DNA of 64,000 nucleotides, taken from the NCBI GenBank assembly GCA_947259495.1, contig CAMYLV010000012.1, positions 1-64,000 of the forward strand, written 5' to 3'. Below, piece by piece: positions 1-64,000 of the stretch. Under the pieces are notes generated by a model that was not told where the DNA came from, ran no database searches, and saw only the letters and a list, made by a program, of their open reading frames with translations. Position numbers and translations under genes: made by a program. Origin of the DNA: an uncultured Desulfobacterales bacterium. Its GTDB lineage: Bacteria; Desulfobacterota; Desulfobacteria; Desulfobacterales; JAHEIW01. The first letter of the stretch is position 1. Each line of letters starts with the position of its first letter.

Positions 1-100
1 TGGAGGCGCATCCGGCAAACCAGGCCAGCAGAACAACCAGCGAGAGCACCGGTAGAAAAAGCTTTCGTTGACTTGCAAATTTTGCAATTTGGTTAATCAC
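1..100 (-). CDS. PilQ-like secretin/lipoprotein, N-terminal fragment (runs off window)
   Basis: A GTG start at 98-100 follows the pilP stop by a few bases. The 33 visible codons give a basic N-terminus, a hydrophobic stretch and the lipobox-like end LAWFAGC, so this is an exported, probably lipid-anchored protein. In pilMNOPQ operons the gene after pilP is the outer-membrane secretin pilQ, so PilQ is the likely identity, but only the signal sequence is visible and the assignment rests on position. The remainder lies outside the window. Confidence 0.55.
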   Translation of the reverse strand, partial: MINQIAKFASQRKLFLPVLSLVVLLAWFAGCAS

Positions 101-104
101 CTTA

Positions 105-908
105 TCATTCTCCAGGAGGCTTCGGAAGTTTTAGTTCTTTATTTCTAAGGGTAACATTGCCGACAACATCTTCATATTCTTCTGCGACAATGATTTTGTC
201 GCTTTCAATTTGGACCACTTTGCCGGCGTTGGTCCCAATGTAAGTGCCTTTTCGGATGACATAGCCCTTGCCGTTGGATTCTTCGACCAGGGCTTTATTG
301 CCGCTTGAGGCTAAAATAATGCCCACCAGTCTGAGCTGGCCAAGATCAATTTTTTCCAGCGGTGTCCGCGGTATTCTCTTTTTACGTTTAGACTTTACCG
401 TTGCCACGGTCGGCTTTTCCCTGAACAATGGTTCGAAGGGATTGATCTTGCCTTTGGGATTATATGCTGGTCGCCCATTTGATGAAGCACTGGCAACTGT
501 TGCCTGGGTAGTGGAAGGCTCAACCGGCTGGCTGAGTGCGGTTTTGTCGCCCGGCTGGCTGGAAGACGACGCCTGGATATTGGAAATATCCGATTTGGGT
601 GTTAGCGACGGTTTTGGCGGTTTCGTCTCTGCGGGCTTTGCGACAGGCGGCACTGATTTTTGTGCCAGCACAGGCGTTTCAGGAGCCTTTTGGCCGGGAC
701 TCGGTGGTTTTGCTTTGGGAGCGGGCTGAGACGCTTGCGCCGGTTTCCGCGGAAGGGCCCCGGGCATTTTGTCCGTCGTTATACGGATCTTTTTACGAAC
801 GATTTTCGGTGTGACCGGCTCGTTAGCCGACTGGTCGCAGCCCAGCAAAACGGTGAAAAAGCCAATCAAACAAGCCAAATTACAGATAATGATGAGATTT
901 TTTTTCAT
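105..908 (-). CDS. pilP: Type IV pilus assembly lipoprotein PilP
   Basis: PilP is an inner-membrane lipoprotein that links the PilN/PilO alignment complex to the PilQ secretin. The 267-aa product has a lipoprotein signal with lipobox LLGC (Cys24), a long Pro/Lys/Ala/Ser-rich linker at about residues 30-150, and a C-terminal beta-rich domain (from about residue 150) with the PilP-like pattern of LVGIILAS, KALVEE and YIGTNAGKV. The linker is longer than in the roughly 175-aa classical PilP, a variation seen in deltaproteobacterial homologues. It lies between pilO and the putative pilQ on the same strand, consistent with one operon. Confidence 0.85.
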   Translation of the reverse strand: MKKNLIIICNLACLIGFFTVLLGCDQSANEPVTPKIVRKKIRITTDKMPGALPRKPAQASQPAPKAKPPSPGQKAPETPVLAQKSVPPVAKPAETKPPKPSLTPKSDISNIQASSSSQPGDKTALSQPVEPSTTQATVASASSNGRPAYNPKGKINPFEPLFREKPTVATVKSKRKKRIPRTPLEKIDLGQLRLVGIILASSGNKALVEESNGKGYVIRKGTYIGTNAGKVVQIESDKIIVAEEYEDVVGNVTLRNKELKLPKPPGE

Positions 909-965
909 GGCGTTTCAATTACTTCTCAGCAAGGATGTCAAAACACTTATTGGATTATTTTTTCT

Positions 966-1580
966 TCATTTCTTCTTCTTTTTATTCGGAGCGGGCTCTA
1001 CGAATTTATAGGTAACCGCTGTGCAGGAAGTATTCAGGTCCATGCTATCCTTTGCGCGCGACATCGAAATATTTCTGATGTTGACGATTCGCGACAGGCG
1101 CGCAACCTTGTCAAAGAAAATGGCCAGATCGTGATAGCCGCCTTTGACATTCATGGCCACTGGGATTTCGGCATAAAATTCTTTCCGCACTTCGGACTTG
1201 GGCTCAAATAATAAAAATTCCAGCCCAACATCCTGGCCCGATCTGGAGATACTGGTCAAAAGTGAGGGAATCTCCTCTTTTTCAGGCAACGCTTTCATTG
1301 CGGTTTTAAACTGCACTTCGGCTTCTTGCATCTTTTTTTGAAATTTTTCCAAATCCGCCGCATTTTTCTTTGCGACGACCAATTTTTTCTCCAGGTCCGT
1401 GAGCTGGTTACTCAGATTTTTGATTTGCGCTAATTTGGGCTTGTAAAGCACAAAAACAAAAATGGCGATAATCGCAGCAAAGACGCCTGAAAAAATCAGG
1501 ATCCGTTGGATTTTTGATAATTTTTCAATCTTGGCAAAAAAGGCGTCAACGCCTGTAGCCGGTACTTGTGTCGGATTCAT
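966..1580 (-). CDS. pilO: Type IV pilus inner-membrane protein PilO
   Basis: PilO pairs with PilN in the periplasmic alignment ring of the type IVa pilus machine. The 204-aa protein has a short cytoplasmic N-terminus, one membrane segment at about residues 27-47, a coiled coil with many Lys/Glu at about 50-100, and a C-terminal ferredoxin-like periplasmic fold. The start codon shares its last base with the pilN stop region, showing tight translational coupling. The C-terminus is unusually lysine-rich. Confidence 0.88.
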   Translation of the reverse strand: MNPTQVPATGVDAFFAKIEKLSKIQRILIFSGVFAAIIAIFVFVLYKPKLAQIKNLSNQLTDLEKKLVVAKKNAADLEKFQKKMQEAEVQFKTAMKALPEKEEIPSLLTSISRSGQDVGLEFLLFEPKSEVRKEFYAEIPVAMNVKGGYHDLAIFFDKVARLSRIVNIRNISMSRAKDSMDLNTSCTAVTYKFVEPAPNKKKKK

Positions 1581-2173
1581 TATGCTTTGACCCTCTTAGG
1601 CTTACGTTTTTTTACTGGTTTTGGTTGCTGCGGCGGCACCTTGGTGCAGAAGATTTGAAAGCCTTTTAGATTTGTTTTCTCCACCTCTGTGCGTTTTACG
1701 GTTTTCAACTCTACATTGCTATATAGACCGCAATTTTGAAGACGAACCATAAAATCCGCTACCGTTTTTTCATCCAATGCAATCCCAGTAATTTTTACCA
1801 ATTTTTCTTCCACTATTAAATTGGTTAACCACATGCGCTTGGCTACCAGTACCTGGGTCATGGTATCCATCAAAACCACCGGTGCGTGACGATCTGATTC
1901 CAGCTGTTCGATGACCGCCATTTTTTTTCGAAGATTTTCAAGGTTTTTCTTGATGCGAGCGATTTCTTTATTGATTTCGTTGTATTTTGTTAATTCGGTG
2001 TTGGTGTTTTGGATCTTTTTATTTAATTTTCCGATTTTAGAATTTAGAACAAAATTGTAGTAAAATGCTACCACCAGCACCAAAACCAGCGAAAGTAGAA
2101 ACAACGATACCTGGCGGCGTACGTTTTCTTTTTTACGGTCGGCCCGAAAAGGGAGCAGATTAATTCGTATCAT
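1580..2173 (-). CDS. pilN: Type IV pilus inner-membrane protein PilN
   Basis: PilN binds cytoplasmic PilM through its N-terminal peptide and PilO through its periplasmic domain. The product begins with the diagnostic MIRINLLPFR motif that inserts into PilM, followed by a membrane segment at about residues 22-42, a coiled coil, and a C-terminal domain. The length of 197 aa is normal. It overlaps pilM by 4 bases and abuts pilO. The C-terminal tail is rich in Lys, Pro and Arg. Confidence 0.9.
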   Translation of the reverse strand: MIRINLLPFRADRKKENVRRQVSLFLLSLVLVLVVAFYYNFVLNSKIGKLNKKIQNTNTELTKYNEINKEIARIKKNLENLRKKMAVIEQLESDRHAPVVLMDTMTQVLVAKRMWLTNLIVEEKLVKITGIALDEKTVADFMVRLQNCGLYSNVELKTVKRTEVEKTNLKGFQIFCTKVPPQQPKPVKKRKPKRVKA

Positions 2174-3228
2174 TTGTCATTCACTTTTCTCAATGCCAAC
2201 CCCATGGTAATGGCTGCCTGGGGGGCAATCTGTTTAATAAATTCGGGATCAAAGCGGCCATCAACATCAACACTGATGTTTTTAAATGGATTAATGGTTT
2301 CAACTTCAGCAGATGCTTCGACTCCCAGCAACTCGCGAAATTCGCCGATTCTGGCGCCACCGCCGCTCAAAATGATACGCTTGATTTGATCATCCGGGTA
2401 GGTGGAGTAAAAAAAATCAAGAGCGCGTCGAATTTCAGTGCACCAGTCGGCAACCACCGATGAAACAATTCCTTTTAAATCCTCGGCTGACAGACGATCG
2501 GGACTTTCGCCGAATTTAAGTTGCTCAGCCTCATCAAAGCTGCAATCGACCAATGAAATGATTTTCTGGTTGATCTGGCTGCAGCCCAGGGAGACATCGC
2601 GCATGAATACGGAGTTGTTGGCTTTGAGAATATTCAATGAAGTCTTGCTGGCACCGATATCGATTAAAGCAATATTCTCATCGCCCGTGTCGTAATTGAC
2701 CTCAAACGCATTTTGCAGGGCGAAGGCCTCGACATCTATAATACAGGGATTAAGACCGGCCAGATTCGCCAGGTTGTAATAATCATCGACCATTTCCTTT
2801 TTGGCGGCCACCAGAAACACATTCATTTGATTGGGGTTGGTTTCGTTTGGTCCCAGAATTTGAAAATCCAGATTGACATCGCTGATATCAAATGGAATGT
2901 ATTGCTCGGCTTCGAAATGAATGGTTTCCTGCAGTTGCTCTTCGTCCATAGTTTGGACGGCAATTTTTTTTACGATTACGGAATAGCCGCCAATGGATAT
3001 GGCAACGTTGCGCTCTTTAATATGGTAACCTTTAAACAGCTGGCGAATCGTATCTGCGACCGATTCCGGGTCATTGATTGTGCCGTCTTCAATGGCTCCA
3101 TGGGGAATGTCGGTCGTGCCGAATCGCTTTAACTCCGGGCCACGTTTAGACGCCGAGATTTCGGCCGCTTTTAAAGAGCGGGATCCAATGTCGAGTCCAA
3201 CTAGGGTGTCTTTTTTACCAAATACCAT
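2170..3228 (-). CDS. pilM: Type IV pilus assembly ATPase-like protein PilM
   Basis: PilM is an actin-fold cytoplasmic protein that docks to PilN and positions the pilus motor. The N-terminal motif LVGLDIGSRSLKAAEI is the phosphate-1 loop of the fold; NIALIDIGASKTSLNI and RIILSGGGARI form the other nucleotide-binding loops. Length (352 aa) matches the family. It is the first pilus gene of the operon and lies 9 bases downstream of a small HTH gene. Confidence 0.92.
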   Translation of the reverse strand: MVFGKKDTLVGLDIGSRSLKAAEISASKRGPELKRFGTTDIPHGAIEDGTINDPESVADTIRQLFKGYHIKERNVAISIGGYSVIVKKIAVQTMDEEQLQETIHFEAEQYIPFDISDVNLDFQILGPNETNPNQMNVFLVAAKKEMVDDYYNLANLAGLNPCIIDVEAFALQNAFEVNYDTGDENIALIDIGASKTSLNILKANNSVFMRDVSLGCSQINQKIISLVDCSFDEAEQLKFGESPDRLSAEDLKGIVSSVVADWCTEIRRALDFFYSTYPDDQIKRIILSGGGARIGEFRELLGVEASAEVETINPFKNISVDVDGRFDPEFIKQIAPQAAITMGLALRKVNDK

Positions 3229-3237
3229 GAGATGCTC

Positions 3238-3438
3238 TTAGTCCTTAAATAGTTTGTCTTTTTCGGTTAATTTCAGGCCCAATGCCAGAAGAATCTTGCG
3301 TTTGGTTTCCATGCGACATGGCATACCCTTTTCAATGCGGGCGATCGTAATGGGTGAAACACGTGCTTCCCGGGCGAGTTCGGCCTTGCTCATTAATAAT
3401 GACTCTCTGGTTTCTTTAAGACGATTTTTACCGGCCAT
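3238..3438 (-). CDS. Small XRE-type helix-turn-helix protein heading the pil operon
   Basis: A 66-aa protein consisting of essentially one HTH_3/XRE DNA-binding domain: MSKAELAREARVSPITIARIEKG is the helix-turn-helix followed by a C-terminal stabilising helix. No effector domain is present. It sits on the same strand as pilM, separated by 9 bases, so it is probably co-transcribed with the pilus genes and may autoregulate or regulate them. The target is unknown. Confidence 0.75.
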   Translation of the reverse strand: MAGKNRLKETRESLLMSKAELAREARVSPITIARIEKGMPCRMETKRKILLALGLKLTEKDKLFKD

Positions 3439-4050
3439 GGATCAGGGTTTCCCTATGTTGAAATACGGATTATGGTTGCTGCACTAACGACTTAAATTAA
3501 AAAAATAATAATTTGATGTTAATTGATTAAATTTTCGCATATAATCCTAATACAGTCAAGCATTTATACATAATTATGTGTAATTACAAATAGTTAGGTT
3601 ATATGTTATTATAGTATAATTAATCATAATTACGCTATCTGGTCGAGAACCCCTTGAAGAAGGTATTTAGATGGTCGGCAATTTGCCGGGCTGTTTGGCA
3701 ACCTTTTTTTGATCCGTAGTCCTCCCTTTTTAAATGTTACACGGCTCGCCGGGTGTGTAATAAATCTTCTGCCATATTGGTAAATGTTATTTCCCATGTT
3801 ATATTGTGGCGCTGCCGGTTTGCTTTGCAAATTTTGCGCCAATACATATAGATAAATAGACTTACGGCCAAAATATTTATATATTTAATGATTACATGTT
3901 GTTAGAAAATGTTATCGATTTAGCTTTAAATTGTAACCCCGGATGATAAGCTGCTTTTTTAGGATGCCGGGCAATAATGTCCATGTGCAGCGTCAATATT
4001 TTGTAAGAATCGGTCAAATAATTTATAACTTAAGCGGAAAAAGCTTTAAC
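3439..4050. other. A+T-rich divergent intergenic region
   Basis: About 600 bases separate the HTH-pilM operon from the divergent kinase gene. The first 180 bases are strongly A+T-rich (runs such as TAATAATTTGATGTTAATTG) and must hold the leftward promoter. The ORF-like reading at 3630-3842 has no recognisable domain or RBS and is not called. No repeat family of the window is present. Confidence 0.5.
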
Positions 4051-4078
4051 TTGACTTGAAAAATTAGTATTCTTATAT
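4051..4078 (+). promoter_or_regulatory. Predicted sigma-70 promoter of the histidine kinase gene
   Basis: TTGACT at 4051-4056 and TTATAT at 4073-4078 are separated by 16 bases and end about 40 bases upstream of the ATG at 4120. Position and spacing fit a housekeeping promoter; this is a prediction from sequence only. Confidence 0.4.
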
Positions 4079-4119
4079 CGCGCCCCAAAGAGTCATTGAT
4101 ATTATTGAGATTTCCACCA

Positions 4120-5583
4120 ATGGAACCCAAACTGCCAGAAGACAAACTCAAACCCTTTCGCCTGGTCAAATATTTTGCATTCAGCGGGCTGGTCGTTATT
4201 TTTTTAGCGACCATTATTTTTTCGGCGCTCAATACGCATTGGGTAAAATCCATGCAGCGTAAAAAAAGCGAGGACTACGCCCATGTGATGATCGAAAATT
4301 TGAATCACCAGGTTTTTTTACAATTCATTGTTCCTGTAGGGCTGATTTATGGCAAAATACAGCTGAGTAATCGGGAGCAGTTTGAACGGATGGACAATGT
4401 TGTGCGCAGTACCATGCACAGCTTTGAGGTTGAAAAAATCAATATTTACAGCATGGACAATGAAGTCTCCTATAGTTTTGATCAATATTTAATCGGCCGG
4501 CGAAATTACGGCGGTACCGGATATTTGCAGGCCCGGTCGGGCGACTGGAACCATAAACTGGTTCAAAGAGGAAATTTTTTACAGATTTTGCTGGGTTTTC
4601 CCAAAAAAGTTCAACTGATAACCTTTGCGCCTTTGCGCTGGGAGCCGCAGGTGGGGAAAATCTCGGGGCGGATCCTTGGCGTTGTTGAGATCGCGCAGGA
4701 TCTGTCTGAAGATTATAAAACCATTTTCCAGATTCAGATTCTGGTGATTATCACCAGCACGCTTTTGATGGGAGCGCTTTTTGTGGTGCTGGTGTTTGTG
4801 GTCAAAAGAGGCGAAGGTATTATTCAACGGCGTGCAATGGAAAGGCTGCGCCTCAAAGAGCGATTGGCTCACGCAGAGCGCCTGTCATCGTTGGGCGAAA
4901 TGGCCGCCGGAATTTCGCATGAGATTCGCAACCCTCTGGGCATTATCAGAAGTTCAGCCGAACTTTTAAAGAAAAAAACAGCCAAAATCGACCCGCAAAA
5001 CACATTCCCCGATATTATCGTCGAAGAGGCCAACCGCTTAAACTCAATCATTACCGATTTTTTCAATTATGCCAAACCCAGAAATCCGAATATAGCACCC
5101 TGTCGGGTGGAAGAAATCATCGATAAGAACCTAACCTTTCTTGAAGCCCAGAATAAGGAAAAGGGTTATGTTATCAAAAAGAATTATCAGGATTCTTTGC
5201 CGGAGATCATGGCCGATTCGGCTATGCTGTATCAGTCTTTTCTGAATATTTTGCTAAATGCAATGCAGTCGATGCCGGATGGGGGCAGAATCCTTGTTGA
5301 GGTCAGCTCCAATGACCATCGGGTCACAGTCCATTTTGATGATGACGGCCAGGGTATTCCGCCCGAGAATATGAATAAGATTTGGGATCCCTTTTTTACA
5401 ACCAAAGAGCAGGGCACCGGCCTCGGTTTGGGTATCGTTAAAAACATCGTCGAGTCCCACGGGGGCAGCATCCAGATTACAAACCGCCCCGTCCGTGGGG
5501 CACGGGTCACGGTTGAGTTGCCGCTAAAGCCGCAAGCAGCGGGGAAAGAGTCTCCAGAAGAAACAGCTGCGGAGCGCAATTGA
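4120..5583 (+). CDS. Membrane sensor histidine kinase, NtrB/PilS/ZraS type
   Basis: A two-component sensor that autophosphorylates on His and passes phosphate to the NtrC-type regulator encoded 77 bases downstream. From the ATG at 4120 (487 aa; an upstream TTG at 4096 is less likely) there are two membrane segments, about residues 18-38 and 204-228, flanking a periplasmic sensing domain, then the HisKA box GEMAAGISHEIRNP (phosphoacceptor His about 267), an N-box (LLNAMQSMPDGG), G1 (DDDGQGIPPENM) and G2 (GTGLGLGIV). Divergent placement beside pilM suggests, but does not prove, a PilS-like role in pilus gene control. Confidence 0.85.
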   Translation: MEPKLPEDKLKPFRLVKYFAFSGLVVIFLATIIFSALNTHWVKSMQRKKSEDYAHVMIENLNHQVFLQFIVPVGLIYGKIQLSNREQFERMDNVVRSTMHSFEVEKINIYSMDNEVSYSFDQYLIGRRNYGGTGYLQARSGDWNHKLVQRGNFLQILLGFPKKVQLITFAPLRWEPQVGKISGRILGVVEIAQDLSEDYKTIFQIQILVIITSTLLMGALFVVLVFVVKRGEGIIQRRAMERLRLKERLAHAERLSSLGEMAAGISHEIRNPLGIIRSSAELLKKKTAKIDPQNTFPDIIVEEANRLNSIITDFFNYAKPRNPNIAPCRVEEIIDKNLTFLEAQNKEKGYVIKKNYQDSLPEIMADSAMLYQSFLNILLNAMQSMPDGGRILVEVSSNDHRVTVHFDDDGQGIPPENMNKIWDPFFTTKEQGTGLGLGIVKNIVESHGGSIQITNRPVRGARVTVELPLKPQAAGKESPEETAAERN

Positions 5584-5660
5584 TATTTGGCATAGGTCGT
5601 GGCCAGTATCGATAAAAACCGCCAACCCTAAAAAATATGCGCAACCAGAGATAAGACATC

Positions 5661-7043
5661 ATGGAAACAATCCTCATTGTGGATGACGAAAAAAACTATC
5701 TGACCATTTTAAACGAGATCCTGGAAGAAGAAGGCTTTGAAGTGCTGACTGCGCCCGGTGGACTGGAGGCGCTTGAAGTTCACAAAACATCTGATCTGGA
5801 CCTCATTCTCACCGATATGAAAATGCCAAAAATTGACGGTATTCAACTGCTCGAGAATATTAAAGCAGATGATCCGGATCTGCCGGTTATTATGATGACG
5901 GCCCACGGTACAGTGGATAAAGCCGTCGAGGCCATGCAGAAAGGGGCCTACACCTATGTCCTGAAGCCCTTCGACAATGAGCGTTTGATTATTTATGTTA
6001 AAAAAGCGATCTCCACGTACCAGGTGGTCAAAGAAAACCGGCGCCTGCGCGAGGCGGTTGAATCCCAATTTCGTTTCGACAACATTATTGGCAAAAGCAA
6101 AAATATGCGGGATATTTTTGATACCATTCAGAAAGTGGCGCCTTCCGGTGCGACTGTACTAATTGAAGGCGAAAGCGGCACCGGCAAAGAACTGGTTGCG
6201 CGATCCATACATTTTAATTCCGCCAGACGTGCAAAGCCTTTCGTGGCTGTAAATTGTTCGGCCCTTGCTGAAAACTTGCTGGAAAGCGAACTTTTCGGCC
6301 ATGAGAGAGGCGCCTTTACCGGCGCTGTGGCAACTAAAAAAGGTCGTTTTGAACTGGCGGACGGCGGAAGCCTTTTTTTAGATGAAATCGGTGAATTATC
6401 CCCGAATCTGCAGGTAAAATTATTGCGCGTCCTGCAGGAAAAAGTTTTTGAGCGCGTGGGCGGCGTCCGTACTATATCGGTGGACATTCGTATTATTGCC
6501 GCCACCAACAAGGATTTAAAACAGGAAATGATGGACAATCTCTTCCGTGAGGACCTTTATTATCGATTAGATGTCGTTCATATTGTTTTGCCGCCTTTGA
6601 AGGATCGCAAAGAGGATATTCGACTGCTGGTCAATCATTTTATTAAAAAATATGCATCTGAGCGCAAATCCGAAGCTCCTATCATGGGCGTCGACCAGCA
6701 GGTGGACCGGCTATTTTATGATTACAACTGGCCCGGAAATATCCGCGAACTGGAAAATGTCATCGAGCGGGTGATGATCCTGTGTCCGGGTGAGACTATC
6801 CGCGTTGCGGATCTTCCGAAGGGGTTTAAAGATAATGTTTACAACACCTTGCATCTTGAAGGCATACCGGCAAATGCCAAACTCTACGATACGCTAGCCA
6901 TTATCGAACGCACTATGATTGAACGTGCGCTGAAAATGAGCAACAACGTTCAATCACATGCAGCAGAATTGCTGGGAATTGGCAAGAGCGGTCTCAATCA
7001 GAAAATTAAAAAGTATAATCTGGAAGTCGGCGCAAAGCATTAA
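5661..7043 (+). CDS. Sigma-54-dependent response regulator, NtrC family
   Basis: Activates sigma-54 promoters after phosphorylation. The 460-aa protein has an N-terminal receiver domain (acidic pair VDDE at 8-11, phospho-Asp in LILTDMKMPK at about 52, conserved Lys in LKPF), an AAA+ core (Walker A GESGTGKE, sigma-54 contact loop GAFTGA, Walker B LFLDEIGEL, RELENVIERV) and a Fis-type HTH at the C-terminus (about 415-455). It lies 77 bases after the sensor kinase on the same strand, so the two are a cognate pair. PilR-like by context; AtoC/ZraR-like by architecture. Confidence 0.9.
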   Translation: METILIVDDEKNYLTILNEILEEEGFEVLTAPGGLEALEVHKTSDLDLILTDMKMPKIDGIQLLENIKADDPDLPVIMMTAHGTVDKAVEAMQKGAYTYVLKPFDNERLIIYVKKAISTYQVVKENRRLREAVESQFRFDNIIGKSKNMRDIFDTIQKVAPSGATVLIEGESGTGKELVARSIHFNSARRAKPFVAVNCSALAENLLESELFGHERGAFTGAVATKKGRFELADGGSLFLDEIGELSPNLQVKLLRVLQEKVFERVGGVRTISVDIRIIAATNKDLKQEMMDNLFREDLYYRLDVVHIVLPPLKDRKEDIRLLVNHFIKKYASERKSEAPIMGVDQQVDRLFYDYNWPGNIRELENVIERVMILCPGETIRVADLPKGFKDNVYNTLHLEGIPANAKLYDTLAIIERTMIERALKMSNNVQSHAAELLGIGKSGLNQKIKKYNLEVGAKH

Positions 7044-7102
7044 ACCGCTTGCTTTACGCTTAGCTAAGGTGGGTTCAAATAGTCGCTTTTGACCGTCACG
7101 CG

Positions 7103-7810
7103 TCAGGAGGATGGGTCGTGCTCCTGTGCGGCTAATTCTTCTTGCACCATGTCAAAATAGATTGAGTTTGGGTAGTCATCCAGGATCTTTTGAAGCGTTT
7201 GTTGGCTCTTGGCGGTCTCTCCTAATTTTTGATAAACCCATCCCAGGTTAAAAAGAGCTTCCTCCCGGACGAGCGAATCTGTCGCTGTGGCGGCACGTTC
7301 AAAATAAACGGCCGCATTTTGCGGATCTTCAATCTGCTGATAGGCATACCCCAGACTGTTAACAATGAGATTGTTGACTGCTTTATCGTCTTGAAAGTCA
7401 TTAAGCGATTGTTTGTAAAGCTCAATGGCCTTGTCATATTGGCCGGCATTGTAACTGATATTAGCATAAATGACCCGGGCCAGTTTGCCACCCGCATTCC
7501 CGCCGTATTTTTTGATGATGTCCTGAAAAGCTTCCGAAACTTTGCTGTATGCCTCTGGTGCCGAGGTTGCCGCTTTCAGTGCCTGGTATTCAGATTGGGT
7601 TTGCTGCAGAATCGAAAATGCTTTTACCTCGGCGCGTTGTGCAAAATATCGGTATCCAAGGAAAACTAAAAAAATGGCTACAATCGCACAGAGGGAATAA
7701 GATATTTGATTTTGATAGTCTCTGGCAAAGGCTATTGCCTTGCCGGTGAGGGTTATAAATTCATCCGGCTTTTTTAATAATTCCTTCCGGGTTTTGTACT
7801 TCGCAACCAT
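7103..7810 (-). CDS. Membrane-anchored tetratricopeptide repeat protein (YfgM-like)
   Basis: A 235-aa protein with a short cytoplasmic N-terminus, one membrane segment at about residues 38-56 and a periplasmic array of TPR motifs (for example AGQYDKAIELYKQSL, ALFNLGWVYQKLG, QQTLQKILDDYP). The layout resembles YfgM/DUF2133 proteins that accompany the Sec translocon or outer-membrane biogenesis, but the sequence alone only supports a protein-protein interaction scaffold. It is convergent with the NtrC-type regulator; no operon partner is visible. Confidence 0.65.
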   Translation of the reverse strand: MVAKYKTRKELLKKPDEFITLTGKAIAFARDYQNQISYSLCAIVAIFLVFLGYRYFAQRAEVKAFSILQQTQSEYQALKAATSAPEAYSKVSEAFQDIIKKYGGNAGGKLARVIYANISYNAGQYDKAIELYKQSLNDFQDDKAVNNLIVNSLGYAYQQIEDPQNAAVYFERAATATDSLVREEALFNLGWVYQKLGETAKSQQTLQKILDDYPNSIYFDMVQEELAAQEHDPSS

Positions 7811-8261
7811 TTAACCTCCCTGTCAATGTTAAACCCGTTGGCCGGTTGCGCCCGTTATGCCGGTTTTTTCTCTGGCAAACAGCGTGCAAACCACAAATGC
7901 CGCCGAATAGCTGGGGTCATTGGTTCGGATAATTTACGAAGGCTTTACTATAGCATGCCTCTTTTTTTATTCAAGCGTATTATGTCAGTGAAACGCCGGG
8001 GAGTTACTTTGCCTAACTTTTGATAATAGCGGAATGGATTATCAGCAGCGGAATCGTGCACTGTCTGAATGCATTAGGGAGCGTTGAGAAAGAACAGCCA
8101 ATAGTCTCATATCGGCTTGTCGGCACGATGCTGTTTTTTTCTGATCTCCTTTTTTATGTTTGATCTGTGTTCTTTCGCTACGACCCCTTACTCATGAGTT
8201 TGCACGATGTAGTCGCTGATGGTTCATGCAGCGACCGAATTGAGAAAAGCTCTCCAACCGC
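7811..8261. other. Gene-free interval with a hairpin downstream of the PfkB gene
   Basis: No ORF with a domain or credible RBS is seen in these 450 bases. At 8212-8235 a 7-bp perfect stem (GTCGCTG / CAGCGAC) with a 10-base loop lies 27 bases past the PfkB stop codon; it lacks a T run on the minus strand and is at best a weak transcript end. Confidence 0.4.
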
Positions 8262-9260
8262 TCATTTTAGTAGCTTCCGAATCCTCTCCCAGCCCGTTTC
8301 GGGGATATTGGCGCCCACGACCCGGCACACCTCATAACCGCAAGCCGAGCCCAGTTCACCGCATCGCTCCAGCGCATACCCGTTGACCAAACCATAAAGA
8401 AAACCCGCTGCCCATAAATCGCCGGCTCCGGTGGTATCAATCACAGCGGCGCCGGTTTTTGGCTGGATCGGAACGATTTGATTGCCGCAGGCGATAAAGC
8501 TTCCCCGCTCGCCGACCTTAAGAACGGCAATCTCTGCATTTTCAGATAAGGCACGGATGGCGTGGACTTCATCTTTATGACCGGTATAGGCCCGGGCCTC
8601 ATCCTCATTGGCGATCAGAATGTCAACGAAAGATTCAACGATATGCCGCACCAGTTTGTGAGATTCTTGAACCACGTTAAAACTGGCCAGATCCAGCGAA
8701 ATCCGTGCGCCGGACTGCCGAGCCGTTTCTATAACCTTTAAAATTAAATCCGGGTTATGTATCAGATAGCCCTCGATATGAACAATGGCCGCATTTGTAA
8801 AAAAATTTTGCGTAATATCTTGCGGCATGGTTTCAGCCGCTGCGCCCAGATAGGTAAACATGGAGCGTTGCGCATCGGAGGTAATGATGGAAAGAACCCG
8901 GCCGGTAGGTGAATCTGAACGCAATAGCGACGGCTCTACATTTTGGCGCTTTAAATCGTTTTCAAAAAATTGGCCCATCTCTCCGTTACCGCATTTGCCG
9001 ATAAATCGGGCTATTCCGCCGAGTTTGCCAACCCCCACAATCGTGTTGCAGGCAGAACCACCCGGAACCAGGCTGGGTGGCTTTGATGAAAGTGAAAGGG
9101 TTTTTTCTATAAATTCTTTGCTGACATAAGTCATGCCGCCTTTTACGGCGCCGGTTTTTTTTAAAAAATCCTCTCCTTCATGGGCCAGAATATCGACTAA
9201 GGCCGAACCCACTCCGACGATTAATTTTTTGTCTTTTTCAATTCTGCCAAGTTGATGCAC
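8262..9260 (-). CDS. PfkB-family carbohydrate/nucleoside kinase (adenosine-kinase-like)
   Basis: Transfers phosphate from ATP to a sugar or nucleoside hydroxyl. The 332-aa protein shows the ribokinase fold signatures: GGSACNTIVGVGKLGG near residue 70 (PfkB signature 1) and DTTGAGDLWAAGFLYGL near residue 285 (signature 2, with the catalytic Asp and anion hole). Overall spacing resembles the adenosine kinase/fructokinase-like group common in Desulfobacterota. The substrate cannot be read from sequence. The SH3 protein gene lies just upstream on the same strand (18 bases), so they may be co-transcribed. Confidence 0.78.
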   Translation of the reverse strand: MHQLGRIEKDKKLIVGVGSALVDILAHEGEDFLKKTGAVKGGMTYVSKEFIEKTLSLSSKPPSLVPGGSACNTIVGVGKLGGIARFIGKCGNGEMGQFFENDLKRQNVEPSLLRSDSPTGRVLSIITSDAQRSMFTYLGAAAETMPQDITQNFFTNAAIVHIEGYLIHNPDLILKVIETARQSGARISLDLASFNVVQESHKLVRHIVESFVDILIANEDEARAYTGHKDEVHAIRALSENAEIAVLKVGERGSFIACGNQIVPIQPKTGAAVIDTTGAGDLWAAGFLYGLVNGYALERCGELGSACGYEVCRVVGANIPETGWERIRKLLK

Positions 9261-9278
9261 GTTCGTTAATTCACCTCT

Positions 9279-9716
9279 CTACCAAACCAGTGCTTTATGG
9301 ATCCAACCCTTATCCCCATCTGAATGCTCGATGTGAATCCAGCTGTCTCTGCGTTTAAGGACTTTAAAAGGTATTCCTTTTTCGACGGTGAATAGAATAC
9401 TATGACTTGTACCGGGACCGGATCGAATATTGCAGGTGTCGTTGTTGGTGATCACTGTCGAAGTCTTGCCAACCAGTGAGTTGTGCACCCAGCCCTTGTC
9501 ACCTTCAAAATCCCGAAACTGGTACCATTCACCGGATTTGTCGATCACCAGCAATGGAAAATATTTTTCCACTTTCCACAAAACGCTGTGGCGCGTTCCC
9601 GGGCCGGAACGAATATTGGCAACCGGAGCGGAAACTGCCAGGCGCTCCGCAAGGGCTGTAGCGGCGAACCCGAGCATAAGTAGTAAGATAATGGTGGTGC
9701 GGACACTCACTGGCAT
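9279..9716 (-). CDS. Exported protein with two bacterial SH3 domains
   Basis: The 145-aa protein has a signal peptide (cleavage probably after ATALA, about residue 23) and two tandem SH3b domains, each with the core NIRSGPGTxHSxL and ending in DKGWxHxxLV. Such domains bind peptidoglycan or cell-wall peptides in the periplasm. No enzymatic domain is attached. An RBS-like GGAGG lies 6 bases before the ATG. Confidence 0.8.
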   Translation of the reverse strand: MPVSVRTTIILLLMLGFAATALAERLAVSAPVANIRSGPGTRHSVLWKVEKYFPLLVIDKSGEWYQFRDFEGDKGWVHNSLVGKTSTVITNNDTCNIRSGPGTSHSILFTVEKGIPFKVLKRRDSWIHIEHSDGDKGWIHKALVW

Positions 9717-9873
9717 CTGTTTCCCTCCTCATCAATACACTAAGAACCCCATTTCGAATTTCACTCAGCGCAATTTGAATCGGCGCAAATCTGACATGTC
9801 AACCATGGATATCACCGACTGTTAAGCGATTCAAGCGCCGGTTGTCAAGCCTGAGTCGGGTCGGTTCAGGTTT

Positions 9874-10518
9874 TTATACTGAAAAAAATTCCATTTCCGG
9901 CAGCTGGACACAGGTCAAGCGGTTTCCATAAACAGCGCCGGTGTCGATCCCGATTTTGTTGGTCTGTACCAGCGGTTCCTTAAATGGCGTATGTCCAAAT
10001 ATGACGCGTTTGCCGAAATCATAATCAGAGTAAATGAACTCATCGCGGATCCAAAGCAGGTCCGTTTCTTTCTGTGATTCTAATACGACTTTATCGCGCA
10101 GACCGGCGTGCACAAAAAGATAGTCTTCGGTCTGGTAATAAAGGCGCAAGGCGCTCAGAAATTCAAGATGCGCTGACGGCACCGGGTAATCTTCTGATGC
10201 ATTGCTGCTTTTCAGATAAGCATCCAGGGTCTGCTGGCCGCTGTTTAACAGGTAGGTAAACCGATCGCTGCCGTCCAGATAATTTTGCAGCATATCTTCG
10301 TGATTACCTTTTAAAAAGATAATGCCCGGTGTGCGTTTTTTTAGATCTATCAGATAGTCCAACACCTCAATGGAGCCGCGCCCCCGGTCGATGTAATCCC
10401 CGATAAATAGCAACTGGTCCCGGGCCATATTTATTGGGATTTTGTCCATAAGTTCACACAGCTTCTCATAGCACCCATGAATATCGCCGATGACAAAGAT
10501 TTTTTGCATGTCTTCCAT
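9874..10518 (-). CDS. Calcineurin-like metallophosphoesterase (bis-nucleotidyl/Ser-Thr phosphatase type)
   Basis: A cytoplasmic two-metal phosphatase of 214 aa with the full PPP motif set: GDIHGCYEKL, GDYIDRGRGS, GNHED and the later metal ligands in VHAGL and FGHTPF. The length and lack of extra domains match the bacterial PrpA/ApaH-like diadenosine tetraphosphatase or protein phosphatase group; sequence alone does not decide which. The start could also be the Met three codons in. Confidence 0.8.
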   Translation of the reverse strand: MEDMQKIFVIGDIHGCYEKLCELMDKIPINMARDQLLFIGDYIDRGRGSIEVLDYLIDLKKRTPGIIFLKGNHEDMLQNYLDGSDRFTYLLNSGQQTLDAYLKSSNASEDYPVPSAHLEFLSALRLYYQTEDYLFVHAGLRDKVVLESQKETDLLWIRDEFIYSDYDFGKRVIFGHTPFKEPLVQTNKIGIDTGAVYGNRLTCVQLPEMEFFSV

Positions 10519-10606
10519 TATTTCACAATTTTATTAGCCAGACAAATTCTAAAGCGCTGAAAAATGAACAATATTAATCGGTTTTTCGAAATTGCAAGTT
10601 GTTCCA

Positions 10607-11542
10607 TTATTTTGACACATAGCGGCGCTGGGGTTGATCGAGACGGGTGATACCTTCTTCGGTTGCCTCTTGCAAAGCGGTTCGGTACTCCGCCGGCGAA
10701 AGAAAGGTGTTCAATTCCTTTATCTCGGCGGCGCGTCCGCAAGGGCGATACTGGGCCATGATGTTCACGTAGCTGCGGGTCGAAATCTGTCTGGCAATGA
10801 AGTGCATAATTTCGCGAGTGCCCGCCACTCCGCCGGGCAAGACAAGATGGCGAATGATCAGACCTTGCCGGGCAACACCGGCTTCATCCGTTACCAGATC
10901 GCCGACCTGACGGTGCATTTCCTTGATCGCGTTGCAGGCAACTTCGGCATAATCCCCTGCTTGACAGGCGCTTTCGGCAATTTCCCGATTCCAGAATTTG
11001 AAGTCCGGCATATAAATATCAAACACGCCTTCCAGTAATCTGAGCGTTGCGGGGCTATCGTAGCCGCCGGAATTGTAAACCAGCGGCACGTCAAGCCCCT
11101 GTTGAATCGCTATTTCAAGAGCAGCCAGTATTTGCGGAACCACATGTGTCGGTGTTACAAAGTTGATATTATGACATCCCTGCTGCTGTAAAGCGAGCAT
11201 GATGGCTGCCAGGTGCTCGTCAGTTACTTCCTGCCCGTGGCCTTGATGGCTGATATTAAAATTCTGGCAAAACAAACACATCAGGTTGCAATGGGTGAAA
11301 AATATGGTGCCGGAGCCATGGGTGCCCACCAGGGGCGACTCTTCACCGAAATGGGGGTTGTAGCTGGAGACCCATGCCTGCGCTGCGGTATTACATATGC
11401 CGGTTTCACCGCCAAGCCGGTCGACGCAGCATTTACGCGGGCAAAGGGAGCAGGGGCTTAGAAGCCGGCGGGCTTTTTTTATCTTTTCGCGCAATGCCCT
11501 TTTTTCAAAAGTTTGAATATATGCGGGTTCAAATGATGCCAT
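10607..11542 (-). CDS. Radical SAM protein, pyruvate-formate-lyase-activating-enzyme-like
   Basis: A 311-aa radical SAM enzyme. An N-terminal Cys-rich section (CSLCPRKCCVDR) precedes the SAM-binding 4Fe-4S motif CNLMCLFC (Cx3Cx2C), followed by the usual barrel (TPTHVVPQILAAL, YMPDFKFWN, RHLVLPGG). This matches the COG1313 family of uncharacterised PflA-like proteins rather than a true PflA, and no glycyl radical enzyme is nearby. The phosphatase gene lies about 90 bases downstream on the same strand. Confidence 0.8.
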   Translation of the reverse strand: MASFEPAYIQTFEKRALREKIKKARRLLSPCSLCPRKCCVDRLGGETGICNTAAQAWVSSYNPHFGEESPLVGTHGSGTIFFTHCNLMCLFCQNFNISHQGHGQEVTDEHLAAIMLALQQQGCHNINFVTPTHVVPQILAALEIAIQQGLDVPLVYNSGGYDSPATLRLLEGVFDIYMPDFKFWNREIAESACQAGDYAEVACNAIKEMHRQVGDLVTDEAGVARQGLIIRHLVLPGGVAGTREIMHFIARQISTRSYVNIMAQYRPCGRAAEIKELNTFLSPAEYRTALQEATEEGITRLDQPQRRYVSK

Positions 11543-11754
11543 TATTAAATTCTAGGTTCAAAATCTTTTGGCACGCAAACCCGCCGCCGCGCCCGTCCGC
11601 CTCGCCTGCTTGGCTGGAGGGCGGACCTTGCTCGCATGGTGGGCGTGGGCCGCCATGCTCGCTAAGAAAAATACTGAGATCTAATCGAATTTGTTTTGCG
11701 TCTTAGCGTCTCAGGGTGAGTACTTTTTCGATCCGCATCATTGCGTGCAGGGTT
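11543..11754. other. GC-rich palindromic intergenic stretch
   Basis: Between the radical SAM gene and the Fur-FeoA gene, bases 11577-11665 are unusually GC-rich and contain nested inverted repeats (GTCCGCC ... GGCGGAC and CATGGTGG ... CCGCCATG). The stretch looks like a REP-type intergenic palindrome; the flanks are A+T-rich and otherwise empty. Confidence 0.45.
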
Positions 11755-12450
11755 TTATAGAATTTTTTCTTCAGGTCTTACTGGTTCAACGCTTATTTTC
11801 TGAGCCAGACCCTTTCCAAGTACATAGCGTTTATAATCCGCTGCAATCGCGATCTGCCCCCGGCTATTATTTGATATGACTTCAATTTCATCGCCAAGGC
11901 GCAATCCCATCGATAGCAATCGCATGCGGGCCCCAACCCCCCCATTGAAGTCTTTGAGCACCAGCCGTTCTCCGGGCCTTGCCATAACCAGGGGCATCAG
12001 TTGTATACGATCTTTAAGGCAGGTGTCGCAGATGCCATAAATTTCCATTTTATGCTGGAGCATGTGAAAACCCTTCGTAGCTGCAATTCTAATCTGTAAC
12101 TCTTCCAGGCGCTCATCCTCAAACTCGATAATTTTTTTGCATTTCGTACAGATCATATGATCGTGATGTTGGCCCAGATGGCGATGCTCATAACGAAGGT
12201 CGCCGTTTTCAAAGCGACTTTTTTGAGCAAAGCCGAAACGGCACATCAATTTCATTGTTTCTCGAACAAATTCAACATCAAGGCGCCAGTCATTGCGCTC
12301 TAAAAGTTCAACCATTTCTTCGACGGTGACATGTCTTTCGGTCTGTAAAAAGACCTCCAGGACCTTGAAACGATCTTCGAAATTACCGATTTGTTCTTGC
12401 TTAAACAGCTTTTTTAGCTGTTCTTTTTCTTGAATATGAATTTGTTTCAT
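11755..12450 (-). CDS. Fur-family metalloregulator fused to a FeoA domain
   Basis: Residues 1-150 form a Fur-type winged-helix repressor: HTVEEMVELL-type helix region, HHDHMICTKC with the HHxH metal site, and CTKC ... CDTC structural zinc cysteines. Residues 155-231 form a FeoA/SH3-like domain (GERLVLKDFNGGVGARMRLLSMGLRLGDEIEV, then a C-terminal YVLGKGLAQKI strand). The fusion would let one protein bind DNA and a FeoB-like or metal-sensing partner. No feoB is in the window. The FmdB-type gene lies upstream on the same strand, 166 bases away. Confidence 0.85.
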   Translation of the reverse strand: MKQIHIQEKEQLKKLFKQEQIGNFEDRFKVLEVFLQTERHVTVEEMVELLERNDWRLDVEFVRETMKLMCRFGFAQKSRFENGDLRYEHRHLGQHHDHMICTKCKKIIEFEDERLEELQIRIAATKGFHMLQHKMEIYGICDTCLKDRIQLMPLVMARPGERLVLKDFNGGVGARMRLLSMGLRLGDEIEVISNNSRGQIAIAADYKRYVLGKGLAQKISVEPVRPEEKIL

Positions 12451-12616
12451 TTAAATTCCCCAAGCGGACAACAGAATCATACAGCGCGGGTTCTTGTGGA
12501 GACAGGCTTGCAGGCTTTAGCGATCATTGCGCAAATTAGCTAAGAGATAGGCCCGATGAGTTGGTTCATCATGAGGCAGGGAGCGATTAACCGGGCGTTC
12601 AGGGAAGGTTATGAAA

Positions 12617-12868
12617 TCAAGCTTCATGTCCCGGGATTTCATATGTGGTGCAACTGCCACTGGGGCAGTTTCGCGTCTGTGCGCGCGCGCCGTCACTTTT
12701 ACCCGAACCGCTTCCCATGCTATGACAGGAGGCGCTCAGGATTCTTTCGAATTCTTCAGAACTGCAGTGAGGGCATTTGAGCTCCACCTCATCTTCTTGT
12801 TTCATAACCAATATTTCAAAACAATCATTACACTTTAGACATCTGAACTCATATAGTGGCATCGACAT
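12617..12868 (-). CDS. FmdB-family zinc ribbon protein
   Basis: An 83-aa protein that starts MPLYEFRCLKCNDCFEIL and contains the second knuckle CPHCSS, the two-CxxC zinc ribbon typical of FmdB/CxxC_CXXC_SSSS proteins. The C-terminal half is Ser/Gly-rich and unstructured with a further Cys pair. Family members are putative regulators with no settled function. Confidence 0.8.
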   Translation of the reverse strand: MSMPLYEFRCLKCNDCFEILVMKQEDEVELKCPHCSSEEFERILSASCHSMGSGSGKSDGARAQTRNCPSGSCTTYEIPGHEA

Positions 12869-12983
12869 TCCTTTTCATTAGGCAGTTTGGAACGGGACCC
12901 CGTCCGAACGCCGACTTAAAAATAGCTCTCCTTCGAGCTTCTTTGTCTGAATCTGAAGCCTGCGTGCTGCTCCTGAGCACCGC

Positions 12984-13094
12984 TATAATATGCTTTTCTT
13001 ATCCCGATTGTCAAGGTGCTGGGGCGGAATTGGGGCATAAGTGGTTGTAGAAAAAAACGTTTGAATATCGGAACGTTTTTTGACAACCACTATA
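12984..13094 (-). repeat. MITE-like element A1 (reverse orientation)
   Basis: Reads, on the minus strand, as the family pattern: TATAGTGGTTGTC, then an inner hairpin pair ACGTTCCGATATT / AAACGTTTTTTTCTACAACCAC, then the diverged end GAAAAGCATATTATA. It fills the gap between the FmdB-type gene and the acyltransferase gene. The right-hand end is the more diverged one in this copy. Confidence 0.65.
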
Positions 13095-13218
13095 GAATTT
13101 GCGTTATGGGGACATCCAGAAAAAAGGTGACAGCGATGGTGTTTGATCTTAAATTTAGGCAGGCAAAAATCATCCGGGTCGCCACCTGACAATTTTGAAC
13201 GGGATCTGTTTTACCATT

Positions 13219-14397
13219 ATGACCCAACCTCAACCGAAATCTTACGCTGCCGCTTGGATCAAAAGCATCACTGAAGTCGGTCAGACACAATGGAATGCGT
13301 TGGCGGAGCCTTTGGCCACCCCATTTTTGGAGTGGGAGTGGCTTCGCCAACTGGAAATTTCCAAAAGCACCACCGCTGAAACCGGATGGTTGCCCTATCA
13401 TTTAACGATCTGGTCTGATCGCCGATTGGTTGCGGCGGCGCCGTTGTACATCAAGGCACACAGTGCCGGTGAGTTTGTATTCGATCATGCCTGGGCGGAT
13501 GTGGCCCGTCATTTGAAGATCTCTTACTACCCCAAGCTTGTCGGCATGAGCCCTTTCACGCCGATGATCGGATACCGTTTCTTGATGGCACCTGAAGAAA
13601 ATGAGGATCAATTAACCCGGCAGATGGTTATTGAGATTGAGCAACTCTGTGACCAATTAAAAATTTCGGGTTGCAGTTTTCTTTTTGTCGATCCGCAATG
13701 GCGCAAAATGATGCTCCGCCACAGGTTCATCAGCTGGCTACATCAAAGCTTTTCCTGGCGCAATGCGGGCTACCAATCATTTGATGATTATCTGGCTGTA
13801 TTTAATTCAAATCAGCGACGCAATATAAAGCGGGAGCGCCGATCGATCGAAAACCAGGGCGTTTATCTGAAAACTTTTACCGGCGATAAAATTTCGCCGG
13901 CCCTTTTAGCGATGATTTATCCGTTCTACGAACGCACCAATGACAAATTCGGTCCCTGGGGATGCAAGTATCTTAAGCGGCCTTTCTTTGAGGGGCTGGC
14001 GGATGGCTATGACCACCGGTTGTTGCTGTTGGCCGCTTTTAAAAAGACAAGTCCGGATATACCGATAGGCTTATCGCTTCTCATCCACAAGCGGGACCGG
14101 CTGTTCGGCAGGTATTGGGGTTGCTCAAATGAAATTAAGCATCTGCATTTTAATGCGTGCTATTACAGCCCGATTGAATGGGCGATTGCTAACGGCATTA
14201 GCCGCTTCGATCCGGGTATGGGCGGGTATCATAAGACACGGCGCGGCTTCACGGCTGTCGGCAACTACAGCCTGCACCGATTTTTTGATCAGCGTTTAGA
14301 GCAGGTCATGAATGCCCATATTGAAGAAATCAATCAACTGGAACAGGATCAGATCGATGAGTTGAATCGGGAGCTGCCCTTTGTCCGCAGAGCCTAA
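13219..14397 (+). CDS. GNAT-fold acyltransferase of the COG3146/PF04339 family
   Basis: About 392 aa from the ATG at 13219 (an upstream in-frame ATG-like start at 13195 is less likely). The protein matches the 'peptidogalycan biosynthesis/recognition' family: early TPFLEWEWLRQLE, the substrate strand KLVGMSPFTPMIGYRF, central SNQRRNIKRERRSIENQG, and the C-terminal GMGGYHKTRRGF signature. These are double-GNAT proteins related to FemAB. Function in vivo is unknown; an aminoacyl or acyl transfer is inferred from the fold. Confidence 0.8.
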   Translation: MTQPQPKSYAAAWIKSITEVGQTQWNALAEPLATPFLEWEWLRQLEISKSTTAETGWLPYHLTIWSDRRLVAAAPLYIKAHSAGEFVFDHAWADVARHLKISYYPKLVGMSPFTPMIGYRFLMAPEENEDQLTRQMVIEIEQLCDQLKISGCSFLFVDPQWRKMMLRHRFISWLHQSFSWRNAGYQSFDDYLAVFNSNQRRNIKRERRSIENQGVYLKTFTGDKISPALLAMIYPFYERTNDKFGPWGCKYLKRPFFEGLADGYDHRLLLLAAFKKTSPDIPIGLSLLIHKRDRLFGRYWGCSNEIKHLHFNACYYSPIEWAIANGISRFDPGMGGYHKTRRGFTAVGNYSLHRFFDQRLEQVMNAHIEEINQLEQDQIDELNRELPFVRRA

Positions 14398-14435
14398 TTG
14401 CGCTAAACCGCTCAATTAGGCGTTAATTGATTTTT
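14392..14435 (+). terminator. Hairpin overlapping the acyltransferase stop codon
   Basis: GCCTAATTG (14392-14400) and CAATTAGGC (14413-14421) form a perfect 9-bp stem around a 12-base loop; a T-rich stretch follows at 14428-14435. The stop codon lies in the left arm. A rho-independent end is plausible. Confidence 0.5.
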
Positions 14436-14475
14436 ATACCGCTTTTCATAAACGTTTTTATGGCAACTACTCTAA
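14434..14475 (-). repeat. MITE-like element A2, internally deleted
   Basis: Only the two ends of the A family remain: TTATACCGCTTTTCATAA directly joined to ACGTTTTTATGGCAACTACTCTA. About 60 bases of the interior are missing compared with the 105-bp members. Confidence 0.6.
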
Positions 14476-14494
14476 ATCAATTGAGGGAGGGGTG

Positions 14495-14902
14495 TTATTT
14501 TTTGATCCGTTCGGCCACAAACTCATGAAACTGTTCGGAGATTTGTCTTTTCCAGACTCCAACGTATCCCGTTCGGACCGAAACCTCGGTCCAGTCGGGA
14601 TCAATGATGCGGACACGCACCATCATGGGCGTTCCATCAAGCCTTTCGGATTTGATTGTAGTTTGGGTGCCGTCGGTCTTCTCTTCGAGAAGGGGTTGTT
14701 TCATGTCCGATAAAATATCCTGGCACACCGCGTAGGTCTTCTCATACGTGGCCTGATAAGTGCGACTCAATTGGCCGTTAACATAGGCAAAGGTCCCCGC
14801 TCCGGCCCCCGCACCCACTACGAGGGCAACACATCCGGAGGTCAACAGCATGTACGCAAGGGTCATCAGTAAAAATATCCTCTTGAGCATATTGAGCCTC
14901 AT
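14495..14902 (-). CDS. DUF3568-family lipoprotein
   Basis: The 135-aa product has a signal peptide with lipobox LTSGC (Cys about 24), then the family's VALVVGAGAGAGTFAYVNGQLSRTY segment and a small alpha/beta domain ending in VGVWKRQISEQFHEFVAERI. DUF3568 proteins are short periplasmic lipoproteins of unknown function that are frequent in Desulfobacterota. It is followed upstream by another lipoprotein gene on the same strand. Confidence 0.75.
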   Translation of the reverse strand: MRLNMLKRIFLLMTLAYMLLTSGCVALVVGAGAGAGTFAYVNGQLSRTYQATYEKTYAVCQDILSDMKQPLLEEKTDGTQTTIKSERLDGTPMMVRVRIIDPDWTEVSVRTGYVGVWKRQISEQFHEFVAERIKK

Positions 14903-15032
14903 TTAACTTTTTAATGCATATTTTAGCCCGTCGCAGCCCGAGCTTTTCTTGATCAACGGCAGCCGTTACAGGTAGGGTTTTGCGTTTAGCGGCTGCGCAA
15001 CACCGTGATTGCGAGCGTGCAGCCAACACGGG

Positions 15033-15533
15033 CTAGGGAACGCCCCTTAATTCCGGCGGTAGTGGGGGAGCGACCATCAGGCGATTTTCAGAGTCGAGTC
15101 GGACAGCGGTTTGTCGCTGTGCCGAAAACCAGACACCGAGTCGATCGCCTTCGGGGCCCAGAATCCACGCCCCCTGTGGTGTCACCAGCTGGACGTAATT
15201 CATTCGGTATAGCCATTTCTTTAGTATCGTATTCGAAAAATCTATTTGTTGCCACGTTTTTGCGCGCAGCGTATAATTGGGGTGTATTCCGACGATGGCA
15301 TCCGGCACACCCTGCAGCCCGCTGTAATAATACACATGGTCCGGTAAAACCTGCGCCTTCTCAAACAATTCGGTGATGTCAAAGCTGGACTGTAACTTTC
15401 CATAATTGGTTGCGGTACAAGAACAAAGCAGCCCGATAAGCCCCAGGCTGATGGCAGCAAAAAGCTCTAGTCGCTTTTTACCTGTCGATGTTTCGAATTT
15501 TCTTTTTTGTATGGGCGGAATTGTCAATAACAT
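15033..15533 (-). CDS. Predicted lipoprotein of unknown function
   Basis: No family recognised. From the ATG at 15533 (166 aa) the protein has a basic N-terminus, a hydrophobic segment and the lipobox-like LLCSC at about residues 32-36; the longer reading from 15629 would place an improbable 32-residue leader before it. The mature part is aromatic-rich (HVYYYSGLQGVPDAIVGIH, KKWLYRMNYVQLVTPQGAW, RLGVWFS). It shares strand with the DUF3568 gene, 130 bases upstream of it. Confidence 0.6.
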   Translation of the reverse strand: MLLTIPPIQKRKFETSTGKKRLELFAAISLGLIGLLCSCTATNYGKLQSSFDITELFEKAQVLPDHVYYYSGLQGVPDAIVGIHPNYTLRAKTWQQIDFSNTILKKWLYRMNYVQLVTPQGAWILGPEGDRLGVWFSAQRQTAVRLDSENRLMVAPPLPPELRGVP

Positions 15534-15783
15534 AAGGTATTTTCCGAAAGCGCTACTGCATTCTGATCTCTGGTTGAACACGCCAAATAAATTCCTGATT
15601 AAATGTAGCATTTCTGCAATCGGTGTCAAGAGACAACTGAAATCAATTCAGGCGCAGCGGCCCATTATTGATCGGACCGCCGACGGGCGGAAGATATTGA
15701 CACCGGGCCGGCAACCGGTTACCTTTTAGAGATTAATATCGCCATTCAAGGCTTTAACACTTTCCAATTCAGACAGGGCAGGC

Positions 15784-16749
15784 ATGATGCAAAAAAAACT
15801 GATACCCAAAATGACTACTTTTGGTAAATGGACCATTATCTTATTGTTGGCCTTTATTTTGATCTGGCCGCTGACGGTTGGAGTTTATTGGGGTGTGTAC
15901 AAGGGCTATACCGCCATCGATGCGATGCGGTTTCCCTGGTTCAGATCAAATATCCATTCCATTCTCGATCAAACCAAGCCGAGTTCAAACGAAGCTAAAA
16001 AGGGGATTGTGCTCAGTTCAGCACTCAGCAACCGACTGGAGGAAGAGATGGGCTCGACATTTGGCTGGTCGGTCAATGATTTGATTGTATCCCCGACCCG
16101 CTGGCTTGATAACCGTGCCAATCGGCAGCGGGGGGTTATTTTTGCCACTCGAATGTTGATCAACTTTTTTTCTACGAATCTGGCCAAGTATGGCAAAGTT
16201 GATGCCGAAAATGCTTCGTTAAAAGAGGCACGCGAAAAATATTTTGCCTTTAGTGAAGCCAGCTGGTGGTTTCCATCCACAGAAAGTCAATATCGTCAGG
16301 GTATTGCGTTGCTGCGCAAATACCAGGATGAACTGGCTGCCGGCGAAGCGATCTATAACATGCGCTCGGATGACATGTACAATATGCTCACTTTCATCAT
16401 CGGCAGCCAGTTTCTTGACCAGCCCCTTGGTCTTTTGGTCCAGACCAACGATGAGGTGCCGTATGCCGACCTGGATGACCGCATATACTATACTCAGGGG
16501 GTCGTTCTGGTGCTACGGGATTTTATTCGATCTTTCATTGATCTTTACCCGGAAATAAAAGAAAAAGGCGGTGAAAAAAACGTGCGCATCGCTCTACGGG
16601 ATATGGAACAGATTTGCACTTTTGATCCGCTGATTGTTCTAAGGGGGGATCATGATTCGGTTACTGCCGACCATCGCGGCAAGATGGCCCGATACCTGAT
16701 CTCATTTAGAGAACGAATAAACGATCTGGCGCAGTCGATTCGAAGATAA
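15784..16749 (+). CDS. DUF2333-family membrane-anchored protein
   Basis: A 321-aa protein with a single N-terminal membrane segment (about residues 16-36) and a large helical soluble domain containing WSVNDLIVSPTRWLDNRANRQ and YADLDDRIYYTQGVVLVLRD, which I associate with DUF2333. No catalytic motif is evident. The gene ends head-to-head with the PilZ gene, the two stop codons being adjacent (16749/16750). Confidence 0.6.
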   Translation: MMQKKLIPKMTTFGKWTIILLLAFILIWPLTVGVYWGVYKGYTAIDAMRFPWFRSNIHSILDQTKPSSNEAKKGIVLSSALSNRLEEEMGSTFGWSVNDLIVSPTRWLDNRANRQRGVIFATRMLINFFSTNLAKYGKVDAENASLKEAREKYFAFSEASWWFPSTESQYRQGIALLRKYQDELAAGEAIYNMRSDDMYNMLTFIIGSQFLDQPLGLLVQTNDEVPYADLDDRIYYTQGVVLVLRDFIRSFIDLYPEIKEKGGEKNVRIALRDMEQICTFDPLIVLRGDHDSVTADHRGKMARYLISFRERINDLAQSIRR

Positions 16750-17127
16750 CTAGTAATATTTTACGCCCACACCAAAGTAGTAGTAGGAAGCGGCTTCGGG
16801 CAATTCTTGGCACCAGATGACCTGTGCCCGATAAACATCATGCCCGGAAGAATAAGGTGAGTTTTCAATTCCAATAAAGAGATCGGACCCGACAGAGGGA
16901 GCAAAGTCTGACTCAAAATACATTCCGCTTCGGCTGTAATTATACATCCGGCCCTCGTGGTATTGGCCGGCTGGATAATTCTCAATCAATACCGTTGCTT
17001 CATGTTCAAACCGGGGTGTATCTCTTTTTTCCGGATTCGGGTCCATCTGATACCCTCCGCTGGAGCTGATCCTGGGGTTATTCACAGAAGACATCAATAG
17101 CTGCCCGCCAGTTCCGTTACCACCCAA
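16750..17127 (-). CDS. PilZ-domain protein
   Basis: A compact PilZ domain, the usual cyclic-di-GMP receptor: RDTPRF supplies the RxxxR motif and NYSRSGMYFES the [D/N]xSxxG motif, followed by the beta-barrel strands to FGVGVKYY. The reading frame opens at 17127 but the domain starts at the internal Met about residue 27, which may be the true start. A single-domain PilZ protein can act on flagellar, pilus or exopolysaccharide machines; the partner is not apparent. Confidence 0.78.
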   Translation of the reverse strand: MGGNGTGGQLLMSSVNNPRISSSGGYQMDPNPEKRDTPRFEHEATVLIENYPAGQYHEGRMYNYSRSGMYFESDFAPSVGSDLFIGIENSPYSSGHDVYRAQVIWCQELPEAASYYYFGVGVKYY

Positions 17128-17202
17128 CTGATAGATCCACCTTAATCGACACCCTTCAGAATTATTCCCCCGAAAGGCGTCTGGTGTTCTTATGACGGCT
17201 GC

Positions 17203-17289
17203 CTAAACGCCGATGTAGATGGCAAACGCCACGAAAATTAAAAGGGCACTGACGACAGCCAGGAGCAAAGAAATTAGGCTTTCTTGCAT
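17203..17289 (-). CDS. 28-residue single-span membrane microprotein
   Basis: ATG at 17287-17289 is preceded by GGAGAA at 9-base spacing. The 28 residues start MQESLISLLL and are almost wholly hydrophobic with small residues (Ala, Val, Ile), ending IYIGV, so a single membrane helix with an acidic N-terminus is expected. It is too short for a domain match. It lies 76 bases upstream of the PilZ gene on the same strand and could share its transcript. Small subunits of membrane complexes have this appearance, but the partner is unknown. Confidence 0.5.
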   Translation of the reverse strand: MQESLISLLLAVVSALLIFVAFAIYIGV

Positions 17290-17787
17290 TCGTGAAATTC
17301 TCCGGTTGGAATTATCTTTATGGAAAGCAATCGTCTCTTTTGCTTAGCATAAAGCGTGCCGAATTTATGGTTTTTCAAGATATTGAACAATAATCAATAA
17401 ATGCGGTCGCTCCGCCGAAGCCCTGAAATAAAAAAGACATCCGGTTTGTGGAAAGTTTTCCATAAAAACTGGGCAACAGTTTTCCTACGAGCACTCAAAA
17501 TGCTGGGGCATAAAGCGGAGACGGATCGGTTGGATTGACCTGAGCAAGAAAGACTAGCGTAAGCAGAATGGCAATTCCCAATGGACGAGGGTGATTCACG
17601 ATGAATCACCCTCTGAGCATTGGGTGACAGTGTGTTAACACACTGTTATCTTGTTATATCGGCATTTATTCAACAAACTTTAGACTATACAGGGCAATCC
17701 GCTGCCGCCATCTTCTCTGCATTCGATTTATGTCGGCCTTGAAGCCTTAAAGGCACTGACTCTGGCCGTCTATGGGTATCAGAATAT
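17290..17787. other. Gene-free 500-bp interval containing two perfect palindromes
   Basis: No convincing gene. A 12-bp inverted repeat with a 3-base loop (GAGGGTGATTCA / TGAATCACCCTC, 17587-17613) is followed 13 bases later by the 20-bp perfect palindrome ACAGTGTGTTAACACACTGT (17627-17646). The remaining bases are unremarkable; the ORF-like stretch 17394-17609 has no domain or RBS. Confidence 0.6.
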
Positions 17788-19473
17788 TTACCAGTCAACG
17801 ATTCCGGGAACAAAGGTGTAATCTTTTGCCCTTTGCTCATTTAGTCTATCGTTCGGCCCTCTTGCCGGACCTACCGTCAGGATGATTTTTTCGGTATCCT
17901 GCAGTAATTTTTTCTTTTTGCCGCGTGTAGCGCTAAAGGTTAAATGGGCGCCCCACATATCCTCCGTTAACAAATCCTTTTGGTGCTCGAATGCGTGTAC
18001 CCCGGTTTTGTCTGTAATCGAAAGCCACACATCCGTTATGCCATTTTTGACCTGGTCCAGCTGTAATAAAGCCTTTTCATCCAGATAGACATGCACATTA
18101 TTTTCATTTTCAAAGATTTGATGATACTTCAGATTTAGCTGCACCGGTGGTTTGTTGCGGCGGTTTAATACAAAATGGCTGCCTTCATTAAAATATCTGA
18201 ATTGGGTGTTTATGACGCGCCTGAGGCGCGAATTATCCGGATTTTTTTGAGGAGCAAAACGCAGGTCCGGGTGCAGGTTCACAGCCAGGGCGCTAAATCG
18301 CAACTTTTTAATCAGAGATGCGACCGCCTGTCGGTTTTGTCTATGAACATCAAAATAAAGCGCAACCATTGAATCGGCTTGATTGACATAATCGTAGTGG
18401 TAGCCGATCAGTGACTGGGGGCTGCAGGATTCCCCGGGAAGTGTCATATTTAATGCGCCAGAAAGCCCGCCAGTTACAGGACCGGCCAGCACACCTGCCA
18501 CAGTCGCCAGTTTTTTCATGGCGGCTGAGTACTCTTCGTCTTTTAGGCAACTGAAATATTTTTTTAAGCTGTGCCTTTGCTCAATATGTGCAATAGCATA
18601 AACTAGAAGCGCTTCCAGTTCATCGTCGTTATCCAGCGAGTCAAAAAGGGCGGTGGTGATGACAATCCTACCGGTGGGGATCGCAAAAGCGTTTATCTCG
18701 CTACTGCTGGATAAATAAAAAGCATAATTATAGCCCAGCAGCTTAACCGGCCAATTTTTAAGTATCTTTTCCCCAACCACTGACAGATGGGTTTGTTTCT
18801 CGGACTCCTCTTCAATGGGCTCGTAATTGCGGAGCCGCATGGACCACTCCGTCTCTATAGCCTTTTCCACTGCCAGGCCAGGCAGATAAACTACTTTTTT
18901 AAAACAAAACCCGCTGGGTTGATAGCCTTGCTGATCGGCGTCTTCGCGTTTCATCCGGGCCATAAGGTGTGGGTCGGCGAAATGATTGCAGGACCAGAGG
19001 TGGTAGAGCTTACTTGCAGGATCTAAGACGACATATTGGTGGTTTTCATCTCCAAGGGTTTCAAGCAATATTTTTTGTACATCTTGAGGCGTTGTTTGTT
19101 TAAGGAGTTTATTGCTAAATTCAAATCTAATGGTTCCGGTTCCCAGGACGGGATGGAACAACTCGAGCGCGATCTCTTGAGCTTCGATGTTGATGTCGAC
19201 AATCTTGGCGTTCAATTTTTTATCCTGGAAAAATATCTTGCTGATGGTTTTTTCATAAAAATACTCAAGGCCCCTGTGGCGACCGAATCCGAAATTGAGT
19301 TTGTTGAGCTGGGGCCTAATCGATATTTCTTTGTTCAATACGCCGCTGATAATTTGATTGTTTGATGCTTGATCTGAAGCGACCTTGGCGCTGCCGATTG
19401 TCGGCCAGATCCAGCCGGCGCAGATTATGATCAGGCACACCGCAAGGTAACGTTTTGGGTCTTTGATTTGCAC
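17788..19473 (-). CDS. M48-like exported protein with degenerate zinc-protease motif
   Basis: 561 aa from a GTG at 19473 preceded by CAGGAG; the longer frame from 19542 lacks an RBS. A signal peptide (hydrophobic core LAVCLIIICAGWIW) is followed by a domain resembling M48 peptidases: INAFAIPTGRIVITTALFDSL is the usual NAF...GG...T strand. Where active members carry HExxH, this protein reads YAIAH (about residues 292-296), so the first His and the catalytic Glu are gone although the following RH is kept. Probably a catalytically dead scaffold or chaperone. The C-terminal 250 residues are unassigned. Confidence 0.7.
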   Translation of the reverse strand: MQIKDPKRYLAVCLIIICAGWIWPTIGSAKVASDQASNNQIISGVLNKEISIRPQLNKLNFGFGRHRGLEYFYEKTISKIFFQDKKLNAKIVDINIEAQEIALELFHPVLGTGTIRFEFSNKLLKQTTPQDVQKILLETLGDENHQYVVLDPASKLYHLWSCNHFADPHLMARMKREDADQQGYQPSGFCFKKVVYLPGLAVEKAIETEWSMRLRNYEPIEEESEKQTHLSVVGEKILKNWPVKLLGYNYAFYLSSSSEINAFAIPTGRIVITTALFDSLDNDDELEALLVYAIAHIEQRHSLKKYFSCLKDEEYSAAMKKLATVAGVLAGPVTGGLSGALNMTLPGESCSPQSLIGYHYDYVNQADSMVALYFDVHRQNRQAVASLIKKLRFSALAVNLHPDLRFAPQKNPDNSRLRRVINTQFRYFNEGSHFVLNRRNKPPVQLNLKYHQIFENENNVHVYLDEKALLQLDQVKNGITDVWLSITDKTGVHAFEHQKDLLTEDMWGAHLTFSATRGKKKKLLQDTEKIILTVGPARGPNDRLNEQRAKDYTFVPGIVDW

Positions 19474-19740
19474 GATTTCAACTCCTGTTACTAAAAGGAA
19501 GCCTGCCGGCTTCATTTTGTGTTTTAGCCGACCCCAATACAAAAACCCACCTCATTATTGCAGAAATGGGCTCACTGCAATCAATGGCATGGGTGTGGCG
19601 CTATAGGGTAAAAACATTTATCAAATATCATCATAAGAAATGCCGGGCGGTGGGTCAAGGTGGGTCGGTTTGTTTCCCGGAAAACGACACGGCCGGGTTA
19701 AATTGTGACGGTTATTTTGTTGATGTTACAGTCGGCTTGA

Positions 19741-21438
19741 TTATCGCTCCAATAGCTCTCGGGCGTGTGCTAGGGTCATCTGGGTAATTTTTTCACCGCC
19801 TAACATTCTGGCGATTTCTTTATAGCGGTCCTCATTGTTTAACTGTTGAATCGCTGTGCGGGTTCTGCCGGAAGAGACCTTTTTTGAAATTCGAAAGTGC
19901 TGATTGCCGAATTTCGCTATTTGTGGCAGATGGGTAATACAGATCACCTGATGGTGCTTGGCAAGATTGGCTAATTTTTTACCCACCGCTTCGGCGACCC
20001 CGCCGCCAATACCGGCATCCACTTCATCGAAAACCACCGTTTCGACCGAATCGCTTTTAGCTGAAAGAGCCTTTAAGGCCAGGATCACCCGTGAAAGCTC
20101 ACCGCCGGAGGCGATGCTGGCCAGGGCCTTTAGCGCCTCCCCTACGTTGGGGGCGATTAAAAACGTGGCCTGGTCAATGCCGGTTTCAGTGATCATATGG
20201 TCATCAACCGTCAAACGGGGGTCGGCTTTATCATCTGCCGTTATGGGCTGCAAGGCCACACGAAAATTGGTCTTCGCCATCTTCAAGGTTGCCAGCTGCC
20301 CCATGACCTTTTCGGCAAAGCCCTCGGCTGCAATTTTACGTTTGCCGGACAACTTTAACACGAAGTCATTGAGCTGGGTGTGCAAATTGTTCGCTTCAGT
20401 CTCGGTTTCTTTGATCTGCTCAGCAATATTTTCAACACTGGCCAGCTCCTGTTCGATAGCTTCGCTCTTTTCGATTACGGCATCCAATGTGCCACCGTAT
20501 TTGCGCTTGAGCTTATTGAGCGTATCTAGCCTTTCTTCGACGGCTTCCAGTTCTTTGTCGTCCATCTGAATCGAATTCAGGTAGCTTCGCAGACCTTCAA
20601 TCAAATCCTCGATTTGATATGTGGCGTCGGACAGGCTGTGGGCGTTTGATTTCAAATGTTCGTCGATCTGGCTGATTTTAGCCAGATCTTTTTTAACGGC
20701 CACCAGTTTTTCCATGACCGAGCCCGGTGCGCTATAAAGCGATTCGATACTATTGTGAACCGTCTCGTAAAGTGCTTCAGCGTTTTTTAATCGCATCTTT
20801 TCCTGCTCGAGAGCTTTATCCTCGCCCAAGATGGGGTTGGCGGTGGTGATCTCTTTGTGTTGAAACGCCAGCAGCTCCATGTGTTCTGCCTGCCGGTCCC
20901 CGATGGTCTTTAATTCATTTAATTTTTTTAGTAAGGTCAGCATTTTTTGAAAACACGTGCCGACCGCTTCGCGCAAAGGGATGAGACCACCGAATTGATC
21001 CAGGATTAAAAGATGTTGTTCTTCTTTTAGCAGTAGCTGATGGGCATGTTGCCCGGAAATGCTGGCAAGATTTTCGGTGATGGCATTGAGCAGCTGAATG
21101 GTGGCCATGCGGTCGTTCAGGTACACCCGATTGGCATCATTGCGCGCAATAATCCTTCTGACCAGCAACCCTTCAGATGGGTCATAACCGTGTTCGGTCA
21201 TTATTTTGGCGACCCGGCTGGAAGCCGATATTTCAAAAAGGGCTTCCAGCTCGGCACTTTCGGCGCCACTGCGCACCAGATCGGTCGATGCGCGGCTTCC
21301 CAGCAGCAAGTTGACGGCACTGAGAATGATCGATTTACCGGCCCCGGTTTCGCCGCTGAGGATGGTCAGACCATCGGAAAAACCGATTTGCAGATCATCG
21401 ATAATGGCAAAATTTCGAATGGAAAGCTCTTTTAGCAT
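19741..21438 (-). CDS. recN: DNA repair protein RecN
   Basis: SMC-like ATPase acting in double-strand break repair. The 565-aa product starts MLKELSIRNFAIIDDL, carries Walker A GETGAGKS at about 30-37, a long coiled coil (about 150-360), the ABC signature ASGGELSRV and Walker B VVFDEVDAGIGGGVAEAV, then the D/H-loop CITHLPQIA. Length and order match the family. It stands alone on the minus strand. No LexA-like operator was recognised in the 200 bases upstream. Confidence 0.95.
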   Translation of the reverse strand: MLKELSIRNFAIIDDLQIGFSDGLTILSGETGAGKSIILSAVNLLLGSRASTDLVRSGAESAELEALFEISASSRVAKIMTEHGYDPSEGLLVRRIIARNDANRVYLNDRMATIQLLNAITENLASISGQHAHQLLLKEEQHLLILDQFGGLIPLREAVGTCFQKMLTLLKKLNELKTIGDRQAEHMELLAFQHKEITTANPILGEDKALEQEKMRLKNAEALYETVHNSIESLYSAPGSVMEKLVAVKKDLAKISQIDEHLKSNAHSLSDATYQIEDLIEGLRSYLNSIQMDDKELEAVEERLDTLNKLKRKYGGTLDAVIEKSEAIEQELASVENIAEQIKETETEANNLHTQLNDFVLKLSGKRKIAAEGFAEKVMGQLATLKMAKTNFRVALQPITADDKADPRLTVDDHMITETGIDQATFLIAPNVGEALKALASIASGGELSRVILALKALSAKSDSVETVVFDEVDAGIGGGVAEAVGKKLANLAKHHQVICITHLPQIAKFGNQHFRISKKVSSGRTRTAIQQLNNEDRYKEIARMLGGEKITQMTLAHARELLER

Positions 21439-21635
21439 CGGAAGGATTTATGGCATAACCCTCGATCTTTGTAAAGCAGATTGAGAACGCATCGGCATGG
21501 GGCATAAATAATTGAAATTATATATTTTTATAACGTAAATACGCGCCAGGATACGCCTGGTTACAGTTGGCGGTCAAGCTGGCGGCGACCCAAGTTAAAT
21601 CGGTGCATCACGAGCCGGAATGCCAATAATTTCGA

Positions 21636-23201
21636 TTATTTCGGATATCCTGTGATTGCGCGGATGCGTTCGTACAACGGTTTTAGCCGTCGATACATCC
21701 TTTTGTAAACATCATGGTAAAGTGCACTATACAGGGCATGGTTTTTTTGATCAGGCGCAAAGACCTCGCCGATGTGGGTCATGGCTTCAACAGCGGTCTT
21801 AAAATCCGGATGCAGGCCCAGACCCACAGCAGCATCGACGGCCGCCCCCAGGCCGGAAGTTTCGTAAATATGGGGTTTGGCGGTTGGCAGACCGAATATA
21901 TCGGCGGTCAGCTGCAAGGCACTGCGGCTCTGGCTGCCGCCGCCGGAAACCCGCAACTCGGTAATCGGTGTCCTGCTGCGCTGTTCAATGCGTTCCTTGC
22001 CTTCACGCAGGGCATAGGCCAGCCCCTCTAGTATCGAACGGTACAAATGCGCACGCGTATGAATGTCACCAAAGCCGATAATGGCGCCCTTGGCCTCCGG
22101 GCCCGGCATCTTGAGCCCGGGGGTCCAGTAGGGTTGGAGCATCAATCCCATGGATCCCGGTGGAATGGCATCCACTAGTTTATCAAAAAGGGCTTCCGGT
22201 GCGATTCCCTGGCGGGCGGCTTGCTGCTGCTCATGCTGGCCGAATTGTTCTTTATACCATTTGACCATCCAGTAACCCCGGTAAACCTGAACCTCAACTG
22301 AGTAGCAGTTTGACACGGCTGATGGATAAGCGGGCAACAGCGGAACGGGTTCGATATATTTTTTATGGGTGACGTTGATGGTCGCGGTGGTGCCGTAACT
22401 TAAACAGCCGATGGATGATTGGAGGCTGCCGGAACCAATAACTTCGCAGGCCTTGTCCGCCGCCGCCGCAATTAACGGTAGGCCTTGAGGAATTCCGGTT
22501 TCACGGGCTGCAGCTGCGGTGATCTCTCCCAGGGGCCTTGCCGGCGGAACCAGATCGGGCAGAACAGCTGGATCTATACCAGACAAAGCCCGCCATTTCC
22601 AGTCCCAGCTGGCAGACCAGCGCAAGTGCTTGTAGTCAAACGGGATGTAAGCCACCTGGCAGCCAATCGAATCAACAAATTTTCCGGTCAGTCTGTGGGT
22701 CAGGTAACCGGATAGCAGCAAGTATTTATGGGTTTTTTGCCAGATGTCGGGCTGATAGGTACGGATCCAGTTGGCTTCGGCTTCCTGCTGAAGATAGGCA
22801 ACCGTTTCCGTCAGGCCGGATATTTTGAAAATCAATCCCCAGAGGCCGCTGACCGGCGGCAGCCCGTATGTTTTACGCTGATCCAGCCACATCATCGCCG
22901 GACGCAGAGGCTTACCGGTTTTATCAACATTGACAACACTGCCGCGCTGGGTGGTTAAAGCAACGCCGGCGATCCGATCTTTATCGATATCGGAGTGCTG
23001 CCAGAGGCGCTGACAGGCTTCGACCAGGGCCTGCCAGAAGACTTCCGGATCCTGCTCCGCCCAGGCCGGTTGCTCCGAAAAATAGGGGACAAACGGCACG
23101 GCTTCTTTGGCCAACAGCTGTCCGGCTGCATCGAAGATTAATGCTTTGAGGCTCTGGGTGCCGTTGTCAATTGCCAGGATCAGATCTTTGGTGGGCATCA
23201 T
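21636..23201 (-). CDS. FGGY-family carbohydrate kinase
   Basis: The 521-aa protein has the two actin-like domains of sugar kinases: N-terminal phosphate loop [15 protein letters not shown], substrate-proximal [13 protein letters not shown], and C-terminal FGGY signature [22 protein letters not shown] with the adenosine loop [10 protein letters not shown]. Xylulokinase, glycerol kinase and ribulokinase share these motifs; the substrate is not resolvable. No dehydrogenase or transporter partner is nearby. Confidence 0.8.
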
Positions 23202-23214
23202 TCAATCATGGTAT

Positions 23215-23341
23215 CGGGTTTCAGGTATCAGTGTTCAGGTGTCAGTAAACAGAGGACAGATACGCCGCTTTAGCTCCCATTATTTTTTATCTGTCTACTG
23301 TCGTCTGACCTCTGTCTTCTGAACACCGACACCTGAAACCT
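23215..23341. repeat. Repeat D1, TCAGGTGTCAG-type inverted repeat
   Basis: A 127-bp element with self-complementary ends (GGTTTCAGGT ... ACCTGAAACC) and a core AGGACAGATACGCCGCTTTAGCT. The core recurs, inverted, at 37671-37802. It fills the gap between the FGGY kinase and the K+ channel. Confidence 0.75.
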
Positions 23342-23407
23342 AAAATAAGATGAATTAACAATGATAGAATCAATCCGTGCTTTGTAAATGACTTGTGAGA
23401 TGCAACA

Positions 23408-24415
23408 CTAGAACACATCCCGCGCACGGGCGATCTCTTCAACCGCGCCCATGACGATCAAGGTTGTTCCGGCTGCCAGCAGGTGGGTGGGCGGCGGGTT
23501 GAATTCAATATCATCGGCGTAGTGTTTGGCGCCCAGTACAAGCAAGCCATAGCGCTCATTTAGACCGCATTCGCGGATTTCTTTTTGGTTGAACTTCGAA
23601 TTTTCCGAAACCGTTAATTCGTGAATTCGCAGGTTGCCTTTGCCGCTGCGCAGCATATGATCTAAAAAATCCACCGCAGTGGGCCGGATCATTTCAGAAG
23701 CCATGCGCAGGGCACCGATTGAATTGGGGCACACGACCGCATCGGCGCCGGCCTTGACGAGTTTGGGCTGCAGTTGCGGGTTGGTCATGCGGCTGATAAT
23801 ACGCAGCTTCTGATTCAGCATGCGGGCGGTCATGGTCACATAAAGGGTGTCTTTGTCAGACGGCAATGCGATGACAATTCCGGCGGCGCGTTCAATTCCG
23901 GCATCCATCAGATTTTCATCCTCGGTGGCATCTCCCTGGATATAAAGCAGCTCACAAATTGCTTTGCAGCGCTCGATTCTATCTGTGTCTGTTTCAATCA
24001 GCACCGCCGTCTCGTCATTTTTGCACAGTTCGACAATGACACCGCTGCCGGTTTCACCCCCCCCGCAGACGATATAATGATCGCTTAATTTATCGATTTG
24101 CTTTGCCATTCTTCGTTTCCTTAATAGTCCTGAAAGTTCGCCCTCCAAGAATAAGGCTGTCAGGGAACTGATGCCGTACAGGATGACGCCCATGCCGAAG
24201 GTAATCAATACCATCGTAAAAATCTGGGCCGTATTGTTTCCCGCAACCTCAATCACTTCGCCGTAGCCGACAGTGGTCAGCGAAATCACCGTCATATAAA
24301 TACAATCCAAAAACTCGGGCTCGCCATCGAAAATAATATAATAGCCCGTGCTGCCGGCCATAATGATCACCAAAATTAAGGCCAGCAAAAAATATAGTCG
24401 TTTGCGGATGCTCAT
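23408..24415 (-). CDS. Potassium channel protein with TrkA-N (RCK) domains
   Basis: 335 aa from the internal ATG at 24415 (MSIRKRLYFLL), preferred over the 389-aa frame because the added 54 residues are hydrophilic and unlike the family. The membrane part has TM1, a pore helix with selectivity filter TVGYGE, and TM2; a Rossmann-type TrkA-N domain follows (YIVCGGGETGSGVIVEL) and a TrkA-C domain closes the protein. It forms a tetrameric 2-TM K+ channel gated by a nucleotide or ion. Confidence 0.85.
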   Translation of the reverse strand: MSIRKRLYFLLALILVIIMAGSTGYYIIFDGEPEFLDCIYMTVISLTTVGYGEVIEVAGNNTAQIFTMVLITFGMGVILYGISSLTALFLEGELSGLLRKRRMAKQIDKLSDHYIVCGGGETGSGVIVELCKNDETAVLIETDTDRIERCKAICELLYIQGDATEDENLMDAGIERAAGIVIALPSDKDTLYVTMTARMLNQKLRIISRMTNPQLQPKLVKAGADAVVCPNSIGALRMASEMIRPTAVDFLDHMLRSGKGNLRIHELTVSENSKFNQKEIRECGLNERYGLLVLGAKHYADDIEFNPPPTHLLAAGTTLIVMGAVEEIARARDVF

Positions 24416-24738
24416 AACACTAATAAACTGATTTCCGGACATTGTCTGTTTGCAGCATGCGGTGTTAATGACACGATGCTCGTCAAATTTCAAGGGCAAA
24501 GAGTTTTCGATCAACTGGCGTAAATGGTCTGCGGTGACGCTATATAAATGTAATCTCAACTTCGCATTAATTTTCATGCAAGATTCAGGTAAAATCTTTA
24601 CAAAGATGCGAGCATGCTTTACTCTAAACCTGTCGTGCCTTCCTGACTTTATAAATCCGGAAACTTTTCAGCTAATGCATCAAGCGCCAAGCTGCTTCCA
24701 AAATAGCGCTGGCACAAAAAACCGGCAGCGAGGTGGCC

Positions 24739-25398
24739 ATGGACAAAGAAATACCGCTGGTTATTGCCACCGGAAATCCTGGGAAAGTATTAGAAATTAA
24801 AGATTTGCTGAACGGCTTTTCGATCGAGATTAAAAGCCTCGCTGATTTTGGGCCGATTCCGGCAGTGGAAGAAGACGGCCTGACTTTTGAAGAAAATGCC
24901 TATAAAAAGGCCAGCTTCACGGCCAAAATTCTGGGCATCCCGGCATTGGCCGACGACTCGGGTCTGATGGTGGACGCATTGGGGGGCGACCCCGGTGTTT
25001 GGTCCGCACGGTATGCCGGCCCAAATGCCTCTGACCAACAGCGGGTGGCCAAATTGCTTAAAGAAATGCAGGGTCAAACCAACCGCAAAGCGGCCTTTGA
25101 ATGTGTTCTTTCGGTTGCCGTTCCATCCGGCCCGGCACTTACCTACGAGGCGCGTTGTGAAGGCCTAATCGCCGAGGCGCCTGCCGGGCAAAAGGGCTTC
25201 GGTTACGACCCCATTTTTTTCTATCCGCCGCTCAACAAGACTTTTGGCCAAATGACGCTTGCCGAAAAAAGCCATGTAAGCCACCGCGGCAAAGCCCTAA
25301 ACGAACTGAAGCAGGAAATGGATAAAGTCTTGATCTGGATCCGAAGGCACATGCCGCCGGCAGAAGGATTTTTATACACCCACAACCCGAAGGACTGA
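24739..25398 (+). CDS. rdgB: XTP/dITP diphosphatase (RdgB/HAM1)
   Basis: Hydrolyses non-canonical purine triphosphates to keep them out of DNA. The ATG at 24739 has a GAGG 6 bases upstream; a GTG two codons earlier is less likely. About 219 aa with TGNPGKVLEI (substrate loop), FEENAYKKA, ADDSGLMVDALGG and GFGYDPIF, all diagnostic. It lies 1 base before the nitroreductase gene, so the two are co-transcribed. Confidence 0.93.
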   Translation: MDKEIPLVIATGNPGKVLEIKDLLNGFSIEIKSLADFGPIPAVEEDGLTFEENAYKKASFTAKILGIPALADDSGLMVDALGGDPGVWSARYAGPNASDQQRVAKLLKEMQGQTNRKAAFECVLSVAVPSGPALTYEARCEGLIAEAPAGQKGFGYDPIFFYPPLNKTFGQMTLAEKSHVSHRGKALNELKQEMDKVLIWIRRHMPPAEGFLYTHNPKD

Positions 25399-25399
25399 C

Positions 25400-25996
25400 A
25401 TGATTGCTGATCTGATCAAAGCCAACAGGAGTTGCCGCCGGTTTGCTGAGGACCATCCGGTTGATTTACATACGCTGGAAGAGCTGGTCGATCTGGCACG
25501 GCTGTCGGCTTCGGGCGCCAACCTGCAGCCCTTAAAATACATCCTGAGCTGTGAGCCCGCGCTCAATGCTTTAATATTTAAGTGTCTGGGCTGGGCCGCT
25601 TACCTGAAGGACTGGGCGGGACCGCAACCCGGTGAAAGGCCTGCGGCCTACATTGTGATTCTGGGCGATAGCAACATCAGCAAAGATTTTGGTGTTGACC
25701 ACGGAATTGCAGCCCAGTCGATATTGCTGGGGGCCAGGGAGAAGGGGCTGGCGGGATGTATGCTCGGCTCCATTAATCGCAAGGATCTGCGAAGCCGGCT
25801 AGATATCCCGGCGCATCTCAGAGTTTTACTGGTCCTGGCCATCGGCCAACCCAGAGAAAAGATCGTGATCGAAACGGTCGGGCCCGATGGCAATATCCGT
25901 TACTGGAGAGACGACCGAGCGGTACATCATGTGCCCAAACGTTCGTTGCCGCAAATCATAATTGCTTCCCACGCGGTCGAATCACAACGGGAATAA
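25400..25996 (+). CDS. Nitroreductase-family FMN oxidoreductase
   Basis: A 198-aa flavoprotein. The N-terminal NRSCRRF (FMN phosphate/ring contact), LARLSASGANLQPLKYIL, and GIAAQSILLGAREKGLAGCMLGS match the nitroreductase fold. It is one base after rdgB on the same strand. The substrate (nitro compound, quinone or flavin) cannot be told from sequence. Confidence 0.82.
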   Translation: MIADLIKANRSCRRFAEDHPVDLHTLEELVDLARLSASGANLQPLKYILSCEPALNALIFKCLGWAAYLKDWAGPQPGERPAAYIVILGDSNISKDFGVDHGIAAQSILLGAREKGLAGCMLGSINRKDLRSRLDIPAHLRVLLVLAIGQPREKIVIETVGPDGNIRYWRDDRAVHHVPKRSLPQIIIASHAVESQRE

Positions 25997-26091
25997 TCCC
26001 CTGGTGGTGTCTAACGTCACATTTTGACCGCCGGGCGTATCAATGATAGACTAAAGATCAAACTTGAAAAATGCAAAAAAGGAGAAAGGGC

Positions 26092-28056
26092 ATGGGACCT
26101 CATAAAGACTGTATCGACATCGTAACGAAATTGGGCGGGATCACAGATCTGAAAGCGGCACAACAGGTGTTTGCAGATACAATCGATGCAAAGAACCTGG
26201 GTAAACTCAAGCGCATTCAGAATCCGGAAGTTCTTAAAAAAATTGCTAATGCCATCAAGCTCTGTAAACCTGACGCTGTTTTTGTCGATACGGGATCGGA
26301 GGAAGACCGTCAATTTGTCAGAGAGCTTTCTTTAAAAAAGGGCGAAGAATCACCGCTGCCCATGCAGAACCATACGATTCATTTTGATTTGAAACAAGAA
26401 CAGGGCCGCATTATTGATCGGACCTTTTACATCTACAATCAAGGCGAAGAGGTCAATTCGTTAGCGCTGAAAAAAGATCGCACTGAAGCGCTGGAAGATA
26501 TCCGGCAGAAAATGACCGGCATCATGAACGGCAAAACGATGATGGTGGGATTTTTCTTAAGAGGTCCGGCGGGCGCACCGGCATCCAATCCGGCGCTCGA
26601 AATATCCAGCTCGACCTATGTCATGCACAGCGCCGCCATCCTCTACCGCAATGTATATGCTGATTTTGATGAGGAAGTCGATAAACTCGGTCATTTCTAC
26701 GCCAACATCCACAGCGAAGGATTGAACCGGCCTGAAGACCTGCCCAACGCCCGGGTTTATATGGATCGCAGCCACCTGACAACCTATAGCTTCAACTGCA
26801 CCTATGCCGGCAATACCCTGTTAATGAAAAAAGGCAACCATCGTTTTTCGGTGGATCGATCCGTCTATGAAAAAAAAGGCGAGCAAATTGCCGAGCACAT
26901 GTTTATCACCGGCATCGAGGGGCCCGGTGGGCGCATCACCTGGATGGTGGGTGCGGCGCCCAGCGGCTGTGGCAAAACCACCTCAGCGATGGCCGGTGAT
27001 CATTTTGTCGGTGACGACCTTGCGCAGCTGTGGATTGCAGATGATGGCACCGTGCGTTCGATCAATCCGGAATGCGGTATTTTTGGTATCGTGGAGGATG
27101 TTAACTGGGAAGGTGATCCGTATTTAATGAAATGCCTGCGCCAGGTGGGCACCGAGGTCATCTGGTCGAATGTGCTTATTGATGAAAATGGGGTTCCCCA
27201 GTGGATGGGCAACGGGGAAGAGCCACCACCGGTCAAAGGCACCAATTTCCAGGGGCCCTGGAAACAGGGCATGCTTGACGAAAACGGCAAGGCCATCCCC
27301 ATGTCGCATCCCAATTCGCGCTGCACTCTGTCCAACAGTGCCCTGGAAAACTATTCGGATAAAAATGAGGCGCCTGAGGGGGTTGAAACCCGCATCATTA
27401 CCTATAGCGGCCGCGATCGCGATACCATGCCCCCGGTCTGGGTGTCGAAGAACCCCGATGAGGGCGTTGTTATCGGCGCCTGCATTGTATCCGCCGCCAC
27501 TGCCACCGAAGTTGGGGCCACCGGCGTTCGCCGGCAACCGTGGGCCAATGCGCCGTTTACCCCCGGATCATTGGGTGAATATATGGATGCGCAGTTTGTT
27601 TTCTTCAACAGTGACAAAATTGATGACGATAAACGACCGATACTGGCGGGACTCAATTACTTTTTGTCCGACGAGGCCAGAGGGGGCAGTTCCAAAAAAT
27701 TGCTGGGTGAAAAAAAAGATGTCAAGGCCTGGATGGCCTGGCTGGAGCGACGTGCCCACCAGGAAGTGGATGCCATCGAGACGCCCATCGGTTATGTGCC
27801 AAAGTATGAAGATTTAAAGCAACTGTTTAAAGAACGCATCGACAAAGAATATCCGGAAGGCCTGTATATTAAACAGTTTTCTTTATACGTTGATAATATC
27901 GTTGCGCGGATTGATTTGCAGGAGGAAGCATACGGCAAAGAACAACATATTCCCGCACGCTTATTTGATATTCTCAAGAAGCAACGCACAGAACTCATGG
28001 CACTCAGAGAAAAATACGGGCCGATCGTGACACCCGAACAGTTGCAAGGGAATTAG
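26092..28056 (+). CDS. pckG: Phosphoenolpyruvate carboxykinase, GTP type
   Basis: Interconverts oxaloacetate + GTP and PEP + CO2 + GDP in gluconeogenesis or anaplerosis. Start chosen at 26092, preceded by AAGGAGAAAGGG; the frame extends 7 codons upstream without an RBS. About 654 aa. Markers: AAPSGCGKTTSAM (P-loop), FVGDDLAQLW (metal site), RCTLSN and NPECGIFG. The enzyme is longer than the usual ~600 aa, with an extended N-terminus. It stands alone. Confidence 0.92.
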   Translation: MGPHKDCIDIVTKLGGITDLKAAQQVFADTIDAKNLGKLKRIQNPEVLKKIANAIKLCKPDAVFVDTGSEEDRQFVRELSLKKGEESPLPMQNHTIHFDLKQEQGRIIDRTFYIYNQGEEVNSLALKKDRTEALEDIRQKMTGIMNGKTMMVGFFLRGPAGAPASNPALEISSSTYVMHSAAILYRNVYADFDEEVDKLGHFYANIHSEGLNRPEDLPNARVYMDRSHLTTYSFNCTYAGNTLLMKKGNHRFSVDRSVYEKKGEQIAEHMFITGIEGPGGRITWMVGAAPSGCGKTTSAMAGDHFVGDDLAQLWIADDGTVRSINPECGIFGIVEDVNWEGDPYLMKCLRQVGTEVIWSNVLIDENGVPQWMGNGEEPPPVKGTNFQGPWKQGMLDENGKAIPMSHPNSRCTLSNSALENYSDKNEAPEGVETRIITYSGRDRDTMPPVWVSKNPDEGVVIGACIVSAATATEVGATGVRRQPWANAPFTPGSLGEYMDAQFVFFNSDKIDDDKRPILAGLNYFLSDEARGGSSKKLLGEKKDVKAWMAWLERRAHQEVDAIETPIGYVPKYEDLKQLFKERIDKEYPEGLYIKQFSLYVDNIVARIDLQEEAYGKEQHIPARLFDILKKQRTELMALREKYGPIVTPEQLQGN

Positions 28057-28078
28057 CGCCTTCTACGGGGATCTTCGG

Positions 28079-28139
28079 CCGGCTCAACGGGTTAACCGGC
28101 CAACCTATTATCGTAACTACATTCTTGAGATGGGTTCTA
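28079..28139. repeat. Repeat G1, CAACCTATT-type
   Basis: GGCTCAACGGGTTAACCGGC followed by CAACCTATTATCGTAACTAC and TTGAGATGGGTTCTAC. The same order of motifs recurs at 51359-51410. It runs directly into MITE-like element A3. Confidence 0.55.
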
Positions 28140-28242
28140 CAGGGATTGTCAAAAAAATGTTCCGGTACGCGAACGTTTTTTTCTACAACCCCTTATGCCG
28201 TACATCCGCATCACGGAACATCATAATGAAAAGCGGTATAAA
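28137..28242 (+). repeat. MITE-like element A3
   Basis: Left end TACAGGGATTGTC, inner arms ATGTTCCGGTACG / CGAACGTTTTTTTCTACAACC, a CTTATGCCG junction and right end GAAAAGCGGTATAA. 106 bp, lying between pckG and the AmpG-like gene. Confidence 0.75.
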
Positions 28243-28272
28243 TCAGCTTTAGCTCCGTCCTAAGAGGCACAT

Positions 28273-29523
28273 TTGAACCTGCCGATCCAACAATCCACCC
28301 TTAATGTCATTTTTAGCCGTCGCATGCTGGTCGCCTTTTTAATGGGATTTTCCGGCGGGCTTCCGCTGCTGCTGACCTGGGGTGTCTTGCAAGCCTGGAT
28401 GACAGAAAAAGGTGTTGACTTAACCTGGATTGGGATGATCTCCCTGGTCCAGATTCCGTATACCTGGAAATTTTTATGGGCACCGTTTTTAGATCGGTTT
28501 GTACCACCGTTTCTCGGGCGTCGCCGGGGATGGCTTTTAATCGCCCAGATTGCTTTGATGGCCGCAATCGTGGGGTTGGGTTATTCGGATCCGGTTAAAA
28601 ACACCGGGCTGATGATTGTGGCGGCGGTTCTGGTGGCTTTTTTCAGTGCGACCCAGGATATTGTCATCGACGCCTATCGACGCGAAGACCTGCCGGATGA
28701 AGAGCTGGGTTTGGGATCCTCGCTGTACGTTTATGGATACCGGCTGGGCATGCTGCTGGCCTCCGGCGGCGGATTAATCCTGGCAGATCACCTGTCCTTC
28801 CCCAAAGTTTATTTTCTGATGTCGCTGTGCATGCTGCCCGGTATTTTAACGACGTTGCTGACGCCCGAACCGGAGGTCGTCGCCGGCACTCCCCGAACCT
28901 TAAAGGGAGCGGTGCTCGATCCGTTTATTGATTATTTCAACCGCAATGGCGCCATCTGGATTTTGGTATTTATTCTGTTGTATAAAATCGGCGACACCAT
29001 GGCCAGCGGAATCACAATGCCGTTTTACCTGGAGACTGGATTTTCCAAGACAGAGATCGGCACGGTTGTCAAATTTTTCGGCACCGCGGCAACATTGATC
29101 GGTGCTTTTCTGGGTGGCGTTTTACTGCTCAAACTGGGGATCAACCGTGGCCTCTGGATCTTCGGGATCCTGCAGGCCTTATCAACAGCCGGTTTTGCCA
29201 TATTGGCCCGGATCGGCTATAACATTACCATGCTGTCGGGTGTGATTGCTTTTGAGAACCTGAGCGGCGGAATGGGCACCGCCGCCTTTGTGGCATTTAT
29301 GGCCAGCATTACCAATAAAAAGTTTACTGCAACCCAATATGCCCTGCTGACCGGTATCATGGGCCTCTCCAGACAAATGGCATCCTCGGTAACCGGTTTT
29401 ATGGCTAAAAATATGGGCTGGCAAAGTTTTTTTATTTTTTGCACGCTGATTGCGATTCCCGGTATGTTGCTGCTTTTCAAAATTGCGCCCTGGAATTCTC
29501 GCCCGGCAGGTGAAAAGGTTTAA
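28273..29523 (+). CDS. AmpG-like major facilitator transporter
   Basis: A 416-aa, 12-span MFS permease, starting at TTG (28273) with AAGAGG upstream. The early FSRRMLVAFLMGFSGGLPLLLTWGVLQAWM and QDIVIDAYRRE (loop between TM4 and 5) are typical of AmpG, which imports 1,6-anhydro-muropeptides from the periplasm for cell-wall recycling. Related MFS proteins of the same group have other substrates. No other recycling gene is adjacent. Confidence 0.75.
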   Translation: MNLPIQQSTLNVIFSRRMLVAFLMGFSGGLPLLLTWGVLQAWMTEKGVDLTWIGMISLVQIPYTWKFLWAPFLDRFVPPFLGRRRGWLLIAQIALMAAIVGLGYSDPVKNTGLMIVAAVLVAFFSATQDIVIDAYRREDLPDEELGLGSSLYVYGYRLGMLLASGGGLILADHLSFPKVYFLMSLCMLPGILTTLLTPEPEVVAGTPRTLKGAVLDPFIDYFNRNGAIWILVFILLYKIGDTMASGITMPFYLETGFSKTEIGTVVKFFGTAATLIGAFLGGVLLLKLGINRGLWIFGILQALSTAGFAILARIGYNITMLSGVIAFENLSGGMGTAAFVAFMASITNKKFTATQYALLTGIMGLSRQMASSVTGFMAKNMGWQSFFIFCTLIAIPGMLLLFKIAPWNSRPAGEKV

Positions 29524-29526
29524 CCT

Positions 29527-29618
29527 TGGAGTGCTGGAGTAGTGGAGTATTGGAGTAATGGAAAGAAGACCGATCAAATGAGTCGTTTACTTACAGCACT
29601 CCAATACTCCATTACTCC
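29527..29618. repeat. Low-complexity GGAGTA/ TACTCC inverted repeat
   Basis: Tandem TGGAGTAGTGGAGTATTGGAGTAA and, 45 bases on, the complement GCACTCCAATACTCCATTACTCC. Together they form an imperfect hairpin just after the AmpG-like stop codon. Confidence 0.6.
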
Positions 29619-29690
29619 GGAAGCGATATCCTATTGAATAATTTTTGAGTCTGAAACGAATTAGCCCGCGTGTTCTGTTAGAGGGACTCC

Positions 29691-31445
29691 ATGTCCAAAA
29701 ATCAACAAGACGACAAAACCCTGCAGCGGGTGCAACAGCTTCAGGAAAAAAGAAGAAAAATTATGGAGCTGCCGCCCGCGAAGGCCCTTGATCGGATTCT
29801 GAATGATCGCCAGCCGGCGGCCCTGGTACATTCATTTCCGGAACAGGATTTTTATTTGCTGGTCAATGAAATCGGACCGCAAGATTCACTGCCCCTGCTT
29901 TCAATGGCAACTAACAAACAGTGGGAGCACCTTGTTGATTTGGAGACCTGGCAAAAGGACCGAATTGAAATCAATTCAGTAACGCGCTGGATGAGTTTAC
30001 TGCTGGAAGCGGATTCACAGCGATTTATCCGCTGGCTTTTAAACGATCAGCTCGAATTTATTGAGTTTTATCTGTTCAAAAACCTGGAGGTCAGAATACG
30101 GGAACATGACCAGGACCCTGCAGATTTCGGAGATGAATTTTTTACACTGGATGATGTTTACTATTTAAAATTTACCGATATTCCGACTGAAAGTGAATCC
30201 GGAAAATTAATCGATAAGCAGCGGCGCAAATTTTTAACCCAACTCGTTCAACGTCTGGCCGCTGCCGATCATCAAATTTACCAAAATGTCTTTCTGGAAG
30301 CGGCCCACGTCATACCGGCCGAAACCGAAGAAGGTTGCTATCGCTGGCGAACTATGCGGCTGGCGGAAAAAGGCTTCTTACCCTTTGATGAGGCCGTCGG
30401 CATCTATCAACCGATCCAACCCGGGGAACTTGAAGGTAAACACAAAAAATTTATACCGCGAGCTTCCCAACAAGTTTCAACGCTTCCGGTACCTGTCTCG
30501 CCGCTGCGCGAATTGAAGCAAGACAATTATTTCACCCGCGCCCTTCAGAAAATTGAAGCGGCCAATATCGTGCAGCTGCTTCAGACCGAATTTGCCAATC
30601 TATGCAATCAGATCGTCGTTGCCGATCGCAGGACTATTGGCGAACGTGATGCGCTTCAGGAAGTTGTCAAAAAGGCCAGCGGTTATGTCAGCATCGGACT
30701 GGAGCAAATGCTGAAAGACAAAAAAGACGATGCCGCCCGAGCGGCGGCTTTGATTATCCGCTATCCCCTTCAGGATATATTCCGAGCCGGGTTCGGCGCA
30801 GCTTTGAAATTAAAATGGCGGGCCGAAAAATGGCTTTCAAAATGCTGGTTCGCGCAGGCTGACCTGCGATTGACCTTTTGGGGTGAACAGTGGATGGGTG
30901 TTGTCGGCGGGCTTTTGGTTAAAAAGCCGCTTTATTATGATAACTACAAGCGCGGCGTCTTGTACCGCGAATTTGCCACTGTCGAAGATATTCGCGAATC
31001 CGAAGCGGTTTTTGATCAGGTGGTTGCCGTTGACGAGCTGTTATCGGTGATGAATATCAAGATGGATCCGCCGGCCCAATATGGTTTTCTGACCTATAAA
31101 AACCTTCTGTTGACCCTCTGGGCGCGGCATTATCGCAGGTTGAAGGGTGAAAAACTCAAAGCGTTGACCCTTAAGCAGTTTCTGCCGTTTTTTGAAAAAC
31201 TGCTGCCGCAACCTATTGATTCCGGCCCCCGGGTGGCCGGTAAAATTTCTGCCGAAATGAAGACCGCGTTTTTAAACTGGCTGGCGACCGAGACCGGTTT
31301 GAAAGATTATGAAATCACCGATCGCCTGGGACAGACCTTTGAGAATCTTTTCAACGAGATTGAAAGCGAATATGGCCGGGTCGCCGCAACAGATATTGAT
31401 CCCCGCTTTGTGCATTTGTTTCTTATAGCGGCTCCCCAAAAGTAA
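29691..31445 (+). CDS. DUF6178-family protein
   Basis: A 584-aa soluble, helical protein. The beginning (KIMELPPAKALDRILNDRQPAALVHSFPEQDFYLLVNEIGPQDSLPLLSMA, not a catalytic motif) matches, in my judgement, a conserved family of Desulfobacterota and relatives now called DUF6178. No signal peptide, membrane segment or metal motif is seen. Function unknown. It ends in a long palindrome that starts at its stop codon. Confidence 0.5.
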   Translation: MSKNQQDDKTLQRVQQLQEKRRKIMELPPAKALDRILNDRQPAALVHSFPEQDFYLLVNEIGPQDSLPLLSMATNKQWEHLVDLETWQKDRIEINSVTRWMSLLLEADSQRFIRWLLNDQLEFIEFYLFKNLEVRIREHDQDPADFGDEFFTLDDVYYLKFTDIPTESESGKLIDKQRRKFLTQLVQRLAAADHQIYQNVFLEAAHVIPAETEEGCYRWRTMRLAEKGFLPFDEAVGIYQPIQPGELEGKHKKFIPRASQQVSTLPVPVSPLRELKQDNYFTRALQKIEAANIVQLLQTEFANLCNQIVVADRRTIGERDALQEVVKKASGYVSIGLEQMLKDKKDDAARAAALIIRYPLQDIFRAGFGAALKLKWRAEKWLSKCWFAQADLRLTFWGEQWMGVVGGLLVKKPLYYDNYKRGVLYREFATVEDIRESEAVFDQVVAVDELLSVMNIKMDPPAQYGFLTYKNLLLTLWARHYRRLKGEKLKALTLKQFLPFFEKLLPQPIDSGPRVAGKISAEMKTAFLNWLATETGLKDYEITDRLGQTFENLFNEIESEYGRVAATDIDPRFVHLFLIAAPQK

Positions 31446-31590
31446 TTTCCAGTTTGGAAACGGCTATTTTTTCCAATCTCTGCGTTAGACTCAAATTTTG
31501 ATCCGCGAAATACTACATGTATGTCTGTGGTCAAAATTTGAGTCCGCCTTGACCTTGAAAAAAATTTTTCGATTCCAGACTAGAAATTAA
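31446..31590. repeat. Stop-codon palindrome P1
   Basis: Imperfect palindrome of about 145 bp starting immediately after the DUF6178 stop codon. AATTTCCAGTTTGGAA pairs with TTCCAGACTAGAAATT at the far end; inside, GACTCAAATTTTGA and TCAAAATTTGAGTC are perfectly complementary; the apex is ATAC-TACAT-GTAT. The right end TTGAAAAAAATTTTTCGATTCC recurs near 45385. Confidence 0.75.
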
Positions 31591-31648
31591 TTTTACCATC
31601 TTGAGTTATTTTTTTTAGCCGTTGTACTGCCCACTCAGTCCCCGGTCC

Positions 31649-32794
31649 TTAGCCCTCAGGCCTAATTTTTTTGACGGCCGCACAGATAACCTGTACCGCT
31701 TTGTCGATGTCAGCTGCGGTGGTCCCCCTTCCCGTCGTTAATCTTACTGTGCCCTGGGCCCATTCCAGGGGAACATTCATCGCCTCGAGCACCGCGGACA
31801 GCTTCACCGTATCCGAATGGCAGGCTGCTCCTGCAGATGCTGCCACCTCAGTCCCAATTGCATCCAAAATGCGATTGGCCGCCATTCCCAAAAATGAAAT
31901 ACTCAGGGTGTTGGGCAGGCACTTTTGCGGATGTCCGTTGCGCTTCACCGGATCACACCCTTTTTTGAGCCCCGCATACAGCCGGTCCCGCATGCTCTGC
32001 ATATGCTTCATATTTTTTTCCAGATCGCGTTGGGCAATTTCGCAAGCCATCCCCAGACCGACGATTTCAAGCACATTTTCGGTCCCGGCCCTTGCGGCCA
32101 TTTCCTGGCCGGCACCGTGCATGAATTTTTCTGGTACCAGTCCCGGCCGGACGTAAAGGGCGCCGACACCTTTGGGTGCATATATTTTGTGTCCGGCAAT
32201 CGACAGCAGATCTACGCCCAGGCGGTTGACATCCACCGGCATTTTCCCTACCGATTGGGCCGCATCCGTGTGCAAAATGATGTCGTGCTTTTTGGCCAGC
32301 TGTGCGATTTGGGCAATCGGCTCAATCGTGCCGACCTCGTTGTTGGCGTGCATGATGGAGATCAAAACGGTTTCCGGCTTTATGGCCGCTGCCACATCAT
32401 CCACACTGACCCGGCCGAATTCGTCCACCGGCAAGATGGCGATGTCGTAATCGTTGGTTTCCAAAAAGCGACAGACCTCCAGCACGGCCGGATGTTCTAT
32501 TTGAGAGGTGATGATGTGCCGGCCTCTGTGACCGAAGGCCGCGGCACAGCCTTTGATGGCGAAATTATTGGATTCAGTTCCCCCGCTGGTAAATATGATT
32601 TCTTGCGGCTGGCAATTCAGCAGTGATGCAACCTGTTCACGGGCCCTGGCGACGGCCTGCTTGGGTTTGCTGCCGTAGTAATGAGAGCTCGATGGATTAC
32701 CGAATTCTTCTTCAAAGAAAGGCCGCATGGCCGCTATAACTTCCGGGTCGTGGGGGGTTGTGGCGTTATAATCCAGATAGATGGGTTTTTTCAT
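31649..32794 (-). CDS. Cysteine desulfurase (NifS/IscS family)
   Basis: PLP enzyme that removes sulfur from cysteine for Fe-S or thio-cofactor synthesis. The 381-aa protein carries IYLDYNATTP at the start, the His-His pair of SQIEHPAVLE, HTDAAQSVGK, the PLP Lys in SIAGHKIYAPKGVGAL, and the active-site Cys in SAGAACHSD. Length fits group I NifS/IscS. No IscU or NifU partner is adjacent. Confidence 0.9.
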   Translation of the reverse strand: MKKPIYLDYNATTPHDPEVIAAMRPFFEEEFGNPSSSHYYGSKPKQAVARAREQVASLLNCQPQEIIFTSGGTESNNFAIKGCAAAFGHRGRHIITSQIEHPAVLEVCRFLETNDYDIAILPVDEFGRVSVDDVAAAIKPETVLISIMHANNEVGTIEPIAQIAQLAKKHDIILHTDAAQSVGKMPVDVNRLGVDLLSIAGHKIYAPKGVGALYVRPGLVPEKFMHGAGQEMAARAGTENVLEIVGLGMACEIAQRDLEKNMKHMQSMRDRLYAGLKKGCDPVKRNGHPQKCLPNTLSISFLGMAANRILDAIGTEVAASAGAACHSDTVKLSAVLEAMNVPLEWAQGTVRLTTGRGTTAADIDKAVQVICAAVKKIRPEG

Positions 32795-32852
32795 TGGGCG
32801 ACTCGCTCCTTGATGAGTATATGACTATTTTAATAATCTTTCTGAATTTGGC

Positions 32853-32880
32853 AAAAAAAATCCTCGCTTTATGCGAGGAT
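32853..32880 (-). terminator. Rho-independent terminator after the secreted unknown
   Basis: A perfect 8-bp stem ATCCTCGC / GCGAGGAT with a 5-base loop, followed on the minus strand by eight T (32853-32860). It lies about 100 bases past the stop codon of the minus-strand gene at 32987-33607. Confidence 0.75.
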
Positions 32881-32986
32881 CATAATGTAACAAATTCGGG
32901 ATTTGATTACCAGTTTAGGAGCAGGAGCTCTGTGCCGGGCTGCAGTGTTGTGGTTTTATCTGTCAGAAGATTCCTTTATATGAAAA

Positions 32987-33607
32987 CTACAACTCGATTT
33001 GGAGTGTTTCCCACATTAAATCGATAATATTTTTTTCCGTACTCAAATATTCCTTATCAATTTTGGTAATGACCAAAAGCCCCCTATCCTTTTTACCGTA
33101 TGCTGAAACTGTCCAATATTCTTCTTCTTCGTTATATTTTAATGTTGCTCTCAGACCCCTAAGCTTTGTTCCATCCATTAAGGCTTTAGAATGTGTCTCC
33201 TTTTGCATCTTATATCCATAATTTATTTGTTCCTTGGTCAACTCCTGAAGCATCAGATTAACCATAGCTGTGGGATTCATAGTGGAATATTCTTGAATTA
33301 AGACCAAAGTACCCACGGCCGTATTTGTCATAATTTGACGTATTCCATTGCCCAGATCAGTGGAAGAAATTGCAAGGTCGCTTTTATGTTGAAAAGATAT
33401 ATATCCATTTTTGTATGTCATCACTGCCTTTTTGTTGACTTTGAAATGCAATTTTTCCCCGGAATCTGACTTGATCTGATAATCACGACCCAAACTGATA
33501 TCATATGTTTGCCCATTTATTGAGATTTCATAATTGGGCACATCTTGCCCAAAAGCGTGGCACGGCAGAATCGTTACAATTGCTAATAAAATTATTATTT
33601 TATTCAT
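32987..33607 (-). CDS. Secreted protein of unknown function
   Basis: A 206-aa protein with a signal peptide (MNKIIILLAIVTILPCHAFGQ, cleaved after the AFG region). The mature part is predicted to be alpha/beta with a central hydrophobic helix region (ELTKEQINYGYKMQ) and no cysteines. No family recognised. It starts the lower-GC patch 33-35.7 kb and is followed by a good terminator at 32853-32880, so it is probably a monocistronic unit. Confidence 0.7.
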   Translation of the reverse strand: MNKIIILLAIVTILPCHAFGQDVPNYEISINGQTYDISLGRDYQIKSDSGEKLHFKVNKKAVMTYKNGYISFQHKSDLAISSTDLGNGIRQIMTNTAVGTLVLIQEYSTMNPTAMVNLMLQELTKEQINYGYKMQKETHSKALMDGTKLRGLRATLKYNEEEEYWTVSAYGKKDRGLLVITKIDKEYLSTEKNIIDLMWETLQIEL

Positions 33608-33932
33608 TTTTTATCCTTTTCTCGGTAATATTTTGGCTATAATTTGTAGGTTCATTATCTATTTTTGCTGCGATGCAATGTTGAATTACATATCGGTATT
33701 TTTGAGTAAATTCTTAAGTACGTTGTAAAATTGACAACTGGGTGGATGGATCCTAACAGGATGTGTCGCATATGGTAGGTAAAATTGTATTTATATTTTG
33801 GAATGAACCTTACTAAAGCTACCGCGAAGCGGTTTCGTTCGTGAAACGGATATCGCAGCTTTTTGAGTATTGCCTATTGTTTGAATATGGGGATATATGG
33901 AATCGCGATAAAGGTGCGAATCAGCCTGGAGT
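33608..33932. other. Gene-free interval with two small hairpins
   Basis: A 325-base A+T-rich stretch with no gene. Bases 33822-33856 hold two short inverted repeats (CCGCGAAGCGG and CGTTCGTGAAACG) that could fold locally. Confidence 0.35.
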
Positions 33933-34604
33933 TCACGAGTCGGCTGAATTTGCAGGATCAGGCGGACCATGCAAATTTATTATCTTCGACTTTAGCCACT
34001 TATACGGTATAAGCATAGAAACCCTCTTCTGATAGGCTATGTATATTTCTCCAAATTCTCCTACAAGTTTTTTTTCTTCGAGGTAAGTTCCTACAATCAA
34101 ATAGGATGTAAGTATTCCATTTACAAGAATCGCTGAGACGTCCAATTGACGTGCCCAAATAAATAGAATAGTTGCAAGATACCAAGGATGCCGAGTTATG
34201 CTCAGGACACCTGAAGTATCTAACTCGCCTGTATCGGTTATAACCTTGTTCGAGCTTCCTTCTCTTATCTGTTTAATTCCCAACATCTGACGTGCATCAT
34301 AGTGACGTCCGCCAAGGAAGAACAACAAAACAGCTATCCCAAGTAAGATCACCTGGCTTATCCGCAGATATCCATTCCAATGGAATATCACTTGAGTGTG
34401 TATCGAATATGCAAACACGGCGACAGGTATTAGAGTTAGAATTGCAATAAGGTTGAAAAATAATCGATAAAAGCGAAATCTAGGTCCCAAGCGTTTCTTA
34501 ATATATTCTGTCACCGATACTGATATCATTACACTGTGTAAGACGCACCATGTTATAACGAGTAACGAAAGGATTAGGTATTTAGTGTAATCTATTGGTT
34601 CCAT
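33933..34604 (-). CDS. Membrane methyltransferase-like protein (ICMT/NnrU-like)
   Basis: A 223-aa polytopic protein (about five hydrophobic segments). Its C-terminal third, SITRHPWYLATILFIWAR then YLEEKKLVGEFGEIYIAYQKRVSMLIP, is the cytoplasmic SAM-binding arrangement of isoprenylcysteine carboxyl methyltransferases, NnrU and methanethiol methyltransferases. A methylation of a small membrane-soluble substrate is inferred. Neighbour genes do not hint at which. Confidence 0.65.
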   Translation of the reverse strand: MEPIDYTKYLILSLLVITWCVLHSVMISVSVTEYIKKRLGPRFRFYRLFFNLIAILTLIPVAVFAYSIHTQVIFHWNGYLRISQVILLGIAVLLFFLGGRHYDARQMLGIKQIREGSSNKVITDTGELDTSGVLSITRHPWYLATILFIWARQLDVSAILVNGILTSYLIVGTYLEEKKLVGEFGEIYIAYQKRVSMLIPYKWLKSKIINLHGPPDPANSADS

Positions 34605-34627
34605 AACAACGAATTATTGGGTAAACG

Positions 34628-35425
34628 CTAACAAATCTCCATTGCAATCAGGGTAACGTCATCATGAGTCAGTTCTTGTTCGGTAAATTCATGCAATGTT
34701 TTGAGGACAGCCGATTTAAGTTCAGACAAAGGGGCACCTGTATTTGCATCAAGGGCATCTTTAAGACGCGCTAATCCAAAATTTTCCCCATCGGGGTTGG
34801 GTGCGTCAATAATGCCATCGGTATAGGCAAAGAGTCGGTCTCCGGGAGTCATCGAAATCGTAATCTGACTGTAAAGTGTATCCAAATCTACAGCAAGAGG
34901 TATGTTTAGTGGAAAACCATCGCTTTGACCTTTACGACCAGGCGGTCTGGCGTAGGACCAGACCCTGTCGTTGGCTCGTCTGTATAGAACAGGGGGGTGA
35001 CCGGCATAAGACACTCTCGCTTCGCTCTCTTGACGGTAATACGCGACAACTGCCGCGGTAGTCATGGCATCCAGGCTGCGGCTGTTAATTCGTTGGTTAA
35101 CTTCGCCCAGAATGACCCGACTGTCCGGCTCTCAAATGTGAGCTTTTAAAGTGTCATAGACATACTGACTTATTTCAGAGACAGCCTCGCCGTGACCGGT
35201 AACATCTGCTATAGCCAGTCGAGTTATGATGCCGCCTTTGCAGACCCCAAAATAGTAGATGTCTCCACCCTTACCACCCTCACAACAAGGTGTAGAATAG
35301 ATAGAACCGATGACTTTTCCGGCAGAAACCTCTGAATCTCGATTACGGATACCTCCCCAGAGTTCCTTACACTCAAGCCTGCCATGTGAGTCAGCCATTG
35401 GGAACGGTGAATCTTTATCGTGCAT
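34628..35425 (-). pseudogene. SpoIIE-type serine phosphatase interrupted by an in-frame TGA
   Basis: Two blocks in the same frame, 35425-35132 and 35065-34628, form one PP2C/SpoIIE phosphatase split by TGA at 35132-35134. The first has ADVTGHG and the second SYAGHPPVLYRR, FAYTDGIIDAPN and THDDVTLIAM, i.e. all metal-binding Asp motifs. The frame between the stop and the next ATG codes for EPDSRVILGEVNQRINSRSL, which is the expected connecting helix, so only one codon is wrong. A recent nonsense mutation or a sequencing error is likely; two-piece expression from the internal ATG at 35065 cannot be excluded. Confidence 0.75.
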
Positions 35426-35475
35426 ATGTATACTCCTTTCCCAAAATATGGTCGCAAAGCATATTAAGAAGTTTC

Positions 35476-35676
35476 TTAAGTGGTTACAATAGCATTAATT
35501 AATCCAATAAAAATAAGAGCTATTCCCTCGATAATCCATTCCATGGTAATGATTCGTTTGTTGTCAACGGATATATCCCCAAATCCTGAGACAACGGACC
35601 TCGTTGGAAAGAGGTGGGCGACTCCCCAAAGTGAAATAAACGCTGAACCGGAGTAAAGCAAAACTTGGTTAAGCAT
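35476..35676 (-). CDS. Small two-span membrane protein
   Basis: 66 aa, with two hydrophobic segments (LLYSGSAFISLWGVAHL and WIIEGIALIFIGLINAIV) separated by a charged connector. The first gene of a two-gene unit with the SpoIIE phosphatase gene (51 bases apart). Longer homologues with further spans are my recollection of the family, so truncation is possible, but not demonstrated here. Confidence 0.5.
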   Translation of the reverse strand: MLNQVLLYSGSAFISLWGVAHLFPTRSVVSGFGDISVDNKRIITMEWIIEGIALIFIGLINAIVTT

Positions 35677-36075
35677 AGCCTGTCTCCCCGGATTGCTAAA
35701 ATTTTAGATAGAACCTGGATACATAAAACACTCCCGGGAATCAACCGATATTTCAAATTTTGGTCAACTCAGGCATCAACGGTGCAACCTAAGTGCTCGA
35801 GGAGCCTGAATGCATAATGCATCAACCACTATAGAATCTATAAACGGCTCATAAATCGAGTCGATTAGCGTGCAGAGTAACCATTTCCCAACATTCCATT
35901 ACTCCTTCACTTTAATTTTCTTTACGGGGTATTGAAATGGCTTATAGTGATCTCACCACGAAGATCACGAAGTTCACAAAGGCAGGATGAATAAATTGAC
36001 ACCCCCTCTTAGGGCCCTTCGTGCCCTTCGTGGTTGAAAGAGACTAACTCGGGCTTTCTGAATAAGCGTATTTCT
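35677..36075. other. Intergenic region containing a CACGAAG repeat (F1)
   Basis: About 400 bases free of genes. Bases 35953-36036 are a CACGAAG-type inverted repeat (CACCACGAAGATCACGAAG ... CCCTTCGTGCCCTTCGTGG). The remaining part is A+T-rich and carries GGAATGTTGGGAAATGG-type sequence of no clear function. Confidence 0.6.
35953..36036. repeat. Repeat F1, CACGAAG-type
   Basis: CACCACGAAGATCACGAAG ... CCCTTCGTGCCCTTCGTGG, imperfect inverted repeat, with GAAGTTC spacer. Family members F2, F3 and F4 are at 39799, 41526 and 62221. Confidence 0.7.
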
Positions 36076-37632
36076 TTATTTCGTGTTTTGATTTACTTTT
36101 ACGGACGGAAAAAGCTCTGTATTGGTATGCGGCAAGAATTTGGCGGCGCTGAAGCGGTTCATGAAATCCTGATTGACATTGAGCTCCAAGTAGGTGATGC
36201 GGTCGCGGATATGATCGATCTCATCGTGATATGTATCGGATTGAAGTGCCATCGTGGCACCGCCCAGCGAGCTGTTTCCCAGCGATTTATACCGATCTCG
36301 CGGCAGATCCGGCAGCATCCCGATGGATATGGCCGATTCAGGATTGATGAAAGAGCCGAATGTGCCGGCCACATAAAAAGATTCCAACTCCTGGGGCGTT
36401 ATGCCGACGGACCCGGTGATGGTTTCTATAATCGTATACATGGCCGCTTTGGACCGTATGAGACTGTCCAGATCAGCCTGACTGATGGTCAGATCAAAGC
36501 CGGTGGCCGAATTTTCGGCCGGCACCACAACCAGATGCAACAGACCGTCTATTTTTCTAATCTTCGGGCCGCACACCGCCGGGAGCAATTTGCCGCGGAC
36601 ATCGATCATGCCGGTGAGAAACAACTGGGCGGCCAGGTCGATGACGCCCGAACCGCAAATGCCGGTCGGCGGCAAGTCGTCTATGGTATGGATGTTAAAT
36701 TCAAGGGTAGCGGGATCCACCGAGATCTGATCGATGACACCCGGACCGGCGGTCATTCCCATGCGGGTGACGCCGCCTTCCAGCGCCGGGCCGGCCGCTC
36801 CGGCACAGGCGATCAGCCAGTTTTCGTTTCCGAGCACAACCTCGGCATTGGTTCCGACATCCACTAGAGTACAGGTTCGCTCGCTCTTGTAAATCCTGGA
36901 AAAAAGAACTCCCGCAATCAGATCTCCCCCGAAATAGCTTCCAATATTGGGGAAAATAAATACCCGTGCCCGGGGGTTGACCCGCAGGCCCAGCGCCTCG
37001 GCTTTGATGACGCCGGGATTGTTGACCACCGGGATATAGGGCTCCCGGATAATCCAGCGTGGATTCAGTCCCATAAACAGGTGAGTCATGGTGGTATTGC
37101 CCGCCACCGCAAGGGCATAAATGTGCTCGGGTTTAAAGTGTTGAGAGTCACATAATTGGACAATGGCTTTGTTCAGGCCGGCGACAATCAGCTCGTTCAG
37201 TTGCTTCAGACCATCTTCTTTTTCAGTAAAATGAATCCGGGACAGGATGTCCGGCCCGATTGTTTCCTGGGGATTATCAAAAGCAGATTCAGCCAGTGGC
37301 CGGCCGGTTGCCAGATCTAACAAACGCAACACCACCCGGGTGGTTCCCAGATCAACAGCCAGGCCGGCAATTGGGGCATCGTCCTTTGCATCGGCAATTC
37401 CTGCCAGCACCCATTGTTGTTTTTCTTTAAAAAGGACACAGCGAATGTTGAATTGAGCGTCCCGCAAGATTTCCGGCAAAATTTTTAAAAGACTCAGATC
37501 GATATCAATGGCGGGTGTCTTCAGGTGGGATTTTAAAGCCTGCAAAAGCCGCTCGGCATCGGCTGTATTATCCTTTAAACTCGGTGCTTCCAGTGAAACG
37601 GTTTGAATCCAGGGAGTGGCATTTTTACTCAT
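36076..37632 (-). CDS. RACo-like ASKHA ATPase lacking the ferredoxin domain
   Basis: 518 aa of the corrinoid-activation protein family (RACo C-terminal ASKHA/DUF4445). Seen: AGLAVDLGTTRVVLRLLDL (phosphate-1 loop), VAGNTTMTHLF, CTLVDVGTNAEVVLG, ACAGAAGPALEGGVTRMGM and GICGSGVIDL. Typical RACo has an N-terminal [2Fe-2S] ferredoxin domain; this protein instead opens with about 85 residues without a Cys cluster. Such short forms could act as a reductive-activation or chaperone ATPase with an external electron donor. No corrinoid protein or methyltransferase is in the window. Confidence 0.78.
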   Translation of the reverse strand: MSKNATPWIQTVSLEAPSLKDNTADAERLLQALKSHLKTPAIDIDLSLLKILPEILRDAQFNIRCVLFKEKQQWVLAGIADAKDDAPIAGLAVDLGTTRVVLRLLDLATGRPLAESAFDNPQETIGPDILSRIHFTEKEDGLKQLNELIVAGLNKAIVQLCDSQHFKPEHIYALAVAGNTTMTHLFMGLNPRWIIREPYIPVVNNPGVIKAEALGLRVNPRARVFIFPNIGSYFGGDLIAGVLFSRIYKSERTCTLVDVGTNAEVVLGNENWLIACAGAAGPALEGGVTRMGMTAGPGVIDQISVDPATLEFNIHTIDDLPPTGICGSGVIDLAAQLFLTGMIDVRGKLLPAVCGPKIRKIDGLLHLVVVPAENSATGFDLTISQADLDSLIRSKAAMYTIIETITGSVGITPQELESFYVAGTFGSFINPESAISIGMLPDLPRDRYKSLGNSSLGGATMALQSDTYHDEIDHIRDRITYLELNVNQDFMNRFSAAKFLPHTNTELFPSVKVNQNTK

Positions 37633-37670
37633 ATTTGCTTTGCTTACCCATCAGGCAGGGTTTCCAAAGC

Positions 37671-37802
37671 GTCAGAGGTCAGATTTCAGAAGACAGAAGA
37701 CAGATAACAGATAAAAAAATGGAAGCTAAAGCGGCGTATCTGTCCTCTGTTTTCTGTCCTCTGTTTTCTGTCTGTAATCGGATACCTGAACACTGACACC
37801 GA
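37671..37802. repeat. Repeat D2, inverted copy of D1
   Basis: Carries ATACGCCGCTTTAGCTTCCAT (core, read on the minus strand) flanked by ATCTGTTATCTGTCTTC-like arms. The match with 23215-23341 runs over most of the element, opposite orientation. It occupies the gap between the RACo-like and Sir2 genes. Confidence 0.75.
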
Positions 37803-37810
37803 ATCCCTAA

Positions 37811-38557
37811 TTAAAGCAGTGCATCCAAATCCGCCATTATGCGGTTTATTGTGTCTCCGGCAGGCCCTTTGATCAGATAATCACTGATGTCGTTGGTTAA
37901 CACGGTACTTTCCGGATTGATTTCGATCACGGTCGCACCCGATTCCTTGGCCACCACCGGCATCAGGGCAGCCGGTTGAACCACGGCCGAGGTGCCGATG
38001 ACCAGCATGACATCGCTATCTGTTGCCACCTGCCGGGAGCGCCAGAGCGCCTCTTGCGGTATCAGTTCGCCGAAAAAAACCGCATTGGGACGCAGAATGC
38101 CGCCGCATTGGCAATGGGGCGGAATTTCACTGATATCCACCCGACGGGTTTCAATATGCGTGTTGCACTCCATACACCGCTGCCAGGCAAAGGTTCCATG
38201 AAATTCGATCACATCTGTATTGCCGGCCATTTGATGCAGCCCGTCTATATTCTGGGTGATAATGGTTTGCAGTTTCCCCAGTTCTTCCAGCCTGGCCAGT
38301 CCTTTGTGACAGTCATTAGGCTGCGCCTGATCGACGATGTCTTTCATATCTTTGATCAACAGATTCCATACTTTTACCGGATCCTGTATGAATGAATCAA
38401 TGTGGGCCACTTCCATGGGATCATATTTTTCCCACAGCCCGCCCTTTCCTCTAAAAGGTGGAATCCCGCTTTCAATCGAGGCGCCCGCACCGGTCAAGGC
38501 GCTGACCATTTTTGCCTGAGCCAGATCTGCCGCCGCCTTTTGAATTAGATCATCCAC
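37811..38557 (-). CDS. cobB: NAD-dependent protein deacylase, Sir2 family
   Basis: Removes acetyl or acyl groups from lysine, consuming NAD+. The 248-aa protein has GAGASIESGIPPFRGKGGLW at the NAD site, TQNIDGLH (catalytic Asn/Asp/His), a zinc site CMECNTHIE ... CQCGG and VIGTSAVVQPA. It is a class of small bacterial sirtuins. Within 4 kb lie AcuB- and AcuC-like genes, suggesting a local deacetylation cluster. Confidence 0.9.
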   Translation of the reverse strand: MDDLIQKAAADLAQAKMVSALTGAGASIESGIPPFRGKGGLWEKYDPMEVAHIDSFIQDPVKVWNLLIKDMKDIVDQAQPNDCHKGLARLEELGKLQTIITQNIDGLHQMAGNTDVIEFHGTFAWQRCMECNTHIETRRVDISEIPPHCQCGGILRPNAVFFGELIPQEALWRSRQVATDSDVMLVIGTSAVVQPAALMPVVAKESGATVIEINPESTVLTNDISDYLIKGPAGDTINRIMADLDALL

Positions 38558-38598
38558 AGCGCAATCCTTGTTTTATTTGTTTGATTAGTTGAATTGAT

Positions 38599-38828
38599 TT
38601 ATAGTGGTTGTCAAAAAACGTTCCAATATTCAAACGTTTTTTTCTACAACCCCTTATGCCGCACTTCCTTAATTGGGTGCTTTTAACCGGGTGCTTTGCA
38701 CCCGGTTACACCCGCACCGATTAAGGCACTACCGTGCCTTAAGTTTTTCCGCTGATGACGGAAAAATCCAAGCCACCCGCTCTGCGGGTGGTCGGTGACT
38801 CGGAACAGTAATATGAAAAGCGGTATAA
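38599..38828 (+). repeat. MITE-like element A4 with cloverleaf insert
   Basis: Ends TTATAGTGGTTGTC and GAAAAGCGGTATAA. Inner arms ACGTTCCAATATT / CAAACGTTTTTTTCTACAACC match A3. Between the CTTATGCCGCA junction and GGAACA lies an extra ~135 bp: the cloverleaf unit U3. 230 bp in all. Confidence 0.8.
38669..38801 (+). repeat. Cloverleaf-capable element U3
   Basis: Preceding hairpin AACCGGGTGC/GCACCCGGTT; closing stem CACCGA (38715-38720) / TCGGTG (38792-38797); hairpin 1 AAGGCAC/GTGCCTT (38723-38740); hairpin 2 TTTTTCCG/CGGAAAAA (38744-38766); hairpin 3 CCACCCGC/GCGGGTGG (38773-38791). All stems are perfect. Unpaired TCCAAG precedes hairpin 3 and ACTC follows the closing stem. Confidence 0.8.
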
Positions 38829-38892
38829 TTGGTTGGGAAGGATCAGAATCGGGCCAAACCAATGAAACCAATCGAACCAATTAAACGTTTGC

Positions 38893-39732
38893 TTACAATT
38901 CAAATCTCATATCGGTGGCCACACCGACACACTCGATTTGAAGGCCATTGTCATCTAAGTATTGCCGGCAGGTGCTGACCATATCATCCATCTGATCATC
39001 GGTGCGTTCCTGGTTTATATGGAAAAGCCCCAATTTTTTTACCTTTGCCTTTTCGGCCAATCTAAGCACATCGGTATAAACCGAATGGCCCCATTCGATG
39101 AAGGTCTGATACTCATCAGGCGTGTATTCGCTGTCATGAATTAACAGATCAGCGCCGGCTGCAAATTCTACATATTCATTAAACCGCCGTCCACCGGCAT
39201 GACGATACCCCAGTTCATTGTCCGTCAGAAAAACAAAGGACTTGCCGTCTTCGATAAACTTATAGCCGCTGCCGCCGTTCGGGTGACTGATCGGTATAGG
39301 GATGACGGATACCGAGCCGATTTTAAATTCCTGGGGGCAGTCTTTTTCATAGGTCATCTGTGCCTTGACATCGGCGTATTTTACAGGAAAATTGGGGGGT
39401 GCCATCACCGTTGATAAAATGGATTCCACAAACTGGCTGTGAAACGGACAGCCGTGCATCAGAAGTTTGGCATCTTTAAAATAAAGCGGCTTGAAGAAAG
39501 GAAATCCCATCAAATGATCCCAATGGGCATGGGTGAAAAGAAAATTGATAGCGAGCGCGTTTTCTTCAACAAGTCTCTTTCCGAATCTGCGAATTCCGGT
39601 ACCGGCGTCAACCGCAATGATATCACCGCTTTTGGTGCGGATCTCTAAACTGGTGGTATCGCCGCCGTATTTTAAATAAGCTTTGCCCGAAACCGGTATG
39701 GAGCCTCTCGATCCCCAGCATGTGATTTGCAT
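38893..39732 (-). CDS. MBL-fold metallohydrolase
   Basis: A 279-aa metallo-beta-lactamase-fold enzyme. It starts MQITCWGSRGSIPVSG (typical of the phosphodiesterase-like MBL group), has THAHWDHLMG as the main dinuclear metal motif, and LIHDSEYTPDEY then GHSVYTDV further on. Likely a hydrolase of phosphodiester or ester bonds; substrate unknown. No signal peptide, so it is cytoplasmic. Confidence 0.8.
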   Translation of the reverse strand: MQITCWGSRGSIPVSGKAYLKYGGDTTSLEIRTKSGDIIAVDAGTGIRRFGKRLVEENALAINFLFTHAHWDHLMGFPFFKPLYFKDAKLLMHGCPFHSQFVESILSTVMAPPNFPVKYADVKAQMTYEKDCPQEFKIGSVSVIPIPISHPNGGSGYKFIEDGKSFVFLTDNELGYRHAGGRRFNEYVEFAAGADLLIHDSEYTPDEYQTFIEWGHSVYTDVLRLAEKAKVKKLGLFHINQERTDDQMDDMVSTCRQYLDDNGLQIECVGVATDMRFEL

Positions 39733-39798
39733 CTTGGACCTTTCAAGAAAAATTCATTTCCTTAAATTGCAATATGGCTCTTTTGTTAAAGCATTTTG

Positions 39799-39882
39799 CA
39801 CCACAAAGGGCACGAAGAACACGAAGAATAAAATGTTTTAATTGGTTTCAAACTTCGTGTACTTTGTGTCCTTCGTGGTTAA
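39799..39882. repeat. Repeat F2, CACGAAG-type
   Basis: CACCACAAAGGGCACGAAG, a spacer, and AACTTCGTGTACTTTGTGTC with CTTCGTGG: an imperfect inverted repeat. It overlaps the end of the prmA reading frame. Confidence 0.7.
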
Positions 39883-40803
39883 CAACAGGTTTTTTACGTC
39901 CGGCATATGGTTTACCGGCATTCGTTCGTTTTCCAGTTTCCAATCGCTTAATTCCCCGTAAAATGTATGCCAGATTCCTTCATGAGTCCAGCTTTTTAAT
40001 ATTTTAGCCGGCAAGCGCTCCAATTCAATTTTTACCTGTTTGGCTTCACTGCGCATAAGGCCCGAAAGGATAAAGCACTTTTTGGTTCTGAAGCCCTGCG
40101 ACCGAATCAGCTTTTGCATGACCTCATAATGGACATTGGCCATCAGCAGATCAGCCGGGCAATCAATAAAATCCTCGGCATATCCCTGCACGACCGCGAC
40201 CTGTTGTTCATGGCAATTTAAGCGGACGTTTCTTTCAGCTGTTGCGGCGGCCAGCAAATTCAGGTCAACTGCGAGATTTAATTGGCAGCCCAGACGCGCT
40301 GTGGCCAAAGCCAATATGCCGGTACCGGTGCCTAAATCCAGAGCGCTATTGGGTGAGTGGCTCCGGCATGCCAGCTGGACCGCATCCAGACAATCCCGGG
40401 TGGTGGGATGGGTGCCGGTGCCAAAGACAAGACCCGGGTCCAGGATTATCGCCAGCTTATCCGGCCGGGTTCGAGTATGGTTTTCCCATGGCGCAATGAT
40501 CTGAAAAGGACCGTGATCAAAAGAGCTAAATGCCGTCCCCTGCCACTGTTCATAGGGCATGTGATAACTGTCGATATAGGAGAGCTGGGGCTGGGTGCGC
40601 AAAAGATTCTGGATGTCCTCAAAAGCGGGCTGAGAAAAGAAAAGAAACGAGAAATCATCTTCTTCCCAGTTGCCGATAAAACTGCTCTTTGGGATTTTAT
40701 CCTGAGATGTCAATCGGCCGTTGAGGTGATAGATATATAGATCATCGTACGGGCACGTGCCGGATTTTTCACGGGCAGAGCGCGGGCTTTGAGCGTCATT
40801 CAT
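39838..40803 (-). CDS. prmA: Ribosomal protein L11 methyltransferase (PrmA-like) with repeat-encoded tail
   Basis: Methylates L11 using SAM. Residues include DPGLVFGTGTHPTTRDCL (PrmA signature) and ALDLGTGTGILALATARLG (SAM motif I), DLLMANVHYEVM, and a C-terminal strand. The ATG overlaps the preceding gene's stop (40800-40803). The last ~15 residues, ending LTTKDTKYTKFETN, are coded by the CACGAAG repeat F2, so the natural C-terminus has been replaced or extended by repeat insertion. Length 321 aa. Confidence 0.82.
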   Translation of the reverse strand: MNDAQSPRSAREKSGTCPYDDLYIYHLNGRLTSQDKIPKSSFIGNWEEDDFSFLFFSQPAFEDIQNLLRTQPQLSYIDSYHMPYEQWQGTAFSSFDHGPFQIIAPWENHTRTRPDKLAIILDPGLVFGTGTHPTTRDCLDAVQLACRSHSPNSALDLGTGTGILALATARLGCQLNLAVDLNLLAAATAERNVRLNCHEQQVAVVQGYAEDFIDCPADLLMANVHYEVMQKLIRSQGFRTKKCFILSGLMRSEAKQVKIELERLPAKILKSWTHEGIWHTFYGELSDWKLENERMPVNHMPDVKNLLLTTKDTKYTKFETN

Positions 40804-41474
40804 TTTTTAGGCAACTGGTCTAAATACCATTCCATGGGGTCCAGCAAAGTAAAACCGAGGCTTTTTAATTTCTCTTTTATATGGGCAACATTTAGGGTCA
40901 ACAGATAAGGGAAAACGGCGCGTTTATCTTTTTGCCAGTACCGCGCCACCAGAATGCTGCCAAAGGAGATGTTCTCCTCGGTGATGGCATCGACAATTTT
41001 TTTTAACTGGCCGACTTTTTCTTCCATCAGGATACACAGCAATGTGCCCGGTTCGCCAATTCCTAAAACATTGATAAAAGCACGCAATAAATCTCTGACT
41101 GAGATAATCCCGGTTAAGATGCCGTCTTCTTTTACAACCGGCAAAGCGCCCACTCGGGCATCCTGTATGACCAGCAGCGCATCCTGAATGGTATAGGCAG
41201 GTGATATCGTGATCGGGTCGCGGGTCATGATGTCTTTGATTTTCAATTTGGAAAAACTGTCTTCTTCCGCCACTACGGAGGGTTGCTTGAAAAACTTATA
41301 GGGCAGCGCACTTCTGATATCGCGATCCGTTACAATGCCGATGAGCCGGCCATTGGGTTCCGTGACCGGAAGGTGGCGAATTTTGTGGTTTGCCATCAAT
41401 TCCTGTGCCGTAAAAATATCGGCCTCAGGTTCAACGGTGAGCACTTTGCGGGTCATGGAGTTGCTGACGAACAT
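40800..41474 (-). CDS. CBS-ACT domain protein (AcuB-like)
   Basis: A regulatory protein with two CBS motifs (RKVLTVEPEADIFTAQELMANHKIRHLPV and MTRDPITISPAYTIQDALLVIQD) and a C-terminal ACT-like part. Start at 41474 is preferred because AAAAGGAG lies 8 bases upstream; the longer frame to 41555 lies mostly in a repeat. CBS pairs bind adenosine nucleotides. In Bacillus acuB is next to the deacetylase acuC; here the AcuC-like gene is 172 bases upstream, on the same strand, which supports the comparison. Confidence 0.78.
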   Translation of the reverse strand: MFVSNSMTRKVLTVEPEADIFTAQELMANHKIRHLPVTEPNGRLIGIVTDRDIRSALPYKFFKQPSVVAEEDSFSKLKIKDIMTRDPITISPAYTIQDALLVIQDARVGALPVVKEDGILTGIISVRDLLRAFINVLGIGEPGTLLCILMEEKVGQLKKIVDAITEENISFGSILVARYWQKDKRAVFPYLLTLNVAHIKEKLKSLGFTLLDPMEWYLDQLPKK

Positions 41475-41525
41475 AATCATTTCTCCTTTTAGTCCTGATA
41501 ATCCGGAAAAACAAAAAAATAAATT

Positions 41526-41607
41526 TACCACAAAAGCACGAAAACGATAAAACACGAAACACTAAAAAATAATTTCGTGCTTTCTATATTTCGCACTTTC
41601 GTTATTA
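41526..41607. repeat. Repeat F3, CACGAAA-type
   Basis: ACCACAAAAGCACGAAAAC ... AACACGAAACACT with TTTCGTGCTTTC and TTTCGCACTTTCG as the second half. It separates the CBS-ACT gene from the AcuC-like gene. Confidence 0.65.
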
Positions 41608-41645
41608 AAAAGTTTTCCCTCGGAAGACAACATCGCATTTAATCT

Positions 41646-42599
41646 CTAACCGTTTAACAAAACCTCAACATGATTGCGGGCCAGCTCCGGCAGGCGTTTA
41701 ATTGAATATCCGCCTTCTAGAACCGATATCAGCCTGCCCCGGGCATACTCGGCAGCCATTTCAACGATTTTTTTAATGATCCAGGTAAAACCCTCTGTTG
41801 TCAGTTTTATGTCCGACATATTATCTTCAATATGGCCATCGAAGCCGGATGAAACTAGAATGACCTGCGGCTTAAAATCTGCAAAGACAGGCATTAAATC
41901 CCTTTGCAGTATTTGCTTGTATTCGCTATCTCCCTGACCGGGCAGCATCGGTGAGTTTTTGGTGTAGCCATGTCCGGCATCTTTGCCCATTTCAAATTCA
42001 CGACCGGTTCCGGGATAGGCAAAGGTTGGATGCTGATGAATGGAATAGTAAAATACAGTGGGATCCCGCTCAAAGATGTGCTGAGTTCCGTTTCCATGAT
42101 GAACATCAAAGTCGACAATACCGACTCGCTGTATTCCGCATTGCTTCTGAATGTAGCGGGCCGCAATAGCCACGTTGTTAAAGTAGCAAAATCCCATGGC
42201 TTTGTCGACTTCAGCATGGTGACCGGGTGGCCGGACGGCGCAAAACGCATTGTCCAGTTCGCCCTCAAGGACCAAGCGGGTGGCCTCTAAAACCCCTCCC
42301 ACCGCCAGCAAAGCAATTTCATAAGTAGCCGGGCACATCTGGTTGTCGGGACTGTCAAAGATATTATTGCCGCTGCTGCATGCTTTCTGCAAGCGTTTGA
42401 TGTAATGGGGGTCGTGCACGGTTTCCACCCATTTCAAATCCGCAGGCACGGCTTTAATCAATGTGAGTTGCTCAAGCAGACCTGCATCCTGGATTCCTTT
42501 GTATACCGCTGGAAGCCGATCCGGCATCTCCGGGTGGTAGTTTCCGGTCAGATGCTGCTGGTACCTGTCATCGTACAAAAAGCCGGTTCTATTACTCAT
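41646..42599 (-). CDS. Histone-deacetylase-family amidohydrolase (AcuC-like)
   Basis: Zinc-dependent deacetylase. The 317-aa protein carries the active-site set RPPGHHAE, DFDVHHGNGTQHIF, GFDGH and LEGGYS. AcuC removes acetyl groups from acetyl-CoA synthetase in Bacillus; related enzymes act on polyamines. It lies beside the AcuB-like gene and less than 4 kb from a sirtuin, so a protein or small-molecule deacetylation role is plausible. Confidence 0.85.
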   Translation of the reverse strand: MSNRTGFLYDDRYQQHLTGNYHPEMPDRLPAVYKGIQDAGLLEQLTLIKAVPADLKWVETVHDPHYIKRLQKACSSGNNIFDSPDNQMCPATYEIALLAVGGVLEATRLVLEGELDNAFCAVRPPGHHAEVDKAMGFCYFNNVAIAARYIQKQCGIQRVGIVDFDVHHGNGTQHIFERDPTVFYYSIHQHPTFAYPGTGREFEMGKDAGHGYTKNSPMLPGQGDSEYKQILQRDLMPVFADFKPQVILVSSGFDGHIEDNMSDIKLTTEGFTWIIKKIVEMAAEYARGRLISVLEGGYSIKRLPELARNHVEVLLNG

Positions 42600-42655
42600 A
42601 GATTATCTACTCTGTCTCACTAATTTTTAGCCTACGCTCTTCCCTATGCTATGTT

Positions 42656-43405
42656 CTAGGCAACAATTTTGTCAAATATTTCGAATGCGGCTTTGACCGA
42701 TTTACTATTTTCGGGCATTTCAATGGTCGGGCGGCCGTTGAAATCAAAATCATAAATCAGATCATCTGCCGGCACGGTTCCGATCAGCTCAAGGCTGGCT
42801 TTTTTAAGCTTGTCCATGACCGGCTCAGGCGGTGCTTCACGCGCCTGGTTGATCACCACGTAGCTTTTACCGATACCGATGTTCAGACAGCGGGCCAGTT
42901 CATCGATGCGCACCGCTGCCTGAAGCCCTCGTCTGGAAGAATCCGAGACGATCAACAGGATGTCGACGTTTTTGGTTGTCAGCCGGCTGATATGTTCCAT
43001 GCCGGCCTCATTGTCCATCACAATATAGGGATAATTTTCGGACAGGCGTTCAAGGTAATTGGTCAGCAAGGTGTTTGCCGCGCAATAGCAGCCGGCACCT
43101 TCAGGCTGGCCCATCACAACAAGATCAAAGCCGTCAGCTTCAACCACCGATTCCTCCAGCTTCATTTCTATGAATATATCTTTGGTCATACCGCTGGGAA
43201 CATCGCCTTTTTTCATTTCTTCCCGGGCGTTGCCCAGGGTATCGCCAAGTTTAAGACCTAAAACTTCATTTAGGTTGGCATTACAATCGGCATCCACCGC
43301 CAGAATCGGCGTTTTATTTTTTTTCAGCAAAAATTTTATGAGCATACCGGCCATGGTGGTTTTACCGGTTCCACCCTTGCCGGCAAGTGCGACTGAATAG
43401 GCCAT
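42656..43405 (-). CDS. CooC-like nickel-insertion ATPase
   Basis: P-loop protein of the MinD/Mrp class: GKGGTGKTTMAGML (deviant Walker A), DADCNANLNEVLGLKLGDTLG, the conserved GAGCYCAANTLL with the CxC metal motif, and DNEAGMEHISR. These match CooC, which loads nickel into carbon monoxide dehydrogenase. 249 aa from 43405, chosen for the AGGAAA 9 bases upstream over the 324-aa frame. No CODH gene is in the window, so the client is elsewhere or differs. Confidence 0.82.
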   Translation of the reverse strand: MAYSVALAGKGGTGKTTMAGMLIKFLLKKNKTPILAVDADCNANLNEVLGLKLGDTLGNAREEMKKGDVPSGMTKDIFIEMKLEESVVEADGFDLVVMGQPEGAGCYCAANTLLTNYLERLSENYPYIVMDNEAGMEHISRLTTKNVDILLIVSDSSRRGLQAAVRIDELARCLNIGIGKSYVVINQAREAPPEPVMDKLKKASLELIGTVPADDLIYDFDFNGRPTIEMPENSKSVKAAFEIFDKIVA

Positions 43406-43575
43406 CTTTGTCAGTTTCCTTTCATTCATATTCCGATTATAAAAAATTAAAATCGATATATTCAGTCTAAATATATTGCACATTTTTAGAATTTGAAACG
43501 CACAAGTTAGGTTAAGGTAGATTATGCCTTCAGTCAAGAGCCTTTTAAACTCCTTGAAAAGCTGCCGGCCATATG

Positions 43576-43735
43576 TTAATTGGGTTTTCCAAACCGGGTC
43601 GTTGTTTGTGCATAGAACGGTACTGCGCACCCGATCACAAACGCAATGATTGCGAACTGACGTTCGCTTGTCTTTCCGTCATACGGCCGGAAATTCAAGC
43701 CATCCCGCTCATAGAGCGGAATGGTGATTGACGCG
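43576..43735 (+). repeat. Cloverleaf-capable element U1
   Basis: Starts TTAATTGGGT like U3. Closing stem CAAT (43644-43647) / ATTG (43727-43730); hairpin 1 GCGAAC/GTTCGC (43652-43667); hairpin 2 TTTCCG/CGGAAA (43673-43693); hairpin 3 CCAT.CCGCTC/GAGCGG.ATGG (43700-43724), with one bulged pair. TTCAAG precedes hairpin 3. Stem sequences differ from U3 but pairing is kept. Confidence 0.75.
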
Positions 43736-43840
43736 CAGCCGGTTTAACCCGCAACGATTGGGGCAATTCGTGCCCCTGTCTTGTACCGCCTTTGGCGGTA
43801 AAATCCAAGCCACCCGCTGTGCGGGCGGCCGTTGACTCCA
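43736..43840 (+). repeat. Cloverleaf-capable element U2
   Basis: Tandem with U1. Closing stem CAACG (43752-43756) / CGTTG (43830-43834); hairpin 1 GGGGCA/TGCCCC (43760-43776); hairpin 2 TACCGCC/GGCGGTA (43784-43800); hairpin 3 CCACCCGC/GCGGGCGG (43810-43828). ATCCAAG precedes hairpin 3 and ACTCC follows the closing stem. Confidence 0.75.
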
Positions 43841-43897
43841 ACACACATTATTCAAATGTGAGCCAATCGTAGTAATCTGTATTTGGGGAGGATAAAC

Positions 43898-45052
43898 ATG
43901 GACTTTGAACTGACGAAATCGCAAAAAGAGATACAGAAAGCAGCACGGGAATTCGCCAGAGGTGAATTTGATAAAGAACTGGCCCTGGAACTGGACCGCA
44001 AGCACGAATTCCCCACCAAAATCTGGAAAAAAGCCTGCGACCTGGGTTTCGTGGGGGTGCACTTTCCGGAAGCTTATTCCGGTCAGGACCTGGGAGTTCT
44101 GGAAAATATCATTATCGCCGATGAGTTTTGTGCCCGGGATTCGACCATCGGTGCTGCGATCATCTTATCCGGCTTTGCATCCGAGTGTGTCCTGCGTTTC
44201 GGCAGCGAAGAATTAAAACAAAAATTTCTGCCGCCGGTCGCCGAAGGGCAGATGCTTTCCGCCGGCGCCTTCACCGAGCCGGGACACGGTTCAGATATTA
44301 CATCTCTGGATACGATTGCAGTGCACGACGGGGACGAATGGGTGATCAACGGAACCAAAACCTTTATTACCAACGGCGGGATGGCCGGGTTTTATTCTGT
44401 GATGTGCCAGACAGATTCTGAATGTCAGCCGTCCTACAGAGGCATCAGCCTGATTTTAGTGGAAGCCGAGCGTCAGGGAATAACCGCCGCCGATGTGGGT
44501 AATAAGATGGGCATCCACATGATGGCGACAGCCGAGGTCAATTTTAAGGATGTGCGGGTACCGGTTTCTAATCTCATCGGCGAAGAGGGTAAAGGGTTTT
44601 ACCAGGTGCTTGAGTTTTTTGATGAGAGTCGCATTCTGGTGGCCGCCCAGGCACTGGGCACCGCCCAGGGCGCTTATGACCGCGCTCTTGCCTACGTGAA
44701 AGAGCGCGAGCAGTTCGGCCGTAAAATTGCCCAATTTCAGGTGACCCAGCACAAACTGGCCGACATGGCCACCAAAATCGATCTCGCCCGGCTGATCACC
44801 TACAAGGCCGCCTGGAATTTTGATCAGGGCCGCATGGATCCCAAACTGACATCGATGGCCAAGATGTACGCCGCCCGAACAGCGGTTGAGGTGGCGGATG
44901 AAGCCATCCAATTGTTGGGCGGTTACGGCTACATGACCGAGTATGAAGTGGAGCGCTTTTACCGCGATGCCAAAATTTGTGAAATTTACGAAGGCACCAA
45001 GGAGATTCAGAAGAATACTATTGCGAGTGCTATCCTCGGCAAAATCAAATAG
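43898..45052 (+). CDS. Acyl-CoA dehydrogenase
   Basis: FAD enzyme of fatty-acid or acyl-CoA beta-oxidation. The ATG at 43898 is 7 bases after GGGGAGGA (the TTG at 43883 is rejected). 384 aa with FTEPGHGSDITSL (substrate/FAD loop), ITNGGMAGFYSV, and the C-terminal catalytic Glu region YEGTKEIQKNTIA. Electrons would pass to ETF and then to the ETF-quinone oxidoreductase encoded at 49528-51213. No other beta-oxidation gene is adjacent. Confidence 0.9.
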   Translation: MDFELTKSQKEIQKAAREFARGEFDKELALELDRKHEFPTKIWKKACDLGFVGVHFPEAYSGQDLGVLENIIIADEFCARDSTIGAAIILSGFASECVLRFGSEELKQKFLPPVAEGQMLSAGAFTEPGHGSDITSLDTIAVHDGDEWVINGTKTFITNGGMAGFYSVMCQTDSECQPSYRGISLILVEAERQGITAADVGNKMGIHMMATAEVNFKDVRVPVSNLIGEEGKGFYQVLEFFDESRILVAAQALGTAQGAYDRALAYVKEREQFGRKIAQFQVTQHKLADMATKIDLARLITYKAAWNFDQGRMDPKLTSMAKMYAARTAVEVADEAIQLLGGYGYMTEYEVERFYRDAKICEIYEGTKEIQKNTIASAILGKIK

Positions 45053-45193
45053 TTTCCGCCCCTAAATGGATATTTTTCCGATAAGCTGTGTTCTCCGCGG
45101 CTTTCTGTCTGCGACGTACTTCAAGTACGCCGCAAACAAAAAACCTTGTGCGGCCGTGCTTATCAAAAAAATCTCTCATTTGTGAGTCGGAAA
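45052..45193. repeat. Stop-codon palindrome P2
   Basis: Begins at the acyl-CoA dehydrogenase stop codon. Ends TTTCCG / CGGAAA; then GATAAGC (45080-45086) and GCTTATC (45158-45164); apex CGACGTAC-TTCAA-GTACGCCG. About 140 bp, imperfect but continuous. Confidence 0.75.
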
Positions 45194-45629
45194 CTCCTGT
45201 TTTATTCTATAATTATAAGTGTTGTTTATCTTATTAAATTCAAACAAATCAAATTCTAAATCTATCGCTATTTACCAGGTAAGCTGGCAAATAAATTTGG
45301 AGGCCACTTTTTTTAAATTTCATCGAAGCGATATGTCCTTAATACTCCGCGGCAGAATGACGATAGCGGGGCATTCTTAAATCTTGAAAAAAATTTCTAG
45401 ATTCCAGACTGGAAAAATAATTTTTTTTCAACCCCTTTTGGTCCAATCTGTATTATCCAACGTTTAACGATGCGATAAACAATTTTATGTTAGATGCATT
45501 TTTGAGATGGCTGCTAGTTGTATTTTAAAGATCCTGTTTTATTATTGATATTATCTGTCAAAGATCTTTTCGGTTACGGAAAATATATTTCCCTAAATCG
45601 AATTTTACAGAAGAAGAAGGGAGCTTAGA
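45194..45629. other. Gene-free interval upstream of the phasin-like gene
   Basis: About 435 bases without a gene. Bases 45385-45425 repeat a part of palindrome P1 (TTGAAAAAAATTTCTAGATT and CCAGACTGGAAA). The last 100 bases are A+T-rich and should hold the promoter of the downstream operon; no clear -35/-10 pair was picked. Confidence 0.45.
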
Positions 45630-46094
45630 ATGTTTGAAATGTTTAAGAAGACGTTACTGGTGGGCGCTGATCTGGCCCACAAAACCTGGGATGAAGTAGA
45701 AATGCTTTCTAATGAACTTGTCAAAAAGGCCAAGATGTCTGAAAAAGAAGGGTCGAAATTTTTAAAGGACATGAAAAAGCGTTATGATGATGCGCAGAAA
45801 AAGACGGGTAGTTACGTAGAAAAGACCGTCAAGGATATCTTGAAAAAAATGGATATCGCCACGGCCGCAGATATTAAGGCTCTGAAAAAAGATATCCGGC
45901 AGCTCAAGAAAGCAGCCGGCACGACGGGGACTAAAAAACGTGCACGCACTACAGCCGCCAAGAAGCGAAAGACGACCACTACCAAAAAACGAACCGCTGC
46001 GGCTGCCAAAAAACGGACCACGACGGCTGCCAAAAAAACCGCCGGCCGTGCGAAACCGAAAACACGCGCGCGCACCACAAGAGCCACAAAGTAA
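45630..46094 (+). CDS. Phasin-like protein with Lys/Thr/Ala-rich tail
   Basis: The N-terminal half (MFEMFKKTLLVGADLAHKTWDEVEMLSNELVKKAKM) resembles polyhydroxyalkanoate granule-associated phasins/PHA proteins, with amphipathic helices. From residue about 93 the protein becomes a tract of KKR, TTT and AAK repeats (histone H1-like, AlgP/PhaF-like), suited to DNA binding. 154 aa. It is 71 bases upstream of ubiB-like gene on the same strand. Confidence 0.6.
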   Translation: MFEMFKKTLLVGADLAHKTWDEVEMLSNELVKKAKMSEKEGSKFLKDMKKRYDDAQKKTGSYVEKTVKDILKKMDIATAADIKALKKDIRQLKKAAGTTGTKKRARTTAAKKRKTTTTKKRTAAAAKKRTTTAAKKTAGRAKPKTRARTTRATK

Positions 46095-46165
46095 GCTGCC
46101 GGCAACAACCCTGGCGAGCGAACCAACAGGGCGCGGCGACAAGACGCTCATCCTAAAGTATTCAG

Positions 46166-47863
46166 ATGTTGAGTATCAGAAAAATAGGCGTCATCGGACG
46201 GACTTATCGACATTTGAATCGATACCGACAGATTCTGACAATATTGTTTAAGTACGGGTTTGGGGATCTGCTGGATAGTCTGAGGATTGATCAATACATC
46301 GAAGCCGGGCTGCAGGCTATTTCAAAAAAACGCGTCGATCGAGTTGAAAAACTGACGCGGCCCCAGCGGCTGAGAATGTCATTTGAAGAACTGGGGCCTA
46401 CCTACATCAAACTCGGACAGATCCTTTCCACGCGGCCGGATCTTGTACCGGCAGATTTCGTCGATGAACTTGCCAAGCTTCAGGATGAAGTGCCGCCCTT
46501 TCCATTTGAAAACGTCAAAGCCGCTATTGAATCCGAATTTGGCCTACCCGCTGATGAAGTGTTCGACCGGCTGGAAGATCAGCCCCTCGCATCCGCTTCC
46601 ATAGGCCAGGTGCACAAAGCCCGCCTAAAAGATGGGGAACCCGTTGCCGTTAAATTCCAGCGACCCGGCATCCAGAAAGTCATTGAGGTCGACCTTGAAA
46701 TTATGCTTCATCTGGCCACGCTTGCCGAGCGCCACATCAAGGAGTTCGAAATCCATCGGCCGGTAAAAATTGTCGAAGAATTTGCCCGCACCCTGGAAAA
46801 GGAAATCGACTATCGCATCGAAGCCACGAATATGGAGCGCATCGCCCGCCAATTCTTAGATCTTCCCCATGTTTACATCCCGGCGGTATTCAGGGAATTC
46901 ACAACATCACGAGTCCTGACGACTGAATTGATTGAGGGCATTAAAATTTCCAAAATCGAAAAAATTGCAGAAGTCGGGCTTGATCAAAAAGTAATTGCAG
47001 ACCGGATTGTCGGACTGGTGCTCAAACAAGCCTTCGGTCATGGTTTTTTTCATGCCGACCCCCATCCCGGAAATATTTTTGTTTTAGCGGACAATGTCAT
47101 CTGTCTGGTGGACTATGGTATGATGGGCCTCGTGGATCGCGCCACACGCGAAGCGTTTGTCGATTTGATAGACAGTGTTGTTCATCAGCAGGAGGTCAGG
47201 ACAACCCAGGTGCTGCTGAATCTAACCGATTGGGATGAACAGCCGGATATCCGCGCTCTTGAAAGAGAGGTCGCTGATTTTATGGGGCGTCATTTCTACA
47301 AGCCATTAAAGGATATGGAAATTGGAAAACTGTTGCAGGATTTGCTCCAATTAACCATGCGGTTTCGGCTCCGACTTCCGCCCGATATATTCTTGATGAT
47401 TAAAGCCTTGAGTTCCGTCGAAGGTGTCGGCCGGATGCTGGATCCGAATTTTGATCTGATTGCGCATGCCAGTCCTTTTATTAAGCAGGTAAAGCTAGAA
47501 CGCTTTGCTCCCCAGCGGATTTCCACTGATGTATTTGATATGATGTCGCGGTTGCTTCAATTTCTACAGCAATTTCCAAAGGATCTGATGGAACTGACCG
47601 GCATGCTCCGGCAGCAAAGATTCAGTCTTCAACTAGAACACAAAGGGCTTGAAAACATGCTGGCCACCCAGGATCAGACCAGCAACCGCATGTCTTTTGC
47701 CATCATCATTGCAGCCCTGATCATCGGATCAGCGCTGATTGTTATTTCCGAAATTCCACCCCTTTTTTTCGGCATATCCCTGATCGGCATCATCGGATAT
47801 CTGGTCGCCGCAATAATGGGGATCTGGCTGCTGCTGGCGATCATTAAAAAAGGAAGGTTGTAA
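46166..47863 (+). CDS. ubiB: UbiB/ABC1 family atypical kinase
   Basis: A 565-aa membrane-associated kinase-like protein tied to quinone biosynthesis. Seen: PTYIKLGQILSTRPDLVP (KxGQ motif), ASIGQVHKARL (A-rich nucleotide loop), FHADPHPGNIFV (catalytic loop), CLVDYGMMGLVD (metal-binding), and two C-terminal membrane segments (about 510-560). In a menaquinone-based anaerobe the name ubiB marks family membership only. Confidence 0.85.
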   Translation: MLSIRKIGVIGRTYRHLNRYRQILTILFKYGFGDLLDSLRIDQYIEAGLQAISKKRVDRVEKLTRPQRLRMSFEELGPTYIKLGQILSTRPDLVPADFVDELAKLQDEVPPFPFENVKAAIESEFGLPADEVFDRLEDQPLASASIGQVHKARLKDGEPVAVKFQRPGIQKVIEVDLEIMLHLATLAERHIKEFEIHRPVKIVEEFARTLEKEIDYRIEATNMERIARQFLDLPHVYIPAVFREFTTSRVLTTELIEGIKISKIEKIAEVGLDQKVIADRIVGLVLKQAFGHGFFHADPHPGNIFVLADNVICLVDYGMMGLVDRATREAFVDLIDSVVHQQEVRTTQVLLNLTDWDEQPDIRALEREVADFMGRHFYKPLKDMEIGKLLQDLLQLTMRFRLRLPPDIFLMIKALSSVEGVGRMLDPNFDLIAHASPFIKQVKLERFAPQRISTDVFDMMSRLLQFLQQFPKDLMELTGMLRQQRFSLQLEHKGLENMLATQDQTSNRMSFAIIIAALIIGSALIVISEIPPLFFGISLIGIIGYLVAAIMGIWLLLAIIKKGRL

Positions 47864-47940
47864 AGATCTCTGGCCTAGCAGAATTTGGCACCTATTTCTG
47901 TAGTTCATCAAGATGTAAACCTGCGGGTATCCTGTGAAGA

Positions 47941-48633
47941 CTAAAATCGAATGGCTTTGATCACAAATATGAGACCGACGAAGATCATCAAAACCGCCCC
48001 GACTTTGTAGATGGTCGCTCTTGATTTGAGCCAGCCCATGTCAGCCAGCTTGGCGACCAAAAACAGCGCCGGCACGGTACCTATGCCGAAGGCCGCCATG
48101 AGTCCCATGCCGGCCAAAACACCATGTTGGGTGGAACCGGCATCCATTCCGGCGCGGGCGGCCCCCAGCAACGCGGTATATACCGGTCCGCAGGGCAACA
48201 GTCCGAGCAACAACCCCAGCGGCAGATAAACCAGAGTGGATTGAACTTTCAGCAATTTGCCGAAACCTTTTGAAATGACGCCACCCGGGCTGGCATGATC
48301 CCCAAAAATTTTGCCCAGCGGAATCCATCCGGCCATGGCCAGTCCCATGAGCATAATTAAGGCGCCCGTAAAAGTCATCACGCCTTTCTGGATCGTGTCG
48401 ATGTTGGCGGTTATCATGGTAAGGGATCCTGCGGCGGCCACCGCACCGCCCAGGATGGCATAGGTGATGATTCTGCCGAGATGATACATCAGTAGGGGGA
48501 CGATGATACTTTTTTCTTTGAGGTTGAGGCTAAAGCTCACCACAATCGGTCCGCACATGCCGATGCAATGTCCGAAGCCGATGGTAAAGCCGGTGGAAAG
48601 ATACAGCAGGAATAGGGTTTCAGTAGATAACAT
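47941..48633 (-). CDS. Sulfite exporter TauE/SafE-type membrane protein
   Basis: About 230 aa from the ATG at 48633, with six or so hydrophobic spans. TGFTIGFGHCIGMCGPIVVSF and GLLLGLLPCGPVYTALLGA are the paired Cys-Gly-Pro motifs of the DsbD_2/SafE type, associated with copper or nickel transfer (UreH/CcoS-neighbourhood proteins). It overlaps the preceding gene by 14 bases, so the two are co-translated. Confidence 0.7.
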   Translation of the reverse strand: MLSTETLFLLYLSTGFTIGFGHCIGMCGPIVVSFSLNLKEKSIIVPLLMYHLGRIITYAILGGAVAAAGSLTMITANIDTIQKGVMTFTGALIMLMGLAMAGWIPLGKIFGDHASPGGVISKGFGKLLKVQSTLVYLPLGLLLGLLPCGPVYTALLGAARAGMDAGSTQHGVLAGMGLMAAFGIGTVPALFLVAKLADMGWLKSRATIYKVGAVLMIFVGLIFVIKAIRF

Positions 48634-49060
48634 CGAATATAAATTCGGTTTGGCCCGCATCGGGAATGGTCACTGTCGCCTGCCAGGTTCGACGTCCACT
48701 GGGGCATTTGACGATGACGCCCCGGCCTTCATATGAATGGCTGCCGGCGGATTTAAGCTGCACACGGTTGGGGCCCATATTCATGCCCGGCATTCCCAAG
48801 TCAATATAGGGAGCTTTTGGTGATATCAACTTTTTTCCCGTCAAGGTAACCTTAAAAGACAGGTTCTGCAGGGCCTTTATTGGTCTGGGTGTGACCTCAA
48901 GGGTAACCGTATTTTCTGAAAACGATTGGGTGCAGGGACCCGCATGCAGATCGCAGTTGATCATTTCCTGATATTTATCACCGGCTGAAATGTGACCAGG
49001 GGTAGCCAGCAAAAAAACAGTTAATAATACAAGATTGAACATAACTAAAAGGTTTTTCAT
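48620..49060 (-). CDS. FixH/YtkA-like exported protein
   Basis: About 146 aa from the ATG at 49060 (an upstream frame to 49219 runs into MITE-like element A5). A signal peptide is followed by CDLHAGPCTQ and an immunoglobulin-like domain with LGMPGMNMGP and KCPSGRRTWQATVTIP, similar to FixH/YtkA-like domains. The Met-rich turn and Cys pair could bind copper. It overlaps the TauE/SafE gene, pointing to a joint metal-handling job. Confidence 0.6.
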   Translation of the reverse strand: MKNLLVMFNLVLLTVFLLATPGHISAGDKYQEMINCDLHAGPCTQSFSENTVTLEVTPRPIKALQNLSFKVTLTGKKLISPKAPYIDLGMPGMNMGPNRVQLKSAGSHSYEGRGVIVKCPSGRRTWQATVTIPDAGQTEFIFDVIY

Positions 49061-49092
49061 TTGTGCCGCTGCAGCCTCCTTTCTCCGTTCAT

Positions 49093-49197
49093 TTATAGTG
49101 GTTGTCAAAAAAACGTTCCGATTGTGGGATGTTTTTTTGCTACAACACTTATGCCGCCATCCTTTTTTTCGGAACATTATTATGACAAGCGGTATAA
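49093..49197 (+). repeat. MITE-like element A5
   Basis: TTATAGTGGTTGTC, arms AACGTTCCGATTG / GGGATGTTTTTTTGCTACAAC, CTTATGCCG, and end GACAAGCGGTATAA. It lies just upstream of the FixH-like gene, within its likely leader. Confidence 0.78.
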
Positions 49198-49390
49198 AAA
49201 ACATCCGCGACTGCTGCAATAGCGGCCGCGGATGCTGAATTATTTGCTTTTCATATTTATTGTTGCTTCCCTGCTGCTAATAAATGTTTTCTGTCTCGCA
49301 AATAGGGTCCATTCACACAAAAAATATTTCCATAACTCTAATAAGGATAGTTATTACTGTTTAATCAACCGTTTTTATATAATTAAAATG

Positions 49391-49519
49391 ATTTAAAAAT
49401 CCCAGATTTTATCTGAGGGCACGGCGCAATTCGATTCGAAAGTGGAGCGTACACGATAGTACGCGAGCATTTTGGATCGGATTGTAACACAGCCCTTGGG
49501 TAAAAGATGGTGGTTTTTA
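49391..49519. repeat. Stop-codon palindrome P3
   Basis: Ends GATTTAAAAATCC / GGTGGTTTTTAAG; CTGAGGGC pairs with GCCCTTGG; inner arms AATTCGATTCGAAAGT / GCATTTTGGATCGGATT; apex GCGTAC-ACGATA-GTACGC. Ends 8 bases before the ETF-QO stop codon on the minus strand. Confidence 0.78.
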
Positions 49520-49527
49520 AGCCAGTT

Positions 49528-51213
49528 TTATAAGAGCGTATATCCCGGGCCCTCCCCCCCCTCCGGACACGTCCAGGTGATATTTTCATAGGGATCCTTA
49601 ATGTCACAGGTTTTACAGTGCAGACAGTTGGAGGGATTCAATTTCAACCGTTTATCGCCGGTTTTGTCATCGGTCTCAATTTCGTAGACATCCCCCGGGC
49701 AAAACCGGGTGCAGGGACTGCGGTACTTGGGATAACACGTGTTGATACAAAGGTCGGTGTCGTGCACAATAATATGGGAGGGTTGATCTTCGCGGTGCTT
49801 GGTTTTGGACAGATAGACACTCGTGAGCTTGTCCACAAACAGCTTGCCATCATAGATTTTAGGATCGATTCCCTGTTGGACATCCGTCTGCTCGCCATCC
49901 AGCGGCTTGAGTGTCTTATAATCTTCCTCGAGGGACATATTATCCGCAAAACCCCGTCCGCCGGTGAAATATTGAGCGCCCAGGTGGATAAATTTCATCG
50001 GATTGGTTTTTGAAAGGGCCTGGTAAAAATTGCGACCCTGATACAGTTGCTCTTTAATGTAGCTGTTTTCAAATAAATCGCTATAGGTTTGAAGGGCCTG
50101 CCGGTCAAAGCTTTCCTTTTCTACCGCTGCCATAATGGCCTCCGCGGCGAGCATGCCGGATTTCATGGAAACATGGATGCCTTTCAGTCCCGGCATATAC
50201 TGGATGCCGGCGCTGGCGCCGATAAACAGACCGCCGTCAACGGCCAGTTTGGGCAACGTGTAATAACCGCCGGTGGAAACCGCCCTGGCGCCGGCCTCAA
50301 CGACCTTGCCGCCCTTGATCAGGTTGGCCACAAACGGATGGCTTTTGAATTTGATAAACGTATCATACAGATCCAACAGGGGATCCTCATAGCAAAGTCC
50401 GGTCAGAAACCCCAGGGTCAGGCGGTTGTCGCTCAGCTCATATATAAACGCGCCGCCGGGTATATACAGTCCGATGGGATAGCCCATCAGATGGATATCG
50501 TTGCCTTTGCTGGTTTTAAAATAATTTGACTCCTCAGGCAGTTGGATAACCTCTTCGATACCGGTTTCAAACACCTGGGGCATTTTGCCTTCCAGCAGGT
50601 TTAATTTTTGAGCGATTTCCTTAAACAGACTGCCGCGGGCCCCTTCTCCAAAGACGGTTACTTTAGCTTTCAAATCGATGCCGGGTTCAAAATTGGCTTT
50701 GGGTTGTCCATCGGGCCCCAGGCCCTGGTCGCCCGTGCGTACCCCGACAATGGTTTTTCCGTCTTCAGCGTAAAGGACCTCTTTGCCGGCAAATCCGGGG
50801 AAAATATTGACGCCCATCTCTTCTGCCAATTGACCCAGCCAGCGGGTGAATCGTGACAGGCTGATGATTAAACTACCCTTGTTGTGCATCGGTTTGGGCA
50901 CAAACGGCACCGGAATGGCGGAAGTTTGGGTTAAATAATAAAATTCATCCCCTCGGACCGTGGCTTCAATGGGGCACCCTTTGTCCGCGTAGTCCGGTAT
51001 GAGTTCTTTGAGGGCAATCGGGTCCATGACGGCACCGCTCAAGGCATGGGACCCGATTTCGGCGCCTTTTTCGATCAGGGCCACTTCCAGTTCCAGGTTT
51101 TTCTCCTTGGCCAATTGCATCAGTTTAATAGCACCTGCCAGACTGGCCGGCCCACCGCCGACAAACAGCACGTCAAAATCAATACTTTCACGCTCTACGG
51201 TCATCGTTGCCAC
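49528..51213 (-). CDS. Electron transfer flavoprotein-ubiquinone oxidoreductase
   Basis: Passes electrons from ETF to membrane quinone. 561 aa: FAD-binding FVGGGPASLAGAIKL at the N-terminus, ALSGAVMDPIALKELIP, and the C-terminal 4Fe-4S cluster ligands CINTCYP ... CPGDVYEIE ... CLHCKTCDI. The FAD motif and cluster are complete. With the acyl-CoA dehydrogenase at 43898 it links beta-oxidation to the respiratory chain. Confidence 0.93.
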   Translation of the reverse strand: MATMTVERESIDFDVLFVGGGPASLAGAIKLMQLAKEKNLELEVALIEKGAEIGSHALSGAVMDPIALKELIPDYADKGCPIEATVRGDEFYYLTQTSAIPVPFVPKPMHNKGSLIISLSRFTRWLGQLAEEMGVNIFPGFAGKEVLYAEDGKTIVGVRTGDQGLGPDGQPKANFEPGIDLKAKVTVFGEGARGSLFKEIAQKLNLLEGKMPQVFETGIEEVIQLPEESNYFKTSKGNDIHLMGYPIGLYIPGGAFIYELSDNRLTLGFLTGLCYEDPLLDLYDTFIKFKSHPFVANLIKGGKVVEAGARAVSTGGYYTLPKLAVDGGLFIGASAGIQYMPGLKGIHVSMKSGMLAAEAIMAAVEKESFDRQALQTYSDLFENSYIKEQLYQGRNFYQALSKTNPMKFIHLGAQYFTGGRGFADNMSLEEDYKTLKPLDGEQTDVQQGIDPKIYDGKLFVDKLTSVYLSKTKHREDQPSHIIVHDTDLCINTCYPKYRSPCTRFCPGDVYEIETDDKTGDKRLKLNPSNCLHCKTCDIKDPYENITWTCPEGGEGPGYTLL

Positions 51214-51630
51214 TCCTGTTTACGCTAAATAGTTAGAATCTATCTCCAAAATGCATCTAAGGTTTTTGGGTTGAGCCCGTTGCCCGTTAGCCCGTTTGCC
51301 GGTAAGGAAGATAAAATTAGACCTTTTTCCGATTATAACGGGCTAAACCGGTTCAACTGGCTCAACCGGCCAACCTATTTGCGTGATCTACTATTTTTGA
51401 GATAGTTTCTAGTTTATATATCATTTCTTCAGGCCACTGAAGGTCTGTTGCCTAAATCATGAAGGCTGATTTTTAGCATAATCTAAGGTTTTTGTAAATT
51501 ATTAGATGTATCCTGAGGGCAGGATTCTAGCATCGTTTCTGAGACGGTATGCGGGGCAGTAGACCGGCATCGTGTTCATGCAAAAAAGACAGAGACACCA
51601 TACTGCCTTTTAGCCAATCATTTGAACATT
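51214..51630. other. Gene-free interval with repeat G2
   Basis: 417 bases. Bases 51277-51413 hold GC-rich palindromic sequence and, at 51359-51410, the same GGCTCAACCGGCCAACCTATTT block as at 28079-28139. No gene or clear promoter found. Confidence 0.5.
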
Positions 51631-52443
51631 TTATCCTAGCGCAACATCCAATGTCATCATAACGGCGAAGCCAACCATGGCACCCATGGTGGCAATATCG
51701 GTATTTTTTTCCAGTTGCGACTCCGGAATCAGCTCTTCAACCACCACGTAGATCATTGCGCCGGCAGCAAAGGCCAGGGCATATGGCAATATCGGCTTTA
51801 TCAAGATGACCGCCACAGCGCCCAGAACACCTGCAATCGGTTCAACAACGCCTGACAGTTGACCGTACCAGAAACTTTTTAAGCGCGAAAACCCTTCGCG
51901 CCGCAGCGGAACCGATACTGCTGTGCCCTCGGGGAAATTTTGAATACCGATACCCAGTGCCAGTGCCACCGCACCGGCCAGGGAAGCTGCCGGCAAATCT
52001 GAAGCCAGTGCGCCGAAGGCCACGCCGACGGCCAGACCTTCGGGTATGTTGTGCAACGTAATGGCAAGGACCAAAAGGATACTGCGGTGCCAGCTGGTTT
52101 TAATGCCCTCGGCTTCCTCTATTGGAAACCCCAGGTGCAGATGGGGGAGAATTTTATCGATGACCCAGAGAAAACCGCCGCCTAAAAGAAATCCTGCTGT
52201 GGCCGGGACCCAGGCCGGCAGATTCCCCTCTTCAGCCATTTCAATGGCGGGCGCCAGCAGGGACCAATAACTGGCGGCGATCATCACCCCCGCCGCAAAG
52301 CCGAGCATACCGTCCAACACTTTTCGGTTGATTTCTTTGAAAAAAAAGACAAGCCCGGCCCCTAAGGCGGTTACAAACCAGGTAAATAAAGTTGCTGTCA
52401 ATGCCTGCGCGACTGGATGAAGCCCCGTAAACCATACAACCAT
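51631..52443 (-). CDS. ZIP-family metal transporter
   Basis: A 270-aa, eight-span metal importer of the ZIP class. TM4 [16 protein letters not shown] and TM5 [12 protein letters not shown] hold the binuclear metal ligands; a His-rich loop (HLHLGF) lies between TM3 and TM4. Zinc or iron uptake is inferred. A MITE-like element (A6) sits immediately upstream of the start. Confidence 0.87.
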
Positions 52444-52461
52444 AAAGAACTCTCCTTCCTG

Positions 52462-52692
52462 TTATAGTGGTTGTAAAAAAACGTTCCGTTATGCCAACGC
52501 TTTTTTTCTACAACCACTTATGCCGCAATTCCGCAATTGGGTGTTTTTAACCGGGTGCTTTGCACCCGGTTATACCCGCACCGATTAAGGCACTACCGTG
52601 CCTTTGGTTTTTCCGCTGATGGCGCAAAAATATAAGCCACCCGCTCTGCGGGTGGTCGGTGACTCGGAACATTAAAATGAACAGCGGTATAA
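52462..52692 (+). repeat. MITE-like element A6 with cloverleaf insert
   Basis: Ends TTATAGTGGTTGTA and GAACAGCGGTATAA. Like A4 it holds an extra block (U4) between CTTATGCCGCA and GGAACAT. 231 bp, between the ZIP gene start and cysS. Confidence 0.8.
52534..52665 (+). repeat. Cloverleaf-capable element U4
   Basis: Closing stem CACCGA (52579-52584) / TCGGTG (52656-52661); hairpin 1 AAGGCAC/GTGCCTT; hairpin 3 CCACCCGC/GCGGGTGG identical to U3. Hairpin 2 is degenerate (TTTTTCCG / CGCAAAAA). Confidence 0.75.
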
Positions 52693-52886
52693 ATATATCT
52701 TTTATATTTAAGCGGTCAAGAAAAACCCTAAAGGTAATTGAAAAAGCTGCAAGTTTGAATTTCAATCGACAAGTGCAGTAATTAGCTTGACGGCGCTTGC
52801 GGCGGTTCCTATGTTTTCAAGCATGAATTTTATTGAATCTTGGCGTCTTTTTTATTAAACATATTCATTTGCAAAGCATATCCTCT

Positions 52887-54281
52887 ATGAAACTGTCTCT
52901 GTACAATTCGCTGACGCGCAAAAAGCAAGAATTCAAACCGATCAAACCCGCTGCGGTCGGGCTGTATACCTGCGGGCCGACGGTATATAATTATGCTCAT
53001 ATCGGCAACCTGCGCACCTACATTTTTGAAGACATTTTAAAACGGGTGCTGATTTACAACGGATATGCGGTCAGGCATGTCATGAACATCACCGATGTGG
53101 GCCATTTAACCGGTGATCGTGATATGGGTGAAGATAAAATGGAAGCGGGTGCCGCCCGGGAGGGCAAAAGCGCCTGGGATATTGCCGATTTGTACACCCG
53201 CTCCTTTAAAAAAGACATCAAGCATCTCAATATTCTGGTGCCGGACGTCTGGGTAAAGGCCACCGATACTATTCCGGAACAGATTGCCCTGGTAAGGATT
53301 CTGGAAGAAAAAGGGTATACTTATCGGACCGCTGACGGTGTTTATTTTGATACGTCCAAATTCAAGGATTACAACAAGCTGTCCCATCAGGATCTAGAAG
53401 CGCTCAAGGAAGGCGCGCGGGTTGAACGCAACCCGGAAAAACGCAACCCCACTGATTTTGCTCTCTGGAAGTTTTCACCGCAGGGATCAAAACGGCAGAT
53501 GGAATGGGACTCCCCCTGGGGTGTGGGCTTCCCGGGCTGGCATCTGGAGTGCTCGGCCATGAGCATGAAGTTTTTGGGCGAGCAGCTGGACATTCACTGC
53601 GGCGGCACCGATCATATCGATGTTCATCATACCAATGAAATTGCCCAGTCGGAAGCGGCAACGGGCAAACCCTTTTTCAATTTCTGGATGCACGGGGCCT
53701 TCCTCATCATTCAGGGTGGCAAAAAAATGGCCAAAAGCGAGGGAAACTTTCTGACTCTCGAAAATGCGTTTCTTGAAAATGATACGAACCCATTAGTTTA
53801 CCGCTTTGCCTCATTTCTAACCCATTACCGCAAACCCATGGAATACAGCGACGAGAGCATGGAGGCCGCCCGTAATGGCTTGCTGCACTTGCAAAACCAG
53901 GTGCGCCAGGTTGCTGCCGCCGGCGTTGTCGCCGGACAAGATATTAACGCTGAATTTAAATGCAAATTTACCGAAGCCCTCAACGATGACTTAAATATGC
54001 CCCGGGCCATGGCGACCGTCCAGGAGATGCTCAAAAGCACGATCAGCGATACCCAAAAATACGGCACCATTCTGGATTTTGATCGGGTGCTGGGGTTGCG
54101 GTTGGATCAGCTCGATCAAGCGCAAGCGCTGCCCGAAGCAGTTCAAAAGTTGGTTGCTGCCCGCCAGCAGGCCCGACAGGACAAAGACTTTGCAACCTCC
54201 GATCAACTGCGCGCTGAAATTGAGGCCCTGGGTTATCAGGTCCAGGACACCAAAGACGGCATGGCGGTCGTCAAGAAATAA
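52887..54281 (+). CDS. cysS: Cysteinyl-tRNA synthetase
   Basis: Charges tRNA-Cys. Start at 52887 (MKLSLYNSL) with the family's usual N-terminus, not the upstream frame. 464 aa, with [13 protein letters not shown] (HIGH motif), the zinc ligands Cys-Cys-His-Glu ([20 protein letters not shown]) and KMAKSEGN (KMSKS motif). Stands alone. Confidence 0.96.
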
Positions 54282-54323
54282 CCCCTTTAAATACAGATCA
54301 TTAAATTTTATTCTCAGTTGATC

Positions 54324-54370
54324 TTGACAATGCACATTCAAAGTGTATTATGTGTATATAATACACATAA
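54324..54370 (+). promoter_or_regulatory. vapBC promoter with palindromic operator
   Basis: TTGACA (54324-54329) and TATTAT (54346-54351), 16 bases apart, precede vapB. The inverted repeat TTATGTGTAT / ATACACATAA (54348-54370) with a 3-base spacer covers the -10 and start region; a nested GTGTATTAT / ATAATACAC is also present. This is the expected place for VapB/VapBC autoregulation. Confidence 0.65.
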
Positions 54371-54383
54371 AAGGGATTGTGCT

Positions 54384-54587
54384 ATGAGAACCAACATTGT
54401 TATTGATGATGATTTGCTGGATGAAGCTTTTTCGGTGAGTGGTGCCAGGACCAAGAAAGATCTGATCCATGAAGCATTGAGAGCATTTATAATGTTGAAC
54501 AAACGTAAAGACCTTACGGAACTGGCAGGTGCAATCAGTTTCTATAAAGGCTATGATCATAAAAAGCTGAGGAAATTGAGAGCGTGA
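54384..54587 (+). CDS. vapB: VapB-type antitoxin
   Basis: 67 aa from the ATG at 54384, with AAAGGGA upstream. MRTNIVIDDDLLDEAFSVSG then TKKDLIHEALRAFI is a ribbon-helix-helix DNA-binding N-terminus; the C-terminal tail binds the toxin. Overlaps vapC by 4 bases. Repression of its own promoter through the palindrome at 54348-54370 is inferred. Confidence 0.85.
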   Translation: MRTNIVIDDDLLDEAFSVSGARTKKDLIHEALRAFIMLNKRKDLTELAGAISFYKGYDHKKLRKLRA

Positions 54588-54985
54588 TCCTAATCGATAC
54601 TTCTGTTTGGGTTGAAGTACTGCGGGATAAAACCGGTCGAATAGTGAAAGTATTTCGAGAACGGGTCGGTGATGAAATCATTGCGTTCAGTCGCTTTACG
54701 CAGCTTGAGCTCCTTCAGGGAGCTAAAAACGAGCAGGAATGGCAACAGCTTGATACCTACCTTACAACTCAATATTATCTTGAAACAACTGAAGATACAT
54801 GGCGAGATGCTGCCAGAATATATTTTGAACTCAGAAAAAGTGGAATAACAATAAATAGTCCTATTGCTTGCTGCATAGCCCAGCTGGCAATTGAAACTCA
54901 AGTATTGCTGTTGCATAGAGATAAAGATTTTAAGAGGATTGCCAGGATCAGACCCCTGGCTGCCGAACGATTTAAGTTAAGATAG
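54584..54985 (+). CDS. vapC: VapC-type PIN-domain toxin, catalytic site incomplete
   Basis: PIN-domain ribonuclease fold of 133 aa, start GTG overlapping the vapB stop. D5 (LIDTSVW) and E42 (LELLQG) are present and D113/D115 of HRDKDF follow, but the third conserved acidic position reads Ala95 (NSPIACCIAQ where active VapCs have a STID-type Asp). One codon change (GAT to GCT) would explain it. The enzyme may be inactive or weak. Confidence 0.8.
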   Translation: MILIDTSVWVEVLRDKTGRIVKVFRERVGDEIIAFSRFTQLELLQGAKNEQEWQQLDTYLTTQYYLETTEDTWRDAARIYFELRKSGITINSPIACCIAQLAIETQVLLLHRDKDFKRIARIRPLAAERFKLR

Positions 54986-55020
54986 GGATTCAATTACGTT
55001 CAATGCTGGCACCGATACAA

Positions 55021-55054
55021 AAAAGGCAGAACCTTATAAAGGCCCTGCCTTTTT
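55021..55054. terminator. Bidirectional hairpin terminator after vapC
   Basis: AAAAGGCAG (55021-55029) pairs with CTGCCTTTT (55045-55053); T runs on both strands. It ends the vapBC unit. Confidence 0.65.
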
Positions 55055-55105
55055 AGTTGTTATGATTGTTTCTAATAAAATGAGCAGATTTTTGGTGAAA
55101 TATAA

Positions 55106-55345
55106 GACTTAAACGGGTATCAGGGGTTTTAGATTTTGTTCGATAATAAATGTAGAAATGGTTTTAAAGCCTTAGATTTTGTTTGAGGGCCCCCGCAGAA
55201 TGCGGGATTTCACATCTTGATCTAATAAATTAATGTGTTCAAACTGCGCAGTTTTTTCGAAGAAAATAAAGACGTAAACGGGTATCAGAGGTTTTTGGTA
55301 ATAATAGTAGAAATGGTTTTAGAGCTTTAGATTTTGTTCGAGGGC
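55106..55345. repeat. Tandem duplication of a palindrome arm
   Basis: 55106-55190 and 55271-55345 share ACGGGTATCAGGGGTTTT-type sequence, GTAGAAATGGTTTTA and TTAGATTTTGTTYGAGGGC, about 80 bases each. The first copy stops where the left arm of P4 stops, then diverges into a small CCCGCA/TGCGGG hairpin. Confidence 0.6.
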
Positions 55346-55447
55346 GCGGCGGGATTCGATTCAAAAACGGAGCGTACACGATAGTACGCGAGTATTTTGG
55401 ATCGGATCGCAACAAAGCCCTCCGGCAAAAGATAGGGCTCTAAAACC
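55325..55447. repeat. Stop-codon palindrome P4
   Basis: Arms TTTTAGAGC ... GCTCTAAAA and TTCGATTCAAAAACGGAGCGTAC / GTACGCGAGTATTTTGGATC; apex GCGTAC-ACGATA-GTACGC (identical to P3). Ends 6 bases before the nrdJ stop codon. Confidence 0.8.
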
Positions 55448-55452
55448 ATTTC

Positions 55453-57945
55453 TTAGCCGCATTTATTGAAGCCACAGAAGTGGCAGAGAATACACCCCTC
55501 CTCGAAGCTGACCGTCTGACCACATTCCGGACATTTTTCGCCCATGAGGCTGTGCCGGGTTTTGTGACTTTGTCTGGCGGCATCGCTGGAAATGTATCTG
55601 TTTTCCAGCACCCGCGCGATGGCATCGGGAATAGACAGCACCAATCCGCCATTTTGAAAGATCGGATGTTCACCGCCGATTCCTTTTAGCTGGTCCACGA
55701 TGTCATTGACTTTAACGCCCGATCTTAAGGCCAAAGACGCCAGGCGGCCAATGGCCTCGGTCTTGGCGGTGGTCGAGCGACCGGATTTACCGATGGTGGC
55801 AAATACTTCAAAGGGCTGATTGTCATATTCGGTGACGGTTACATAAAGATGGCCGTAACCGGTTTTCATCTTGGTGGTGAAGCCTTCAAGCGTCTCCGGT
55901 CGTTCTTTGACGGCTGCCAGGAATTTATTTCCGCGCTTTTCGTTGCGCGAAAATGATAACACCTGGTTTTCTTTGCTACCGTCTCGATAAATGGTTACAC
56001 CCTTACAGCCCAATTCATAGGCCAGATTGTAGACCTTCATGACGTCGTCTACGGTGGCATCGTGGGGCAGATTGACGGTCTTGGATACGGCGTTATCGGT
56101 ATATTGTTGAAATGCAGCCTGCATGCGAATATGCCACTCCGGTGAAATATCATGGGCGGTGACAAAGATTCGGCGAATGTCTTTAGGTATTTGTTTGATT
56201 TTACTGATGCTGCCTCTTTTGGCAATTTCATCCATTAATTCACGGCTGTAGAAGCGTTGCTCATTGGCCGCTTCTTCAAAATACGGATTGACTTCGAGCA
56301 ATTTGTCATTGTCCATCACGTTGCGCACAAAACTCAGCGCAAACAGGGGCTCGATGCCGCTGGAGCAACCGGCAATGATGCTCAATGTGCCTGTGGGGGC
56401 AATGGTGGTACAGGTGGCATTGCGTATTTTGAAACCCTGATCCTTGTAAATACTATTTTCCCAGTTGGGAAATACCCCGCGCTCTTCGGCCAGATTCTGG
56501 GATGCTTCGTGGGCGTTTTCCTGAATGAAGCGCATGACCGTTTCCGCTGTTTCCAGTGCTTCTTCCGAGTTATAGGCGATTTTCAGCTGATACAGCATAT
56601 CGGCAAACCCCATGACGCCCAGACCGATTTTACGATTGCCGTGAACCATCTCATCGATTTCCGGTAGCGGATATCTGGACATGTCGATGGTGTTGTCTAA
56701 AAATCTCACAGTCCAGCTGACCACTTCTTTTAATCCATCGAAATCGATCGTCGGTCCATCACCGTTTTCCAACACAAATTTGGCCAGGTTGATCGACCCC
56801 AGGTTGCACGCCTCCAAAGGCAGCAGCGGTTGTTCGCCGCAAGGGTTGGTGCTTTCGATGTCACCGAGTTGCGGGGTGGGGTTGTCCCGGTTGATACGAT
56901 CTAAAAAAATGATCCCAGGATCTCCGTTTTTCCAGGCCTGCTTAATCAGAGTTTGGTAGACTTCAGCCGCATTTAATCGGTTAACGGCTTTTTGATCGCG
57001 GGGATCAATCAGGTCATAATCCTCCTGCTTGTCAATGGCTTCCATAAAATCATCGGAGACCCCAACGGATATATTGAAATTATTGAGCTCACTGTTGTCT
57101 TCTTTACTGAATATGAATTCCATAATATCCGGGTGATCCACCCTTAAAATTGCCATGTTGGCCCCGCGGCGGGTGCCGCCCTGTTTAACCTGCTCGGTGG
57201 CGGTGTTAAAAATCTTCATAAACGATACCGGACCCGAGGCCACACCGCCGGTGGTGCCAACCGTACTGTTTTTGGGTCGCAGCCGTGAAAACGCAAACCC
57301 GGTGCCACCGCCGGATTTATGAATCAGGGCCGCGTGATGCAGGGCGCCAAAGATGCCCTCCATGCTGTCTTCCACCGGAAGGACAAAACAGGCCGCCAGC
57401 TGCCCCAGCCGGCGCCCGGCATTCATCAGGGTGGGGGAATTGGGCAGAAATTTTGCCTCGGTCATCATTGCGTAGAAGGTTTCCTCCCACTGCTCGACCT
57501 GTTCGGTGGAGGGCTTGCCGTATTTTTTTTCGGCTTTGGCAATGTGTCTGGCAACCCGGCGGAACATTTGCTCGGGGGTCTCGATCACCTTGCCTTTGCG
57601 GTTTTTTTTCAAATAGCGTCTTTTTAAAACCCGCTTGGCGTTTTCGGAGATGTTTATCCGGTTTTTAATAAAAATCGATTTATCCAGGCGAATCGGTGAA
57701 GGCTTGGTCAGCCCGAATTCCATCAACTTGGCTTCAATCATTTTTTCGATAAACGAGACCGGAATAGTGCTTATTTCCAGGTTCGAAATCTCTTTGCGCA
57801 GGGACCGGCTGATACCCATGGCCTGATCGCTGTCAATCGGATTTTCGCGGATAAGAATGTCACTAAAAAGCTGATCATCCCAGGTGTAGGTGCCCAGGTC
57901 AAAACTGCCTTCGTTGGTCACCAAAAACTTGCCTTTCTGCCCCAT
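55453..57945 (-). CDS. nrdJ: Adenosylcobalamin-dependent (class II) ribonucleotide reductase
   Basis: Reduces ribonucleotides to deoxyribonucleotides without oxygen. 830 aa: N-terminal region with partial ATP-cone resemblance (SLRKEISNLEISTIPVSFIEK), then KSGGGTGFAFSRLRPK, active-site CNLGSINLAKF and NPCGEQPLLPLEAC, and a C-terminal zinc ribbon CPECGQTV ... CHFCGFNKCG. No separate beta subunit is needed. A NrdR-type box lies in the upstream promoter. Confidence 0.93.
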   Translation of the reverse strand: MGQKGKFLVTNEGSFDLGTYTWDDQLFSDILIRENPIDSDQAMGISRSLRKEISNLEISTIPVSFIEKMIEAKLMEFGLTKPSPIRLDKSIFIKNRINISENAKRVLKRRYLKKNRKGKVIETPEQMFRRVARHIAKAEKKYGKPSTEQVEQWEETFYAMMTEAKFLPNSPTLMNAGRRLGQLAACFVLPVEDSMEGIFGALHHAALIHKSGGGTGFAFSRLRPKNSTVGTTGGVASGPVSFMKIFNTATEQVKQGGTRRGANMAILRVDHPDIMEFIFSKEDNSELNNFNISVGVSDDFMEAIDKQEDYDLIDPRDQKAVNRLNAAEVYQTLIKQAWKNGDPGIIFLDRINRDNPTPQLGDIESTNPCGEQPLLPLEACNLGSINLAKFVLENGDGPTIDFDGLKEVVSWTVRFLDNTIDMSRYPLPEIDEMVHGNRKIGLGVMGFADMLYQLKIAYNSEEALETAETVMRFIQENAHEASQNLAEERGVFPNWENSIYKDQGFKIRNATCTTIAPTGTLSIIAGCSSGIEPLFALSFVRNVMDNDKLLEVNPYFEEAANEQRFYSRELMDEIAKRGSISKIKQIPKDIRRIFVTAHDISPEWHIRMQAAFQQYTDNAVSKTVNLPHDATVDDVMKVYNLAYELGCKGVTIYRDGSKENQVLSFSRNEKRGNKFLAAVKERPETLEGFTTKMKTGYGHLYVTVTEYDNQPFEVFATIGKSGRSTTAKTEAIGRLASLALRSGVKVNDIVDQLKGIGGEHPIFQNGGLVLSIPDAIARVLENRYISSDAARQSHKTRHSLMGEKCPECGQTVSFEEGCILCHFCGFNKCG

Positions 57946-58201
57946 TGCGCTGCTCCTGATTTGGGAATGTGGCCCTGTGGCCGTGTCTAAAGTATAAAAA
58001 ATCCCCAGCTATCTGAGCGATAGCCATCCTATCCTGTATGATTTTAGGAGTTTTATTCTATTGAAAAGGTGTGATAGGGCTAAATGAAAATCGTCTCGAC
58101 GCAAAATAAATGGATGGTAAATTACCGACCCGGTTCAGCTCTGACCAGAGCCGAAGATGACCCGGTTTTACGCATTAGCCTATCATTTAGTGCAGTTACA
58201 A
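57946..58201. other. nrdJ leader region
   Basis: The 256 bases between the nrdJ start and its predicted promoter contain no gene. Nothing riboswitch-like (no cobalamin box) was recognised. Confidence 0.4.
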
Positions 58202-58230
58202 TTTATCTCATACAATATGTTGTATGTCAA
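58202..58230 (-). promoter_or_regulatory. nrdJ promoter with NrdR-type box in its spacer
   Basis: On the minus strand TTGACA (58230-58225) and GATAAA (58207-58202) are 17 bases apart. The palindrome ATACAA-TATG-TTGTAT (58210-58225) covers the spacer and agrees at 13 of 16 positions with the NrdR consensus acaCwAtATaTwGtgt. A weaker half-matching copy is at 58178-58193, 32 bases away as in tandem NrdR sites. Confidence 0.62.
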
Positions 58231-58300
58231 GAGAAATGTAGCTCCGTTTCGCAAGTTACTAGTCATTTGCTGGGCAAAGACTTAATATTAAATCAGGTGA

Positions 58301-58405
58301 TTATGCCGTTTTCCATAATAAGGTTCCGGAATACAGAAGTGCGGCATAAGGGGTTGTAGAAAAAAACCTTTGATTACCGCAACGTTTTTTTGACAACCCC
58401 TATAA
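58301..58405 (-). repeat. MITE-like element A7 (reverse orientation)
   Basis: Reads from the minus strand as TTATAGGGGTTGTC ... ACGTTGCGGTAATC / AAAGGTTTTTTTCTACAACC ... GGAAAACGGCATAA. 105 bp, lying between the NrdR-type promoter and the lipoprotein terminator. Confidence 0.75.
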
Positions 58406-58449
58406 AAGGGATGATGATTAAATTTTCCCGGCGGGCAATATTCAGCATG

Positions 58450-58490
58450 AAAAAAAGGCAGGGCCTGGTTTCCTGCTGAGCCCTGCCTTT
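58450..58490 (-). terminator. Rho-independent terminator of the porin-lipoprotein unit
   Basis: AAAGGCAGGGC ... GCCCTGCCTTTTTT on the minus strand, an 11-bp stem followed by a T run. It lies about 85 bases after the lipoprotein stop codon. Confidence 0.75.
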
Positions 58491-58573
58491 ACATAAAACC
58501 TCTGTCAGGGTCGGCTGACTTACCGCCCACCTGAGCCGGTCAGGTCCGAAAGCATCACAGTAAATTCAACGGC

Positions 58574-59080
58574 TTATTGCCCCTGTTGCTTTTTCCATTC
58601 CTGATAGGTCTTCCATTCTTTCCACTCCAGGAACTCTTTGTATTCAGCCGCACCTTGTGATGTTTTTTTCCATTCCTGAAACTCCCGGAATGCCTGTTGC
58701 TCTTTTTTCCATTCCTGAAATTCCTGGAACTCCCTGGCTGCCTCCGGGGTCACTTGCGTCTCCGTGGATGTCTGGCCGGCCGCTATCTGAGTTGACTTGG
58801 ATGGGGTGTCCGACGCTGCCGATGCAGCTTTATCGGCTTTTTCAGGAGCTTCTTTAGAACCTTCTTCTGATTTCTTCCTATTAAATTGCGGGAAGGCCCC
58901 ACCTTGTTTGGAATCATAGACGACCAAAGCGCCTTCTTCTCCGGTAAAGACACCGGGCCCTTCTTTCATTTCGCCGGCCGTTTGCTTGTACTCAGCCGGC
59001 TTGCCCCCGCAGCTCATCACAACAGCCGCTACCAGACTCAACCAGAATAACCTGTTTAGGATTGTTTGAAAGTTATGCAT
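58574..59080 (-). CDS. Lipoprotein with FQEWKK repeats
   Basis: A 168-aa protein with lipobox VVMSC (Cys about 24), an acidic/Ala-rich middle and a C-terminal stretch of repeated EFQEWKK-type units (about five, from residue 117), predicted helical and amphipathic. No family recognised. It lies 13 bases downstream of the porin gene and before a terminator, so it belongs to the porin transcript and may anchor or gate the porin, or tether it to peptidoglycan. Confidence 0.65.
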   Translation of the reverse strand: MHNFQTILNRLFWLSLVAAVVMSCGGKPAEYKQTAGEMKEGPGVFTGEEGALVVYDSKQGGAFPQFNRKKSEEGSKEAPEKADKAASAASDTPSKSTQIAAGQTSTETQVTPEAAREFQEFQEWKKEQQAFREFQEWKKTSQGAAEYKEFLEWKEWKTYQEWKKQQGQ

Positions 59081-59093
59081 ATGAACCTTTCTG

Positions 59094-60221
59094 CTAAAAT
59101 TTCACCCGGCCGCCGATCATGACGGCACTGATATTTTCGGGATCGCTGCTGTTCGCGGGATTTTCATTGTCCCGATCCAGTTTGTGCCAGCGGTAACAGC
59201 CGTAAAACTCCACGCTTTCCCAGGCATTCCAGACGGCTGCGCCACCGAAGGATGTGGCTTCGTCGCCGTTTTGGTCCACTCTGTCGGAGCGGTCTCCATC
59301 GACTGAAAATGCCCATTTGCCAACCTTGTAGCCCAGTTTCCCGTAGTAGTTGTGGGCGGTATTTCTGCCATTCGAATCAAAGTTCCGAAAAGCATGGGAG
59401 ATGGTCAGATTCAACCCCGAGTTGTGCAGAAAAGAGATCGAACCGCTAAACTGTTTGTAAGGATCACGCTGGTTGTCGCCCGGGACATAGCCAACAGCGG
59501 CCGCCAGTTTGCCGAAGTTTTCCCACTGATGGGCACTGCGTAAGGCCACATCATATGTTTGACCGTTCATGTAACTGCCGGAAAGCCCGAATCCCCAAAA
59601 CTTGGGCGTGTCGTAGCGGATGCGGTCCCGGCGGCTCAACCCGTCATAGTCGCTGAAGACATTGGCGATAAATGTATTATTGCCACCCGAATCTAATATC
59701 CTGTTGCCGTCGTCGTCACGGAATGAAAATCCGCCAGCCATGTCACCGATCGAAGCATAGGAAACCACGGTGGTGCCGGACAAGTCCACCTCGGAGGTGC
59801 CGTTGGTGGCTGTGTCGCCCTGGCCGAGAATGATCCGGCCCCAATTTTTATGTTCGACGTAAAATTCCATTTTGCGCTCTGTAAAGGTAACATCGGAAGT
59901 ATCGCCGTTGTCGCCGATGTCAATGACCCCGTTTCCACCACCGGTATCTACAGAAGAGTTGGATTCCATCTGGACTTCCCAGACGATGCCGACTTTCCAA
60001 ACTTCATCAAAATCATTGGAGCCGGTAAACCGAAAGCGGGTGGACGAGTTTTCGTTGTCCACAAACTTCACGTCGTTGTCATCTCCGTTGTCACCCCAGA
60101 GGATCGCCCGGTTGATCTGGCCGGAAATCTTGAAATCCACCGCCTGGGCCGCAGGTAAAATTAACAGGATGGTAAGCGTCATTGTCAATGTAAAAAGGCC
60201 TAATTGCAAAAATTTTTTCAT
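59094..60221 (-). CDS. Outer-membrane porin
   Basis: 375 aa with a signal peptide ending AAQA. The mature protein starts VDFKISGQINRAILWGD and shows alternating beta strands, YGKLGYKVGKWAFSVDGD, and a C-terminal aromatic (GGRVKF) that signals outer-membrane insertion. Typical of Gram-negative porins (porin_4/Gram-neg_porin-like). RBS AAGGAGGAG precedes the ATG. The loops are rich in Asp/Asn/Gly and may bind Ca2+ or solute. Confidence 0.85.
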   Translation of the reverse strand: MKKFLQLGLFTLTMTLTILLILPAAQAVDFKISGQINRAILWGDNGDDNDVKFVDNENSSTRFRFTGSNDFDEVWKVGIVWEVQMESNSSVDTGGGNGVIDIGDNGDTSDVTFTERKMEFYVEHKNWGRIILGQGDTATNGTSEVDLSGTTVVSYASIGDMAGGFSFRDDDGNRILDSGGNNTFIANVFSDYDGLSRRDRIRYDTPKFWGFGLSGSYMNGQTYDVALRSAHQWENFGKLAAAVGYVPGDNQRDPYKQFSGSISFLHNSGLNLTISHAFRNFDSNGRNTAHNYYGKLGYKVGKWAFSVDGDRSDRVDQNGDEATSFGGAAVWNAWESVEFYGCYRWHKLDRDNENPANSSDPENISAVMIGGRVKF

Positions 60222-60326
60222 CTTGAACTCCTCCTTGGATTAATTTGATCTTGCTTATGCTCTAATAATCAATGTTAATGACCTGCTCTTAACCACCTCC
60301 TTTCCTGGATGGGCTGATAAAAAATA
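60222..60326 (-). other. Porin leader with free anti-SD-complementary run
   Basis: The 105 bases between the porin start and the upstream terminator carry, on the minus strand, GGAAAGGAGGTGG (10 bases matching the 16S 3' end complement) with no start codon at proper spacing. A short GTG frame of 13 codons follows; it is not called as a gene. Confidence 0.35.
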
Positions 60327-60327
60327 A

Positions 60328-60375
60328 AAAAGGCAGTCAAAACGATCTGATGCGGATCTGTTTTGACTGCCTTTT
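60328..60375 (-). terminator. Strong hairpin terminator upstream of the porin gene
   Basis: AAAAGGCAGTCAAAACAGATC and GATCGTTTTGACTGCCTTTT form a nearly perfect 19-bp stem with a small loop; TTTTTTATTTTTT follows on the minus strand. No protein gene ends just before it. Confidence 0.7.
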
Positions 60376-60696
60376 CATCTCGACCGATAAAGTTCCCTTG
60401 CCCGTTTGTTTATCAAACAAGCCACCGTAATCCAAATCAGCGGAAAGCGCCGGATCAGTCGGTCGTGAAGTCATACTACACGTTGAACCAATTACAAATG
60501 ATATGCCAATCCACATACCATTGGTACTGAATGAAATTAAAATTTTGCGTTAACGTCTGCAGCCTGGAAAGCAATATGTTGAACGAAATATGGCCGTAAG
60601 ATCAGCCAATTTACACGGGAAATGTTAGGGCAAGGTTAAAATCACAATTAAGATATTTGAATCGATAAGATTACATAAGAACAGTAACTAATCTGT
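60376..60696 (-). ncRNA. Candidate leader or small RNA ending at the porin-proximal terminator
   Basis: A gene-free 320-base stretch between a possible minus-strand promoter (60697-60733) and the terminator at 60328-60375. The last 90 bases have short complementary segments (GCTTGTTTGATAAACAAACGGGCAAG). No known riboswitch class was recognised. The assignment is inference from promoter plus terminator. Confidence 0.35.
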
Positions 60697-60733
60697 ATTA
60701 TACGTATAAGTTACCCAAAATAAGCCATTTTGG
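60697..60733 (-). promoter_or_regulatory. Possible promoter and operator for a leftward leader RNA
   Basis: Minus-strand TATAAT at 60702-60697; 13 bases upstream the perfect inverted repeat CCAAAAT-N5-ATTTTGG (60715-60733) overlaps where a -35 would be. A regulator site is possible; no consensus -35 is visible. Confidence 0.35.
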
Positions 60734-60819
60734 CAATCATTTTGTTCAGATTGCAGAAATTTTTAGCGACGATTTTGGAAAGCTCGTCCTAAAATGCAGC
60801 CAAATCAACCAGCATTTAA

Positions 60820-60909
60820 TCCGCCGGAGGCGGACAAGGGCTTAATTCCCCTCCCCTTGGGCGGCGATACATATTCCGATTGATACCCCGTTGCTTGCAG
60901 CGGGGTAGT
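60820..60909. repeat. GC-rich hairpin repeats adjoining the dinB stop
   Basis: TACCCCGTTGC / GCAGCGGGGTA (60884-60907) sits at the dinB stop, followed by GGCGGCG and the hairpin TCCGCCGGAGGCGGA (60827-60841). Similar hairpins are common in intergenic DNA of Desulfobacterota (recollection); no T run, so the role as terminator is unclear. Confidence 0.5.
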
Positions 60910-62064
60910 TCATTCTTTGAGTGTGGCCCGTCCGATCGCATCTTTGCCAAACTTCTGGCTGATCGAATCCAATGCTTTATCGACTTTTTCCCAGTTGTCC
61001 GGGGGTTTTGCTTTATGCTCAAAAAGGCCCATCTGGACCGAGGCGGTGACCGTTGAAAATCCGGTGGTGCCAACCCCAATCAACCGAATTTTTTGGATGA
61101 TGTTGAAATCATCGATTAATTGCGCGGCGTGTTTATAAATGGTTTCAGATGATTGGGTGGGAATCGCAATGGTCGTCTGCCGGGTAACCGTTTTAAAGTC
61201 CGCATTTTTAACTTTAATGACAATCGTTCTGGCGCGCACACCAGCCTGTCTGAGCTGTCGGGCCACCTCTGCGGACTGGCTCAAAAGGTACCGTTTCAGC
61301 AGCTTGATGTCGCGCGTGTCGGCTGCCAGTGTGCGTTCACTGCTGATGGATTTGTGTGGCGCATGCGGCGTCACCGGGGAATCGTCGCTGCCGGATGAAA
61401 GGGTGCGCAAACGCTGGCCGAATTTGCCCAGATGCTTGAGCAGGGCTTTTTCCGGCAGCCGTTGGACATCACCCAGAGTTCGAATGCCCAACAACTCCAG
61501 CTGGCGCACCATTTTTTTGCCGACCCCGGGGACTTTTTTTATGGCCAACGACTCGATAAACTGCGGGACCTGATCCGGCATAATCAGTGTCAGTCCGTCG
61601 GGTTTATCCAGGTCAGAGGCAATTTTGGCCAGAAATTTATTGGGCGCCACCCCCACCGAACAGGTCAGATGAACGCTGTCGAGTATTTTGTGTTTGATTT
61701 CCCGGGCGATTTCCTGCGGCTCGCCGAACAGGCGCTGGCATCCTGTTATATCCACATAGGCTTCGTCGATGGACACCGGTTCCACCAGCGGAGAAAATTC
61801 CTTCAGCAGGGCCATTACTTTTTTGGACACTTCCTTATAGCGGCCCATGCGCGGCGGCACAAAAACGCCGTGGGGACATTTCTGTTTGGCCTGGAAGATG
61901 GGCATGGCCGAATGGACGCCGAAGCGCCTGGCTTCATAGCTGGCTGCCGAAACCACACCGCGGTTGGAGGTCCCGCCGACAATGACGCATTTGTTCTCTA
62001 ACCGGGGGTCGTCCAGTTTCTCCACGGAGGCATAAAAAGCATCCATGTCGATGTGCAGAATCAT
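60910..62064 (-). CDS. dinB: DNA polymerase IV (DinB)
   Basis: Error-prone Y-family polymerase. 384 aa with ILHIDMDAFYASVE (catalytic Asp), VSIDEAYVDIT (second catalytic Asp/Glu), GVAPNKFLAKIASD, KKVPGVGKK (helix-hairpin-helix) and a little-finger domain. Stands alone; a 6-bp inverted repeat is found about 95 bases upstream of the start. Confidence 0.95.
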   Translation of the reverse strand: MILHIDMDAFYASVEKLDDPRLENKCVIVGGTSNRGVVSAASYEARRFGVHSAMPIFQAKQKCPHGVFVPPRMGRYKEVSKKVMALLKEFSPLVEPVSIDEAYVDITGCQRLFGEPQEIAREIKHKILDSVHLTCSVGVAPNKFLAKIASDLDKPDGLTLIMPDQVPQFIESLAIKKVPGVGKKMVRQLELLGIRTLGDVQRLPEKALLKHLGKFGQRLRTLSSGSDDSPVTPHAPHKSISSERTLAADTRDIKLLKRYLLSQSAEVARQLRQAGVRARTIVIKVKNADFKTVTRQTTIAIPTQSSETIYKHAAQLIDDFNIIQKIRLIGVGTTGFSTVTASVQMGLFEHKAKPPDNWEKVDKALDSISQKFGKDAIGRATLKE

Positions 62065-62159
62065 GGGTGTCGCGTTTCGCGTTTGGGGTTGTAAAAAAAA
62101 TGATCAGAAAATAGAATAGGGTTGCAATTTATTACAAAATTGTATTATTTAAATCGAAC

Positions 62160-62177
62160 GTTTACAGATTCGTAAAC
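62160..62177 (-). promoter_or_regulatory. Inverted repeat upstream of dinB
   Basis: GTTTAC-AGATTC-GTAAAC, perfect 6-bp arms, about 95 bases before the dinB start. A repressor such as LexA could bind, but it does not match a LexA site I know for this group. The adjacent A+T-rich ATTACAAAATTGTATT would suit a promoter. Confidence 0.35.
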
Positions 62178-62220
62178 AGCCGTTTTTGTGAAACAGAACA
62201 GTTGAAGCAAAAAAGGTTTT

Positions 62221-62290
62221 TTACCCCGAAAGCACGAAGGAACTAAAACGCAAAAAAATTTGATCTTATTCTTTCGTGCTTTCGTGATTA
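62221..62290. repeat. Repeat F4, CACGAAG-type
   Basis: CCCCGAAAGCACGAAGG ... CTTTCGTGCTTTCGTG, an imperfect inverted repeat between dinB and the sigma-54 activator gene. Confidence 0.65.
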
Positions 62291-62332
62291 TATGATCGCA
62301 TTTAGTCTTCAGTTCACTATTCGGAAAAGAAA

Positions 62333-63865
62333 ATGACCGCACTGAAAACCATCGAAGAAGTTACCCTGCTGTATGAAATTACCATGGCGTTGAATGAGCA
62401 CCTGGAATTGAGAAAGTCGCTCTACAAGGTGTTGGATATACTGTCCAGTTCAATGAAGATGGTGCGGGGAACCATAACAATATTAAACCCCATGCGCAAC
62501 GAGATTAATATTGAGGTGGCCCACGGACTGGCGCAAAGCACCATGAACCGCGTGAAATACAAACTCGGCGAGGGAATCACCGGTAAGGTGATCGAGACCG
62601 GAAAGCCGGTTTTTATTCCCAAAATCAGCGAAGAACCGCTCTTTTTAGACCGCACCGCCAGTCGCAAAAAGAAACAGGACCGTGAGCATTCCTTCATTTG
62701 TGTTCCGATCAAAAAGGGTAAGCAGGTGATTGGTGCCCTCTCAGTCGACCGCCCTTACCAGAAATCATACGCCCTCAAAAGCGGCCAGAAACTGCTTGAG
62801 GTGATTGCGACCATGGTCGCCAGCCACGTGATCAAGCTTGAAACCATTCGCATGGAAAAGGAGCGGCTGCGCGAAGAGAACCGCCGGTTGCAAGACGTGC
62901 TTAAAGACAAATACAGTATCGGCAACATTGTGGGCAACAGCAACAAAATGCGGGAAGTCTTTCAAATGATCTCTCAGGTTTGTAAGAGCAATGCAACCGT
63001 TTTGATTCGGGGTGAAAGCGGCACCGGCAAAGAGCTGGTGGCCAATTCCATTCACTTTAGCAGCCATCGGTCAAAATCTCCGTTTGTTAAAGTCAATTGC
63101 GCTGCCTTGCCTGTTAATCTGATTGAAAGCGAACTGTTTGGCCATGAGAAAGGCGCCTTTACCGGTGCTATCAAGCAAAAAATCGGTAAATTTGAGCTGG
63201 CACACAAAGGCACTATTTTTCTGGATGAAATCGGCTCTCTGGGGCTGGATGTGCAGGCCAATCTGCTGCGAATACTTCAAGAAAAAGAATTTGAGCGCGT
63301 GGGTGGGCACCGGACGCTGAAAACCGATGTGCGCATTGTCGCCGCCACCAATAAAAACCTGGAGGAGGCTGTCGAGGACGCGTCCTTCAGGGGCGATCTC
63401 TATTATCGATTGAATGTTTTTCCGATTTACCTTCCGCCGCTGCGCGAGCGCAAAACCGATATTTTACTGCTGGCAGACCACTTTCTTGAAAAATATGCGC
63501 GGGAAAATCATAAAAAAATCAAAAGACTGTCTACACCGGCCATTGACATGCTGATGGAATACCACTGGCCGGGAAATGTCAGAGAGCTTGAAAACTGCAT
63601 TGAGCGAGCGGTGTTGCTTTGTGAGGAGGGTGTCATCCACAGCTACCACCTGCCGCCCACCCTGCAAACCGGTAAGGAATCGGGTACCGTGCCTGTGCTC
63701 TCTCTGGAAGATGCCGTCGCCAGACTTGAAAAAGAGATGATCATCGACGCCCTGAAAAACACCCGGGGCAACGTCACCGCGGCAGCTGAAATTTTAAAGA
63801 CCACCGTCAGAAAATTTGCCTATAAGGCGCAAAAATACGGGGTAGACTATAAATCATACCGCTAG
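62333..63865 (+). CDS. Sigma-54 activator with GAF sensor domain (NifA-like)
   Basis: 510 aa. N-terminal GAF domain (about 20-165, [25 protein letters not shown] to [14 protein letters not shown]) followed by an AAA+ domain: [22 protein letters not shown], and [10 protein letters not shown]; a C-terminal Fis HTH ([21 protein letters not shown]). Architecture matches NifA/ NorR-type activators; a cofactor or ligand binds the GAF domain. No nif gene is in the window. Confidence 0.88.
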
Positions 63866-63871
63866 AATTGC

Positions 63872-64000
63872 CAGCGTAGCCATTATCTCTTGCCCGATAG
63901 CTGTGTTACAAACCGATTTAAAATGCTCGAATACTATCGTGTATGCTCCGCTTTTAAATCGGTTTGCGCCTTGCTCTCGAACAAGATCTAACGGCTACGC
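63872..64000. repeat. Stop-codon palindrome P5 (reaches the window end)
   Basis: Begins a few bases after the activator stop codon. GCGTAGCC ... GGCTACGC at the ends; GATTTAAAATGCTC / CGCTTTTAAATC inside; apex ATAC-TATCGT-GTATG. It terminates at base 64000, so the far end may continue. Confidence 0.75.

Follow-up and report, generated by a model that had tools for sequence, protein, structure and literature searches.

A gene-less 126-nt element with an IS200-like cloverleaf right end, probably a PATE-type transposable element, in an uncultured Desulfobacterales bacterium

Insertion sequences of the IS200/IS605 family transpose as single-stranded DNA, and both their strand specificity and the pairing of internal guides with cleavage sites are established (PMC8266576). 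ISDra2 from Deinococcus radiodurans, which carries tnpA and tnpB, inserts 3' of TTGAT (PMC2806898). PATEs of Haloquadratum walsbyi (PMC3119063) are short, contain no transposase gene, lack terminal inverted repeats, have near-terminal palindromes resembling those of IS605-type transposons and produce no target duplication. They are often struck by other elements and have expanded despite broken or absent IS200-type transposases (PMC3119063). PATEs have also been reported in cyanobacteria and Salmonella (stated in PMC4853749). Another related system is formed by REPs or REPINs and RAYT (TnpA-REP) proteins. RAYTs are related HUH enzymes whose cleavage site is chosen similarly, via a 5' tetranucleotide (PMC8266576).

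The element described here occurs in a window of 64,000 nucleotides (contig CAMYLV010000012.1, positions 1 to 64,000, assembly GCA_947259495.1), where a sequence-only reading had noticed four copies of an intergenic cloverleaf, U1–U4. All four, and all the helices named in that reading, are present in the sequence. The cloverleaf had been taken as the whole unit; its fold is right, but the full unit is 126 nt long and includes a fourth hairpin located 5' of the cloverleaf. The element thus consists of one left-end hairpin (HP0) and a three-hairpin cloverleaf right end. It contains no transposase gene and is too short to encode one. Its ends, TGGGT... and ...TTGAC, form no terminal inverted repeats, while HP0 and HP3 are subterminal palindromes. 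The right end has the form CAAG-CCACCCGC..GCGGGTGG-TCGTTGAC and is followed by TC. The features of the copies in the window are as follows.

38674..38799, plus strand: U1, complete element TGGGTG...GGTGAC, 126 nt, boundary uncertain by one T
38675..38713, plus strand: left-end hairpin HP0 of U1, outer stem GGGTG/CACCC, inner stem AACCGGGTGC/GCACCCGGTT
38715..38797, plus strand: cloverleaf of U1, the IS200-like right end
38715-38720 with 38792-38797, plus strand: closing stem of U1, CACCGA/TCGGTG
38723-38740, plus strand: HP1 of U1
38744-38766, plus strand: HP2 of U1
38767-38772, plus strand: guide of U1, TCCAAG
38773-38791, plus strand: HP3 of U1
38795..38799, plus strand: sequence of U1 resembling a right cleavage site, GTGAC (TTGAC or TTTAC in other copies)
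43581..43836, plus strand: U3, 126 nt, split by U2 into pieces 43581-43602 and 43733-43836
43603..43732, plus strand: U2, a diverged copy of 130 nt in the left hairpin of U3
52538..52663, plus strand: U4, complete element of 126 nt with 92% identity to U1

Folded as single-stranded DNA, U1 adopts exactly the cloverleaf shape (−46.8 kcal/mol, z −9.9) with the fourth hairpin on its 5' side. The same fold was obtained for U4 (z −8.9). The fold of U2 is weaker (z −3.1), and in an alternative fold of this copy the guide pairs directly with the cleavage site. In the alignment of 12 copies from the genome, standard pairs occupy 89.5% of the pair cells, compared to 33–45% in slid controls, and 10 pairs are altered on both sides. 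The covariation score equals 0.187 versus 0.082 ± 0.010 for shuffled alignments (none of 500 reached it) and 0.03–0.06 for slid ones. Hence the cloverleaf is real and above chance, and the earlier claim that compensatory changes preserve it holds.

Such a strong fold with covariation, in copies that are all intergenic within the window, could be expected from a structured RNA, regulatory or acting in trans, that is encoded at many intergenic sites. The sequence-only reading had allowed for either RNA or single-stranded DNA; the results support the latter option but not the former. Rfam covariance models yielded nothing relevant to the element at gathering or permissive thresholds, in agreement with the initial reading, which had not recognised a known RNA family, and no tRNA or tmRNA was found. 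Among 2,902 cells, 98 non-Watson-Crick ones are G.T or T.G and 91 are A.C or C.A, that is, wobble pairs are not enriched. This balance gives no sign of selection at the RNA level, although it could also arise as old copies decay. Further, the gene neighbours of the window copies are both tandem and divergent, the copies have clean transposition junctions and nested insertions, and the layout of their ends is identical to that of IS200. We therefore consider an RNA function very improbable; the conserved folding is best explained by a signal for a transposase on single-stranded DNA.

Insertion junctions were resolved by three comparisons. An empty copy of a host MITE, CCGCCATTCGGAACATTAATATG (L038), was compared with a filled one, CCGCCATTGGGTG...GGTGACTCGGAACATTAATATG (L002), which places the ends at CCAT^TGGG...GTGAC^TCGG with one ambiguous T. 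Another copy (L060) interrupts a tyrosine recombinase (integrase) gene. The unoccupied homologue from a genome of the same genus reads GTCAGTGAT-TCAGACCTTCAA (NIVSD|SDLQ), and the occupied site reads GTCAGCGAT-(126 nt)-CCGGATCTTCAA (NIVSD-(126 nt)-PDLQ). Finally, U2 and U3 had been described as lying side by side; in fact U2 is inserted into the left hairpin of U3, and its removal (43603-43732) restores U3 to 22 + 104 = 126 nt, making it as long as U1 and U4. No target duplication was seen in the MITE and integrase comparisons or upon restoration of U3. For 57 non-MITE copies the left-flank consensus is T32 T44 G32 A48 T57, where the final T was a selection criterion and copies without it were excluded from the 57; the right flank is T39 C36. 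Thus the element inserts 3' of a TTGAT-like pentanucleotide without target duplication.

Two other explanations of these sites were considered. Duplication-free insertion of a single-stranded hairpin with conserved unpaired bases is also a property expected of an integron attC or another tyrosine-recombinase site. However, GTTGACT at the right end departs from the attC core GTTRRRY, in line with the first reading, which had not recognised an integron site, and lone copies are found at scattered TTGAT sites, with right ends matching those of IS200. This makes a recombinase site extremely improbable. Alternatively, the element might target DNA palindromes such as the loops of terminators or hairpins: one copy (L030) occupies a terminator-like palindrome at its loop, a short palindrome has the MITE-borne copies at its centre, and the left hairpin of U3 contains U2. 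Nevertheless, the stem score of the 57 joined flanks was 4.34 versus 4.11 ± 0.19 for permuted flanks, with one strong case against 0.67 expected. Since joined flanks did not exceed permuted ones, targeting of palindrome loops was rejected, and we regard it as highly improbable.

The identity of the right end was established with a covariance model, R1 (131 positions, 44 pairs), built only from gene-less copies (alignment A2). It was applied blindly to 33 loci of Y1 transposases, and six of them scored at E below 0.01 (from 4.6e-6 to 0.0099). All six are IS200 right ends adjoining a tnpA of about 150 aa, three from G014, two from G005 and one from G037, relatives that contain IS200-type tnpA of this length. 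The loci of the RAYT type (about 330 aa) within the same set did not score above chance. The R1 matches in G014 are 3' ends of IS200; about ten G014 copies share GGTGAC, mostly followed by T. In G005, G014 and G037 the IS200 right end is composed of two hairpins, CAAG or CATG, a GC-rich hairpin and ..TGAC. The sequence-only reading had stated that its proposal would be refuted if the structure were accounted for by the terminal region of a known transposon. Such a match was found: the cloverleaf forms the right end of an IS200-group element, and the structure is thus explained as a transposon terminus.

IS200 tnpA was also sought in 84,980 species genomes. This gave 80 loci from many phyla, in 40 of which the right end could be read automatically. 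The cross-phylum right end is CAAG, a GC-rich hairpin and ..TGAC followed by T, as in the element. Base 3 of the guide and base 3 of the cleavage site form C:G in 36 of these 40 ends, and natural swaps occur (TAAG/TTAAC and AAAG/GTTAC). The same two positions covary in the gene-less copies, with C:G in 52 and A:T in 6 of 73 (permutation p 0.0005), the jointly varying pairs being CAAG/TTGAC and AAAG/TTTAC. At the left end, CAA is present at the 5' foot of the hairpin in 46 of 63 copies and is complementary to TTG of the TTGAT target; no covariation between the left TTG and the internal CAA was detected.

The element therefore shares with IS200-group insertion sequences (L103, L104, L105 and the 80 loci) HP1, HP2, CAAG, the GC-rich HP3 and TGAC followed by T, as well as a left-end hairpin and the absence of duplication. 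As in the IS200/IS605 family, its guide is complementary to the cleavage site and it inserts 3' of a fixed short target. It differs in that these insertion sequences have a Y1 tnpA of about 150 aa between the ends and the element has no gene there, and in HP3, which is mostly CCACCGGC in autonomous IS200 and mostly CCACCCGC in the gene-less element. No complete autonomous IS200 with exactly the ends of the element was found. ISDra2, likened here by its target and description, has in common with it the left TTGAT target, subterminal secondary structure and single-stranded DNA, but differs in having tnpA and tnpB. With the PATEs of H. walsbyi the element shares all the properties listed above, including ends related to the IS605 family. 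It differs in being bacterial, in occurring in an order-level group including Desulfobacterales, in having ends derived from the IS200 group and in retaining the three-hairpin right end as a closed cloverleaf.

Taken together, the element is very probably a non-autonomous, PATE-type member of the IS200 group (IS200/IS605 family), and its fold a signal for a transposase on single-stranded DNA. The kind of element is known but the family is new; no description of the gene-less family itself was met in the literature searched. By analogy with IS608 and ISDra2, a Y1 HUH transposase supplied in trans would bind the plus-strand hairpins of single-stranded DNA. Directed by the guides, it would cut the left end behind TTGAT and the right end behind TTGAC. 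The released single-stranded circle would then be pasted 3' of another TTGAT. The fold would be conserved because it serves as the recognition signal for this enzyme.

The number of copies in the genome exceeds the four originally claimed, all of which were confirmed. A BLAST search with U1 produced 49 matches, and with R1 40 places were found at E ≤ 2e-6; we put the number at about 40 dispersed copies. A search covered 96 genomes, comprising this one and relatives that almost all belong to its order; the element is present in 24, with about 24–35 copies in some. In an even sample across the phylum, just 3 of 297 genomes had a match at 1e-5, and two of the three belong to the same order.

In this genome the majority of copies, among them U1 and U4, are located within a host MITE. 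This is a TA-flanked sequence of about 103 bp, TATAGTGGTTGTC...GAAAAGCGGTATA, which has the terminal inverted repeats and TA duplication of DDE-type MITEs; the inner element has neither. U1 and U4 were initially treated as independent copies, which they are not, being 92% identical and both contained in copies of one MITE.

38600..38827, no strand assigned: host MITE of U1, TATAGTGGTTGTC...GAAAAGCGGTATA, split by U1
52463..52691, no strand assigned: host MITE of U4
28138..28240, plus strand: empty host MITE copy, without the element inside
49094..49196, plus strand: empty host MITE copy
58302..58404, minus strand: empty host MITE copy

Empty MITE copies are also present outside the window. Stand-alone copies of the element outside the MITE include U3, L025, L027, L028, L030 and L031. 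The nested U2/U3 pair has an 86% identical copy at another site of the genome (L036), hence the pair moved as one unit. A second route of spreading is suggested for this genome, in which most copies would be passengers of a TA-targeting MITE following one insertion of the element into it.

The source of the transposase was considered separately. Three HUH Y1 genes (PF01797) were identified in this genome, all of the RAYT type. No IS200 transposase of about 150 aa was found in this genome, G070, G003, G002 or G001, whose Y1 genes are only of the RAYT type. In this genome and in the element-rich G070 and G003 there are 3–7 RAYT-type genes, which would fit a system in which host RAYT-type Y1 proteins move or maintain the copies as REPs or REPINs. 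REPs and REPINs indeed resemble the element in having a hairpin with a 5' tetranucleotide foot and an enzyme from the HUH family. However, the foot of the element is CAAG, compared to GTAG in the two REP groups of PMC8266576, and the right-end sequence is that of IS200. Moreover, REPs flank the RAYT gene, whereas no element-like ends were found beside any of this genome's three RAYT genes, which were therefore rejected as flanked parents of the element; RAYT loci of the relatives were at chance level with R1. Hence we consider membership in a RAYT system unlikely and retain the assignment to the IS200 group.

Replication-strand bias, a lagging-strand orientation being a trait of IS200/IS605 ends, was counted only in G070, which is assembled as one contig; G005 was left out as it has two dnaA genes. 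With dnaA at 767 kb taken as the origin, which is not firmly fixed, hand counts gave 6 plus and 11 minus copies, and 7 plus and 5 minus. The GC-skew fit had p 0.01 with a contrast of only 0.0095, and the skew was too weak over twenty 15-kb samples to fix the origin.

One feature, the closing stem, does not follow from the IS608/ISDra2 model and is not explained by it. The stem CAACG/CGTTG covaries, with C:G and A:T at one pair and A:T and C:G at another, in an alignment that was fitted to the stem. It overlaps the right cleavage site and pairs with the TTG that the CAAG guide should read. In copies of the G070 type the closing stem is mismatched (CACCG/CGTTG) and the guide fits; in the MITE-borne copies the situation is reversed. 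These two states may represent a switch or two ancestral states. As a long shot, the closing stem might be a DNA switch that keeps the end shut until another pairing opens it. It would then be a self-gated signal for single-strand transposition, possibly served now by host RAYTs in genomes without an IS200 transposase.

What looked like a new structured RNA is recast here as a mobile signal in single-stranded DNA, a warning that strong covariation does not have to reflect an RNA. The analysis documents natural compensatory swaps of guides and cleavage sites across IS200 ends. Gene-less elements of the IS200 type are extended to a wide bacterial order including Desulfobacterales, where one mobile element hitch-hikes inside another.

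The sequence flanking the element copies U1 and U4 in the window on both sides belongs to a host MITE of about 103 bp, which has TA at its flanks and imperfect terminal repeats (TATAGTGGTTGTC / GAAAAGCGGTATA) and which, judging from these TA ends, we take to be IS630-like. Numerous copies are present across the genome, including a tandem run at locus L037 (400-660). The following were located in the window:
12980-13094, minus strand, host MITE copy
28138-28240, host MITE copy
49094-49196, host MITE copy
58302-58404, minus strand, host MITE copy

Another dispersed repeat of about 130 nt, with copies 78–79% identical and a hairpin-like core, GGAGCGTACACGATAGTACGCGAG, was also observed in the window:
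49379-49508, repeat copy
55089-55345, related blocks
55304-55433, repeat copy
63880-63989, minus strand, repeat copy

A possible further small repeat family is represented by an inverted pair (23224-23336 and 37671-37800), in which CTGTC/CAGTC motifs are abundant (GGTATCAGTGTTCAGGTGTCAG...).

Relatives encode 1–12 or more RAYT-type Y1 proteins of about 330 aa each (loci L113, L122, L123 and others), and some of these proteins match the DnaA C-terminal domain at their C-terminal end (genome G070, 3,570,429). No element-like ends were found around the sampled RAYT-type genes of relatives. Two full-length dnaA genes (at 4,029,546 and 38,473) are found in the single 7.0-Mb contig of the same-family genome G005, and stem either from a genuine duplication or from a chimera in the assembly.

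In the source genome, the element at locus L060 (contig C10, about 6583-6713) lies in frame within a tyrosine recombinase gene and is open from end to end, with 42 extra codons (DWVFQTGCFAAGFTRNDWGTSRP...). This gene has probably decayed, given that stops are present in its N-terminal part.
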